From positions 548,501 through 612,500 of the forward strand of contig NC_088787.1 of assembly GCF_949628265.1 (NCBI RefSeq): 64,000 bases of DNA. The letters run 5' to 3'. Below, piece after piece: positions 1 to 64,000 of this stretch (positions within the stretch are counted from its first letter, which is position 1; the number at the start of each line of letters is the position of its first letter). Position numbers and translations under genes: made by a program. The DNA comes from Cloeon dipterum (Eukaryota > Arthropoda > Insecta > Ephemeroptera > Baetidae). The notes under the pieces are model-generated. The model did not search any database. It was given only the letters and a program-made list of their open reading frames with translations, and was not told the origin of the DNA.

Positions 1-488
1 CTGAGTAAACTTGCTCTGTGTTGTGGTACAACAAGCAACTGACGCTGATACTTGTTTACTTGCATCGGGCCAGAATTTTTGGAATATCAGGTGAGATTTT
101 ATCGCTTTTCAAGGAATTTGTTGTTTTTCAATGAGACGAATGTGTTAGGAATGATATTCAGTATGAGAAATGTGATTCAAACTCTCGATGACACAGATAT
201 TTAGAGAATACAAATCATCATTACGAATTTGTGCATTCTTTTTTTGTCCCTGACACATGGAACGGCTGTTGGCCTATTTTGGCTGTATTAAAGCTAAGCT
301 TTGTTTCCTCTGAGGTGGCCGATGTGACTGGCGTTACATGATGACCGAAATTTCGACTGCTTCAGGCTGATTTTATGAAACTAATTAAGTGGCGCGGCTG
401 ATTTTTAACACGCAACCATTACGTAGTAAAATAAACGACCTTCTAGTCAAGGGGTCAGCAGCCTCAGCCAAAATTTGTTGCTCTTTTT
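1..488. other. Left-edge intergenic DNA
   Basis: No gene, repeat or RNA was recognised here. The sequence is AT-rich and open frames are short and featureless. Its last eight bases before position 489 are the left copy of the target-site duplication of the neighbouring transposon. Confidence 0.5.
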
Positions 489-589
489 TAGTGCTTTGCG
501 CGGGTACAAATTTTCAACCCAAACCCGCACCGAACCCGCTTATTTCGTACCGCACCCAAACCGCACCCATATCTTTTTTCAAAATTTGA

Positions 590-727
590 ACCCGCACCCG
601 CACCAAACCGCACTACGCCAACCCGCACCCGCAATCCGCCATATTGAATTTGCAAAAACTGGACCCGCACCCGCGGGTTTGGTGCGGGTTTGCGGGTTCA
701 ACCCTCAAACCCGCGACCCGCGCAAAA
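590..727 (+). repeat. Direct repeat, left copy, GC-rich end of the hAT-like element
   Basis: About 138 bases rich in CCCGCACCC and GCGGGTTT words, nearly identical to 1742-1879. It abuts the left end of the fold-back element. Together with the 489-505 terminus it resembles an almost complete small element lacking only its last few right-end bases. Confidence 0.7.
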
Positions 728-1618
728 CAGTTGAGAAAACCCCTACTTTCCATTTTTTGGGGGTTTTGCGGGCGTTCAAAGGTCAAAATCTGGGAATTTT
801 GAGTACTTTATGACTTTGCTCAGGGTGGTCCTTAAAAATTAAAAAACCCGTAAACTTGTCTCATCGAGGCAAACAACTTTTATATTGATCTCAAGGTGGT
901 AGGTCAAAGGCCAAGGTTAAAAAAATTAATTTTTGGAATTTAAACTCAAATTTGAAAATGCATATATTAAAATTTTTAATTTTTTTTAAACCCAATTTGT
1001 AGAACACAAAAATTAAGCTAAAAACGTTAAAATTTGGAATGGCGTTTATCCTCATTTTTTTAAATTAAAAATGAAAAATTTTAAAACCCTTGTTTGTCGA
1101 GGTAGGTAAAAACGATGATTGACCAAATGTCGACTTATAATCATCCGAATTTCAAAAACCACATACCGTTAGACTCCTCTCGACATCCTTAAGTGCACTA
1201 AAGGGGTATAATTCGATTTTATATTTTATTTTATAATTGCGACGAGATTTTTAGTGCAGAATTCGAGATTTGGTGCTCATCAAGCATTTTATTGCACCCG
1301 TCTCGATAAAAAAACTTTGTGCACCCGAATCTTGGATTGTGGTGGTCCTATTTACAAAAAATACGTACCATAAAAAAATTTCATTATATTCATTTTCAAA
1401 TTTAAGTTTAAAATCTAAAAATTAATTTTTGTGACCTTGACCTTTGACCTACCACTTTGAGGTCAAGATAAAAGTTGTTTGTCTTGTTAAGACGAGTTTG
1501 CGGGTTTTTTAATTTTTGTTCTAGGACCAACCTGAGCAAAGTTATGAAGTACTCAAAATTCCCAGATTTTGATCTTTGAACGCCCGCAAAAATTGGAAAG
1601 TCGGGGTTTTTTCAACTG
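728..1618. mobile_element. Fold-back element with about 245-bp inverted arms, nested in the hAT-like element
   Basis: The left arm (about 728-975) reads as the reverse complement of the right arm (about 1375-1618), with roughly 85-90% identity by eye. The extremities are CAGTTGA and TCAACTG. The roughly 400-bp centre is AT-rich with no coding potential. It lies inside the hAT-like element, so it probably inserted later. Its superfamily is not clear; no convincing target-site duplication was found. Confidence 0.65.
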
Positions 1619-1741
1619 ATTTTTCGGTCAATTAGGGCAAAGTTAACGCAAAAAAATTCATCAAAATCCATCGACCCCTGGACAACAATTTGTTCAGAGA
1701 TTGTGGCTCAATTATATAAAAGTTGCGGGTTTGCCGGGGCA

Positions 1742-1879
1742 ACCCGCACCCGCACCAAACCGCACTACGCCAACCCGCACCCGCAATCCGCCATATTGGA
1801 TTTGCAAAATCTGGACCCGCACCCGCGGGTTTGGTGCGGGTTTGCGGGTTCAACCCTCAAACCCGCGACCCGCGCAAAG
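1742..1879 (+). repeat. Direct repeat, right copy, GC-rich end of the hAT-like element
   Basis: Near-identical to 590-727 in the same orientation, running into the right terminal inverted repeat. A 138-bp direct repeat on both sides of the fold-back element is too long for a target-site duplication. It points to recombination or two adjacent copies of the small element. Confidence 0.7.
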
Positions 1880-1892
1880 CACTACTCTTTTT

Positions 1893-2298
1893 CTGCCGCT
1901 TTTTTATCTTTCTTCCACCAAAAGTTTGTGAGCCACCGATTATTTCAATATAATTAGAAAATAAATCCAAAAAGGTTTCGTGGAGCCGCAGCAGGAACTG
2001 CAGATATCCTCAGGAAAACGCCATGACCAAAACTTGGCCATCTATAACTTTAAGCTCTTTTTTTTATTTTTTTGAAAATAAATAATCAACAAACTCTTTA
2101 AGAATATTTGAATACAAATCGGGAAATAATTTAAAGACCAATACACAACCAGGTGAATAAGTGAAAAGTATTATGTGCATGCAATATATCAGTATATATG
2201 GCCTGTGATACTTTCCCTTGGGGCTTTTTCTGCGCACCAAAAAGCTGTGATACGAAATATTAATTTATGATTAATTTTTTCGCAGACTCCCTTCCACA
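1893..2298. other. Intergenic DNA upstream of the first LRR gene
   Basis: AT-rich spacer between the transposon and the LRR gene. It presumably holds that gene's promoter, but I cannot point to a TATA box or initiator with confidence. Confidence 0.4.
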
Positions 2299-4358
2299 AT
2301 GGCAAGAAATATGAGGACTTCGCTATCGGACGCATGTTTTAAGGGCCTGATGAGGCAGAAAAAGTCCCTTTTTGACCACACAGCTGACTCAATTTTCCAA
2401 AATTTGATCATGTTGATCAACAAGGACGCGGATTTCAAAATGCAGATCGAGAGCCTCCGTGAGTTATTTTTCATCTTTGTAAATGAACCGTATTGTTTAT
2501 TTTCTTTTATTTCGATCCCCAGCGAAACCTCTGCGCGCACAAATGCTGTCTCGCCTGACCAAACTCAAGTGCAGCAATCCCCTAGGAGATTTGAACCAGT
2601 TTAACATCTTGTTAAAAGGGTTTGAAGCGTTGGTGACCCCGAAAACGACCGACATCGAGTTAGATGGACTTCTCACCTACTGTCCGGTTGAATTTAAAAA
2701 AGAAATGCTGACTCAGGTAATTGAAGTACAATATTTTCATGTTTCTCGGCACCCGGCACTTAAGATGGGAAACCCAATAATTCCACAATTCCATCGTTCC
2801 AAGTAAACGGTGGAATAATTTAAACGTATCAAAATGGCAAAAAACCTAATTTTATTTTATTTTTTAAAATGGGTGTTTAGCAATATCTTGCCCTTTTTGG
2901 ATAAAATTTTTGATTAAAACTCCGTTAAATTAAAAAAACAGTTCCTCCATCTGTATGCAGCGTTAGACGTTAACTAAACATGGACGAACATATTAATATT
3001 GATTTTTTGCTCTCTCGTTGTCAGGTTGTTCGTAAGATCGTCAACAACGCTCCGGATTTGGAGAGCCTGATTCTGAACGAGAGAAGACTGATGACGGAGA
3101 GAGAAAGCATCAGCTTCTACGCTTGCCTTCAGGAAGATGCTCTTCGTGAAATTGGCAAGTTGCGACACCTGAAGAAGCTGGGCATCAAGTGCTGCGCAAT
3201 AGATCTCTCCGACCTTCTCAGGCTTTGCAAGAAGCTACCCGCTTTGGAGCATTTGGACGTTTACCTGACAGAGCACAATTTGGACTACGCGCCTGCAGAT
3301 CGAGTGACGTTCAGAGAAAGCTTTGGAAACCTCAAAGTCTTTCTTTTCACTCAATTCACCTCAGGAGTCTTCCTCACGAAACTCTCCAAATATTGCTTGG
3401 AGACCCTTCCAAAGTTGGAAATCGTCCAAAGTCGGGTGAACGGTCATTGCTTCACAGTGGAGATGTCCGGGGATATAAACATTCCTTTCGGGTCGTCACC
3501 TCTGACACACCTCAGCACTAGACCTCAGGACGAAAATGTTCATTTGCGTTTTCCAAACGTGACCCATCTGAAGGTAAATTAAATTCAATTTTGCCTTTTA
3601 TTTACTATCTTTAGTGTATTATTTATCCAGCACTTATTGCTTAATTTAAATGTTTGTAGGTCAATCTGGCTGGAGAAGCCTACCCAAAGCCAGCCCTCCT
3701 AGATGCTTTGACGAAATTTCCCTGCATCGAGTTTCTGCATGTGAGGTATTTTTCGTCCCTCTACGTGCTGGAGAGACTCCTAGACGCGTATGGTGCCAGC
3801 CTGACAAGCCTTGAGCTTTCCGAATCGTTCTGCACCATCAAGCTCGGAACCATTTTCGAGAAATGCCCAAAGCTAGAAAAACTCTGCTTTGATGGCGTGA
3901 ATGTGGAAGATGGTGAAGAGCCCATCCAGAAATTTTCCAACCTGAGAGAGCTGGTCTGGATTACAAAGGGGTTAGTTTGCAAATATTCTAATTAAATTCT
4001 GGATTATGATTTCCTTTTATATTTTAGCGGTAAACCAGGCCATATCTCAACGATTCTCTCGGCGCCAGGGCTGGAAAAGATTTCACTGGAAGGGTCACGA
4101 TTTGAAGTTGGTGATTTGGAGAAAGTGGCAGATCTGATCGCCAGAAAGCAGATTTTGTGCCGATTGTCATCGTTCCATCTGAACGTGTATGAAATTATTA
4201 ACCCTCGCTCCAGGTCAAAATTTACAATGGCGATTACCACTGTGTTCAAAAATGCAATTGCCTTCACTCCAACTTTGACCAATGTAATAATCGATATTAA
4301 TTTTAAGAAATCGTCTGGAGAAGTATCCAGGCTTTACTTATCGTCGGAAAATCTTTAG
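2299..4358 (+). CDS. Leucine-rich-repeat protein, five exons, 514 aa
   Basis: Exons: 2299-2458, 2523-2716, 3025-3573, 3660-3970 and 4028-4358. All junctions are GT-AG, the phases are 1,0,0,2, and the sum is 1545 bases in frame. The product has an alpha-helical N-terminal part (about residues 1-115) and then irregular LRR-like strands of the LxxLxL type, such as LRHLKKLGIKCC, LPALEHLDV, CPKLEKLCF and FSNLRELVW. There is no signal peptide, so it should be intracellular. The style (ill-defined LRRs, CPKLEKL steps) recalls FBXL-type substrate receptors. I see no clear F-box in the first 60 residues, so a ubiquitin-ligase role is not claimed. It is a paralogue of the gene at 13905-15687. The start ATG follows CCACA and opens the longest in-phase model. 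Confidence 0.8.
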
Positions 4359-5385
4359 TTTTAGCAAATTCCTAAACGTTTTGTTTTTGAACCATCAAAA
4401 ATATTGTAGATATTATTTGTGCAGAGCTAAAATCATTCCTATGAAATATGTAAATATTTAACCATGTAGTTATTTGAATTTAACTGATAAGAACTGTTTC
4501 ACAAACCAATGAATTAATGCTAGAGTGTGCAATATTTTAATTTTTCGCATTTCTATTCAATTTTAAATGGCCTCCAATCAGAGACGTTAATCCAGGTAGA
4601 TTGATCGCGGAGAAAATGTTTTTCGACGTGTTTGATTCCATATTTGCATAGGCTTGTTTGTCAATATAGAAAACCGCAATATTTCGTTAAAACGCAAACT
4701 TCAGCATTGTCTATTCTCTTTTGTCCGAAGCTGTACATATAGTTTCCAAATTATGTGATTTGTAACTGTACAAACTTGTTTTGACAGATTGACTTGTATA
4801 CATAATAATTAAAAACTTAGTTAAAAAACGAACCAAATTTCTTTTCTTTTTTGGTCTATAATTTTATCCCTCTAAGAAAACTGCTAATTAATTAGGATTG
4901 GTCAAGACAGCAAAAATAATGTCGCAAAATTCAAAGCATTTTTTATTTTTGATGGGTAACTTTTATATTTGAGACAATTTTGGGATAATGAAAGATTGTA
5001 GTCACTCAAGAACGTGTTAAATGAGTTACAACTATGTCTCTGGTCTAACACCCTGGAAAACGCAGCATTATTTATTTAAATTGTATTTTTTACAACCAAA
5101 AAAATTTGAATTTTTAAATAAAAATCTATCTTACACTTTTAAAACTGAAATCAAAATTTTATTTTATAAAAACAAATAATTCCTTAAAGTGTATGAAATA
5201 ATCCTTTATGGTCCATTATTTTCTAGAGCTTCGGGCGATCCCTGCCATTTTTTAAAAGTCAAAAATTTTCTCAGAATGATAAAAGAAAAATTACGTAGCA
5301 CATGAAGGGGTTGACCGTGTTGCATTGCGAATTGAAGAGTCCGTTCGACTCCTGTTTTTCGTGTCCGGTCTGCACGGCGAGACAC
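4359..5385. other. AT-rich intergenic DNA
   Basis: About 1 kb downstream of the LRR gene with no recognisable gene or repeat. Poly(A)-signal-like AATAAA words occur, but which one is used cannot be told. Confidence 0.4.
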
Positions 5386-5389
5386 TTTA

Positions 5390-5590
5390 AATAATGAGCC
5401 TCTGACGCGCAGATATTGCCGTAAGAAAACCGGTTTGGCGGTCAACGCAGACTTGTCTCGCCGAGAGTGAAAGAAAAGGCGCGTGTGTTAGCTGCATTTA
5501 TATATTTTCACGAGCTGAATAAACGCGTACACCTTCCGTGCGCACGTGCTTTTCTTGACGCTCCTCCTTTCTCGCCTCAAAGAATTGAAT
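5390..5590 (+). repeat. R1 dispersed repeat, copy 1
   Basis: One of eight recognisable copies of a roughly 200-280-bp element found beside Yellow/MRJP genes and relics. The core AACCGGTTTGGCGGTCAA is at 5428-5445. It is followed by GAGAGTGAAAG, GCGCGTGTGTTAGC, a CACGAGCTGAATAAACG block and a CCTTCCGTGCGCACGTG block. The left third of the consensus is missing. No coding potential. Confidence 0.7.
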
Positions 5591-5879
5591 TTATGCTTGA
5601 CATTTTCATTCCGTCTCTAGGCATCAATGGTCTAGCATTTGGGAGCCAACATGTTGCTCTCTGCAACTTAATCTATTTAAATTTGAGTTAGAATCATTTC
5701 GTTTCCCAGTATAATTGGAGATAAAATTTTAATTTAACGAAAAATCAGAATAAAATGAAATATTTTGTGCGGATTTGGTGGACATTAAGGCGAGTGGGGG
5801 TGGAAAGGTTTCTAAAATACGCCAAATTTTACGACGATGAGTCTTAAAAACCAAGGTTTTTTCACTCCACGACCCACAG

Positions 5880-6335
5880 GAGGCGAGTTATTAATTTTTA
5901 AAGGCGATAAAAAGCGGTTTGTGACATTTTTAACTTTTTTACAGCACTCGCGTGAAGAGCTGCAACGTGCACTTGGGTCTTGGTTTTTTTTAAGCACCAC
6001 GTCTTTGTAGGTCAACCGCTGCAACGATTTTTTGCTCAACTTCGGACCATTTAATTCGAAAAAAAATTATAGCTCACGAGAATATAGTGAGAATGGCCAC
6101 CAGAAATGACTTTTCGCTAATGCGTATTATACTGATGACTAAAATTAATTTTAAATTTCATTAAATTGATAGGAATCGCGTCTTTAATTGGAGTTAAAAA
6201 ATCTGATGGCGGATGGAGCGGCTTCTTATCAATATTCTTCACTCTCTCAGAGAGACGACGCTCGCGTGATCGCATGACCTTTTTGCCATTTAGCCGTTCG
6301 GCCACAGCGCAAAACGCATAAATAATATTCGAACC
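5880..6335 (+). repeat. Distal upstream block shared with 46575-46875
   Basis: Stretches such as GCGGTTTGTGACA, TTCTTATCAATATT, CACTCTCTCAGA and CGTGATCG recur in the same order upstream of the 47.4-kb gene. This looks like duplicated far-upstream DNA of two short-form Yellow/MRJP genes. The flanking DNA (5590-5880, 6336-6400) shows nothing else. Confidence 0.5.
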
Positions 6336-6399
6336 TTTGCCCAGCACTTTAATTCACACAAAGTGCATAATGAGTCCATGCATATCTGCTTGGCAGCTG

Positions 6400-6525
6400 C
6401 AATTAACCATTATCTCAGGCTGACGCGAAATCGTTTGCCCTTTCCTCTGCACTTGTTGCGTCTGATATAAAAGGCGCTCGATCGTCAATGCGATCGGTTT
6501 AAATCAGCAGCATCACTACAGGCTG
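6400..6525 (+). promoter_or_regulatory. TATA promoter and non-coding exon 1 of the 6.7-kb Yellow/MRJP gene
   Basis: TATAAAA lies at 6466-6472 and the initiator-like ATCGGT is about 30 bases downstream, so transcription should start near 6496. Upstream are CTGCTTGGCAGC and the box GACGCGAAATCGTTTGCCCT, both shared with the other short-form genes. Untranslated exon 1 ends at the donor GTAATC (6526), and the coding exon begins after the AG at 6664-6665. Confidence 0.7.
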
Positions 6526-6683
6526 GTAATCAATTCCTTTAATACTGAAATTGCATTTGCTGGTTTTTTTTTTAATTGACATCTGTTAATAATATGCGCA
6601 TTTTCTTCATGTTTTCCCTTTTAAAATGTCGTATCATTGCATTTTTTCTTTGTCATTTTCGACAGTTGAAAAAGGCCAGAAGA

Positions 6684-7977
6684 ATGACTCCGTTCTTCGC
6701 CGGCATTTTCCTGCTCGGCCTTTCGTCCCTGGTCTCCGCCGCAAATTTCACTCAGGTCTTCGAGTGGCCAGATAAATTGGACTTGGAGTGGCCGCTGAAC
6801 ATGCAAGATGGGGCTTTCAAAGCAGAGAACATTTCTCCTCGTTACATGGCCGTCTACGGAGAAAGGATCTTCCTCAGCCTCTATAAATCTGAAGCCATTG
6901 CGGCGACTCTGGTTTCATTAGCGAAGAGCAGCGCGTCCTCTGAGCCTCCGCAGCTCACTCCATTCCCTTCGTGGGAAACGCATCTCGATGGAAGTTTCAA
7001 AATGGGAAATTCCATCAAATCGAGGAATAAATGCGACAAGATGGACATGGCAAATGGACTGCAAGTGGACTCTGTTGGAAGGCTGTGGGTTCTGGACAGT
7101 GGCAGCACTTGCAACAAATGCAATGCCAAACTCTGGATTTTCAACTTGAACAACAACAAAGCCGAACTGATTCATCAATTTTCCTTCCACGGCTGGATGC
7201 ACGACTTGGTTATTGACGAAACTGCCGACGGAACCTTCGCCTACATCTCGCGCTGGGCAAAAGAACACATTGTCGTGTTTTGTTTGGAAAGTAACACATC
7301 TTGGATGGTGGACACGCCAGGAATCAAGGTTATTTCCGTTGCCCTGTCCTCTGAACAGCTCTACCTTGGCAACTACCTCTCCTTTGATATGCATTTCATT
7401 TCCGTTTCCGCTCTCCGCAACGGAACCGGAAAAGCAAATCTCATCGGACACTGGAATACGTTTACTCCGTATAGAATGCTGGTGGACAACCGCGGGACCT
7501 TGTATGCCGCCTTTTTCTGGGAAAACTACCTCCAATCTTGGAGCACTGCCCAGCCATTCAAAAAGCAGCGTGTTTATCATCAAGTAAGAATTCCTTTGCA
7601 ATTCCCTTAGCTGTTCCTCATATTTCAGCTCGTTAATTAAATTAATTGCGCTGTGTTTCAGGTCGCTGGAGTGCAATCTTTTTGGCCATTTTCTCTTGCC
7701 ATGGACCAAAATGACACTCCTTGGGTGATGGCGTACAACGAGGAAAGAGAGCCAAGATACAGACTTTTCAAGGCTGCTCTCGGGGCAAAATCATTCAAGA
7801 ACTCGCCAGGTAAGTCATAATTATAATTATGTAATAAGTTTTCTTGCCTGGCGCGGCACATTTTGTTCTAAAAATATTCCAAGAATCACAAATCATTTTT
7901 TGAACATGATTCGATTGATTCGTTTTTTCTTAGAATGCTCTGGAACTTTGTGTCACGAGATTGATACTGCCTACTAA
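6684..7977 (+). CDS. Yellow/MRJP-family secreted protein, short form A, 363 aa
   Basis: Coding exons: 6684-7583, 7662-7809, 7934-7977. The protein has a signal peptide (MTPFFAGIFLLGLSSLVSA), then one MRJP domain with family landmarks: FTQVFEWPD near the N-terminus, the PFPSW motif, GLQVDSVGRLWVLDSG, the HDLVIDET strand and an ALRNGT N-glycosylation sequon. Family members are secreted beta-propellers, some binding small ligands or acting in melanin pathways; no substrate can be deduced here. Unlike its paralogues it lacks the intron after the PFPSW motif. The equivalent sequence is read through in frame and adds about ten residues (DGSFKMGNSIKSR). The last exon encodes the start of an EGF-like domain (two cysteines) and stops at TAA. 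The MTPFF start is chosen over upstream ATGs, which lie in the 5' UTR intron. Confidence 0.85.
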
Positions 7978-8165
7978 GGTCACCAGCAGAGTTCCTTTGC
8001 AAGGTAGGATGGAAGGGCGAAAACTGCGTCCACGCAACCTGCAGCCAACCCTGGGAGTGCGCACCTGCCTGCCCTGATTCCAAGCAAAGCTCTGCGACCT
8101 CAAAAACGATTGTAGACTCGAGTAGAGATTTTAGTTTTGGTTATTAAATGTTTTGAAGGGTTTAT
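7978..8165 (+). other. Out-of-frame EGF-like coding remnant and 3' end of short form A
   Basis: Just past the stop, another frame reads CKVGWKGENC and then a Cys-rich stretch up to a stop near 8148. This matches the second half of an EGF domain. The DNA then enters the 3' flank shared by the family (GATTGTAGACTCGAGTAG, and a GAGTTTTACTTT block). It is untranslated if the TAA at 7975 is used. Confidence 0.6.
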
Positions 8166-8279
8166 TATTTTCGAGTTTTACTTTCCACAAACAAATCGAA
8201 CATCAGCAGTTTTTAATTTTTTGCATTTTGCGAAATGCTTCTTAAATTCCTTGAGAACGAATAAATGTTCTAAAAATAC

Positions 8280-8640
8280 GCCGTTGAGTTGTGTTATTGT
8301 CCAAGTATCATGGAGAGAGGCCAATAATATCAAAGCGACAGAGTGACCTTTTCGTCCTCTTGTAACGCTCAATTTTCTTGGCATATTTTTTTTTTAAACT
8401 GACAAATTAAAATCGGACAGTAGATGATTGAAAGCTGAATATATATTTAAAAAATTAGAAGCCATTTATAGCTGCTTTGGACTCATCGCCCGTCTCACGA
8501 GCTCAATAATTTCTCTATCTTTCCTCTGCGTCGTCTGATATAAAAAGGCGATCTTGAATGCAATCAGTCTAAATCAAGACAAAAAGTCTGCAAGTCGCGC
8601 AACCTGAGGATGGTCAAAATTTTAAATGAGTATATGTTCC
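8280..8640 (+). pseudogene. Orphan promoter and exon 1 of a lost Yellow/MRJP copy
   Basis: This contains a degenerate copy of the GAGAGGTCAAGACCAAAG element (about 8310-8340), a GATATAAAAAGG TATA box near 8537, an ATCAGTCTAAA initiator and exon-1-like sequence. No coding exons follow in this orientation; the next family sequence runs on the opposite strand. A promoter stranded by rearrangement. Confidence 0.6.
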
Positions 8641-8739
8641 AGTCTTTTTATAAAAAGTAAAACTCGCAACGAATTTCCTTTTAAAACATTTAATTTCCAA
8701 CTAAATTCACTACTAATTTTTTCGAGGTCTCGCAGCTTT

Positions 8740-8945
8740 GCATGGAAGTCGGGCAGGCGGCAGGGCTGGTCGCAGTTTTCGCCACCCTTCCATCCAACCT
8801 TGCAAAGGCACTATTCTTCAGCCTTCAAAAGCCTGAATATTGGTTTTCTTCTATCATTAAATACCATCACCCAAAAAGTTCCATTTTGGTCCAAGGAAAA
8901 AGTAAACGGCCTAATAGTTTCCAATCCAGTGACCTAAAACAAAGC
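8740..8945 (-). pseudogene. Yellow/MRJP relic, exon 4 fused to EGF-like exon
   Basis: The reverse complement reads GTCACTGGATTGG...CTTTTGAAGGCTG (exon 4) and runs without an intron into TGCCTTTGCAAGGTTGGATGG (the EGF-like exon). Everything upstream in that copy is missing and a stop is present. Broken; too short to make a protein. Confidence 0.7.
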
Positions 8946-9204
8946 AAGGCACCGACTTAAATTACCGATCGGAAAATAGAAAGCGGAAAATAAAAATAAT
9001 TGTCCGAGATATCGAATTAGAGAATTTTTGGAGCTCGCTGTGAGTGTGAGTATTCTTTCAAAAAATATATCACTCATAAAACATGCATCGAGATCACTAA
9101 ATTGCAATTAAACCAACGAGAATCCAAACACGTTTGACATAACAATATTAATTCTAAGGTTGATTATCGTGAAATTGAACCTAATGTTATTTTAAATTGG
9201 TGAC

Positions 9205-9275
9205 CTGCCTCATAAAAACGCTGATCCTGTAATGGCTGGGATGTGTTTCAAGAGGATATGTATCTTCGTTTGGCG
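9205..9275 (-). pseudogene. Yellow/MRJP relic, 3' end of exon 3
   Basis: On the minus strand this matches the end of exon 3 in intact genes (the segment encoding SWNTSQPFEEQRF and its donor), for example 63382-63450 and 11636-11700. It is isolated and truncated on both sides. Confidence 0.55.
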
Positions 9276-9317
9276 CAATTCCTTATTGTTAATTAACTCG
9301 GTGTGTTTCTTTGTTTT

Positions 9318-9860
9318 AGGTCACCGGATTGGATTATGTTAGGCCGTTCATTTTTGCGGCGTTGGACCAAAACGCAACTTTTTGGATGAAAAGCCAAAGC
9401 TTTTGAAGGTTGCAGTCGGAGCAAAATCATCCGAGGACTCGCCAGGTAAGCTATAATTTGGAAATTTTTGGTAACATCTTTTTGGGCAAACGAGATCTCT
9501 GATCAAATAATTCAACCTTGTAAACGGATCACTTTTTAGTATTTTAAATAATATTTAAAAAAAAAACCGTTTTGAACATGTAACGTTTTTTTTAGAATGC
9601 TACAGTTCGTGTCACGAGCGTGAGACTGCGCCTAGAGTTCCCTGGCTGGGTCAACGGCACCTGCGAGCAACCCTGCACCTTTCTGCCTGGCTTCCAAACT
9701 TGAAAGCGATTGTAGACTCACTCAGCAAGAGATTTTAGCTGGGAATTAAATTTTTTCGGGAATTTATTTGCGAGTTTTACTTTTCACCAGCAAACCTGAA
9801 CATCATCTCAGCAGTTTTCTATTTTTATTGCCAAGTGTCAGGTCAATCAATTCTGTTAGC
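9318..9860 (+). pseudogene. Yellow/MRJP relic, exons 4 and 5 and 3' flank
   Basis: The acceptor TTTTAG|GTCACCGG, an exon 4 body with an internal deletion, the donor CCAG|GTAAGC near 9447, then an EGF-like exon starting TTTTAG|AATGC at about 9594 with a shortened second half. The shared 3' flank follows (GAGTTTTACTTTTCACCA). Exons 1-3 are absent. Broken copy. Confidence 0.65.
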
Positions 9861-9914
9861 AGTTAATATATTAAAAAGCGGTTTTGTTTATTAAAATATC
9901 TACACTCGACCTGC

Positions 9915-10160
9915 CTCAAGGTTGTTCCAGGAAGAGCACACTAATCCACAAAATAAAGGCAGTCCCATAAATTTAAATAATTGGCTTCGGACTCGCAGAG
10001 ATTGCCGTAAAAAACCGGTTTGGTGGTCAATAGACTTTTCTCGCCGAGAGTGAAAGAAAAGGCGCGTGTGTTAGCTGCTTTTATTTCATTTCACGAGCTG
10101 AATGAACGTACCTTCCGTGCGCACGTGCTCTTCTTGACGCTCGTCCTCTCTCACCCAGAT
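9915..10160 (+). repeat. R1 dispersed repeat, copy 2, left arm of an inverted pair
   Basis: Core AACCGGTTTGGTGGTCAA is at 10013-10030. The copy starts with CGACCTGCCTCAAGGTTGTTCCAGG and ends in TTGACGCTCGTCC. Together with the preceding family 3' flank it is the left arm of a large inverted repeat whose right arm is 10585-11030. Confidence 0.75.
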
Positions 10161-10584
10161 AAAAAAATACAAAAAAATGTGTCGCGATTTTTAAATTTTG
10201 GACCGTTGGATTTCAAATCCTTTTGAACTTGGACGTGTGAGACCTTTATAAATACTTTCCGGCCTCAAATACAGAGCGGATGCGATCAAAATGATGCACG
10301 CCGTTGGAAAAATTAAAATTCTGGGGCCAATCTCAGGGTTCGCTACATTGAAAAAGGTCGTCAGGGTATATCAGATGGTAGCGCGTGTCAAAATCTTTAA
10401 TTTGAGTCATCGTGCCTAAAATCCATCGTCCCGTCGAATTTTTAGAAAATTAAAACCGAGCAAATTTACAGCCTCTGCAGTCTGAATTGTTAAAAAATAA
10501 ATAGTTGCGGGCGTTCACTAACAACAATATGGTTCTGAAAAAATCAAGAATACCGAAAAAGTCCTTTAACGAGGCGCCTGTGTG
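10160..10584. other. Spacer between inverted R1 copies
   Basis: No gene. A stretch near 10355-10440 (AAAAAGGTCGTCAGGGTATATCAG and following) weakly resembles the AGGTC-rich unit of the 54- and 58-kb repeat module. Confidence 0.35.
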
Positions 10585-11030
10585 AAAAAATCCTCCAAAG
10601 AAAATTTAACTACTTCAAAATCAGCACGTGCGCATGGAAAATATACGTTATTTATTCAGCTCGCGAAAAGACACAAAAGCAACACACACGCGCGTTTTCT
10701 CTCACTCTCTCGGCCGGCACTCTTTGGTCCGTTGACCGCCAAATTGGTTTTTAACGCAATCTCTGCGCGACAGAGCTCATTATTTATCTAAATTAATGCC
10801 TTTAATTTTGCGGATTCGTGTGCTCTTCCTGGAACAACCTCGAGGCAGGTCGAGAGTATTTATTTATAAACAAAGCTGCTAAATGAGTTGATTGAGTTGA
10901 AACTTCGCAATAGAAAATAAAAACTGCTGATGTTCAGGTTGTTGGTGAAAAGTAAAACTCGGAATCCATTTCCCTTCAAAACATTTAATATCCAACTACT
11001 AATCAAGTCTATTTTTTGTCGAGGTCACTG
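10585..11030 (-). repeat. R1 dispersed repeat, copy 3 (inverted), plus family 3' flank
   Basis: On the minus strand the order is family 3' flank, CGACCTGCCTCGAGGTTGTTCC, core TTGACCGCCAAATTGGTT (plus-strand 10732-10749), then CGCGAGCTGAATAAA. It mirrors 9720-10160 and belongs to the broken minus-strand gene copy at 11045-12290. Confidence 0.75.
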
Positions 11031-11044
11031 ATTGTGAGCTTTGC

Positions 11045-12290
11045 ATGGAATTCGGGATGGGCAGGTGCACTCCTAGGGTTGGTCGTAGGTTCTCTGGACA
11101 CAGTCACAGGTTCGGTTGCATTTTTCGCCCTTCCATCCCTCCTTGCAAAGGCACTCTTCCGACCTTAGGCGGTTGCATTCTTCTGACAAAAATTCAAGCA
11201 TTCTACAAAAATAATGTCATATTAGTTCAAGATGGATTTTTATTATAAGATTAGCATTATTAGCAAAAGCATTGGCCGAAATTTTAATTTATAGACTACT
11301 ATGTGTATTATTTTTTTTTTTTATCAAAATCTGACGTCACGCAGGCAAAAAGACGTAATGCATAATTAAATAAAATCAAGTTTTTCCAAATTATGACTTA
11401 CCTGGGGAGTCTTCGAACGATTTTTCAGCCTTCAAAAGCCTTGGCTTCCTTTCGTCATAAGGCACCATCGCCCAAAAAGTTCCATTTTCGTCCAAGGAGA
11501 GAGTATATGGCCATAAAAAGTTCGACTCGTGGACCTGAATTAGAGCAATTAACAATAAAAGGATGAACTACCAAACGGAAATATATACGAAATCAGATAT
11601 TCAGGTCCCAAATTAATTTTTCAAAAATGGTTTCCCACCTGATAAAAACGCCGCTCCTCAAATGGCTGAGAAGTGTTCCAAGAGGATATGTAACTCCACA
11701 AATTAAAGGCAATATAAATGATCCCGTGGTTGTCCATCACCATTCTGAATGGCTTCTCAGTCCATTTTCCGATTAGTTCCGCATTTGCAGTTCGAGTTCC
11801 GTTGCGGAGTGCGCGCGGCGACGGGAATTTCATACAGTTCCTTAGAGTGGAATGTGCTGAAGTAGAGATGCGTCGGTTCATTTTTAGGACGAGACAAGGT
11901 AATCGAAAAAGCGTCCATTCCTGGCGTGTGCACAATCCAAGATTCTTTTTTCTCCAAACTAAACACGATAATGTTTTCTTCTCTCCACCGCGTGATGTAA
12001 GCTAGGTTCCGTTAGCCGTTTCGTCGATCACCAAATCGTGCATATAGCCACGGAAGGAAAACAGATGAATGAGCTCGATTTCATTGATTTTTAAGTTGAA
12101 AATCCACAGTTTGCTATCGCAATTGAAGTTCCCTACGTTGAGCACCCAAAGCCGTCGTCCAACGGAGTCCGCTTGCAGCCCTACTGCCCGGTCGATCTTG
12201 CGTCACAAGAGGTCAAAGAGGCTAAATGTGCCACATTTTGGTCTTGACCTCTCTCTATCTTTAACAGTGATAAACAATATTGAATGCTAA
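11045..12290 (-). pseudogene. Inverted, broken Yellow/MRJP copy
   Basis: Minus-strand order: an upstream promoter element (12236-12255) joined directly to exon 3 (about 12200-11636), exon 4 (about 11535-11405) and an EGF-like exon (about 11205-11050). The proximal promoter, exon 1 and the signal-peptide exon are gone. Exon 3 carries at least two frame disruptions relative to intact paralogues: one around the HDLVIDET/TFAY region with a stop, and a two-base insertion near VAALRNGT. The EGF-like segment still reads CNRLRSEECLCKEGWKGEKC in one frame. It keeps the stop between the second and third cysteine that the plus-strand genes have. Confidence 0.8.
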
Positions 12291-12317
12291 AAAACACGTA
12301 CCCCAAAAATATAGAAA

Positions 12318-12510
12318 AGTTGCTTTGCAAGGTTGGATGGAAGGGCGAACACCACGACCTACCCTGGGGGTGCAACTGCCTGCGCCCGACTTCAATGCAA
12401 AGTTTTTGAGACCTCGAAAAATTAGACTCGATTAGCAGTTGGAGGGAAATTCTTTGCGTGTTTTATTTTTCACCAAGACCCTGAACATATGCAGTTTATA
12501 ATTTTTGCAT
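12318..12510 (+). pseudogene. Yellow/MRJP relic, EGF-like exon and 3' flank
   Basis: TTGCAAGGTTGGATGGAAGGGC begins mid-exon and is followed by the family 3' flank (TTTTATTTTTCACCAAGACCC). Truncated at its left side against the inverted copy. Confidence 0.6.
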
Positions 12511-12804
12511 TGCGAAATACAATTTCCATCAGGTCCAGGTGGCATCCCTCTGGGCCGTGTGTGGTTATGATTCTGGCGTGTTTAGCTGCTCATTGAATCT
12601 CTGTTAGACGCGTATATATTTTGTTTAAAACCTTTTTAAGAGCCATTTAAAAGTTTTTATAGTTTAACTTCGATTGCGGATAACATTTTGTGATGCATCA
12701 CCAAGAAAATTCGTATTTTTTCGCTCTCCCATAGAATAAAAATTATTGACAAATAGCTTGCCAACATGCACCCTCTTTTTAAACGTTCCACATTCTTTTT
12801 TTCA

Positions 12805-13070
12805 AGGCTCCAGTCCACGTCACAAGAATGATACTGCCAAAGGTCGAGAGAGCGCCTTCGCAAGGTTGGATGCAAGGGCGAAAACTGCGTCCACGGAACC
12901 TCTGCGACCAAACCAGGGAAAGCACCTTCCCGCCTGACTTCCAACCTTTAAAACGATTGTAGACTCGGGTAGAGATTTTAGTTGGATATTAAATGTTTTC
13001 AGGGAAATAATTTGCGAGTTTTACTTTTCATCAGAACAACCTGAACATCAGCAGTTTTTATTTTTTTATT
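12805..13070 (+). pseudogene. Yellow/MRJP relic, EGF-like exon and 3' flank
   Basis: TCCAGTCCACGTCACAAGAATG starts the EGF-like exon, the TTCGCAAGGTTGGATG part follows, then the 3' flank (GAGTTTTACTTTTCATCAG). No other exons of this copy are present. Confidence 0.6.
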
Positions 13071-13904
13071 GTTAAGTTCCAAGTCAATAAATATTTAATT
13101 TCCCACCTTCAAATTCAAAATTCTCGCCATCTGCTAGCGGCTTCCTGTCTCAGTCAGGTTCAGAAAGTTCAGCATAGTGAACACTCTCTATGAAGGGGCG
13201 CTGATGGCACTGTCTTAGAGGTTTTACAAGAGAACTGGCACAGCAGCCATGTTTTTAATTCAAATACGAGTGACGTCAGATTTCCCATTACATTTTCACA
13301 GGAAATTGATGGCGGGAATAGTCATATCTGAAAGACGTGGTTCAAAGAGCGTGTCTTTTTTCCCAATAAAGTTGGCTGTGTTTACTTTTTGTTTCTTCTA
13401 AAACCAAGAACCATCTGGAAGTGGACAAGAAGAGTTTTTAGCAGAAAAATACTCGATTTGAGGCAGAGAATAACAGATTCAAAGGTATTTAAGGAATTTA
13501 GTAAAGAGTGCGCGTCCTTCCCGGACCGAGGACAGGGATAAAAAGCAAAAAAATCATCGAATAAATTTAATATTTTGTAAAGGCCAAGGCAGAAATAAAA
13601 GCATTCAAAGCTTGACACAACCAAAAATTTGAAAGCGCACTCATATTCCATTGTCCACTCAAATTTTTCCACCTAAAAGGCCTCAGATGATTGATTTTGT
13701 TTTATATCCGAAATTTGTTCGAGCATGCTGGTTTTAAGAATATGTTTTGAAAGGAAGATGGTTGTACGCAGATTTTTTTCTGCATTTGGAGTTGTCGGGC
13801 ATTTCATAGTTACACATTCTTTACATTAAAATAATTAAACCTCTTGATATAAATCCATTTCATTACAAATTGAACAAATTCGCTCCACACAGGTCGAACG
13901 CAGG
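13071..13904. other. Intergenic DNA upstream of the second LRR gene
   Basis: No gene or family repeat found. Open frames on the minus strand (13382-13672, 13835-14044) have no recognisable domain, and one overlaps the LRR gene in antisense. Confidence 0.4.
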
Positions 13905-15687
13905 ATGGAAGACGCTACTCTTCTAGAGAAATCCAAGTGGCGGTTGAATGGATTAAATAAGTTTAAGGATTGGACGATGAACACCATCCTGAAAAACTTG
14001 GATGCATTCACGCAAGATGGAACACAAAATTTCATCAAATCCACATTGTGTATGAACTAGGAATTTGGAATAATTAAAATTACAAAAATTCAAATAATTT
14101 TCTTTGCTCTTTCAGCACCAGATATGAGGAACAACTTATTGGAGGAGCTGCTGAGGAGCAGGCGACCTGATAAAATTCATTTCCCCAGCATTGTGCAGTC
14201 GGTGTTCGCACTGATCAACACCAGGACCAAAAAGCTTGATTTGGATTTCCTCATGTCATATTACCCGATGAGTTCGAATGCCGTGAGAGAGTTGTTCGAG
14301 GTAAATCGCATAAAGTACGAGATTGATTTCATTAAGCAAAATGGATTATCACTGTAGGTTCTGAAGAAGGTGTCGATTGCTGCCCCAAACGTACGGCAAT
14401 TAAAAATCAACACACATCACATATCAATCTGCATGGACGGCATCGAACTCCGAAATACGTGCTTCGGATATCTAAGATCCCTGAAGGAACTTGGAATCTT
14501 AGAGCTTGTCGGACTCATCGACGGTGAAATGGACTTGGCGCTTTTGTGCAGAGAACTTCCCAATTTGCGGGTCCTTAGCGCGCCTGACACTTTTTTAGAG
14601 TGCACCACATTGTCTGAGGAGGATATCAGATTGTCATTTGGCCATCTAAGATTGCTCCATGTCCCTTTTTATACGAGGTTGGAAATTTACAAGATTTGGG
14701 AGGTGCTGCCCAATCTGGATGTCATCTATCAGAATATCTTACCAATCGGTCTCACTTTGGAAGATTTCCTTGAAGATGATAATATCCCGGGAGTGCGGAA
14801 ATATCTCAATTATGAGGCAATTATTTCCGCATCAAATGTCTGCCCAGATTACTCCAGCATCAGATACTTGGAGGTAATGTGACACGTCATCCTCTTTTTT
14901 GTTACATTCATTTATTTCTCCGTACATATTTTAGTTTTCTTATGATGAGAGCACGTGGGATGAGTTTAAGAAGACTCCGAAGCTTCCTTCAACACTTGAC
15001 GGTCTAACTCTCATCATGTTGTATTCACAAGAGACAACTGATGCTATTTTGCTCAAATATGGAGGGAACCTACGATGGCTGTCCTTGAGAGGAAATGGAT
15101 ACCAAAGCATCGATCTGAACCGCATTTCTCAACTATGCCCCAAGCTGGAAGTTCTCAGTTTGACATCGGTACAGGTCACTAGAAACGTCACCCATCAGAT
15201 CAATTTTCACTATCTCGAAGAATTTTTTACGGAACGTGTAGATATGTAAGTATTTTTGCATGGATTTAATTTTCTATTTTTTAATTAAAAATATCTCTGC
15301 AGGATGGATGGAAGCTTAACTACCCTTTTGTCCTCGTGTCCGAATCTTCGAAAGTTGGAACTGAAAATACAGGCTTGCTGCTTGAATGATCTGCAGCAAA
15401 TCAAGTATTTGATTATCGAAAAGAAGATCCTGGGTTCATTACAATCTCTCGACTGGGGAATACCTTTGGTTACATCAACACTAGTTTTCAAGGAAATCGC
15501 GGCAATTATGAAGAATGCGTCCGCCACTCTCCAAGATTTAAGGAAAATGAAGTTAACTGTCAACCATATCAGACTCAATGTCGATAACATTCGCACCAAG
15601 TGCTTCACCTGGCCAAATTACAATGGCTTAGAGGAAGCCATAGTTACTGACACAAATCTCTTCGAGATTTTAAATTTGTATGAATAA
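13905..15687 (+). CDS. Leucine-rich-repeat protein, five exons, 513 aa (paralogue of 2299-4358)
   Basis: Exons: 13905-14049, 14116-14300, 14358-14873, 14935-15245, 15303-15687. The phases 1,0,0,2 equal those of the 2.3-kb gene and the sum is 1542 bases. The N-terminal 110 residues are helical and charged (MEDATLLEKSKWRLNGLNKF start). The rest has LRR-like steps such as LRSLKELGILELVGL, LPNLRVLSAP, CPKLEVLSLTSV and CPNLRKLELKIQA. There is no signal peptide or membrane span. The first exon is short; its donor GTATGA at 14050 was chosen because it alone keeps frame with exon 2. Function is unknown: a scaffold or adaptor is likely from the LRRs, and no F-box was identified. Confidence 0.8.
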
Positions 15688-15689
15688 AT

Positions 15690-16060
15690 TTATAATTTGA
15701 ATACTATCATTTTTTTGTGAGTGAACCTTATTTGGAGATACATAATATGTGGGAAAAGGATTCAGTTTCGGAGACCTTGAAGACGCAGTGGTCGACAGCC
15801 AGTTTAGGGTAAATGGTATTGGGTAATCTCTCGATTTATAAATGCTGATAAACACTCATTCCCCGTAAACGACATGATCCTCTGGGATAATACGATTATA
15901 CCCTTTCTTTTTCAAAGCTTCTTTTCTAAAATCTTCTGAGAGCCACAAAAAGTCAAAGTTCTCCCACTCAAAAACGGCGGTGAAGTTGATGAAGGCCGCG
16001 GACAGGCCGAGCATGAAAACCAGAAGGAGGAACCAAAAAGACTACAAGATCCTCTCGTAA
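15690..16060 (-). pseudogene. Divergent Yellow/MRJP signal-peptide exon relic
   Basis: The minus strand encodes FMLGLSAAFINFTAVFEWEN, then an SEDFRKEALKKKGYN segment, VVYGE and FISIYKS, ending in LNPFPTYYV. That is the order of the first coding exon of the family (signal peptide, FEW motif, VYG strand, PFPSW equivalent). A TGA interrupts the VYGE-FISI segment and no later exons follow. It is more diverged from the short forms than they are from each other, so it is an older copy or a separate lineage. Confidence 0.7.
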
Positions 16061-16129
16061 TATTTTGACTTGATTTATTAAATAAAAAAGATTCGTATTT
16101 GACAATCCTTTTATTCAAACATAAAATTT

Positions 16130-16640
16130 AAAATTTTGACAGTAGGAAATGCTCGACGCGCCGCATTTCGCTGAGAGCACTGGCCACCTCTCTGGTGAAG
16201 ACGCCGCGCGGAGGTGCGACTGGATGACGACGGCGACGCGGCGCTGTCTGAGGAAGAGGATGCCATGCTGGATGGTCAGCGCCGCCCACCGCACACTCGT
16301 GAACTCTGCCAACCCCGAATTAGACAAATTAGACACTAAAATGCTTTTTGACTCACCTTTGACGGCCTTGTAGCGTTTCAACGAGCGCTGGATGACCAGC
16401 GACTGCAATGCTCCTCCGCAGGAACAGCTTCGTCTTGCCGACCTGCCACTCGCTGCTGGCCGATGATCAGACTGACGGCCTCGAGGGGGTTGAGCTGCAG
16501 CCAGAGGGGGTCGCGGCGCGGCGTGAGGAGGCAGGCACCAGGTTGAATCATCGCGACGTCGCGAACGCAGAGTCCCGGCTCCAAATTGAGCATCATCTCG
16601 CTCAACTTCGACGTCTCACATGAGGGTCCTGTGATGCAAT
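16130..16640 (-). pseudogene. Myosin motor-end and IQ-neck relic
   Basis: The minus strand contains EWQVGKTKLFLRRS, a diagnostic end-of-motor motif of myosins. Soon after come two IQ-like helices, LVIQRSLKRYKAVK and LTIQHGILFLRQRRVAVVIQ, and a REVASALSEMRRVEHF tail. A donor GTGAGT follows the first IQ, and an acceptor TTGGCAG about 40 bases on begins the second segment. The pieces sit in different frames. The gap between FLRR and the first IQ is only about six residues instead of the usual twenty or more. It is therefore probably a decayed fragment. Which myosin class cannot be told. Confidence 0.55.
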
Positions 16641-16641
16641 G

Positions 16642-16828
16642 CACTGCAAGTCAGGGGTGAGAAAATGTCACTGCGCTGCAGCGAGCAAATCTCACCAAGC
16701 CGCATGTCACTCCTGTGTGGTGCGAAAAACTCCCCTTTGACAAGGAAACCCCATGAATAGTGACATGCGGTGAAGTGACATTTTCTCAATGCAGCGCAGT
16801 GACATTTTCTTACCCCTGACTTGCAGTG
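16642..16828. mobile_element. Small palindromic MITE, about 187 bp
   Basis: CACTGCAAGTCAGGGGTGAG starts the left arm. The right end mirrors it (ACCCCTGACTTGCAGTG at 16812-16828). The arms extend about 40 bases (AAAATGTCACTGCGCTGCA), with a second inner pair around GCATGTCAC / GTGACATGC. No coding capacity. Any target duplication is at most TG. Confidence 0.65.
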
Positions 16829-16840
16829 TGGGCATTAGTA

Positions 16841-17740
16841 AAGAGCAGGGTCACACCCACAAGCGTCAAAAACACAGGCGGGCATGACCCTGCTTGAAAC
16901 TAATTAGGAAAGGGAAAATTAATTGGAAAAGGAAAGAGCAGGGTCACACCCACAAGCGTCTAAAACACAGGCGGGCATGACCCTGCTGGAAATTAATTAG
17001 GAAAGGGAAAATTAATTGAAAAAAGAAAGAGCAGGGTCACACCCACAAGCGTCAAAAACACAGGCGGGCATGACCCTGCTTGAAACTAATTAGGAAAGGG
17101 AAAATTAATTGAAAAAGAAAGAGCAGGGTCACACCCACAAGCGTCAAAAACACAGGCGGGCATGACCCTGCTGGAAATTAATTAGGAAAGGGAAAATTAA
17201 TTGAAAAAAGAAAGAGCAGGGTCACACCCACAAGCGTCAAAAGCACAGGCGGGCATGACCCTGCTGGAAATTAATTAGGAAAGGGAAAATTAATTGAAAA
17301 AAGAAAGATCAGGGTCACACCCACAAGCGTCAAAAACACAGGCGGGCATGACCCTGCTGGAAATTAATTAGGAAAGGGAAAATTAATTGAAAAAAGAAAG
17401 AGCAGGGTCACACCCACAAGCGTCTAAAACACAGGCGGGCATGACCCTGCTGGAAATTAATTAGGAAAGGGAAAATTAATTGAAAAAAGAAAGAGCAGGG
17501 TCACACCCACAAGCGTCTAAAACACAGGCGGGCATGACCCTGCTGGAAATTAATTAGGAAAGGGAAAATTAATTGAAAAAAGAAAGAGCAGGGTCACACC
17601 CACAAGCGTCTAAAACACAGGCGGGCATGACCCTGCTGGAAATTAATTAGGAAAGGGAAAATTAATTGAAAAAAGAAAGAGCAGGGTCACACCCACAAGC
17701 GTCAAAAACACAGGCGGGCATGACCCTGCTAAGAAAGGAA
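16841..17740. repeat. Ten-copy 93-bp minisatellite with hairpin core
   Basis: GAGCAGGG starts recur at 16843, 16936, 17029, 17121, 17214, 17307, 17400, 17493, 17586 and 17679, so the period is 93 (once 92). The last copy is partial. Each unit has a roughly 52-base core bounded by AGCAGGGTCA and TGACCCTGCT, which can pair as a hairpin. A 41-base AT-rich linker (AATTAATTAGGAAAGGGAAA...) follows. Copies are nearly identical, so the array is young or homogenised. Confidence 0.95.
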
Positions 17741-17756
17741 TTTAAAAAGAATTTGG

Positions 17757-17880
17757 ACTCACCCTGTATGTGGCTGTGGTCCTCGATCGACGGCTGGTGG
17801 TCGCTGGCCCCTCAATCATGAAGCGCGGTTGCAGACCGGAACCGCGCACGTCCTCCTCCCGTCACTGCCAGTTAAAGACT
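17757..17880 (-). other. Possible exon upstream of the myosin relic
   Basis: The minus strand shows an open segment (DHQPSIEDHSHIQ in one frame) ending at a good donor, CAGG|GTGAGTCC. It could be a further exon of the broken myosin-like gene, with the minisatellite in its intron. The peptide was not recognised, so this is tentative. Confidence 0.25.
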
Positions 17881-18434
17881 AATGAGTGTGAGAGTAGGAG
17901 AAGCGAAGCAGCTGCCAGACACCAAAAGTTGAAGGAGTGGGGGAAAAGGTAACTTGTTCGCTTCCACTCCTTCCACTCTTTTGGTGACTCTGGCTTCTTC
18001 CCCTTAAATGCCACGCATGCGCACTTGTGCCGTCTGGCTCCGCCTCCTTCTTCTGGCTCCGCCCGCGAAGTCAGCTTGCCTGCGCTCGCGCTCTCCAGGA
18101 CACAAAGTCAATTTAATTTAAATAATACATGATAAGTTTTTAAAACTATTGGAGACAGCAAAAACTTGATTTTTTTTTACTTTTAAATTGGAAACTTGGT
18201 TTAAGTTGACAGTGCAGTGTCCAGTGGCTGTCCTTCTTTTGCGATTCACTAAGCACTAATGCGGGATATTGAATGAATTGTTAATTAAACAGCAGCAAAA
18301 GAGAGATGGGAAGGGAGTCGAAATGTGTTTGCAGTTTTACTTTTCACCAACATAACCTGAACATCAGCAGTTTTTATTTTTTTTTATTGCAAAGTTCCAA
18401 GTCAATCAACTCATTTACCAGCTTTGTTTGTAAA
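17881..18434. other. Intergenic DNA with a family 3'-flank relic
   Basis: Mostly featureless. At about 18330-18400 is the family 3' flank (GCAGTTTTACTTTTCACCA, ACCTGAACATCAGCAG) without any exon, the last trace of another lost Yellow/MRJP copy. Confidence 0.45.
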
Positions 18435-18674
18435 TAAATTCTCTCGACCTGCCTCAAGGTTGTTCCAGGAAGAGCACACGAATCCGCAAAAATAAAGGCA
18501 TTAATTTAAATAATGAGCCTCTGTGACGCGCACAAATTGCGATAAAAAACTGGTTTGGCGGTCAACAGGCCTTTCGGGCATTGGGTGCCGGCCGAGAGAG
18601 TGAGCGCGTTTGTTGCTTTTGTGTCTTTTCGCGAGCTGAATTGACGTACCTTCCATGTGCACCTGCTGATTTTT

Positions 18675-18676
<2 letters not shown>
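18435..18676 (+). repeat. R1 dispersed repeat, copy 4
   Basis: Starts CTCGACCTGCCTCAAGG; core AACTGGTTTGGCGGTCAA at 18548-18565; ends with CCTTCCATGTGCACCTGC. It is most like the inverted copy at 10585-10870. Confidence 0.75.
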
Positions 18677-18737
<61 letters not shown>

Positions 18738-18740
18738 CGC
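18677..18740. repeat. (TC)n followed by (CG)n microsatellite
   Basis: About 22 TC repeats run directly into about nine CG repeats, inside the right end of an R1 copy. Confidence 0.95.
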
Positions 18741-18805
18741 TTAAAATCTTTATTTTTAGGTTCGTGTTTTTCTGCTTAATATTGTTTATCGCTGTTAGAG
18801 ATGCA

Positions 18806-19164
18806 GAGAGGTCAAGATCAAAGTGAAATAGTAGCCTTTCTGACCTCTTGTGTGACGCTTAATATTATTATGGCATGTTACATAATAGTGTTTAAAAATT
18901 GCAGCGATTTTCATGAAAATATTAAATTAAATTGGACAGTCGATGAACAAAAGCCCCATGAATAAATAAAATACAAAAAAAAATCGAATCAGGCCGCACG
19001 TAGCTGCTTGGCAACCGCGAGCATTATCTTTTCGCAGTTTGGCTTGTCGCCCTAGTGATGAAATCGTTTGCCCTCTCCTCACAATCAGCCTCGATTTTTT
19101 GATATAAAAAGGCGCTCTTGAATAATTCGATCAGTCCGAAAAACAGCGGACCGTCACTATATTG
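18806..19164 (+). promoter_or_regulatory. Promoter and exon 1 of short form C
   Basis: In order: GAGAGGTCAAGATCAAAG (18806-18823) and the opposed TGACCTCTTGTG near 18840; GCTTGGCAACCGC near 19006; GATGAAATCGTTTGCCCT (19057-19074); TATAAAAA (19103-19110); initiator TCAGT (19131-19135). Non-coding exon 1 ends at the donor TTG|GTAAGC (19165). Confidence 0.75.
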
Positions 19165-19332
19165 GTAAGCAATTCCTTTTTCTTATTCAAATCTCGTCAC
19201 TCAAGCTATAGATTCAATTATTTTTCGCATTTAACTAGTGATCATATCAAGTAAAATACTTTTTCACTATCGCGGCAACATTTCTATAAATATTATCGTT
19301 CCTTTTTTCGACAGTTAAAAGAGTCTGGAGGC

Positions 19333-20827
19333 ATGACTCCATTCTTCGTTGCCATTTTCTTTCTCGGCCTTTCATCCGTGGCCACCGCCATCAACTTCAC
19401 TCAGGTCTACGAATGGCCCGACGAATGGGACTACGAGTGGCCCTCCGAGGCGAACAGGACGCAGGCACGCAGAGACGGTTCTTTCAAACCAGAGTATCTT
19501 GAGGCTCGATACATGGCGGTCTACGGATCGAGGATTTTCCTCAACCTTTATAAGGATGACGGAATTCCGGCGACTTTGGTGTCTTTTCCGACGAGCAGCG
19601 CGTCCTCCGCACCACCGAAGCTCTCTCCATTCCCATCGTGGGAAATTCATCTTTATGTAAGTTTCAAAAATTAATTCAATTTTAGCTTTTGAATCATATT
19701 AACGAAATGGCAACAACTCGATTCTTAATTTTTCAGGGAAAGGAAAACTGCAACAAGATCCACCAGGCGGAAGGGCTGCAAGTGGACTCGGTTGGAAGGC
19801 TGTGGGTGCTCGATGATGGCAGCTCCAATTTCAATTGCCGTGCCAAACTCTGGATTTTCAACCTAGACAACAACGGAACCGAACTGATTCATCGATTTTC
19901 CTTCACTGGCAAGATGCACGACTTGGTGATCGACGAAACGCCCAATGAAACCTTCGCCTACATCACGCGTTGGGACAAAAAGCACATTGTTGTGTTTAGT
20001 TTGGAGAAGAATGAATCCTGGATTGTGAACACGCCAGCAATGTTGTCCAGCTCGATCGCCCTTTCTCCTAAGGTGGAACCGAGACAGCTCTACCTCAGCA
20101 AATACCACTCCAAAGAACTTTATTCGATTTCCGTCGCCGCACTCCGCAATGGAACTCGAACCGAAAATCCGGAATTCATCGGAAACTGGACCGAAATTAG
20201 CGCGTATAAAATGCTGATGGACAACCGCGGGACCATGTATGCCGCATTTTTGTGGAAAAACCATGTTCAATCTTGGAACACCTCCCAGCCATTGCAGGAA
20301 AACCGTATTTATCAGGTATGGATTCAAATTAAAATAACAGTTTTCCTATTTCCACAAAATAGGTAATTCATAATTTTTAAGTTTATGTCTTGCTTGGTTG
20401 CAGGTCACCGGATTAGAGTTTATTTGGCCCTTTAATTTTGCTCTGGACCAAGACGGTACCCTTTGGATGACGGTATTTGATAAAAATAGAAAGCCAAAAT
20501 ACAGGCTTTTGAAGGCTGCGGTCGGCGCACAATCGTATATCTTCGAGGCATCACCAGGTAAGTTTCCTCCTACGGACAACTGTCCCTCGAGGCGTCGAAA
20601 TTTACCAATATACTCAATTATTTATGCATGGGTGGTAAAAAAACAGTACTTTTGACTTGGAAATAAACAATGTGTTATCTATAGCTGACCCTGAAATGTT
20701 CTCGAAAATTAGTCAAAATTGCCAATTAATAGAACCCCCTTTTTTAACACATCTCTTTATTTTTTTCAATCAGTTTTTTATACTTTTAGATTGCTCCGGT
20801 TCGTGTCACAAGAATGGTACTGCCTAA
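19333..20827 (+). CDS. Yellow/MRJP-family secreted protein, short form C, 364 aa
   Basis: Exons: 19333-19656, 19737-20315, 20404-20557, 20790-20827; phases 0,0,1; total 1095 bases. The signal peptide MTPFFVAIFFLGLSSVATA precedes one complete MRJP domain: YEWPDEWDYEWPSE, YMAVYGSRIFL, SPFPSW, GLQVDSVGRLWVLDDG, KMHDLVIDETPNETFAY, PRQLYLSK, LRNGTRTEN, WPFNFALDQDGTLWMT, YRLLKAAVG. NFT, NGT and NTS sequons suggest glycosylation. The C-terminus is DCSGSCHKNGTA followed by TAA, the opening of an EGF domain cut short. This is the textbook exon plan of the cluster and a good reference copy. Confidence 0.9.
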
Positions 20828-20960
20828 GGTTGCAAGGTTGGATGGAAGGGTAAAAACTGCGACCCACCCTGGGAGTGCACCTGCCGCCTGACTGACTTCC
20901 ACGCAAAGCGATTGTAGACTCGGGTAGAGATTTTCGTTGGATATTAAATTTTTTGGGAAT
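20828..20960 (+). other. EGF-like remnant and 3' flank of short form C
   Basis: Sequence related to the second half of the EGF exon (GGTTGCAAGGTTGGATGG) follows the stop with an internal deletion. Then come the shared GATTGTAGACTCGGG block and an ATATTAAA that may serve as poly(A) signal. Confidence 0.5.
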
Positions 20961-21029
20961 TTATTGGCGAGTTTTATTTTAAACCAAAAACCTGAACAGT
21001 GCGAGCTATTTTTTTACCAGCTTTTAACG

Positions 21030-21285
21030 CGATATTGTGCTCATAAATAAATTCACTACAGGTTGTTCCAGGAAGAGCACTCTAATCTGACAAAATAAAA
21101 GTATTAAATTAAATAATGAGGCTGAGATTGCCGTAAAAACCGGTTTGGCGGTCAACGCACAGACCCGTTGGGCATTCAGGGCCGGCCGAGAGTGAAAACG
21201 CGCGTGTGTTAGCTGCTTTTGTGCCTTTTCAGGTGCGCCTTCCGCGCGCAGGTGTTGATCTTGACGCTGCTCTCTCCTCACCTAA
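21030..21285 (+). repeat. R1 dispersed repeat, copy 5
   Basis: Begins GGTTGTTCCAGGAAGAGCAC; core AACCGGTTTGGCGGTCAA at 21138-21155; ends TTGACGCTGCTCTC. Confidence 0.75.
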
Positions 21286-21418
21286 AAAAAACAAAATTAA
21301 TTAGTTAGCGCCGCCGAGAAACTAACACGCTGCTGGCCCACAGTCGCAACATTTTAGCGTGATCGAGAGAGAAGGAAATAAATGTAAAGGGGCTTGTCCG
21401 GTTCGAAAGGTCGAGAAA

Positions 21419-21711
21419 AAAGGATTTATTTTTGGAGATGTGGATGTGGCGTTTGTTGGCAGCCAGACCAGGGTGCTCAGAGAGGCATCGTCGAAAGGTA
21501 CAAGGCTGAGGAAGAGCCTCTCGCCGAACACAGCCATGAATCGAGGAATAATTTGTTCGGGAAAGAAACCTCTTCTCGCAGCTTCCAACTTGTGTTCCTC
21601 CGAGGGCCAGTCGAAGTCCATTTTATTCCACTCGTAGACGGTCGTGAAGCCGTCGGTGGCGGAGGCCAACGACGCGCCGAGCAGCAAAATTAAAGCAGAG
21701 AAAAGAGGCAT
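21419..21711 (-). pseudogene. Truncated first coding exon of a multi-domain-type Yellow/MRJP gene
   Basis: The minus strand reads MPLFSALILLLGASLASATD, then FTTVYEWNKMDFDWPSEE, FMAVFGERLFLSL and STSPKINP. It is nearly identical to the first exon of the gene at 26383-29617. Homology stops at about 21419, before the exon's donor, and no further exons follow. It has a complete signal peptide and start codon (ATG at 21711) but can encode only about 100 family residues before unrelated sequence. It arose with the segmental copy described for 21712-22500. Confidence 0.75.
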
Positions 21712-22500
21712 GGCAACAGCACGGCTTCTGATCGCCGAATGACCAAGGAGGCGCGTTTTCACAACACCAAACTCTTGGTAAACATTGAGAGGAGGTGGGG
21801 ATTATTTATTTATCTCTTCTTCCCAACCAGTTTTATGTTGAGGAGCAGAGAAAATTAAAATCGCCTCCAGGAACCACCCGAGAATAGAGAACGTGGCTGC
21901 GCTATTATTTATAATCAAATACACTCGACTAAATAAGCTCTCAAGGTTGTTCAAGGAAGAGCACTGATCTGAAAAAATGGTATTTTAATAAATATATTAA
22001 AAATAATAGGCTTCAGACACGAACAGATGAACATAAAAACCTTGATTAGCGGCGAAGAGATCTTTTACCTGTTGGTCGGTCGAGACTGAGTGAAAATTAA
22101 GTGCCTATAAAAAGAATCGACATTAAGGTTTAGCACTTTTTTGGTTTTGGCGCGCCGTTGCTTTTTAATATCTTATTGGGAACGCGAGATTGTTTCTGTG
22201 AGGATCAAGGGTTAATTTAGACACGCGAGACTTTTATTTCTTCTGTCCGTCTGCGAATTCATTTGAATGACACTTGAAGTTGTTAGCGTGGTGAGAAACA
22301 AATAAATTCTATATTAAAATGCTTTCATACTTTTTGTTGGGCTCTTTTATCGTGCAGAAATCTGTTTTTATGCAACCTGCGAAACACACATGTTGGCCCA
22401 GTTGCAAACAAAACAAATGGTCTTGGACTTTGGTGGAGCAAACCTAAGTAGCTCGCTCTGCACCTTAATCTAAATTTGATTTATAATAAACATGTTTCCA
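21712..22500. repeat. Segmental duplicate of 29618-30370 (promoter, degenerate R1, TGCAACC motif)
   Basis: Collinear with the region upstream of the two-domain gene: a TAAATAAATAA promoter-like segment near 21806, GTTGAGGAGCAGAGAAAATT, a degenerate R1 (about 21945-22110) and a TGCAACCTGC / GTTGCA pair (22371-22380 and 22401-22406). Confidence 0.7.
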
Positions 22501-22709
22501 TATAAATATTTTAGACAATGCGGGACTATCGTATAAATTCCTAACTGTGAGCACCGTGCATACCTTTTTCAGCAGCTGTCAACGTGATTGTGTTTATAAA
22601 CAAATATGCGCACTCCACCAAATAAATTCACTAATTTTTTTAATTTAGAACCTCTGCACAGCACTTCGCGTGGGCTATGAGCTCACTGGGTCCCAGGCCC
22701 CAATAACAC
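22501..22709. other. Intergenic DNA
   Basis: Short spacer with no recognised feature apart from partial resemblance to R1-flanking DNA. Confidence 0.35.
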
Positions 22710-22960
22710 CGCCGATTTTATTGTTCACGGAAGAGCACACTAATTGCAAAAAAGGCCTTTAGTACCATTTAATAAATAATGAGCCTCAAACGCGCAGAGA
22801 TTGCCTACAAAAACCGGTTTGGCGGTCAAGCGAGATCAGTCGGGCGTTCAGGGCCGGCCGAGAGTGAAAACGCGCGTGTCTTTTCGCGAGCTGAATAAAC
22901 GTACCTTCCGTGCGCAGATGCTGATCTTGACGCTCCTCCTCTTTCGCCCAAAATTAATGT
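22710..22960 (+). repeat. R1 dispersed repeat, copy 6
   Basis: Core AACCGGTTTGGCGGTCAA at 22812-22829, with GGGCCGGCCGAGAGTG and CGCGAGCTGAATAAACG blocks. It lies about 140 bp upstream of the serine protease start codon, so it may overlap that gene's promoter. Confidence 0.75.
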
Positions 22961-23096
22961 TTTCGCGTCAGCGACAAACAAACTGCGGGACCACAGTCAC
23001 TACATTCACGTTTTTAGGAATGAAAAGAGCTCCACAAACACAAGCCTTCGTTTCTGAACAGGTGCATGTCCAGTCGAAAAGGAGGAGAATAAAACG

Positions 23097-25504
23097 ATGA
23101 ATTTTACTTTCGTTGTATTTTTCCTGCTCAACTTTGCTGCAAACGTCACTAACGGCATAGCACCATGTGAGTATTTTTAATATAGTTTTTTCTTTATTCT
23201 TACTATAATAATAAAATTGATTGGAATTATCGCCCTTTTCCTGCTCAGTTTACGCCGATGGAGAAAACTTGAGCGCTGCGAATTGCGGCATTTGGCACAG
23301 ACACGAAAACCACAGCTCTTGGTTCGCCTATTTGCGGCACGAAGGCGAGGAATGTTACGGAATCGTCATTTCGCGAAGGACCATTCTCACGCACAAACCA
23401 GGCAATTCATTTTTTTATTTATTTAAATAGAAAATTAATAATAAATGTTACAAATTATTAGATGAATGTAGGATTCAAGTGAGGGAGGTCGGAAAAGTGA
23501 TCGCTTATCTCGGAGAATGCGCGAGTGCAAGCAAGTTTGACTCGGAAGAATGCGTCGGCAAACACATTGAAGTATATATTAATTTGGGGCCGCAAACAAT
23601 TCAAAGAATTTAAAATAATTTTATGATAAATCAGGTGCAAAAAGTGGTGGCAATAAACCAAAACCCGAGCGCTGGCGAAGATGGCGTCTACGTGCGTCTG
23701 TACAAAACCAAGACTAAAATGCCCGAGAACGTTCCAATTTGTTTGTACAACCGCGACAGAGCAACTGACTTTCCCCAGCCAAAAGATTCACGCTATTTTG
23801 CCTTTCAACGATTCAGAGACGTATAATTATTCAATTTTTGGGATTAATTTGCCTTACTTTGACAATGATTTTCTCAGGCGAGCAAAAATGATGAGTGGTG
23901 GGACCAGCTCGAGCCGCGTAAACAAATTTCCCAAATTTCAATTAATTAACAATTAAAATTTTATAAAATTGATTTCAGGAATTCTCGTTTCCTCGGAAGA
24001 ATGCTTTAAAAATCAGAATTTTGATAAGAAGGAACTTGAAAAGATGAATTTATCGCCACGGCGTTTGCTTTGCGTTCACACTCCGAACGAAGACGGTTAG
24101 AAAAATCAAATAATTACGTATAATTTGACGAACGAAACGTTGGTACAGGACGCTATTTGCTGAATTTCTACAGAGGAAGATACTTCTTGAGAGGCATGAG
24201 GGTGTTCCACCCCCTGCTGCCGTCTAGAACGAAAATTTACAGAGACATTTTGGCATACGTTAAACATATTAGTGGGCTTGCAGACGACATTCCTGTTTTT
24301 CCTCCAGTTCCACCAGAAATACAGGCTATTGGTAATTTCTTTAATGCAGCATTCATAGTTTGCGAGTGAAATTGATGGAATCATCTCCGTAGAATTCAGC
24401 ATTCAAGGAAACCTGAGCTTCCAAAATTGTGGCTCGAAATGGATTAGGTCGAAAAGAAGCAATGATGACCCAACAGACGGATTTGAAGAAACAAAATTCG
24501 TATTTTCTGGATACACAGCTCGTGAAGACTCTCACCCGTGGCATGCGGATATTGAAAACTTAGAAAATGGCACGCAATGTGGTGGAACTCTCATTTCCAG
24601 CAGAACAGTTTTGACAGGTTATTAGTGCGTTTCGAAAAAGATCAGAAAGATGACTGCATGTCTAAAATCTTAACTTCCAGCTGCTCACTGCATTTTCGAA
24701 ATGAATGTCAAAGACTTTGAAGTCACAGTTGGCATGTATGACAAGAGGTTGAAATACAATGACACCAAAATCCAAATACAAACAGTAATGATAACATTTC
24801 AACTAATAATTGAGACTAATTTTATTAAACATAGCCGAGCAAACTGGTCACTCATCCCGCGTACAGAAGCGATCAGTTCCACTACGATGTCGGATTGCTA
24901 ATTTTCGAGAAAGAAGGATACGAAATAAATAACCAAGTGCGTCCCATTTGCCTTTGGAACGAAGGATCGAGTTTGAGCCGTGTGACTGGAAAATCAGCTG
25001 TGGTAAAATAAAAAACAGAATTCTGCATGCCGGCTTGAAAATTAATAAATTATTTTCCAAAGTTGGTTGGCTTCGGACTGACGGAACATTACAGCCTTTC
25101 CGACACGCTGCAAGAAGCGCGCCTGTCTATTCGAAAACACGAAGAATGCTACCTCAGCAACAGGATTCTGTTCGGAAAACGCTTGCGGCCTGGAGACAAC
25201 TTCTGTGCTGGATTCACGAATGGTTGGTCTTTTTAGCGATTTATTGCAAATTCGGATTCATAGCAAGTATTTTACACTAGGAGTAAGCGCGTGCCTGGGC
25301 GACAGTGGAGGAAGCCTTTCTATAAAAAAGAACGGCCGCTGGTTCATCAGAGGCATCGTCAGCTTCGGACTTTCAAAAAGAGTTATTTTGGATGGGGAAG
25401 AGCAAATCGCTTGCAACCCAAACAGCTTCTCTTTGTACGCCGACGTTGCTTACTACATGGACTGGATCGTGCGAAACTCCCTGGACATTTCCTTCAAGAA
25501 TTGA
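23097..25504 (+). CDS. Secreted serine protease with an N-terminal inactive protease-like domain, 579 aa
   Basis: Twelve exons: 23097-23166, 23249-23401, 23462-23571, 23635-23820, 23878-23917, 23979-24095, 24149-24331, 24393-24617, 24681-24784, 24835-25002, 25063-25222, 25281-25504. All keep frame (1740 bases). Residues 1-20 are a signal peptide. The first S1-like domain begins at ANCGIWHRHENHSSW and has no AAHC or GDSGG, so it is catalytically dead. After a short linker the second domain is complete: CGGTLISSRTVLTAAHC (His), HYDVGLLIF (Asp), ACLGDSGGSL (Ser). The residue six before the catalytic Ser is serine, suggesting chymotrypsin-like rather than trypsin-like specificity. The activation site may lie around RSKRSNDD. 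The second intron appears to use a GC donor (CCAG|GCAATT). Secreted proteases of this layout act in insect haemolymph or gut; the exact role is unknown. Confidence 0.85.
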
Positions 25505-26382
25505 GCCTTCATCTTGACAGTTTTGTTTATTTGACAAAAGAATTAAATTTTCTTTGTGAAGGCGCAAGAAACATATGAATTTTTATGACAATTTCATTTA
25601 AAATATCACGTGAGAGTATTTCATAACAGGCCTACTTTATTATGATGGCAATGAACGATAACATTTATTTTATTTTATTTCATGCTTAACTCGAAATGTA
25701 AGGTTAGAGGAACAATTGAGTATTTTGAAAAAATTTCCCAATTCTTTTGTTCGAAAAAATATATCACTGTATTCTTTTTTTAATTACTGCCATTGGTCTA
25801 CAAGCATTTATTTGCTCTTATCCGTTAATCTTTAACAAAATAAAAATTTAAATTCCGTAATATTGTTCCCAAAATAATTTAATTAAATTTCATCTAAATG
25901 GCACAACGTGATTCACCAGCAAACTGCGTTTCGGCTTACCAATGTGGATTTTGTGACGATAACCATGCATGTACAAAAGATTCCTTTGCGAAAAGCCAAA
26001 TATCTCCTCGCCTGAGCCTCACAATCTGCTGCGGCTTACGGAGAATACGGAGCAGGACCGGTTTTTTCTCTCTTGCTCGCTGCAATTAAATTGGATTTTG
26101 CGGCTTCTTTAGCCTCGGGAAGGAGCGTTGTGCACGCGCCGGCTTCTCTTTTTATATTACACTGTCGTCATTATATTGTAGGAGCAGAGTAGTCGGATGA
26201 AATAAAACACGACAAATTTATTGAACTGCAGATTTAAAATTTATTAATCTGAACGAACAGAGAAAGGCCAAATGGGTCAGAGTTTATTTGAATCATATAT
26301 TTATTGCGTGCATTACTAATAAGGATGAAATTGGGTTTGTCTTTATTTTCAGAGTTTATTTTGAGTTTTAATATCAATTAAT
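25505..26382. repeat. Intergenic DNA duplicated at 30680-31319
   Basis: Collinear matches with 30680-31319 include AAATATCACGTGAGAG, TCTGCTGCGGCTTACGGAG and TAGCCTCGGG. Both copies lie just downstream of a multi-domain MRJP gene, so gene and 3' flank were duplicated together. No coding potential. Confidence 0.6.
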
Positions 26383-29300
26383 TTAATTATCTTCATCATC
26401 GATATCAGTGATAAAAACGACTGTCTCGATAGTTTTATTTGTATCCACTACAGCGGGACGGACCATGGCCGTGACCTGCTTGGCCTCGGACGCCTCGCAG
26501 TGGCGGCCAGAGAAGTTTGACGCACACTCGCACCGGTAGCTCGCCTGCTGCTCACCCAGACTCACGCAAGAGCCACCATTTTTGCAAACTCCGTCGTTTA
26601 CTCTACAAAAATCAAGATCTGCAAAGAATTCAATCACGTCTCATGGTTTTTCTCAAAATCAAATTATCAAAATTACCTTGATTAGTTGTGGAATTGTCGA
26701 AAAAGTAAGATTTAGTGTTGATTTCCACTGCAGCCTTGAATAATTTGTGCTTTGGATTCGATGAAAACTTAGCCATCAAGAAGAGATTGTTTGACGTGTC
26801 GAAAACAAAAAAGTATGGCCAAATATCCTGAACATTGCTATCCTATAACAAGTATGCATAATTATAATAAGTCAGAAAATAAAAGTGAATTGTGAAGTAC
26901 AATTTTGTAACAGACCGTGAACAAAATTTCTTCTTTGAAGGGGAAATTGGTGTCCCAAGTGCCGATGGATTTCTTGAAGACCAAGTCAAAATACAAGCGT
27001 CCATTTCTGTCCATGGCCATTCTCCTGGAAGGCGCCGTTTTGTTTCCAACGAATGTGACAGTTGGATGGTGAACCCCCGCCCTGAGATCCTTGACGAGCA
27101 CCGAGTATAGTACTTGTGAGGATAAGCTGCCGAAGTAGAGGTTCTTTCTCTCTTTCAGAGGCGAAAGGGCAAGACCGTCGATGTTTTTCACGTTTGTTTT
27201 CACTCGCCACGATTTCTTTGCTTTCAAGCTGAAAACGACGAGTTCTGTTGAGGTCTCGATCGTGTCGGCGATGTACGCGAAGAAGTCGTCTGGCGTCTCA
27301 TCCAACGCCAATTCAGTCAACCAACTAGTGCCATGGCGGGACACTAGATCGCCAGGAAACTCGTAAACTAGCTCCACCTGGTCATTGCTGTTGAATATCC
27401 ACAGCTTTGGACGACAAACTGAGTCACGGCCGTCGTCCACGACCCAGAGGCGACCCAAAGAGTCCACTTGCAGGCCTCTGACATCCTGCAAAGCGCTGCA
27501 GTCACCCCTTTTCTACAATAAAAATGCCTCCATGGGTCAAGGTCGCCAAGGGGGCGGATTACGGCACCGTTCTTTAACTCGACCTTGAAACACTGAACAA
27601 TACCCAGCGTTGCCTTTTTCTGTCAAGGTTGCGTTGCCGTAATCCACCCCAAGGAGATAGCAAACAGTCAAGTCTGTACCTGCATTTGCCAGGAAGGATA
27701 GGGCAGTAGTTTGGGGCGCGCAGAGAACGCGTTTTTCGTTGGTATCCAGGCGAGAGTCACGGGAACGCCATTACCCTGCAAAAAATGATGTCAGTGAAAA
27801 TAAATTTGTATTTTCAAAAGGCTTTAAATTTTGAATTTTAACAACTGAAAACAAGTTTTGTTCGTTTTTCATTGAATTTTGAGCAAATTTGGCAAATTTC
27901 CCCATCCCTGCAATGACGTCCCTGAGTGAGACATCACTGTGATATCACTCACGTCACGATTAAAACTTCCGAAGAGGAATGAAAACGATATCACATTGAC
28001 ATAATCACGGTGACCAAACGTTTTAATATTTTGCCATTGAAAAATATATATATTTACACAGTTTCGAGGGAAGCCAAGGAATATCCTATGGCCTTTCACC
28101 GCGATGTAATGCAGTTTGACATCGTCTGGTACAAAGGTTTTGTCATTTAGGGCCTTCTCCCTGTCCTCCTTTGAAGACCAAAAGTCGAATTCATCCCACT
28201 CAAAGACGGAAATTAGGTCACTGGGTGTCGGAGCGGGCTCTAAAGATACAAATACAATTAAGTTTTCTGCATATCCTAATAGGTCAGTACTTATACCTAT
28301 TACTCTTATAATTGTCCTTTTTATTCTTCTGGGAGAACCAGCTGACGATTTAACCAGTAGTTTGTTGAATCTCTGTGTTCCATTCTTAACCGTGGCCATC
28401 ATCCAGAAATTCTCAAAGGTGTCCAATGAAAAGGTCACTTCAAATGCATCCTTGATTTGAGCAGAAGAGTTTCAGTCTTTCAATTAACTAATAAGTGATT
28501 TGTAAGGACATTTACGCCAAAAATGCCTTCCTTTGATAGGGTTGAACCACATACACTCCTTAAAAATTGGGATGGGAATTACCTCGTCCTGATAATAGCG
28601 TTCCACTTGCAAGAAGTCCCTGGAATCTAGTTTAAAGATTGTGGCATTCGCTTCACACCCTGCATACAGGAAACCGGCGCTGTCTGACATCATTTTGTAG
28701 CAAAACCGTGAAGACCAGTTGCCGACTTGATTCAACTGCACTTTTTTGTTTCCAGCCCTCAGTTCAGCCACTGAAATTGCATATATCGCTTTGCTCCTGG
28801 ACTCACCGATGTACAGCTGTCTTCCATTTCCTTTCGGAGACAGGGCGATCGTGTATAAAGGTTTTCCGTGCGTCTCCAAGCGCCACGACTTGTTTTTATC
28901 CAGGCTGAAAACGACGAGGGCCTCTGCTCTGATGTCCAAAATGTAGGCCAGCCAGTCGCCGTTCCATTGGTCCAGCTCTATGTCATGCAGCCACCTTGAT
29001 TCGTAGCTATGGGACACGGCTTTTTCCGGAAACTGGTGTACGAGCGAAACGGAATCGTTGGACAAGTCGAAAATCCACAGCTTGGGCAAACAATCGTCTC
29101 TTCGGCCGTCATCCAAAGCCCAGAGACGACCGTCCGAGTCCACTTTCAGACCCCTGACTTCTTGCATTTGGTCGCAAGCTGTTCCCTGGGAAATATGGAA
29201 AATTTATAACCTGACAAAAAGTCGGTCTTAAATTTAAACTAATTTGTAATTACGAGAGAACTTAACCTTTAATTTATTTTAGTTTTTGTTGAAAATAATA

Positions 29301-29617
29301 CTTACATGCATTTCCCAGGACGGGTAAGGATTTATTTTAGGAGATGTGGATGTGGGGTTTGTTGGCAGCCAGACCAGGGTGCTCAGAGAGGCATCGTTGA
29401 AAGGTACAAGGCTGAGGAAGAGCCTCTCGCCGAACACAGCCATGAATCGAGGAATAATTTGTTCGGATAAGAAACCTCTTCTCGCAGCTTCCAACTTGTT
29501 TTCCTCAGAGGGCCAGTCAAAGTCCATTTTATTCCACTCGTAGACGGTCGTGAAGCCGTCGGTGGCGGAGGCCAACGTCGCGCCGAGCACAAAAATTAAA
29601 GCAGAGAAACGAGCCAT
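26383..29617 (-). CDS. Two-domain Yellow/MRJP protein with C-terminal EGF domain, 781 aa
   Basis: Minus-strand exons: 29617-29306, 29185-28583, 28450-28297, 28239-28058, 27775-27680, 27512-26916, 26842-26677, 26618-26383. Lengths sum to 2346 bases with every phase matched. Residues 1-18 are a signal peptide (MARFSALIFVLGATLASA). MRJP domain 1 spans about 20-356 (GLKVDSDGRLWALDDG). A linker EPAPTPSDLIS leads into MRJP domain 2, about 357-703 (VFEWDEFDFW, LPYPSWQM, GLQVDSLGRLWVVDDG). The EGF domain is 708-744 with all six cysteines (CKNGGSC, YRCEC, FSGRHC), then a 37-residue acidic tail with no membrane span. Domain 2 has no signal peptide, start codon or promoter of its own, and its first exon has a TTTAG acceptor; hence the fusion model. 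The 57-base intron between domains has no stop and could also be retained. Alternative: two genes, with the second lacking a start. Confidence 0.8.
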
Positions 29618-29689
29618 GGCGACAGCACGGCTCCTGATCGCTGACTGACCAAGGAGACGCTTTTTCACAACTCCAAAATCTTGGAGCAC

Positions 29690-29720
29690 AGTGAGAGGAG
29701 GAGGGGATCATTTATTTATA
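29690..29720 (-). promoter_or_regulatory. TATA box and initiator of the two-domain gene
   Basis: On the minus strand TATAAATA (29720-29713) is followed 28 bases later by TCACTG (A at 29692). The 5' UTR appears intron-less up to GTCGCCATGG. The promoter differs from the short-form module: no GAAATCGTTTGCCCT box is seen. Confidence 0.6.
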
Positions 29721-29849
29721 TCTTCCTGCCAACTCTTTTTATGTTGAGGAGCAGTGAAAATTAAAATATCCTCCAAGAACCACCCGACAGCAGAGCCCGT
29801 GGATGCGCTATTTTAGCAGCTATTATTTGTTAACAAATAGGCTCGACCA

Positions 29850-30120
29850 AATATAAGTGCTCAAGGTTTTTCCGGGTAGAGCACACTAATCCTCAAAAAA
29901 GGTATTCGCAATTAATTAATTAAAATAATAAGCCTCAACACGAAGAGACTGCTATAAAAAAACCTGTTTAGCGGTCAAGAGACCAGATGGGCATTCAGCG
30001 TGTCGGCCGGGAGTAGGTGAAAACGCGCGTGTTTGGCTCCTTTTTTGTCTCATCACGAGCTAAATTCGTGCCCGCCGTGCACATGTGCTATTTTTGACGC
30101 TCCTCCTTTCTCGTCTAAAA
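29850..30120 (+). repeat. R1 dispersed repeat, copy 7
   Basis: Diverged core AACCTGTTTAGCGGTCAA at 29961-29978, with AGAGCACACTAATCC on its left and TTTTTGACGCTCCTCC on its right. Confidence 0.65.
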
Positions 30121-30179
30121 ATAAACAAAATTAATCGCTCATTTTTGAGATTTTGACGACGGACCGAGATGTTAGGCAC

Positions 30180-30380
30180 CGTGTAATCTATTTCAATAAC
30201 AATTAATGAGCATTCAATTAAGTTTGTTTGCGGTGAGAAACAAAAAAATAGTTATATTTTATATTGCTTTCACTTTTCATCAACGTTAAATTGTGTTCTT
30301 TTAGGTCAAGTTATCAGGTTTTATGCAACCTGCACATCATACTCGTTAGGCAGGTTGCATATATAAAACACCTCTTTGCG
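30180..30380. repeat. R2 module with TGCAACC...GGTTGCAT inverted motif
   Basis: TGCAACC (30324-30330) and GTTGCAT (30354-30360) face each other across about 23 bases. The block occurs after R1 or in R1-lacking spacers at 22.2-22.5, 36.0-36.3, 39.3-39.7, 44.2 and 49.25 kb. Some copies are degenerate. Confidence 0.55.
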
Positions 30381-30640
30381 AGTTAATCTTTACCGCGGAA
30401 AAATGATGTATCCAGTCTCTCCAGGTCCGCCTCGACGAACTTTTCAGGGCACTCAGAACCGGAGGTGCGAGTCGGCGGCGACTTGCAGCTCGTGGCAGCA
30501 CGGCAGCGCCTGTTCGGCGGCGTCGAAGGCCACCGCGAAGCCGGCGTGGCCACGACATTGACAATTCCGCATGTGAGTGAAGCAGAAAATCCAAAAAGGA
30601 GGCACGACGCAGGTTGCAATTAAAATTAGAAATCATCCAG
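30381..30640 (-). other. GC-rich patch related to 44640-44860
   Basis: The two patches share GGCGTCGA(A/C)GGCCAC and a GGCACGA(C/T)GCAGGTT border. A minus-strand frame reads GFAVAFDAAEQALPCCHELQ here and GYVVAVDASELLLVAQL there, which is weakly similar. No known domain was recognised; it may be an old gene fragment duplicated along the cluster. Confidence 0.3.
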
Positions 30641-30679
30641 ATAATTAATTTAATGGTTTGATTTGTAAACTTGGTATTG

Positions 30680-31319
30680 CAATTTTTTTAAATATCACGT
30701 GAGAGAATTTCATAGCCACGCCTTCTTTTCTGCGGTTTTTTTTATTATTTTGAAATAAATGACCAAACGAATTAATTCGTGATTTAATTTATTGCCATTA
30801 GCATTTTTGTCAAATATTTCCGAATTCTTTTGTTCGTGTCCATTCAATGAATTTAAATCATTATTTACACAAAACAATATAAAATTAACACCAAATACCG
30901 TAACAATTTTCTGTTACTTGTTCTTGTAATTAATTTAAATTAAGTGGCACGAAGTGAAGCCGCCAGCAATCCGTTAATTTACTTACCGCCGCGACTTTAG
31001 TGATGAGAAACACACGAATCCTCTTCGTGTAGCCAAAAATAATTCTGCTGGTCTGGGCCTCCTAATCTGCTGCGGCTTGCGGAGCATGACCGGTTATTAC
31101 TCCCGTGCTTCGCTACAATAATACCAATTAAATTTAATTCGATAGCCTCGGGCAGATTCGTTGTTTAGAGCACATACACCTCTGCTTCTTCTTTATTTTG
31201 CCCTTGTTATATTTGTGGTCTTCGCTATTAAAATAAAATTAAGAAGAATAATTTGATATTAATATATTTTATTGTATATTACTTAGCAAGAATAACAAAA
31301 TGTTTAAATAATCTTCATT
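30680..31319. repeat. 3'-flank segmental duplicate of 25580-26382
   Basis: See 25505-26382; the same blocks in the same order. AT-rich, non-coding, downstream of the three-domain gene on the minus strand. Confidence 0.6.
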
Positions 31320-34300
31320 TTACTCTCCTTCGAAGATATCAGTGACAGCGTAATCAGTTGTCGTCTCGATAATTTCGTTTATATTATCCACTAAAGAGGG
31401 ACGGTCTACAAAATACTCCTCCTCAAAAAACACGTCGCAGTGGCGGCCGGAGAAGTTTGATCCGCACTCGCACCGGTAGTTTGGCTGCTGCTCGCCCAGA
31501 CTCACGCAACTACCACCGTTTTTGCAAATTCCGGTGTTTTCTCTACAGAAATCAAGATCTAAAAAGAATTCTGTCATGTTTAACGGTTTTTCAGTCATTA
31601 AGTCAATTACCTTTTTGAGCTGTGCATTCGGTGCAAAAGGAAGACTTTGTGTCGATTTCCACTGCTGCTTTGAATAATTTGTACCTTGGGTTGGATGCAT
31701 ACTGGGCGATCAGGAAAAGATTGTTAGAGGCGTCGGTGTCAATCAAGAATGGCCCATAATCGTCAACGTTGCTATCCTATAACAAGAATGCGCATTGTTA
31801 GAGATATCTTTATTAAAAAACTGCTATTTTTTAATAATTCAGATAAAAGGGGCAGAAAATAAAGAACATTTAGATGTCAAATTTTGTGACGAACCGTAAA
31901 CAAAATCTCCTCTTTGAAGGGGAAATTGGTGTCCCAAGTGCCGATGGATTTCTTCAAGAACAAATCAAAATACAAGCGTCCGTTTGTGTCCATGGCCATT
32001 CTCCTGGACGGCGCCGTCTTGTTTCCGACGAATGTGACACTCGGAGACGGAGACCCCGTCCTGAGATCCTCGACGAGCACCGAGTACAGTACTTCGGAAC
32101 ACCCACTGCTCAGGTAGAGGTGCTTTTTCTCTTTCAGGGGAGAAATAGCCAGACCGCGGATGTGTTTCATTTGAATTTCCACTCGCCAAGACTTCCTTGC
32201 TTTCAAGCTGAAAACGACGAGGTGTGAAGAGAAGGAGTTGGAGTCGGCGATGTACGCGAAAAAGTCGTCTGGCGTCTCATCCAACGCCACTTCGGCAAAG
32301 TTTCCAAAGCCATGGCGCACGACATCTTCGGGGAACACGTACTTTAGCTCCACTTTGTCAGCACTGCCGTCGATTATCCACAGCATTTGACGACAAGATT
32401 TATAGCCGTTGTCCACGGCCCAGAGGCGGCCCGAAGAGTCCACTTCCAGGCCTCTGACTTCGAACAAAACACTGCAGTCTCCCTCCTCCTGCAACAACCA
32501 TCACTTCATGCGTGTCAAAGAAACTATTTAAAAAGTCAAATTCATACCATGAATATCGAGTAAGGATAAGGCAGTTGTTTGAGGCGCGCAGAGAACGCGT
32601 TTTTCTTCGGCATCCAGGCCAGGGTCACGGGATCGCGTCTCTTTAAGTTTCGAGAGAAGCTGAGGAACATCCTGTGGCCATTCATTGCGAGGAAATGCGG
32701 CTGGACTTTGTCGAGTTCAAATAAGCTATCGTTTCTCACTGCCTGGAAGTCAAATTCGTTCCACTGGAAGACGGAAGTGAAATTCTTGGGTTTGGGAGCG
32801 AGTTCCACAGAATTGTTGCCGTTTTTGCACACTCCGGTGTTTACTCGACAGAAATCCGAATCTGCAAAGAATTCTTTCTCGTCTCATGGCTTTTCACTAA
32901 ATTAAATTATTAAAATTACCTTTATTAGCTGTGCAATTGTTGCACTTTGTGTCGAATACCACTGCAGCTCTGAATAATCTGTACCTTGGATTCGAGGTAA
33001 ACCGGGCAATCAGGAAAAGATTGTTGGACGCGTCGAAAATAAAATGGATCGGCCAAAAATCCTCAACGTTGCTATCCTACAACAAATATCTAGAATAAAA
33101 ATGCTATTTTGTCGAGTGTTTTGTAAGAAATTAAAAGTCAATTAATTTATAAACAAACCGTGAACAAAATCTCCTCTTTGAAGGGGAAATTGGTGTCCCA
33201 GGTGGCGATGGATTTCTTCCCGACCAAGTCAAAATACAAGCGACCGTTTTTGTCCATGGCCATCGTCTGGGACGGCGCCGTCTTTTTTCCAACGAATGTG
33301 ATTGGCGGAAAGCGAACCCCTGTCCTGAGATCCTCGACGAGCACCGAGTACAGTTCATTGAAATTTTGGCTGCTGAAGTAGAGTTGCTTCCTCTCTTCCA
33401 GATGAGGTGAAAGGGCAATACTCTGGATGAAATTCAATAGTGTGTTCACTCGCCACGACTTCCTTGATTTCAAGCTGAAAATGACGATTTGTGAAAGGGA
33501 GCAGGTGATGTAGGCGAAGATGTCGTCTGGCGTCTCATCCAACGCCAATGCGCCCAACCACATATAACCATTGCGGGGCACAACATCACCAGGGAACTTG
33601 TACACTAGCTCCACCTGGTCACTGCTGTCGAATATCCACAGCTTTGGACGACAAACTTCTTCCATGCTGTTGTCCACTGCCCAGAGGCGGCCCAAAGAGT
33701 CCACTTGCAGGCCTCTGACGTCCTGCAAGGCTCTGCAGTCACCTTCTTCCTACAACATACCTTCGTGGGTCGAGTATCCAAACAACAATCAGTATCCAGT
33801 CCGTACCTGCATTTGCCAGGAAGGATAAGGCAGATGTTTCAGGGGCGCAGAGAACGCGGGCATCCAGATAAGGGTCACGGGATAATCTCGAGAGAAGCTG
33901 AGGAATATCTTCTGGCCATTCACTGCGAGGAACTTCAATTTGATCTCATCGGCGTCATTACATCCGGAACTGACGGCCGTCTCCTTGCCCTCCTTTGGGG
34001 TGCAAAAGTCGAATTCATCCCACTCGAAGATGGGAGTGACGTTTCGGTGCGTCGGAGCGGGCTCTAAAGCAAAAAATCACAAAATTTCACATGTTAAAGT
34101 TTCTACGTGAGCCGAAAATTCTATTCCCTGGGACGATCGTCAGGCGTGAAGGGAGATCTCAAGGAGGACACCTGTTCAACGTGCTGGAAGTTTAATTTAA
34201 AATTGTTTTCAAGGTTTGGCGAGCACGAGAGAGAAAGGGGCACGAATACGGAGGGCACCGGTTGATTTCTGAATGCCCTACCAGGTCAGTCCTTACCTGA

Positions 34301-35626
34301 TAACCCTTTCGTTCTTCCGAGAGAGCCAGTCGGCCATTTGACGAGTAGCTTCGTGATCTTCTTTGTTCCATTTGTAAGCGTGGCCATCAGCCAGAATTTC
34401 CCAATGTTGTCCACTGAAAAGGCATAGGGTCGAGACGCCACTTGAAGTTCGTCCTTTAATTCAGCACCAATTTTATTATTTAAGTGATTTGAAAGGACAT
34501 TTACGCCAACAAATTTCTTTTTTTTTCACTAAATGGGAATGAAAATAATTAAAAACTTGGAATTACCTCCTGATAAAAGCGTTCCACTTGCAAGAAGTCC
34601 CTAGAATCTAATTTAAAGATTGTGGCATTCGCTTCACACTCTGCATACAAGAAACCGTCTCTGTCTGACAGCATTTTGTAGCAAAATTTTGAAGACCAGT
34701 TGCCGACCTGTTTCGACTGCACTTTTCTGCTTGCAGCCCTCAGTTCAGCCACTGAAATGGCATTTATCGCTTTGCTCCGGGACTCACCGACATAAAGCTG
34801 TCTTTCATTTCCCTTTGGAGAGAGGGCGATCGAGTAAAAGGGTTTTCCATTTCCCTGCACCTCCACGCGCCACGACTTTTTTTGCTTCAAGCTGAAAACA
34901 ACCAGGGCCTTTGATCTGATGTCCAAAATGTAGGCCAGCCAGTCGCCGTTCCATTGGTCCAGCTCGAGGTCGTGCAGCCACCTCGATTCGTAGCTATGAG
35001 ACACGACTTCCTCTGGAAACTGATGCACGCGCGGGTGTGCGTAATAATGGGTCAAGTTGAAAATCCACAGCTTGGGCGAACAATTGTCTCGTCGGCCCTG
35101 ATCCAAAGCCCAAAGACGACCGTCAGAGTCCACTTTCAGACCTCTCACTTCTTGGATCCTGCTTAAAGCTTTTCCCTGCATAATATGAATAATTTACAGC
35201 CTTGAAAAAATCAATCTTGCATTTAAGACAAATTAATATATAATGCTTGAAATTCTTTACCTTAATTGAATGCGATTTTTTTAGTTGTTGTCTTGAAAGT
35301 ATGTATCTACTTACGTGTATTCCCCACGGCGGAAAGGGATTTATTGTTGGAGGTGTAGAACTGGTTCTGGTTCGCAGCCTGACCAGGGTGCTCACAGAGG
35401 CATCTTTGGAAGGTGCAAGGCTGAGGAAGACGTCGTCGCCGAACACAGCCATGTATCGAGGAATAAATTTTTTTTGAATGCATTTTCTGTCCACAACATC
35501 GTACTGGTTATTCTTCAAGGGCGAGTTCAAGTCCCTTTTATTCCACTCGAAGACGGTCGCGAAGCCGTCGGTGGCGGAGGCCAACGACGCGCCGAGCACA
35601 AAAATTAAAGCAGAGAAACGAGGCAT
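31320..35626 (-). CDS. Three-domain Yellow/MRJP protein with C-terminal EGF domain, 1131 aa
   Basis: Minus-strand exons: 35626-35315, 35175-34567, 34453-34297, 34063-33807, 33749-33159, 33076-32920, 32861-32548, 32488-31895, 31776-31611, 31558-31320. They total 3396 bases and all nine junctions are GT-AG and in phase. There is a signal peptide (MPRFSALIFVLGASLASA). MRJP domain 1 is about residues 20-359, domain 2 about 360-694 (linker EPAPTHRNV, FEWDEFDF) and domain 3 about 715-1052 (FTSVFQWNEFDF, GLEVDSSGRLWAVDNG). The EGF domain is 1057-1093 (CKNGGSC, YRCEC, FSGRHC), then an acidic tail. Between domains 2 and 3 a partial EGF (FCRVNTGVCKNGNNS) runs straight into domain 3 within one exon. Internal domains lack signal peptides and start codons. 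The product should be a large secreted multi-propeller protein; ligand unknown. It may still be made as separate transcripts. Confidence 0.8.
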
Positions 35627-36375
35627 GGTCGGTCGACCGCACGGCTTCTGATCGCCGACTGCCTTTTAAAAACACGAAACTCTTGATGGTCGCGTGCACA
35701 CTGGAAGGAGCAGGTGATTATTTATTTCTCTCTCCCTCTGAACCAGTTTTTTCGGGTCATCGCCTTGAGTATTAAGAGGCAAATCGGTGCGAAACCACGC
35801 GGATTGATGGTATCAGTTCTAAATAAAAATTATTTTAATTATGACGAGAGCGGAGCAGGAATTTCAATTTTGACAAATTGATAATCGAATTTGATCAAGG
35901 CAGGTGAATTAAATACTTGGCTGAAAATTCAGCGGTCATTTTTCGATTCAGGCGACGGCGTCAGATATTATGAACCTTTGGCATTTAAATTCCCTAAGAA
36001 CGATTTTTTCTGTCTCTTTGAAAATCGAGGGTTAATTTAAACATGAGTGATTTTTATTCCTTCTCTCTGTCAGCGAACCAATTATAAAAATGACTACTAA
36101 AGAGAAGTTTGCGATGAAAAAATAAAATATTTTCATACAATGCTTCCACCTTTTCGTGTAATGAAATTTTATGCTTTATTGGGCCGTGCAATCCAGTTTT
36201 ATGCAACCTGCGTCGCATTAAAGTAGGGCTAATTGCATACACTCTACGGTCTTGGATTTGGGCGGAGCAAACCCAAGTAGCTCTCTGCAAATCAGTTTAA
36301 ATTTGAATACGTTTCCAAATAAGTATTTTAGATAAGATGAGTTCGGCGGATGAACTGTTTATCGCTGATACAATG
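35627..36375. other. Divergent intergenic region between the three-domain gene and short form K
   Basis: Near 35711-35725 the minus strand has AAATAAATAATC, a weak TATA equivalent of the 29.7-kb promoter. An R2-like block with TGCAACCTGC (about 36202) and an opposed ATTGCAT (about 36232) follows. No R1 copy and no gene between the divergent starts. Confidence 0.45.
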
Positions 36376-36723
36376 AAGAGAGGTCAAGACCAAAGCGAGA
36401 CGGTTAGCCTTTTTTACCTTTAGTTGACAATCAATTTTTGTAATATTTTTAAATTAATTTAGCCTTGCAGCAATTTAAGGAAAATTGGGCATTCAATGAA
36501 TTAAAATCACTTTCCTGGCTCCCACCAGCTTTGAATTTAGTAAAAATGCCGAATTAGGCCAAGAATAGCTGCTTGGCAACCGCAAAACCATTTTATCTCT
36601 CAATCAGTTTGACTCTTTGCCCTTGAGACGAAATCGCTTGCCCTTCCCTTAGCGTCGTCTGGGATATAAAAAGGCGCTCTTGAATTGGATCAGTCCAAAC
36701 ACCGACGAACCATCACTTGTGCG
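36376..36723 (+). promoter_or_regulatory. Promoter and exon 1 of short form K
   Basis: GAGAGGTCAAGACCAAAG near 36378-36395, GCTTGGCAACCGC near 36570, GACGAAATCGCTTGCCCT near 36626, TATAAAAA 36665-36672, initiator TCAGT from 36690. Exon 1 ends at GCG|GTAAGA (36724). Confidence 0.7.
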
Positions 36724-37023
36724 GTAAGAATTTCCTTTTAGAACTGTTTGTATAAAAAATTTATAACACATATTGACTCTGTATTATTAGCGATTACTGG
36801 ATGTTTTCTAATTTAATTTGATAATATTCTCAAACTTCGTCATTTACTGAATGAATCACAAGTCAATTAAATTATTTATTTACTCTATTTTTTAAATGCA
36901 ATCTACTTTATACATTTTCTTTGTTTTTCAGGGCGATCCGCCGTCACGTTTGCTATAATTTCGCTACATTTTTGTTAATTATCATTCCGTTCATTTTGCC
37001 AACAGTTTATAAAAGCTGGAAGC

Positions 37024-38800
37024 ATGACGCCATTATTTTTCATCGGTTTTTTCTTGCTGGGCCTCTCGTCCCTGGCCACCTCCCTCAACTTCACTCAGGT
37101 CCTCGAGTGGCCCGATGAATTGGACTACGAGTGGCCGTCGGAAGCGAGCAGGACGCAGGCCTTGGAAGATGTTACTTTCAAACCAGAAAAAATGTACCCT
37201 CGTTACTTGGCTGTCTATGGGACAAGGCTTTTCCTCAACCTTTTAAAAGAAAATGGCATTCCCGTGACTCTGGTTTCCTTGCTTACGACGTCCACTGCAC
37301 CCCCGAAGCTCTCTCCTTTCCCTTCGTGGGACATGCATCTTAATGTAAGTGTACACATATTAATGGGGAACGAATATCTGTTGGTGATTTTTTTGCCTTT
37401 TGCACCACCGGGGTCCAGATTGCGATCTGTGTTAGTTCCCGCCGGTCACAAGTGAATATGGCGTTGAAATAATGGAGGCCAATCAGGGACGGTCCAGCGG
37501 CCAATCAGAAGCGTCAGAAAAGAAGCGTGCCGGCCTAATAATTTTATATCCGCGTACTTTGTTACATTTCCATTAGTCTGACGTGCTATCTAACGGTCGA
37601 TAAACCAATTTCCGGGCTAATCATTTAACTGTTACCTAAGAAATAACAACAAAAATATTCATCGAACTGATAAATGTTCCAAGCCAATTTCATTTTGCGT
37701 TTGTAACTTTTTCCCACCGTTCTATACCACCGTCGCGTCAATCTGGAACCCGGATATTTGCACAATTCATGCAATTCTCGTGATTTCTTCAGTTTGAATC
37801 TCATTTCGGAAATGTCAACTTCCCAACTTCTCTTTTTGCAGGGAACGGGAAACTGCAACAAGATCCACCAGGCAGAAGGGCTGGAAATGGACTCGGTTGG
37901 CAGGCTGTGGGTGCTCGATCAGGGTAGTTCCGTTTCCAATTGCAGTTCCAAGCTATGGATTTTCAACTTGAACAACAATGAGACCGAACTCGTTCATCCG
38001 ATTTCTTTTCACGGCTTGATGAACGACTTGGTGATCGACGAAACACCGGACGGGACCTTCGCCTACATCTCGCGGTGGGGTGAAGAAAACGTTGTCGTTT
38101 TTAGTTTAGAAAGAAATCAATCTTGGAAGGTGGACACGCCAGGAATCCTGGTTTCTTCCGTTGCTCTTTCCCCTAAAGTGGAACCGAGAAAGCTCTACCT
38201 TGGGAAGGAGAGCTCTAATGAAGTTTATTCAGTGTCCGTCACCGCACTCCGCAACGGAACTCGAACCGCGGAACTGGAACCAATCGGAAACTGGGCTACA
38301 GAGGATTCGTATAGGATGCTGATGGACAACCACGGGATCATGTACGCCGCCTTTATGGATAATAATTTCATTTCCTCTTGGAACACTTCCCAGCCATTAC
38401 AGGAGCAACGTTCTTATCAGGTACGGAATCAAACTATTCGTTGAGTTTTTGGATTCTTGTTTAAAGTATTAAGTACTTTTTTGCGATATTAAAATACGCC
38501 CGATGAGAAATAATAATTGTTTGAACAGGTGAGTGTGTGCTAAGCTAGGCATTATAAATTTCTAATTCAATTGCGAACAAATTTTTTAATTGTGTTGCAT
38601 TTAAATTATTGTTAATTTGGTTCGTTGCTTTGTTCAAGGTCGCTGGACTGAAATCTGCATCGCCGTTTACTTTTTCCTTGGACCAAAATGGAACTCTTTG
38701 GATGACGGTGTTTGATGAAGAAAGAAGGCCAAGATTCAGGCTTTTGAAGGCTGCAGTTGGAGAAAAATCGGCTGGTGGGTTATTTCCTCTGAAGTTATAA
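37024..38800 (+). CDS. Yellow/MRJP-family secreted protein, short form K, 353 aa
   Basis: Coding exons: 37024-37344, 37842-38420, 38639-38800. The signal peptide MTPLFFIGFFLLGLSSLATS is followed by one MRJP domain: FTQVLEWPDELDYEWPSE, YLAVYGTRLFLNL, GLEMDSVGRLWVLDQG, LMNDLVIDETPDGTFAY, LRNGTRTAE, TFSLDQNGTLWMT. Exon 4 still shows a donor (GCTG|GTGGGT at 38775), but the acceptor and first half of the EGF-like exon are deleted downstream. The likely product reads through to TAA at 38798-38800, ending SAGGLFPLKL. Intron 2 is enlarged to about 500 bases. It is closest to short form L, which shares the loss. Confidence 0.85.
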
Positions 38801-39000
38801 TTGGGAAATTTGTTACTATGCACAATAAAATACACACGGCACCTGCGACCAACCCTGGGAGTGCACCTGGATGCCCAGCTGCCATGCAAAAGCTCTGCGA
38901 CCTCGAAAACGATTGTAGGCTCGAGTAATGATTTTAGTTGGGATATTAAATGTTTTGAAGGGTACAAATTTGTAAATTTTTCTTTTTACCGATTACCAGT
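38801..39000 (+). other. Remains of the EGF-like exon and 3' flank of short form K
   Basis: GGCACCTGCGACCAACCCTGG matches the distal EGF exon; the proximal part and splice acceptor are absent. The shared GATTGTAGGCTCGAG and ATATTAAATG flank follows. Confidence 0.55.
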
Positions 39001-39089
39001 ACTGAACATAACTAATTTATAATTTGCATTGCAACTGCCAAGTCGAGTAATAAAAATGGTTTGTTAATAAATAAATAAATAATGGACTC

Positions 39090-39310
39090 AGCGTGTTTCA
39101 TGTCACGGAAGAGCACAATAATCCGCAAAATAAAGACGTTGACACCAATTTAAATAATGATTGAGCCTCAGACGCACAGAATGCCAGTAAAAACAGGTTT
39201 GGTGATCAAAAGACTTGTCCCGCAGAGATTGAGTGGAAACGCGCGTGTTTAGTGTGAATACGGACCTTCCATGCGAAAGGTGGTATTCTTGACGGTCCTC
39301 GTCTCTCGAA
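39090..39310 (+). repeat. R1 dispersed repeat, copy 8
   Basis: Diverged core AACAGGTTTGGTGATCAA at 39192-39209, with GGAAGAGCACAATAATCCGC on the left. Confidence 0.6.
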
Positions 39311-39339
39311 TAATGAGAAGCAAAATTGATTTTTCGCTC

Positions 39340-39854
39340 TTTTAGGGTTTTGGACGTTTAAGCATAGTTGACTTTTAAATTCCCGATAGCGAATGTTTCT
39401 TTGACTGTGAGGCTCGACGCTTAATTTGAGACTTCCATTATTTACCTTCTCTCCGTCAACGTACCGAATTGAAAAGTGACAAAAAAAGAGCATTCAATAA
39501 AGTTTGTGTGCATTGAAAAACTAGAAAACAGTTTCAAGCTTTCACTTTTTCATGACGGTACTCTTTTGGGCCATGTAATCCGGTTGTATGCATCCTGAGC
39601 AGCATACACGTCGTGCCAGTTGCTTAGACCTAATTAATATAAGGAACAGGATTTGGGCGGAGCCAACTGTATATAAATAAAGATGCAGCCGCGAGGAGGA
39701 AATGTATAGAATAGATCCAACTTAAATGGCACGAATGGGCATTGTGCTAGGAGGAGGCGCACCCTTAATGTTGGCAACCGCATGTGCCTCAACAAAACGC
39801 CGCTACACACATGCATTGTAAGGAAGCCGGCAGCCAGCATGAGTGACAGAGAGT
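39340..39854. repeat. R2-like intergenic block
   Basis: Aligned with 22190-22500 and 36000-36330 (AGCATTCAATAAAGTTTGTGTGC, GGGCCATGTAATCCGG). The TGCAACC motif is decayed here (TATGCATCCTGAGC at about 39586). No gene. Confidence 0.45.
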
Positions 39855-40240
39855 GAGAGGTCAAGACCAAAGCGACAAAGTAACCTTTTCGACCTCTCGT
39901 GACGATCAATTTTATTGTGGCACGTTACATAATTATTTTAAAAATTAGCAGTAATTTCACGAAAGGAGTAATTCAAATTGCACAGTAGATAAATTAAAGC
40001 TACAATATAATATGTTTAAAAAATAATTTTCTCACTCCTGTTAGCTTTGAATTTAAAAAAAACGCTCAATTAGGCCATGTAGCTGCTTGGCAACAGCAAC
40101 CGCATTATCTTTACGCAGTTTGCCCTAGTGACGAAATCGTTTGCCCTTTCCTCACAATCAGCCTCGCTTCTCTGATATAAAAGGCGCTCTTAAATTAAAA
40201 TATGTGATACGCCTAAAACAGCAGCAAACCAACACTTCTG
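39855..40240 (+). promoter_or_regulatory. Promoter and exon 1 of short form L
   Basis: GAGAGGTCAAGACCAAAG (39855-39872) with the opposed CGACCTCTCGTGACG near 39889; GCTTGGCAACAGC near 40085; GACGAAATCGTTTGCCCT near 40131; TATAAAA 40176-40182. The initiator is weak (GATACG at about 40206). Exon 1 ends at TCTG|GTGAGA (40241). Confidence 0.7.
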
Positions 40241-40357
40241 GTGAGAAAATCCTTTTTCTTATTAATACCTCGCCAAATCAGCTAATAGATTCACTTCATT
40301 TCCGTATTGCGGCAGCTTTATGTTTATGTTTTCGTTCCTTTTGTCCACAGTTTAAAC

Positions 40358-41599
40358 ATGAGTCCGTTCTCATGCACCATTATCTTGCTGGGCCTCTCAT
40401 CGCTGGCCGCCGCCCTCAACTTCACTCAGGTCTTCGAGTGGCCCGATGAATTGGACTACGAGTGGCCGTCGGAGGCGAGCAGGAAACACGCTCGCCGAAA
40501 CGGAACTTTCATACGAGAGAATATTTATCCTCGTTACATGGCAGTGTACGGACCAAGGATCTTCCTCAGCCTGAACAAAGATGACGGCATTCCGGTGACC
40601 CTGGTGACCTTGCCGACCAGCAGCGCGTCCTCCACACCCCCGAAATTCACTCCATTCCCTTCGTGGGACATGCATCTTAATGTAAGTTGCTAAAATGAAT
40701 AAAAATGTAGCTGTTTTTTCGAAATAACATTCCGATTTTATCAGCTTTTGAATCTCTCTTACGAAATGCCGAAAACTCGATTCTTTTTTTGCAGGGAAAG
40801 GAAAACTGCAACAAGATCCACCAGGCAGAGGGATTGCAAGTGGACTCGGTTGGCAGGCTGTGGGTGCTCGATCAGGGAAACTCCGTTTCCAATTGCAGTT
40901 CCAAGCTATGGATTTTCAACTTAAACAACAACGAAACCGAACTCATTCATCGGTTTTCTATTCACGACTTCATGCACGACTTGGTGATCGACGAAACACA
41001 GAACGGAACCTTCGGCTACATCACGTTGATTAGTGAACCACACATTCTGGTGTTTAGTTTGGAAAGAAAAGAATCTTGGACCGTGGACACGCAAGGAATG
41101 GAGGTTTCGTCCATCGCCTTGTCCACTAAGAAGGAACCGGGAACGCTCTACCTTAGCAAATACGACTCCAATGAACTGTTTTCAATTTCCGTCGCCGCAC
41201 TCCGCAACGGAACTCGAGCTGCAAATCCGGAATTCATCGGAAACTGGACTGCAAAAGCATATAGGATGTTAATGGACAACCACGGGACCAAGTATGCCGC
41301 CTTTTTGTGGAAAAACTACCTAAATGCTTGGAACACTTCCCGGCCGTTCCAGGAGCAGCGTGTTTATGACGTATAAATTCAATTTAACTTGGAAAATTCT
41401 TATTTTTAAGTCGGTGCATTGCTTTTTGTTTTAGGTCACCGGATTGGAATCTTTTTGGCCGTTTACTTTTGCCTTTGACCAAAACGGAACTCTTTGGATG
41501 ACGGTGTTTGAAGACGAAAGAAAGCCAAGATGCAGGCTTTTGAAGGCTGCACTCGCAGCAAATTCGGCTGGTGAGTTTCCTCTGAAGATAGAAGCTTAA
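40358..41599 (+). CDS. Yellow/MRJP-family secreted protein, short form L, 354 aa
   Basis: Exons: 40358-40681, 40795-41370, 41435-41599. The signal peptide MSPFSCTIILLGLSSLAAA is followed by one MRJP domain with FTQVFEWPDELDYEWPSE, YMAVYGPRIFLSL, TPFPSW, GLQVDSVGRLWVLDQG, FMHDLVIDETQNGTFGY, ALRNGTRAANP and TFAFDQNGTLWMT. As in K, the exon-4 donor (GCTG|GTGAGT) has no EGF-exon acceptor left. The frame runs on to TAA at 41597-41599, ending GEFPLKIEA. The domain itself looks intact, so it is called a functional gene with a replaced C-terminus. Confidence 0.85.
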
Positions 41600-41944
41600 G
41601 GTCGGGAGATGGCCTTCGCAAGGGCGAAAACTGCGACCCACCCTGGGAGTGCACCTGCCTGCCCAGCTTCCATGCAAAGCTCTGCTTTGACCTCGAAAAC
41701 GATTGTAGACTCGGGTAGTGATTTTATTTGGGATATTAAATGTTTTGTAAGGGACATTGTTTATGAGTTTTTCTTTTCCCTAACCCCCTAGGTGTACCTG
41801 AAAAATGCTAGTTTTTATTTTTGTAATGCGTGACAGTTTTTATCACGCATTCACTACAAGTCTTGAGAATTAATTTACTGCACAAGCTAAATATTAATTT
41901 TTTCTGATTCGGTTTGTTAATAGCTGTTAGAGATAGCTGTTGGA
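41600..41944 (+). other. Remains of the EGF-like exon and 3' flank of short form L
   Basis: GGCGAAAACTGCGACCCACCC and GGAGTGCACCTGCCTGCCC match the distal EGF exon without its beginning. The shared GATTGTAGACTCGGG and ATATTAAATG flank and an AT-rich spacer follow. Confidence 0.55.
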
Positions 41945-42319
41945 GAGAGGTCACGACCAAAGTGATTTTTCAGCCTTCGCGACCTCTTGTTTAGCTCGAT
42001 TTTCTCGACGCACGTGCCATCCATCCTTTTTTTTAATTTTCAGCAATTTTATGAAAATATTTAATAAAATTATTCGCAGCTGCAAATATATTCTTAAAAT
42101 CATTCTCGTTGCATCGAATATTTAAGATTCACTCAAAATGGCGAATTAGGCAAATTAAGGAAATTGCTGCTTGGCAACAGCAACCACTATCTCGCAGTTT
42201 GACTCGTTGCCCTTGACACGAAATCGCTTGCCCTTTCCTTTGCGGATCTTCTCTGATATAAAAAGGCGCGCTCTTGAATTATATGATCAGTCTAAAACAG
42301 CAGCGGACCATCCCTTCTG
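41945..42319 (+). promoter_or_regulatory. Promoter and exon 1 of short form J
   Basis: GAGAGGTCACGACCAAAG (41945-41962) and GACCTCTTG near 41980; GCTTGGCAACAGC near 42171; CACGAAATCGCTTGCCCT near 42217; TATAAAAA 42257-42264; TCAGT 42287-42291. Exon 1 ends at TCTG|GTAAGA (42320). Confidence 0.75.
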
Positions 42320-42404
42320 GTAAGAAATTTGGTTTGCTCTTCATTTCTTTATCTCGTGGCTGTCTTTTACTAACGCTTTCGTTCCTTTTGTCTATAGTTT
42401 AAAC

Positions 42405-43931
42405 ATGACTCCGTTTTTCACCGCCATTTTCTTGCTCGCCGGCCTTTCATCCCTGGCCACCGCCGGCGCCAACTTCACTCAGATTTTCGAGTGGAAAGAA
42501 TTGGACTTCGAGTGGCCGTCGGAGGAAAGCAGAGCACAGGCCTTGGAAGATGGAAATTACATACCTGAGAATATTGAACCTCGTTACATGGCTGTGTACG
42601 GAACAAGAATCTTCCTGAGCCTGCATAAATCTCAAGGCACTCCGGCCACTCTGGTGTCTGTGCCGACGAGCAGCGCGTCCTCTGCAACCCCTAAACTCAC
42701 CCCATTCCCATCGTGGGACATGCATCTCAATGTAAGTAGCAAATTCGAAATTACCATTTGCGCAACTCGATTTATCATTTTGAAGGAGTCTGGAAACTGC
42801 GACAAGATCGACCGGGCAGTAGGGCTTCAAGTGGACTCGGTCGGCAGGCTGTGGGTGCTCGATTGGGGAAACTCCTACTTCAATTGCAGTTCAAATCTAT
42901 GGATTTTCAACTTAAACAACAACGAAACGGAACTCGTTCATCGATTTTCTTTTGACGGCAAGTTGCACGACTTGGTGCTCGACGAAACGTCAAACGGAAC
43001 CTTCGCCTACGTCGCGCGCTGGAGTGATTCCCACATTGTTGTGTTTAGTTTGGAAAGAAATCAATCTTGGATTGTTGACACGCCAGATGTCGAGGTTTTG
43101 TCCATCGCCCTGTCTCCTAAGGACCAGGAACCGAGACAGCTCTACCTTGGCGAATTGTTCAACAATGAATTGTATTCAATCAGTGTCGCCGCACTTCGGA
43201 ACGGAACTCGAACTGCAGAACCGGAACTAATTGGAAACTGGACTGGAACACCATATAGAATGGTGATGGACAACCACGGGACCCTGTACGCCGCCTTTAT
43301 GGATCAGAATTTCATTTCCTCTTGGAATACTTCCCAGCCATTTAAGGAGCAACGTTTTCATGAGGTATGAAATAATATCTTATTTGCGATCAGAATAATT
43401 AATTGCCTTGCATCTCACTCTTTTTAATAATTCCTATATTAATTTCAATAAATTTTGATTATTAAGTTTGTTCATTGTTTTGTTTTAGGTTTCTGGACTC
43501 AAATCTTCTTGGCCCTTTACTTTTGCCTTGGACCAAAATGGATCTTTTTGGAAGGCAGTGGTTGATGACCAAAGAACGCCAAGACTCAGGCTTTTGACGG
43601 CTCCTGTTGGTGCAAAATCGTACATCTACGAGGACTCACCAGGTGCGTTTACTCTAGGCTTTAAATTGGGAAATTGGTTACTTCTTCCCTCCGAATAATT
43701 TCACATAATTTAACTTTTAAAGTTTTCATTTTAGAAGGGGATGAATTAGTTAGGGGCTGCTTTGGTTATAGTTAATTTGTTATCTTTCTCACCCTGAAAC
43801 AATCTCGAGAATTGATCAAGATTAAACCAATCTTTGAACCCTTAATTAAATATAACACGTTAGTTATTTTTATGATTTTTCCCCTTTATTTAGAATGCGC
43901 CATTCCGTGTCAGAAGGATGTTACTGCCTAA
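42405..43931 (+). CDS. Yellow/MRJP-family secreted protein, short form J, 365 aa
   Basis: Exons: 42405-42731, 42786-43364, 43489-43642, 43894-43931. The signal peptide MTPFFTAIFLLAGLSSLATA precedes one MRJP domain: FTQIFEWKELDFEWPSEE, YMAVYGTRIFLSL, GLQVDSVGRLWVLDWG, KLHDLVLDETSNGTFAY, PRQLYLGE, LRNGTRTAEP, TFALDQNGSFWKAV. Intron 2 is only 54 bases, a multiple of three without a stop, so an 18-residue longer read-through form is possible. The last exon gives ECAIPCQKDVTA then TAA. An alternative 3' exon encoding a transmembrane helix lies in compatible phase at 45675-46027, so a membrane isoform is conceivable. Confidence 0.85.
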
Positions 43932-44182
43932 GGTTGGGAGAGTACCTTTGCAAGGTAGGATGGAAGGGCGAAAACTGTGACCAACTCTGGGATTACACCT
44001 TCCTGCCTGACTTACATGCAAAGCTCTCTGCGACCTCGAAAACGATTGTAGACTCGAGTAGTGGTTTTAGTTTGGACATTATAAATGATTTTCTGGGAAA
44101 TTACTTGCGAATTTTAATTTTAACCAAAAACCTGAGCATTGCAAAGTGGTTCAAGTCGAGCAACTCTTTCAGCAGCTTTTAA
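43925..44182 (+). other. Out-of-frame EGF-like segment after short form J
   Basis: In the frame one base back from the coding frame the DNA reads CLRLGEYLCKVGWKGENC, and it stays open to about 44180. It is the best preserved distal EGF half among the plus-strand genes, except that one cysteine is replaced (EYLC instead of ECLC). Confidence 0.6.
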
Positions 44183-45674
44183 ATTATTGTGTTAATAAAT
44201 AAATACATTCAAGGTCGTTACTAAAAGGTCGCAACCTGCGCAGCATTCGCGTTGAGTCAGTTGCATTGCTTACACATAATGGTATAAAAATGTATAAAGT
44301 AGAAAATTCAGAGTCCATCATACAAATTTCTAATTTATTAGTGCAGCGAATTCTATTCTCTTATTTGCAGATTCAGGACAACTTACCACTTTTTTTCAAC
44401 TGTCACGAGACTAAAGCAACTAAAACATTAAAAAATGCTGGTGCGACAAGGACGTAAATGTTGAACCAACTTAAATTGGAAAAGAAACAAAAAACAGATA
44501 CCTTTGATAAAATTCGGATCGACGAATTACACTCGCAGAACTCTTTGGGGGTGTTGTACAAAAATAAATTCTCGCGCCTGCCTCAGTGCCTCATCGACAC
44601 GAAACTGAATTCGTTCTGGCCGCTCGTCTACCTAGAGAACATGGAGAGGCAGGTGTTCCTTATTTTTGGAGAAATTCCTGGCGGCACGAGTGGCTGCTGA
44701 GAGTCTCCGCACGCTGCCGCCCCACCCCCAAGTGAACCCCAGGCCAGCCACGGGGAGCTGAGCAACCAACAGCAGTTCGGAGGCGTCGACGGCCACGACA
44801 TAACCATAAAAGGGGCACAACACAAACAAAAGGCACGATGCAGGTTAAAAAATCCAGAAATCACCAAATTTGATGGTCTTTTTTGTTAATATTTTCTAGA
44901 AAAAACTGGTTACATGAAAAAATTAATTTTCGAAATTACAAAACCATACACACACACGCACAGACGCAAGCTGTACATTTGGCGTTGACGCTAATCTGAG
45001 TCCAACAGGAAATTTGGTTAAAATTCATGTGGCCTAAAAGGAAGTGCTTTTTTCCCTTTTTTCGACTTAAAACTATTTTTTTAACAAATTGATTTATTTC
45101 ATGGCGATTTAGAGTGTCGTAAGTTTTAACATATTCAATTATATAATTCTTATAACGAGACGAATAAATATTACATAAAATACGCGGTCTAATTGTTCAA
45201 TTGGGCTAACAGGTAGATATGCAGTTACTTTATTAATCTTGTTTTTTATTTAAATTGTTAATTTCAGCCAAAATTAGACAAAAATAACTAAGCAAGCGTA
45301 TGAGGGAATGTTTGGGGGTTGATTGCGGGCTGAATTGAACATGTGTTTGCCTTTTTCGCATTGCAATGACGATTCCATTCAGATTTGGGGGAATTGTGAA
45401 AGCTTTCCGACTCGATTCTTGCAGATTTGCACCTTTAATTTCTAGCATTTCTGGACTAATTGTAAAGGATGCGTTTCAATAAAATATCTTGGCGTGGTAC
45501 AGTAACTCGAGCTGGTCATTTCTTCGACTGGGCTTCGAACAATGAGGCCCTTGAGCCCATTGGATATGATAATGGGACTCGAGTTTTCGCTATTAGGGGT
45601 TGGTCATGTCAAAAGAGATGAACTGGCCGAATTAAATCAACAATTTTGTTAAAATTAAAAGTTCTTTGACGAAG
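44183..45674. other. Intergenic DNA between short form J and the tail exon
   Basis: Contains an R2 trace (GCAACCTGC near 44231, GTTGCATTGC at 44261) and the GC-rich patch 44640-44860 related to 30381-30640. An 80-codon frame at 44458-44700 has no recognised domain. If the tail exon belongs to J, this is its large last intron. Confidence 0.4.
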
Positions 45675-46027
45675 ATTCCATCGAAAAATCCCACTTGATC
45701 ATCGCTTTGACTGTCTCGGTCGTTGTCATTGTGATTTTATGTTGCATTATTCTGTGGTTGGCTCTACGGGTGAAAGGATTGAAGAAAACCACCAACCGGA
45801 TGAAGAATGAAAACCAGGAAATGTCTGTTTTTCCTCCTGATAACGTAGTCGAACGCGATGAGCAGTTGGACGATGATAATTATTACGACGACGTCGCTCC
45901 TCCCGTTGCCTCCACTTCTTGCCAAGTCGATTTTGGGAGCGCCAGACCTTATTCTGACTCGCATATTTACGCAGAAGTCAATCCATCGCCTCCAGGCTCA
46001 CAACTTTATCTGAAACTCCGGGACTAG
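45675..46027 (+). CDS. Transmembrane and Tyr-motif cytoplasmic tail exon
   Basis: Exon start 45675 follows ACGAAG and is the position that gives a split-codon phase (G|AT) equal to the other last exons of the family. The 117 codons encode a very short outside stub, a hydrophobic helix (IALTVSVVVIVILCCIILW), a basic stop-transfer (RVKGLKK) and a tail with EMSVFP, YYDDV, IYAEV and LYLKL motifs. It is homologous to the tail of the gene at 60826-63966, which has QMSVFP, repeated EYDDV and a terminal QYLKI. No start codon or signal peptide fits, so it must be spliced to upstream exons; short form J (exon 4 ends 43642) is the phase-compatible neighbour. The acceptor is weak and the link is unproven. 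Confidence 0.55.
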
Positions 46028-46574
46028 CCCCGCCACTATAGCTTTTCTAATAAAAATTATATTTATATTTCCCTCATTACATAAATATTATTATAATCAG
46101 TATATTATCTTATTTATTTAAAATAAACGTGTGCAAGAATACTAACAATTCTGAAATGGTTTTAATTTTCAGCCCAACTACAGTAATTGAATAAAAACAT
46201 CAGCGGAAGTAGCTTTATAATTTTTTGTTTATTCGAAGTTTTACCACCAACTGATTGTGAGTGGCATAACGTTAATTTTAACACCATTTTTTCCTCGTAT
46301 GAATTCAAGGATAAATTTTTACACTATTTAGGTTTATAAATTTGTTTGGTTCTTTATGGAACCTCCAGGAGGGAGTGCAATGGAGTCCACTCTTGCTTCT
46401 GGCCAATAATATGCCGGGATTGAGTCACGTGACTGCTCGAACAGCGTGTACTTCTCTTTTCTGGAAGAAAATGAAACTTTTTGCGTAGATTTTTGGGGGT
46501 GGCGAAAGAACCTAACACACGAACAATTTTATCACACAAGGTCAACCAATATTAGATAGTTTTTGACTGTGCGG
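46028..46574. other. Intergenic DNA
   Basis: AATAAAAATT and AATAAA words just past the tail exon may serve as poly(A) signals. Nothing else recognised. Confidence 0.4.
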
Positions 46575-46875
46575 CTAGTAGGAACTGAGATATGAATTTT
46601 TAAAGGTTAAAAAACGCGGTTTGTGACAGTACAAAAGTGTGTTTTTTTTTCTTTTTAACATTCCTAATTTTTATAATTTATTTAAAAAGATATCGGAATT
46701 GTGGTTTTCACTCGCATAAGCAAAAATCTGGACGTGGAGTGGATTCTTATCAATATTTGTCACTCTCTCAGAAGGACGACAAAGCTCTCGTGATCGTGAC
46801 CTTTGCCATTTTCCCGTCCGGCAATGACGCAAAACTTAAATTACGCTCGCCCAAAAAGAGAAGTAATGAAAATTA
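46575..46875 (+). repeat. Distal upstream block shared with 5880-6335
   Basis: GCGGTTTGTGACAG, TTCTTATCAATATT, CACTCTCTCAGA and CTCGTGATCGTGACC match the block upstream of short form A in order and orientation. Confidence 0.5.
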
Positions 46876-47128
46876 AAAGCACGTGACGTCAGTAGAGAGA
46901 TTTTGATTGTCAGTCGGGGGTTTTAATCACACGTATCCGTCATGATTAGTTGATTATTCGCCGTCGATGAAATATTTGATGAAAATGGGATTGTTTTACG
47001 TGTTGATGCCACTAAAAATAAAAAAGACCATTTTTAATTTATTTACTGCACTCGCTCTGCCTTTGAATTTTTTTTTAGGTTCATATGGCTTTCGTTATTG
47101 AATTGTTTATTGCATTAGAGATGGAGAA

Positions 47129-47366
47129 GAGAGGTCAAGATCAAAGTGCCAAAAAGTAGCCTTTCCGGCCTCTTGTGCGATACTTAATTTTCTTGCGTTG
47201 CGTAACAAACTTGCTATGGCCATAGCAACCTCGACCATTATCTTCGCAGTTTGACTCGTCGCCCTTGAGACGAAATCGTTAGCCCTTTGCGGATCTTCTC
47301 TGATATAAAAAGGCGCGCTCTTGAATAATGCGATCAGTCTAAAACAGCAGCGGGCCATCTCTTCTG
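47129..47366 (+). promoter_or_regulatory. Promoter and exon 1 of short form M
   Basis: GAGAGGTCAAGATCAAAG (47129-47146) with the opposed GGCCTCTTGTG; GACGAAATCGTTAGCCCT near 47269; TATAAAAA 47304-47311; TCAGT 47334-47338. Exon 1 ends at TCTG|GTAACA (47367). Confidence 0.75.
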
Positions 47367-47433
47367 GTAACAAATTCCATTTTCTCATCTACATTTTATT
47401 AACGTTTTCGTTCCTTTTGTCTACAGTTTAAAC

Positions 47434-48821
47434 ATGACTCCGTTTTACGTCGCCATTTTCATTCTCGGCCTTTCATCGCGGGCCACCGCCGCTAACTTCA
47501 CACAGGTCTTCGAATGGAAAGAATTGGACTACGAGTGGCCCTCCGAGGCCAGCAGGACAAAGGCCTTGAAGGACAACACTTACAACCCAGCGCAAATTTA
47601 TCCTCGCTACATGGCTGTCCACGGAACAAGAATTTTCCTCAGCCTTGAGAAAAATGACGGCGCCCCGGCGAGTCTGGTGTCTTTGCCGACGAGCAGCGCG
47701 TCCTCCGCACCCCCGAAGCTCACCCCTTTCCCTTCGTTGGACATTCATCTTAATGTAAGGGGAATCTGTCGTATGCGATTTTTCAGCTTATTGAATCACT
47801 TTTGCAAACAACTCGATTGATCATTTTGCAGGAGTCGGAAAAATGCGACAAGATCAACCGGGCAGAAGGGCTGCAAGTGGACTCGGTTGGAAGGCTGTGG
47901 CTGCTCGATTGGGGAAACTCCTTTTTCAATTGCAGCGCCAAACTGTGGATTTTCAACTTGAACAACAACGAAACCGAACTGATTCATCGATTTTCCTTCA
48001 CTGGCAAGATGCACGACTTGGTGATCGACGAAACTGCCAACGGAACCTTCGCCTACATCGCGCGCTGGAGTGTTGTCAACATTGTCGTGTTTAGTTTGGA
48101 GAGAAATGAATCTTGGATCGTGGAAACGCCCGGAGTCGAGGTTTTGTCCATCGCCATGTCACCAAAGGAGGAACGGAAAAAGCTCTACATCGGCCAGTCT
48201 TCCAAGGAAGAATTGTATTCGATTAGCGTCGCCGCACTCCGCAACGGAACTCGAACTGCAAATCCGGAATTCATCGGAAAATGGACTGAAACACCATTTA
48301 GAATGCTGGTGGACAACCACGGGACCTTGCTTGCCGCCAGTTTGTGGGAGAATTTCATTTACTCTTGGAATACTTCCCAGCCATTTAAGGAGCAACGTTT
48401 TTATGAGGTATGAAATAATATTTTATTTGCCATCAGAATAATTAACTGCATATTTCACTGTTTTATTATTAATTTTAATAAATTTCGATTGTTAAGTTGG
48501 TGCATTGCTTTGTTTTAGGTGGCTGAACTGGATTATATTTGGCCATTTTCTTTTGCCTTGGACCAAAACGGAACTCTTTGGTTGACAGAGTTTGACAAGG
48601 CAAAAACGCCAAGATTCAGAATTTTTAAGGAATCGCAAGGTAAATTTCCTCCACGCTATGAATTGGGAAATTTGTTACTTATCATTGAACATAATTTTTT
48701 CGCTCGCCCTGAAATTTTCTCGTAAATCAATCAATTTAAAACACATCACGTTATTTAAATTAATCAATGTTCTATAATTTCAGAATGCTCCGGTTCGTGT
48801 CCAAAGAGTGGTACTGCCTAA
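47434..48821 (+). CDS. Yellow/MRJP-family secreted protein, short form M, 351 aa
   Basis: Exons: 47434-47754, 47832-48407, 48519-48639, 48784-48821; 1056 bases in phase. The signal peptide MTPFYVAIFILGLSSRATA is followed by one MRJP domain: FTQVFEWKELDYEWPSE, YMAVHGTRIFLSL, TPFPSLD (a substitution in the usual PFPSW), GLQVDSVGRLWLLDWG, KMHDLVIDETANGTFAY, LRNGTRTANPEF, SFALDQNGTLWLT. Exon 4 is about 11 codons shorter than in its relatives. The last exon encodes ECSGSCPKSGTA then TAA. It is closest to J by the FEWKELD and LDWG signatures. Confidence 0.9.
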
Positions 48822-49441
48822 GGTCGGGAGTGTCCCTTTGCAAGGTTGGATGGAAGCGACCCACCCTGGCTGCGTCCACGGACCTGCGACCAACCCTTTG
48901 AGTGCACCTGCAACCTCGAAAACAATTGTAGACTCGAGTAGTGATTTTAGTTGGCAAATTAAATATGTTTTTAGGGAAATTACTTACGAATTTTAATGTT
49001 AACCAAAAACCTGAGCAGCTTTTAATTTATTGTGTTTATAAACAAATACACTCGACCTGCCTCAAAGGTTATGCTACCGAAATTTTAAAAATCCACAAGC
49101 ACAGGAGAATTTAAACGGACTTTACTTTGAACTAGGAAATTTTAAAGTTTTCCCTTCATAAACCAATGAGCCAAAAAGCAGCCTGTGTCGAGAGGAACTC
49201 GATTTAATGCTTCCATGAAATCTTGACAGCAAAAAACACCAGAAATGTTGACAATGTATGCAACCGGCACGACGAAAGCGCCGTGCAAATTGCATAACAA
49301 GGGGGAATATACAGCGCCATTGATTTTAGCTTGTCTATCAATTAATTAATTAATTTTTAAAGAAATTAAGATTTACAATTAAGATGCAATTTTTATTGCA
49401 GGTTTTTTTAAATTTCAAGCTCTGTCTTTCCTAGAAAATTG
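48822..49441 (+). other. EGF-exon remnant, 3' flank and spacer after short form M
   Basis: CCCTTTGCAAGGTTGGATGG is followed by a deletion, then the shared GATTGTAGACTCGAG-type flank. A decayed R1 start (CACTCGACCTGCCTC at about 49050) and an R2 trace (TGCAACC about 49259, AATTGCAT about 49291) complete the spacer. Confidence 0.5.
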
Positions 49442-50066
49442 TCAGCAAATTGCCAATTTTTTGGCAGAACGTGCCTGATTCAGGTTTGCATTCTTCCCAT
49501 TTTCAGGGTCAGCCACGCAATGATAAGTCTGCAAAAGGATCAGGAACGGGAGAGAGATGGAACTTTGTGGGCGGGGCTGCGGACTCAAGTTGATAAAGAG
49601 GACTCCGAGTAGATTCTGCACTTGTCCAGTTTTTAAAGAGGGAGCAGAAGAAGATTTGCAACGAAGGGATGATTCTGTGATTTCCTGCTCTTCTGAGGTC
49701 TCGTCAAGGGATGTCAAATCTGAAATCGAAGCAATCGGAAAATTAAGTAAGAGCTCTGAATTTTTGACAAATATAATATCTTTTAATTTTGAGGACGGAA
49801 AACATTACAATAACGAAGCTAAAGGAACTGAATGACTAGAGTTTATCTTTATTTTCTCGTATTTGATATTTTAAAATTAGGACATATTTAAATTAATAGT
49901 ATCATATTCACCTGTGGATGTGCTGAATAAATTCGATTTTGCGCCGACCGCAGCCTTGAGTAGTTTGTGCGTAGTAGATTGATCTCATCTCTCCGTCATC
50001 CACAAAATTCCGTTCGCGTCCGATGCAAAAGTAAATGGCCAAGTAGAACCAAGTCTTCCGTTCTAA
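49442..50066 (-). pseudogene. Yellow/MRJP exon 4 relic with a possible extra 3' exon
   Basis: The minus strand at 50066-49917 reads STWPFTFASDANGILWMTE, then a stop, then HKLLKAAVGAKSNLF, with a donor-like ACAG|GTGAAT at its end. This is exon 4 of the family with a broken frame. About 200 bases on, a good acceptor (CGATTTCAG, 49720) opens a 92-codon frame (49719-49442) in matching phase. That frame is Ser/Glu-rich and has no recognised domain or membrane span. Exons 1-3 are missing. Confidence 0.5.
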
Positions 50067-50329
50067 ATGAGTGCAGGGATTTGATAAACTGTCGGGAATA
50101 TATTTAATTTATTTTTTTACTTTGAAATATCCACGAGAATAGGACATTTTTACCTTTCAAACCACATGCATCGGAAATTTGAAAAAGCCACAGAGATAAA
50201 TCTAGATAAAAGAATTTGACCGACATTTTCCTGAACCAGGAAACTTTCGGGTGTTCCCAAGAGCCAAAAAGTAACTCGATTAAGCAAACAAATGTTCTGC
50301 TCACCGCTTTTTATCCAGACGAGACGGAT

Positions 50330-51260
50330 GTGCGGCACTTGTCGCGCTCGTCGGCGTCGGCGATTGCCGCTCCGCATCCGCACTCTCGCCTCTGCGCTCG
50401 CGGTTTTTGATAACAGCGTTGTGTGCTTTCCATTTCCACCGCAATCGCTTAATTATGCGCCAAGTGAGGGGCATTTTAACCAGCGCGTTATTTAATTTTG
50501 CTAAAATTCAATTAGTTTACTTTTCACTCGTCAAAAAAGAAAAAATAAGCGGTGGAAGAGTGCCGCCAATCTCTCAAGCGTGAACACAAATCTGAATCGT
50601 GCTGCGTTCTCTCTTCTGTATAAGAGCTCAACTTTGAAAAACACAACGCGCGTTTTTTCTTAATTATTCTGAAATTTTCTCTAATTGCCAGTGTTAAACC
50701 AGAAAAAAATATGTCAGAGTAAAAAGTTCACAATCAGTCGGTTAAAAAGAGTTGTGAACTGATTGGCCACAACTGCTTGATTTTTCAACCGGAAGATGGC
50801 GCAATAAATTTCGAGTAGGCTCTATAAATCAAAGCTCGACCACTTCCACCATGTGGCAGCACGCATGTCCCTTTATCCCACTGCTTTTCGAAAATAATAC
50901 AGAGCAGGATATTCGAGCGCAGATAAAGTGGTGCTGAAAGGATATAGAATGTAATCTCAGCCGCAGAAACATGCGAGTGAAAAGAATGCTAAAAACTGGA
51001 AAACAAATAATTAATTGCATATTAATTCTTAAGCAATCCAACCGATGGAAACATATGACTTTTAATCATTCTCATTATTAAATCAGAAATTACAGCGATT
51101 AATTAAATAATCATTAGCATTTGCTTCCGCACCGACTGTGACTCAGTCGCGCGGGAGCCCGCGGCCAATGCGAAAAAACGGCCCAATCCCGCTCGGGGAA
51201 CGATAGCTAGGGTGGCGTGGCGTGGGGTGGCGTGGGGTGGGTAGCGGGCCTCGGCGAGAC
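50330..51260 (+). repeat. GC-rich module, copy 1 (partial)
   Basis: Shares with the copies at 52540 and 57000 the blocks GCTCCGCATCCGC, CCGGAAGATGGCGC (about 50790), TTCCACCATGTGGCAGCACGC, AGAGCAGGATATTCGAGC and AACGGCCCAATCCCGCTCGG. Frames are not conserved among copies, so it is unlikely to code. It ends in a GGGTGGCGTGG simple repeat (about 51205-51245). Confidence 0.7.
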
Positions 51261-52539
51261 CTTTCCTGGGAGAAATAAAATTAAAAATGATAATTCTCCT
51301 TGGGTTACATTCCAAATTCTTGCTGAAGTTTTAAATTAAAAGCAGGTGAGAGCAATAGAAACTACTCGTTTAGACAGGCCAATGTGTCACGTTGATCAGA
51401 TAAAAAGAAAAATTATCGTCGAAGCATGACAAGAAATAAAAGTCACCATTTTTATATTCAATTTTAGATTTTTAGGCCTCTAAAACCTAAACAGTTAATT
51501 AATATTATTTTTTTCTTAAATCAATTTAATGAGATTTAATGTCTGAACAAGAGCGACACGCGTTCATACTGGCTTATCGCACATTAAATAAGGCACGAGA
51601 TATATTTTTTTATCGCTGCGTGGCGCACATTTCCTGACCATGCAGATCACTCGCTAACGAAAGAAATAATCAAAATTGTTTGGCTGACGTTTTCAACGAT
51701 AAAAGGTCATATTTAATTATCATCCGTGCATTTATTTAACGAGAACAAGCGTGTGGGGGCGGCCGATTGCTCCTGAACGGAAAACAAGGAGACGGCGGCG
51801 TCGAAAATACCATAAAAAAGGGTGGCTTGGGGTGTAGGGCTCGGAAAGACTTTTCTTTCACGACCTCGTGACTTGGAATCGATCAACCTGTCGAATTCTA
51901 ACAAAAATTCTAAGCTATGCCCCAGTATGTGTGTGCCGAGGGCGAACAATTCGATAACCAATTTTTCGAATTGTGGCCTAAAATTCTGTCGGCAGACTGG
52001 CGACGGGCATGCGTGTGCGGTGGAACAGCAATGATCGCGATCCGGGTCCATTCGCGGAAAAATTAGCGATTTTTTTCAAATTTCTAATCTAATTCTAATT
52101 GGAGAAGGTGCAAAAAACGTGTTTTTTAATGTTTAGATTCTATCTTTTCCTTGGATTTTGCTCCAATCGGCTTGTCATTGGTCTCAAATTGTTCCAAGAT
52201 AAATTCCCCACAGGTTTGGGGCAAAATGGTTTCTCAAATTATTTCTCCAATGCGAGATTTGTGAAAAATTCGACATTTCCTTAATTTAATATTCTTCGCA
52301 TAAATTCTAAAGACATTCAGATTTTTCAAAAGTGCACTTGGCGAGACGCGCCCCACTGAGGAGCGTCGAACAAAGCCTAAATCACCCGCCTCCGCCCCGT
52401 AGAGCCCTGGCTGGGCCCCGAAAATAAAAAAATTGAGTGTCACACAACGCGTTTTTTCGCACTAAAAATTAACAACTCGCCTCCTGTGAAAGGGCGGCGC
52501 GAGACGGCTTTGTGGCATTTAAAAAAAATACTTCCGTCG
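51261..52539. other. Intergenic DNA
   Basis: No gene or family repeat recognised. Minus-strand frame 51713-52051 and others have no domain and no conserved partner in this window. Confidence 0.4.
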
Positions 52540-54480
52540 GATCCGCGATTGTCGCTCCGCATCCGCTCACTCGCTTTTCTGCTCGCGTTTCGTCTTGCTA
52601 CCGATTTTAGATAACATAATACCGTAATTTACAAAGTGGAACAAGATGAGCGCTTTAATTTTCCAAAAATTCTGCCACGCAATACTCGTCAGGTTAAAAA
52701 ATAATATTTTCATATATTGCGAAGGTAAGCGAAAGGCCTTAATTCTTTATTGGTGACATTTATTTTGCACTGTCCAAGAAAAACAAATACGAGACGGTGG
52801 AAGAATTCGTGCTTAAAATCAAATTACTCTCATTATTCGTGAAAAAAATGTGTGACTTTGGTGGGGAAGCTGCGTCGCGGTGGACGAGTGGTCAACTTCC
52901 GAGGTGTGAATCGTGACGTCACCTTCTGGCTGTTGGCTCAAATGAATGGTGGCTTATCGGCTCCAAACTCTTTCTGCTTGCGCAGCGAGGAAATTGCTTT
53001 CTTTCCAGCGCGCGACAAAAGCTGTGAACTGGTTGGTCACGATTTTTTGAGTTATTTACCGGAAGATGGCGCCACAAATTTCGAGTACGCACTAAAAATC
53101 ACAGCCTCGAAAAGCTTGACCACTTTTTCCACCATGTGGCAGCACGCGTGTCCCTTCCACGGACCGCTTTTCGAAAATAATTCAGAGCAGGATATTCGAG
53201 CGTTGATAAAGTGCCGCTGAAAGGAAATAATTTAATCTCAGCCGCAGAAAAATGCGAGTGAAATTAATGCTGAGAAAACTGGAAAAGAAATAAACTGCAG
53301 ATAATTCTTTAGCAATCCAATCGATGGACGCAACTGATTTTTAATTATTCTCATTATCTTAGAAATTAGAGAGACCAATATTAAAATGGATAGCATTGAC
53401 AAGCGCATTGCTCGTGCGTGCCGAATTAAGCGCACGTTCCACCATGACCAGGCAGCGTGGGGGCGGGCGGAGCCGCGGCGTCGAAAAACGGCCCAATCCC
53501 GCTCGGGGACCGATCGCCAGGGTGGGGCTCGGCGAGAGAGGGTCGCGTGACCTATTATCCCTCTACCCGTCGATTTACTAGACAATAAAAACCGATTGTC
53601 CCCGTTTGCCGAAGGGTAAAAGGCTTGAAAATAATAAAAATACTGATCAAAAATGCCGATCTGCGTAAATTAGAAAAGAGTCATTCGGGCGCCACGCGGC
53701 GCCGCGCGGCGCCTTGCCGAACAGCGCCCGTGTGCACTTTGCAGGTTTCCGCGAGTGCAATTAAGTTCGCAACTTCAAAAAAGCCAAAAATAAGCGTCAG
53801 CACCGCTAAATATAAGCTTTTTCACAGCTTTAAAGGTCGATTGACCTGAGGAAGGTCGTTGACAGTCGAAGGTGAAATATATCGTCTCCAAGTATGTGCA
53901 AATAAGCTCGAAACTGCGGAAAAATAATTAAAATTCGACTTAGGAAAGGGTATCAGGTCGGGGGACCCTGAAAAAGGTCGGTCAGGTATGTCAGGTGAAA
54001 GCCCTTCCCAAGACGCGTCTGATGAGTGGTCGTGGTCCACGATGTGATCAACGCACGAATTTTAATAAAAAAAAATCAACTAAAGTGTGTGCGAGCCGGC
54101 CGAAAGCACGCTGCGCAGCTCCGCGAGCGAGAAATCCGCGCAAGATGAACACTAACAATCACGGAGAAACCAAAAAGAAGCGAGTAATATCAGTCGTCAG
54201 GTAGCGCGACCTGAGGAGAGTCGGTGACGGACGAGGGTGAAAAATCACCACACCAAAACGCGGAAAAAGCATTAAAATTCGGCCTGGGCAAGGATGTCAG
54301 GTCGCGGTACCATGAGAATGTCGTTTGGGCATGCCAGGTCGAAGCCTCTATCCGAGACCTGTCAAATGAGGGGTCGTGGTCGACTCTCCGACTGATGGTC
54401 GAATTTTAACAAAATTAAAATTACTTTCGTCAACGCAGGCCAACACAAAATTTGACACACGAGTGTGCTAAACCCAAAAA
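52540..54480 (+). repeat. GC-rich module, copy 2 (longest)
   Basis: All blocks of copy 1 are present (CCGGAAGATGGCGCC at about 53060), then GGCGCC-rich palindromic DNA (about 53688-53715). A roughly 220-bp AGGTC-rich unit follows twice: about 53835-54075 and again, more diverged, about 54205-54425. A 122-codon frame at 52852-53220 is not preserved in the other copies and is not called a gene. Confidence 0.7.
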
Positions 54481-56939
54481 CCCGTATAAAATCAATTTTA
54501 GTAAAGCCAAAATGCTGTAAATCGAGATTTGGGCTTCTTTCCACTTGCTCGTACTGATCCGATCGCCGAAATCAAAAGAAAATGCCCAGGGGCTCCGCCG
54601 CGCCCGTGTGCGCATTTGCGACGGCCAAAACTGCCGGCAGCGCAAAATCCGAATTTTTAAAATTCCGCCTTAATTCGCCTATGGGCCCGGAATTTTTGAA
54701 AATCGGTTTGCAGTTACTGTTCATCGATTGAAAGAGTATAGTGTGGTAATCGTGGCCGAAATAATTTTTTTACTAATTAAAACCCTAATTTTAAATTCGC
54801 ATGCTTTGCTTACGGGAGCTGAGCAAAATTAATTTCGCGCCGCGCGCCAAATCAATTGCGTCCCAGGATTTTGATTCAATCGGGTCGAATTTGGTCTTAA
54901 ACACTCCCAGATGTTTTAATTGTTGCCGCGCGCCAATAACGGAAGTCTTATCAGGGAGCGTTGATTTTTTTCAGTTTCCACCCTTCGACCCCGAAATGCT
55001 CAGGTGCTAATTACGCGAAAATCGAAACCGGGAATGCAGTTGCAGTGCGTTCTACCCTCCTTCGCTTGAGAAAAAGCGGCGCGTTGGTGGGCGCGAACAG
55101 AGCCACCGTGAAAAAAAATAATTACTGTCCAAACCACGTTTTTTTTAATTTAAAAATTCGAAATCTCGGTTCGTATGGGACGCACGTTCAAAAATTGAAG
55201 TTGGCAAAACTCGCCGTAAAATTCCACGTGTTTTAGGCACATTAGCTAACCCATTCGCCCCCGGCAACACTTTGGAACATGTTGATTTGCGTCAGAGGTT
55301 CGATAAGAAACCACAGAAATAATCGAAAAGTCAATCGGTCGCTCGACTCGATTGGAAATAACTCGCAATCTGGCAAACAAAGGAAATTGCGGTCTGATTG
55401 CGAGCCTTTGACGCAGGCTGGCCGACTCAAATTCGCTTTTCAAGCCGCCGAGCCGCACCCTAAGGAACAAATCGAACCCAAATTCAGCAAAGAAATACAT
55501 TTTTTAATATACAGATGATTTAAAACCCCAAAACGCAAGCGAAATACCAATAAAAGTTCGATGCGCCCTTTTGAATATTCAACTTCACCCTATATGGTTT
55601 TTGAGCACAGGTGGCAATTCGTTCCAGGGTTTTTACGACCCTGAATGAAAACTCTGCGGGTTTGGGGTCAGTTGCTCCAGATGGCAAACTTTTTGAAAAC
55701 GTTCAGGTCGTTTTTGTTTAAAATCAGCATTTGGAAAGGCGCAAAGAATGTTTCGCTGGCGGACCGGCGGCGGGTTGCTTCCGGCCGTCGATAAAAAGTT
55801 CACTCTCTGCCTTTTTCGCTCTCTCTCCGCAGCCTCTCGATCCTTTCTTTTGTTGGCGGATGCCGGGCTTGGACACCCCTCTGGACGCGGGGTGTGCACC
55901 CTCTCCATAATTACGCTTTGCTCTTTCACTTATTTATATTTTCCTGGAGGTGCGGAGGTGTCCCTGACCGCCCTTTTTGGCTTTCAGAGAGTGAAAATTG
56001 CCACAAACTTTCCTTTTCCTCTATTTTCCCCACAAACAGACGTACATCCAACTATACAATAATTCTATTTTCCAGCATAAAGGGATTCTCTGTATAAAAA
56101 ATATATTTTTTTGCCTCTGCAAGTATATGCGTCATAAATTCGCTAGCACAGATAAAGAAACTGCTTTTTACTTTGCACCCGGAAATTTTTCGCTTGATTA
56201 ATGCGCAAGAGTTGTGTCGATCGACAGTGGCAGGAAAACCACGCTTTTATCTGCCCCAAGAGGCAATATGTGGGTTTTGGTTCGCCTTTAAGAGGTGTCA
56301 GCCACGAAATTTTTAAGTCGGGACCGGCTTTGCCGTTATTTAGTCTCGGTGGCGGCTGGCGCGGCTTTGATAGTGCTTTTAAAAACATTTTTCTCCTGCA
56401 ATTTTTAATTTTTGACCCAATTTCACCGGTGATTGGTAGCTGCCCACGCAACAAAAAATTTCCCAGCTGGCTGAGCCCTCTATAATAATGTTAGCAATGA
56501 CCAATATACCGTAGTAATTTAAGGTTTTCAATATTTATTTCCAAAAGAAAGGATTTATTTGGTAGTATATATTCTCTTTAGCATTCAGACAGCCTTCTTT
56601 TGTTTATTTGCAGCTGATTTTGAGTCAATTATTGCTGAACGGCAAATAAAAATGACGTCACTCCCCCACTCACGTGAAAACCCCCACCACTTTTCCGTGA
56701 TTCCACGGCTGCTCATTGGAGATCGCCGATTGGTCCCAATTTCCCATTTGATTTAACCCGTAGATTCGTGAGGCGCATGCGTCCGTGTGCTTCTTGCGCT
56801 GCACAGCGAGCAGGCAGAAAGGGAAATTTAAGATTATTCCCTTCCTGCCTTCCATTTAATGACCTCAAGTGACCCTTGACCCACTTAGATGCACCGATGG
56901 CCAATTCTCTGCCCTCTCCAATTTTTACCCGCAGCGAAA
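54481..56939. other. Intergenic DNA with a duplicated 270-bp block
   Basis: About 55245-55510 (GCGTCAGAGGTTCGATAAG, ATCGAAAAGTCAATCG, TGCGAGCCTTTGACGCAG) recurs at about 58565-58960. The rest (54481-55245, 55511-56939) shows no gene, domain or RNA that I can support. Confidence 0.5.
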
Positions 56940-58960
56940 GGGAGCGAGACGGCTGGGCGGCGATTAAATTGTTTCCGTCGGATCAGTGATTGCGTCGCTC
57001 CGCATCCGCTCACTCGCCTCTGCTCGCGTTTTCCGTCTTGCTACCGATTTTAGATAACAAATAATAATAATATCCACCGTAATTACGCTACAAAGTAGAC
57101 CAAGATGGGCTTTTCGCAGCGCGCGTGTATTCACTAAACTTCTGAATTTCCTCTAACTGTTAAGTTTTAACCAATTTTCGAAGGTCTTTTTAGGGCACGA
57201 AATGTATGATGAATAAAATATTAATTCAATAAATAAACTCAATTAAATCTCGTACACTCACAATCATTCAGTTAAATCAAGCTGTGAACTTATTGCTCAC
57301 AACTGTTTCAGTTTTCAACAGGAAGATGGCGTCACAAATTTCGAGTAGGCTCTAAAAATCACAGCTTGTAAAAGCTTGACTCTTTTACCACCATGTGCCA
57401 GCACGCATGTCCCTTTATCCCACCGCTTTTCGAAAATAATGCAGAGCAGGATATTCGAGCGTTGATAAAGTGGCGCTGTGAGGAAATAAATTAATCTCAA
57501 CCGCAGAAACATGCGAGTGAAAAGAATGCTGAGAAAACTGGAAAAGAAATAAACTGCAGATAATTTTTAAGCAATCCAAAGACGGACGCAACTGATTTTT
57601 AATTATTCTCATTATCTTAGAAATTCGAGGGACCAATAATAAAATGGATATCATTGACGAGCGCTTTGCTTTTGCGCGCCGAATCGGGCGCACGTTCGAC
57701 CATGACCCGGCAGCGCGGGGGCTGGGCGGAGTCGCGGCGACGAAAAAAGCCCAATCGCGCTCGGGGATTGATCGCCAGGGAGGGGCGGGTGGCGGGGTTC
57801 GGTGAGGGAGGGTCGCGTCACCTTTCATCCCTCTACCCGTCAAATTATCAGTAAATAAAAACCGATTGTCCCCGTTTGCCGATGGGTAAAAGGCTTGAAA
57901 ATAAAAAAATATCAACGCGTGGGCTCACTTTCAACAATGCACGTCTGAATAAACGGCGTAAATTTGAAAAGAGTCAATCGGGCGCCGCGCGGCGCCACAC
58001 AACGCTTTGCCATACAGCGCCCGTGTGCTTTTTGCACTTTGAGGTCTCCGAGCGAGTGCAAAATCGCATTGAGGAACTTCAAAAAAGCCAAAAATGAGCG
58101 GCAGCACCGCCGAATATAAGCTATTTCACCGCGTAATCTCAACTTTAAGGTCGCTTGACCTGAGGAAGGTCGTTGACAGTCGAGGGTGAAATATATATCG
58201 TCTCCAAGTATGTGCAAATAAGTTCAAAACTGCGGAAAAATAATTAAAATTCGACTTAGGAAAGGGTCTCAGCTCAGGGTACCCTGAAAAAGGTTTGTCG
58301 GGTGTGTCAGGTGAAAGCCCTCCCCAAGACGCGTCTGATGAGGGGTCGTGGTCCCCGATGTGACGAACGCACGAATTTTAATAAAAAAAAATCAACTAAA
58401 GTGTGTGCGAGCCGGCCGAAAAAAGCACGCTGCGCAGCTCCGCGAGCGAGAAATCCGCGTAAGATGAGCACTTTTATTATCACGAAGGAACGGAAAAGTA
58501 GCACGTAATAACAGTCGTCAGGTAGCGCAACCTGAGGAGGGTCGGTACACATTTTTGCGACCCCCCATTCGCCCCCGGCAGCCCCAACCCCCGAAATGTG
58601 CACGCAAAAAGGCCAAACGTTTTTTATTAACTTAATAAATTTACAAAAGCACCGGCTGCAACTCCAATTTTGGAACATTTACGATTTGCGTCAGAGGTTC
58701 GATAAGAAACCACAGAAATAATCGAAAAGTCAATCGCTCGCTCGGCTCGATTGGAAATAACTCGCAATCTGGCAAACAAAGGAAATTGCGGTCTGATTGC
58801 GAGCCTTTGACGCAGCCTGGCCGACTCAAATTCGCTTTTCAAGCCGTCGAGCCGCTCCCTAAGGAAAAAAATGATCCAAAATTCAGCAAAGAAAAGCATC
58901 GAAATTTGTGGCAAAAACCTGAATAGACTGCTTGCGGGGTTTTTGGTAGTCACTGCCATG
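56940..58960 (+). repeat. GC-rich module, copy 3, with internal deletion
   Basis: Parallels 52440-55510 but skips the equivalent of about 54236-55245, so the GGTAGCGCAACCTGAGGAGGG unit is joined almost directly to the CATTCGCCCCCGGCA block. It carries AGGAAGATGGCGTC (about 57322) instead of CCGGAAGATGGCG. Confidence 0.7.
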
Positions 58961-60825
58961 CGTCATAAATATTTAACAATTATTTAATTTAGAGAGAGGC
59001 CGATGAAAACTGCGAAATTCACTTTTAACACCGAATTTTTCAATTTTTATATAGACAAAGGCCAAAATGAGTGACGAAGTTAGCAAAGAAACACTGAAAC
59101 AATTATCTGATAGCTAAATTTTAAATAAAATCCTGGGAATTTTGTTTCCTTTTTATTGGCCAGGCCGTTTTTGGGCTTGTATTAAAAACCCTCTGTTCGT
59201 AGAATTGTAAAAAATAAGAAAATTCAAGAAATAAAAATACAATTTTCTGTGTAGCGATTTGATCCTTTTTAAAATCCCTACATATCCCGGCTTGAAGGAA
59301 CAAATAACTTAATAAATTCAAGTGACGAAAGCGTGCGTGAAACAATCTGAGCTCTTTTTGCAGGACTCGGATCTCGATCGTCGGCTTTTTCCTTGTCGCA
59401 TTTCGCTGCCGCACACGCCGACCCAGAGCCGCGAGATAAAGTGTCCACCGCGCCGCTTTTTTATCTCCTTTCTGCCGATTTCGAATTTAATTCCTCGCGA
59501 TCCTCACAGAAAAACGTGTGGTCAAAATGGAGTCGTCTGATATTTATTTTGCTATTGTTTATCCAGTTTAAATGGCTTCTAATTTAAATAAAACAGAAAG
59601 TGAGACAAGGTTCCCTAAGGCTGAAATTAACTTTGATAAAATAATTGGAAATCCGATCGCCGCGCAGATGATTTTTAGGAAAAGAAAAGGGTCTCAGCCC
59701 TGAATCGGTGCTTGGCACCCTGGAGGAAAAGGTCCCTCGACTTTTGAGCAGATTTTGAGTTTTTTACCTGCGATTTGTTGATGCAGAATCGGTGGCCTCG
59801 CAATCAGAGAATCAGACTGGGCTGGCTGGTGACGTCAGCGGCAACGGCGCGGGAGGGGAAGAGGAGGCGCGGTGGCTCGTGAAGATAATGCAAGGAGGGG
59901 AAGGAAATGATGAAAAAACAGAGCAGGCTACGCCGTTTTCGGCCTTTTCAAGCTTTAAATTAAATTTGAATGACTGGAATTACGGTGAACTGGTTACTTT
60001 TTAAAATTTGATTATTTAATTTTATTTGGTTTGAAGGTCAATTTGAGAACTATTTCATCCGCTCTACGCGTGAGAAAATTCGCTCTTATCTTTTCAAGGC
60101 TTATTTTTTAAACATTTTAAAACTCCTGCTGACGAAAGGAACGCATGAAGAAATTTATTGCTGCTGGGTGTAAAATTTGTTATCGCTTGACTCATTTCCT
60201 CAACCGACCAACAGCCCACTGCTTTCTCTCATTCATTTTCACAAAATAATCAAGGTTTAATTTTAAATTATGAATTTTATTGTTCTTTAAATTTTTATGC
60301 GTTGAAAAATAAACAAGGGGGAATGTTCCAACATAAAATACTCAGAAATTACAAGTTTTTTTGTTATTTTTATTTTTTAAAAATCGATAACGATACACAT
60401 AATGCTATTTATTGCTCATGTTGGCTAATTATACATCAATAATTGAAATAAAATGCATAGAAAGGATGTGCGTCTATTAACAATGAACCACTAAATAAAC
60501 TTTATTAAATTTGCTGAAGGAAAGCAATACAAATTTATCGCTGCGAATAAAATTTCTTATCGCCACTCGACTCATTTCCGACCGACCGCAACAGCACGCT
60601 GCTTTTTCTCTCTTTCCATAATTTGTTCAAAAATTAGAGAGCAAAGTAAAAGCAAAAATTGAGGGATTTCACATCACACTGAACACTTGACTTGCATTTT
60701 TAATTTTAAAAATGGCTAAGTTATATTTATGATAAATTAACGGTTTATCTTTTTATCTTTTGCAAAAGCAACACACGACTATTTTAAGGATAAAATGAAA
60801 AATAAGAATTATTATTTGTTGGTGC
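58961..60825. other. Intergenic DNA downstream of the membrane-form gene
   Basis: AT-rich and mostly featureless. Two paragraphs (about 60150-60260 and 60510-60620: TTATCGC, GACTCATTTCC, CGACCGAC, CTGCTTT) resemble each other, hinting at a small local duplication. A 70-codon Gly/Glu-rich frame at 59792-60004 has no recognised domain. Confidence 0.4.
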
Positions 60826-63800
60826 TCACGGTATGATTTTGAGGTATTGCGCCGCCTCGGAAGTGGTGTCTTCGCGTTGGGGCGACCTGGAAGGTTCCGG
60901 TGCAACTTGATCGTAGAAAGGTTCGGGGTCAGGAGGGCCGACGTCGTCGTACTCGACTGGAGCAAGAGGCGCCTCTCCAAATTTCTCGAAAGTCCTCTGC
61001 CTCGCAGGCATCGCTTTCACTCTCCTCGCCGATCGCGGGCTGAGAATAATCGGCCGCTCGTAGAGAACAGGCGAAGGGGGCGTGGCACCATCGTATTTGA
61101 CTTCCTCGTAGAGCGGCACTTCCGCCGCGCCGACGTCATCGTACTCTTCCGGAACGGAAGCTGCGGCGGCAATTCTCGAATCTTGAACTTCGTGGTATTC
61201 GGCCGGCTCGTCGGGGAAAACGGACATTTGCTGAGCCTCGTTGGTAGTTGGAGGAGGGGAACTTTTTCTCTTCAGTTTCAAAACGAGCCAAACAATGATC
61301 AAACTCAACAGGATGACGGTAAATATGTAGGAGCAGATGAGAATGATGTTAAACAGCCGATATTTGTGTAATTCTTCTGTCAGGATGCTGCTCTCCTGAA
61401 TCTCGGTTGTGGACGTCGGAGGTTTTGTTGTGGTTGGAGTGGACAAGCTGGTTCGTTCTGTAACGATGACAGGCGTTGGGTTGGTCTTTGGGGAAAGGGT
61501 AGTGGTGGTTGGAATGGTGGGCGTAAGTGAAACAATAATAATTCTGACTCAATATCCTGCTGCTTCTACAATTATTTCCTTTTGAAGTGCTAAAAAGTTG
61601 CATTTGCCATAAAAATGTCGGAAATTTTTGGATTCATAAAAAAGATTTCCACGATTTTATTGAGATTGACTTAACCGAGTTGGGTTTTCAGCAAATAAAG
61701 AAAAAGTATTAAGTGTGACATTAAATGGGATTTCCCAAACTAGAGATTTCAGCAAAGCCGACCATTATAAATTTTTTGTAATTTTCTACAGTTAAAAATG
61801 CGAGCTATTCCGGTCTTACGACGTTTTGATAAAAACCAGAATCCTTCAATATTGCTCTTTTTTATGTAAATATTAATGCAATAATAAGGACGTTTATTTC
61901 TTTGTTTTTCCACCCTGAATCAAAGAAAAATAAAAAAAGCACGGAGTTTAAATTTTGAAAATAAAACCAAAGATTATCTAATATCTGTGTCATTTTTATA
62001 TAAAGTCCCATAGAAATATGCCTTATTATTGTTCTAAGTAAAATTTGATTGACATTACCAACTGCGTGAAATTTGAAAAGTTGAATATGTGGAAATTGGA
62101 AGCTAGAAATAAAAAATTGAAAGCGAGCCCTTTTTGATTCGTCGCTTTCAGCAACGCACTCGTTGCAAAGTGCTCTTTGGCTGCATGGCTTTAAATACGC
62201 GCGAAGAAAAGTGAGATTTTTTCATTCATTTTGGAAGGAATTAAAAAGTTGTGTTTGCTCAGAGCAGACTTACCTGGCGATGCCTCGAACATGTAGGATT
62301 TAACACCAACTTCAGCCTTCAAAAGCCTGTATTTTGGCTTTCTTTTCTCATCTCGCACCGTCAACCAAAAATTACCACTTTGGTCCAAGGCAAAAGTAAA
62401 CAGAAAAGCAGAATCCAGTCCAGCGACCTAAAACCAAGCAATGCACCGACTCGATGATTTAGAATTCTTAGTAAGAGCTTTTAGTGAAATCGATAAAATT
62501 TTAATCAAAATGCAGCAGGGTTAATTTTTTGATCGTTTTTGAAAATTTCACGAGAGCGAGAAGAAGTTTGAGAACGGGTATTTATTCAAAACGAACGAAA
62601 TTTCTATTTCCTTTGCCAAAAATTCTGTCTCCTCCTCGCGCAATTTTTAATTTTTACTTGCGGACTTTTAAAGCAAAAATTTTCCGCCTTAGACTATAGA
62701 ATTTTCCTTTTTTTCCATCTTTAAATTAAAAAATAAATTAATGTTGAGCTATAAATTTACTTGGCTAATTGAAAAGAAATTATATTATTTTCCCAGCTGT
62801 AAATTTTGCAGCATATTATACATATTATATCTACAAATAATTTTGAATCAAGAAATATTTTTTAATTTAAAAAAAATGTTTGAAGACTTATTGACAAAAA
62901 TATTTTTAGAGTTTGTGCAGAAAAATGGATCAATAATTTTGAACCGACTCGCTGAATTCCGATCAGAAAATGAAATTATTGGCATTTAAATTGAAGTATT
63001 GCCAAAATAATAATAACCTTGAAAATAAAATCATGTATTCTGCTCGTCGTTAGTTACATATTTAATTTTCATCTGGCAATAACCAATATCGATTTCACAA
63101 ATTTCACAAAGTAGAAACGACGGGGTCAGTTCCAAAAAATGAAATCGACAACAAAAGCGCATTCTTTGGCAATCCGCCTCGAACGAGACGAGTTTTCTTT
63201 AAGGCTGAGCACACGCTCTCACTGGCACAAAAATCAACGAATTTTTTCTCATTTGAACTGTCAGAGCGCTAAATAATTTGCGACGGATAAAAATTCAACG
63301 AGGATCCAAACACCCGCCGTCACAAAAAATCCGAGCTTGAAAATTATGCTCTTTTCAAAGTAATTTAAATTGGTCACCTACCTCATCGTGAAATCGTTGC
63401 TCCTCAAACGGCTGGGAAGTGTTCCACAAGGAAATGTAGTTTTTATACCGAAAGGCGGCATACAAGGTCCCGTGGTTGTCCATCAGCATTCTATTCGAAT
63501 TAATTGCAGTCCAGTTTCCGATTGCTTTCGGATTTGCAGTTCGAGTTCCGTTGTTTAGTGCGGCGACAGGAATTGAATACAGTTCTTTGGAGTTCCATTC
63601 GCTGAGGTAGAGCTGTCTCGGTTCCTGATTCTTGGGGGACAGGGCGATGAAAAAAGCATTGATTCCTGGCGTGTCCAATATCCGAGATTGGTTTCGTTCC
63701 AAACTAAACACGACAATGTGTCGTTCGCTCCATCGCGAGATGTAGGCAAAGGTTTCGTTGGGAGTTTCATCAATCACCAAATCGTGCATATATTTTTGAA

Positions 63801-63966
63801 AAGAAAACCGGTGAATTAGTTTGATGTGATCGTTTTTGATCAAGTCCATCGTCCATATTTTGCAATTGCAATTGTCGCTACCGCTGTCGAGCACCCACAG
63901 CCTTCCAACCGAGTCTATTTCCAGCCCTGTTGCTCTCTCAATTTTGTCGCAGTCTCCTTCTTTTCC
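60826..63966 (-). CDS. Membrane-anchored Yellow/MRJP protein with ITAM-like tail (5' end outside window)
   Basis: Minus-strand exons seen: 63966-63382, 62427-62274, 61457-60826 (1371 bases, 456 residues plus stop). The signal-peptide exon lies beyond 64000. The first two exons are a standard MRJP domain: GLEIDSVGRLWVLDSG, YMHDLVIDETPNETFAY, PRQLYLSE, TFALDQSGNFWLT, YRLLKAEVG. The next exon joins in phase (G|AA) after the acceptor CATCGTTACAG. It encodes a Thr/Pro stalk (ERTSLSTPTTTKPPTSTTE), one membrane helix (about residues 283-306 of the seen part, ending LLSLIIVWLVL) and a stop-transfer KLKRK. The 150-residue cytoplasmic tail has YHEV, YDDV-x7-YEEV, YDDV-x8-YDQV and a terminal YLKI. Tails of this type recruit SH2 proteins once tyrosine-phosphorylated in known receptors; a signalling role here is inference. 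The alternative acceptor TTGAG (near 61556) would lengthen the stalk. Confidence 0.75.
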
Positions 63967-64000
63967 CTGCAAAAAGAGGAATTGATTGGCTCTTTTAAAG

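Follow-up and report, generated by a model that had tools for sequence, protein, structure and literature searches.

The stretch of Cloeon dipterum DNA analysed here (64,000 nt; hereafter the window) contains a minus-strand gene, T, whose ten exons join in phase to give 3396 nt encoding 1131 aa, with GT-AG at every junction and intron phases of 0,0,1 / 0,0,1 / 0,0,1. By exon joining, exon 1 (35315..35626) carries the start codon, a signal peptide, and the start of propeller 1, which continues through exon 2 (34567..35175) and ends in exon 3 (34297..34453) with a phase-1 exit. Exon 4 (33807..34063; locus L037) is entered in phase 1 and starts propeller 2 without a signal peptide and with an in-frame stop codon just upstream; the propeller runs through exon 5 (33159..33749) to its end and another phase-1 exit in exon 6 (32920..33076). 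Exon 7 (32548..32861; locus L036), likewise without a signal peptide, combines a remnant of an EGF with the start of propeller 3, which is continued in exon 8 (31895..32488) and ends in exon 9 (31611..31776), and exon 10 (31320..31558) encodes an EGF module, an acidic tail, and the stop codon. With P for propeller, E for EGF, and e for EGF remnant, the plan of T is P-P-e-P-E. An AATAAA polyadenylation-type signal lies 3′ of the stop codon (31268..31273, minus strand), and a block upstream of exon 1 (35627..35750, minus strand) was found by similarity comparison to be common to the exon 1 copies of T and of two relatives in the window, N and O.

The exon number, phasing, junctions, and lengths reported in the preliminary description were all reproduced exactly from the sequence. 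A protein database search returned an identical protein, NCBI “uncharacterized protein LOC135936016 [Cloeon dipterum]” (P0001; 100% identity over 100%, 1131 aa); the T model is thus already present in public annotation, in a record that may be a purely computed model. Each of the three units scores above the PF03022 (MRJP) cut-off of 19.8 bits when searched alone (53.7, 72.6, and 77.0 bits for units 1, 2, and 3), and the whole chain gives an MRJP match in five stretches (184.8 bits, Pfam). The EGF match reaches 24.5 bits for exon 10 alone, above the cut-off of 21.5 bits, and 19.8 bits, below it, within the whole protein; the precomputed database domains of LOC135936016 include MRJP and PF07494 and lack an EGF. 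With three MRJP units in one reading frame, T departs from the single-domain layout that is typical of, although not defining for, MRJP/Yellow proteins.

The N-terminus of the product is hydrophobic and is predicted to be a signal peptide by a hydropathy rule (mean hydropathy ≥2.0 over 9 residues). A hydropathy scan of the whole protein found no membrane helix near the C-terminus, values beyond the N-terminus exceeding 1.3 only at scan windows 520 and 522 (1.31 and 1.43), inside propeller 2. Structure matches identify a six-bladed propeller fold, those listed covering mainly residues 363–683 and thus resting mainly on propeller 2, with propellers 1 and 3 hardly covered. Confidence in the model of the whole protein is intermediate (pLDDT 69.5, pTM 0.40), and its EGF part was not confidently modelled. 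The signal peptide, the lack of a further membrane helix, the propeller fold, and the EGF suggest that the protein would be secreted and would bind multivalently.

According to the preliminary description, domains 2 and 3 both begin at splice acceptors, a statement that stands for domain 2 but not for domain 3. Exon 7 opens with the residues DSDFCRVNTGVCKNGNNSV, the front part of an EGF (32806..32861, minus strand; 19 codons, 53.6% identity to the EGF exon over 28-aa stretches), and passes directly into propeller 3, which starts at 32805. Two cysteines are left in this remnant, and the third cysteine position is now S in a by-eye alignment to the EGF exon. The intron before exon 7 and the one preceding the EGF exon of N, both 58 bp long, share 86% identity over their full length. 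On account of the truncated EGF opening and this intron likeness, exon 7 most likely goes back to an EGF exon that became joined to the beginning of a propeller.

Searches with the MRJP/Yellow family, conducted in the window’s own genome, found three multi-propeller fusion genes, T, N, and X, three being the number found and not a full count. Exon reading and profile search place N at 26384..29617 (minus strand), with the plan P-P-E and a product of 781 aa if a 282-bp insert within its coding exon 4 (27776-28057, minus strand) is spliced out. Bases 18–282 of the insert are matched by a dispersed repeat (81 matches including the insert itself; many form inverted pairs ~1 kb apart), and its end provides a TTTTTTGCAG acceptor, so that the insert may act as a repeat-derived intron. 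No N-like protein occurs among the database protein search matches listed (E up to 0.001). X lies at 527237-530338 on contig C2, which also holds the window, and has the plan P-E-P-E in eight exons (813 aa); its first EGF, a full one, and the start of its propeller 2 lie within one 455-nt exon. P0002, a protein from an older C. dipterum assembly, matches X with 92.2% identity over 818 columns. O (21418..21711, minus strand) is an orphan exon 1 of a third window copy, with the upstream block and 89% identity to exon 1 of N; no later exons of O were seen.

When the genome was searched with the EGF exon (E up to 1), 27 matches resulted, and for six of them an MRJP exon lies no more than about 1.5 kb away: two in T (one being the remnant), one in N, two in X, and one at C2:2957016. 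The last of these was rejected as a fusion: it belongs to the end of a separate multi-EGF gene, and the Yellow gene that follows has a signal peptide of its own. The other 21 have no MRJP exon within about 1.5 kb, a distance at which fusions with longer gaps would escape. The rows listed by the database protein searches (3, 6, and 21, at E up to 0.001) are all Cloeon dipterum proteins; the word and length filters applied could conceal remote proteins with several MRJP domains from other animals. Among the matches listed, older-assembly proteins include no full counterpart of T, the nearest being P0009, a fragment of 229 aa.

The 1131-aa model could merge neighbours, units 2 and 3 being separate genes or most transcripts stopping after unit 1 or 2. 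Gene predictors have apparently merged MRJP neighbours elsewhere: P0003, annotated as one protein with two MRJP units, is probably two merged genes, since its second unit retains a signal-peptide-like start within the chain. Moreover, AATAAA or ATTAAA hexamers occur within T (among them 34477, 34460, 34196, and 32926). The last of these, an AATAAA at the end of exon 6, could permit a shorter transcript. Units 2 and 3 of T, however, have neither a signal peptide by the hydropathy rule nor an ATG in the preceding open stretch, in agreement with the preliminary description. Its claim that they also lack a promoter stands to the extent that the exon 1 upstream block, the only promoter feature looked for, and by similarity, is absent before both units (no match elsewhere in T at E 0.001). 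Only 233 bp separate units 1 and 2 and 58 bp units 2 and 3, propeller 3 shares an exon with the EGF remnant, and N and X repeat the fusion plan. A merger of neighbours or predominantly short transcripts is, on this evidence, highly improbable. The original proposal, that T forms one gene in which three MRJP units are followed by a terminal EGF, appears well supported at the sequence level by the matching NCBI model, the plan common to T, N, and X, the lack of a signal peptide or of the upstream block before units 2 and 3, and the short gaps between units.

The distribution of signal peptides among related exons was also surveyed. In the best 30 of 150 domain-start matches to exon 7, 26 exons encode a signal peptide by the same rule, and the four that do not correspond one for one to the internal units of the three fusion genes. 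Two of the 30, L049 and L050, are identical in sequence there, and the choice of best matches to exon 7 favours relatives without a signal peptide among the 30.

The relationships between units were reconstructed in a midpoint-rooted tree of 33 rows, comprising the seven units of the three fusion genes together with all 26 database proteins P0004–P0029. Unit 1 of T, of N, and of X fall into one group (100/96), which also contains the fragment P0009. Units 2 and 3 of T, which are each other’s sisters (98/92), fall with unit 2 of N and of X at 95/78. The single-domain row nearest to the unit 2/3 group is P0004 (100/98), followed by P0006, P0007, and P0008. A smaller tree with 17 hand-chosen proteins of the 26 recovers the same groupings (100/95, 98/94, and 97/93), and the unit 2/3 group is the sole one weakened by full sampling, from 98/94 to 95/78. 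These groupings fit one putative ancestral fusion of two already different genes, followed by a unit duplication inside T.

In a first step, two adjacent MRJP-EGF genes would have fused: the upstream gene would have been broken within its final (EGF) exon, and the downstream gene within exon 1, past the part that encodes the signal peptide. The outcome would be one exon, entered in phase 1, that encodes an EGF and then the next propeller, a stage that X would retain. In a second step, within T, unit 2 and the front of its EGF would have been duplicated to give unit 3. We infer this order of events from the tree and the exon plan, the sequence relations themselves being observed. T is very probably one gene for a secreted multivalent binding protein with three propellers, an EGF remnant, and a C-terminal EGF, derived by fusion and then unit duplication. 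The EGF between propellers is full in X, half in exon 7 of T, and missing in exon 4 of both T and N, so that one genome appears to hold stages in the conversion of tandem genes into a multi-domain protein.

Comparison of T and N units gave dN/dS values of 0.55–0.69, indicating weak constraint; the intervals for the propellers lie below 1, reaching 0.98 for unit 1, and the EGF exon interval spans 1 (0.38–1.33). In the 33-row tree, the branch of T unit 1 has a length of 0.39 vs. 0.076 for N unit 1, and one cysteine of N unit 1 is missing from T unit 1; the long branch and the missing cysteine suggest that T unit 1 may be decaying. The whole of T could likewise be a decaying fusion, intact by chance or recency and yielding no useful protein, a reading with which the relaxed dN/dS of unit 1 would also agree, as would the repeat-derived insert in a coding exon of the neighbouring N, the lack of an N-like protein among the database matches listed, and the reduction of O to exon 1. 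T is nevertheless open for 1131 codons across ten exons with GT-AG junctions, dN/dS is below 1 in all three of its propellers, and the plan of X is kept, with 92% identity between two assemblies, which makes decay of the whole gene unlikely. Collapse or misjoining of tandem copies during assembly is scarcely credible: similar genes do lie in tandem across the region, but units 2 and 3 of T are just 62.5% identical in protein, too divergent for a simple assembly join, and X shows the fusion plan in two assemblies. The window and the NCBI record seemingly come from one assembly, so their identity is no test of such an artefact.

The preliminary description took known Yellow and royal jelly proteins to have one domain and regarded the architecture of T as new. 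The first statement is too strong, as the accessible text of one study reports DCE/Yellow proteins with two MRJP domains from oysters (with RNA-seq coverage for C. gigas), two unionids, and six insects, and proposes incomplete duplication as their origin (PMC6678240). Chains with more than one MRJP domain, a feature shared with T, had therefore been published, and the novelty narrows to three MRJP units with an EGF, found only here. As far as that text describes them, the published proteins have two units vs. three in T, and the C. gigas domains are consecutive without an intron, whereas the units of T are joined via phase-1 introns and hybrid EGF/propeller exons; EGF occurs once in that text, in the figure 1 legend naming domains (PMC6678240). 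This study alone uses “MRJP domains” among the matches listed in open-access literature, where no paper pairs any of MRJP, “EGF-like domain”, and “mayfl”, and LOC135936016 is not named in the literature searched. For the paper on the C. dipterum genome (PMC7250882), a term search of the accessible text found no “yellow”, “MRJP”, “royal jelly”, or “EGF”. Within the open-access literature searched, three MRJP units with an EGF are undescribed.

Insect Yellow, dopachrome conversion enzyme, and MRJP1 (PF03022) resemble T in unit profiles, in the fold of propeller 2, and in an N-terminal signal peptide, and differ in typically having one domain where T has three. LRP-type receptors (LRP4, LRP2, and LRP6) combine several six-bladed propellers, of the YWTD kind, with EGF modules, as does T. 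In a Foldseek search with the T model, LRP4 and LRP2 occupy the first 12 rows, with query TM-scores of only 0.13–0.25, and LRP6 is found at row 35. The YWTD profile (Ldl_recept_b) is absent among the five Pfam families matching T at E up to 0.1, and LRP-type receptors have a membrane-spanning helix after the ectodomain, unlike T, which has no C-terminal membrane helix. The resemblance is a likeness of plan, not kinship.

T lies within a wider Yellow/MRJP expansion, with at least 199 PF03022 matches and at least 150 domain-start matches (counted by exon), that spans the whole window and much of C2, mostly 0.35–5.3 Mb. Five of the 28 database proteins P0002–P0029 have a strong hydrophobic helix near the C-terminus (P0004, P0006, P0007, P0010, and P0029), which is absent in the other 23, some of them apparently incomplete. 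In P0004, P0006, P0007, and P0010 the helix is followed by a tail rich in Y-x-x-V type motifs, and two Yellow/MRJP relatives in the window (45659-46027, plus strand; 60826-61548, minus strand) have the same receptor-like combination of a C-terminal membrane helix and a tyrosine-motif tail. The six tails, with hand-chosen ends, contain 22 Y-x-x-[VILMP] motifs vs. a shuffle mean of 9.3, and 22 was reached in none of 1000 shuffles. The helix-and-tail segment of P0010 has 88 genome matches at E up to 0.01, some of which overlap or contain stop codons; 82 are on C2, two of them in the window. The tyrosine motifs may resemble phosphotyrosine docking sites. As a decidedly long shot, T, N, and X may be the soluble arm of a mayfly Yellow-based recognition system, in which secreted propeller-EGF chains would be binding partners, decoys, or co-receptors of a large set of Yellow relatives that are anchored in the membrane and have tyrosine-rich cytoplasmic tails. 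Such an LRP-like plan would have evolved independently, out of a pigment-enzyme family.

Other features were observed in passing. P0027 is a second, different MRJP-EGF union, an MRJP followed by EGFs of the Delta/Jagged or teneurin type, and a short stretch of the window (43856-44182, plus strand) resembles it in a by-eye comparison. Elsewhere in the window, an open frame at 25082-25504 (plus strand) contains a GDSGGSL stretch, presumably as in trypsin-type serine proteases, and open frames at 2974-4358 and 14358-15687 (both plus strand) are leucine-rich-repeat-like by eye.

If expressed, T would be the first three-propeller Yellow protein found in these searches. It sits in a very large Yellow/MRJP expansion with receptor-like members, and offers a testable entry to the role of these genes in mayflies.
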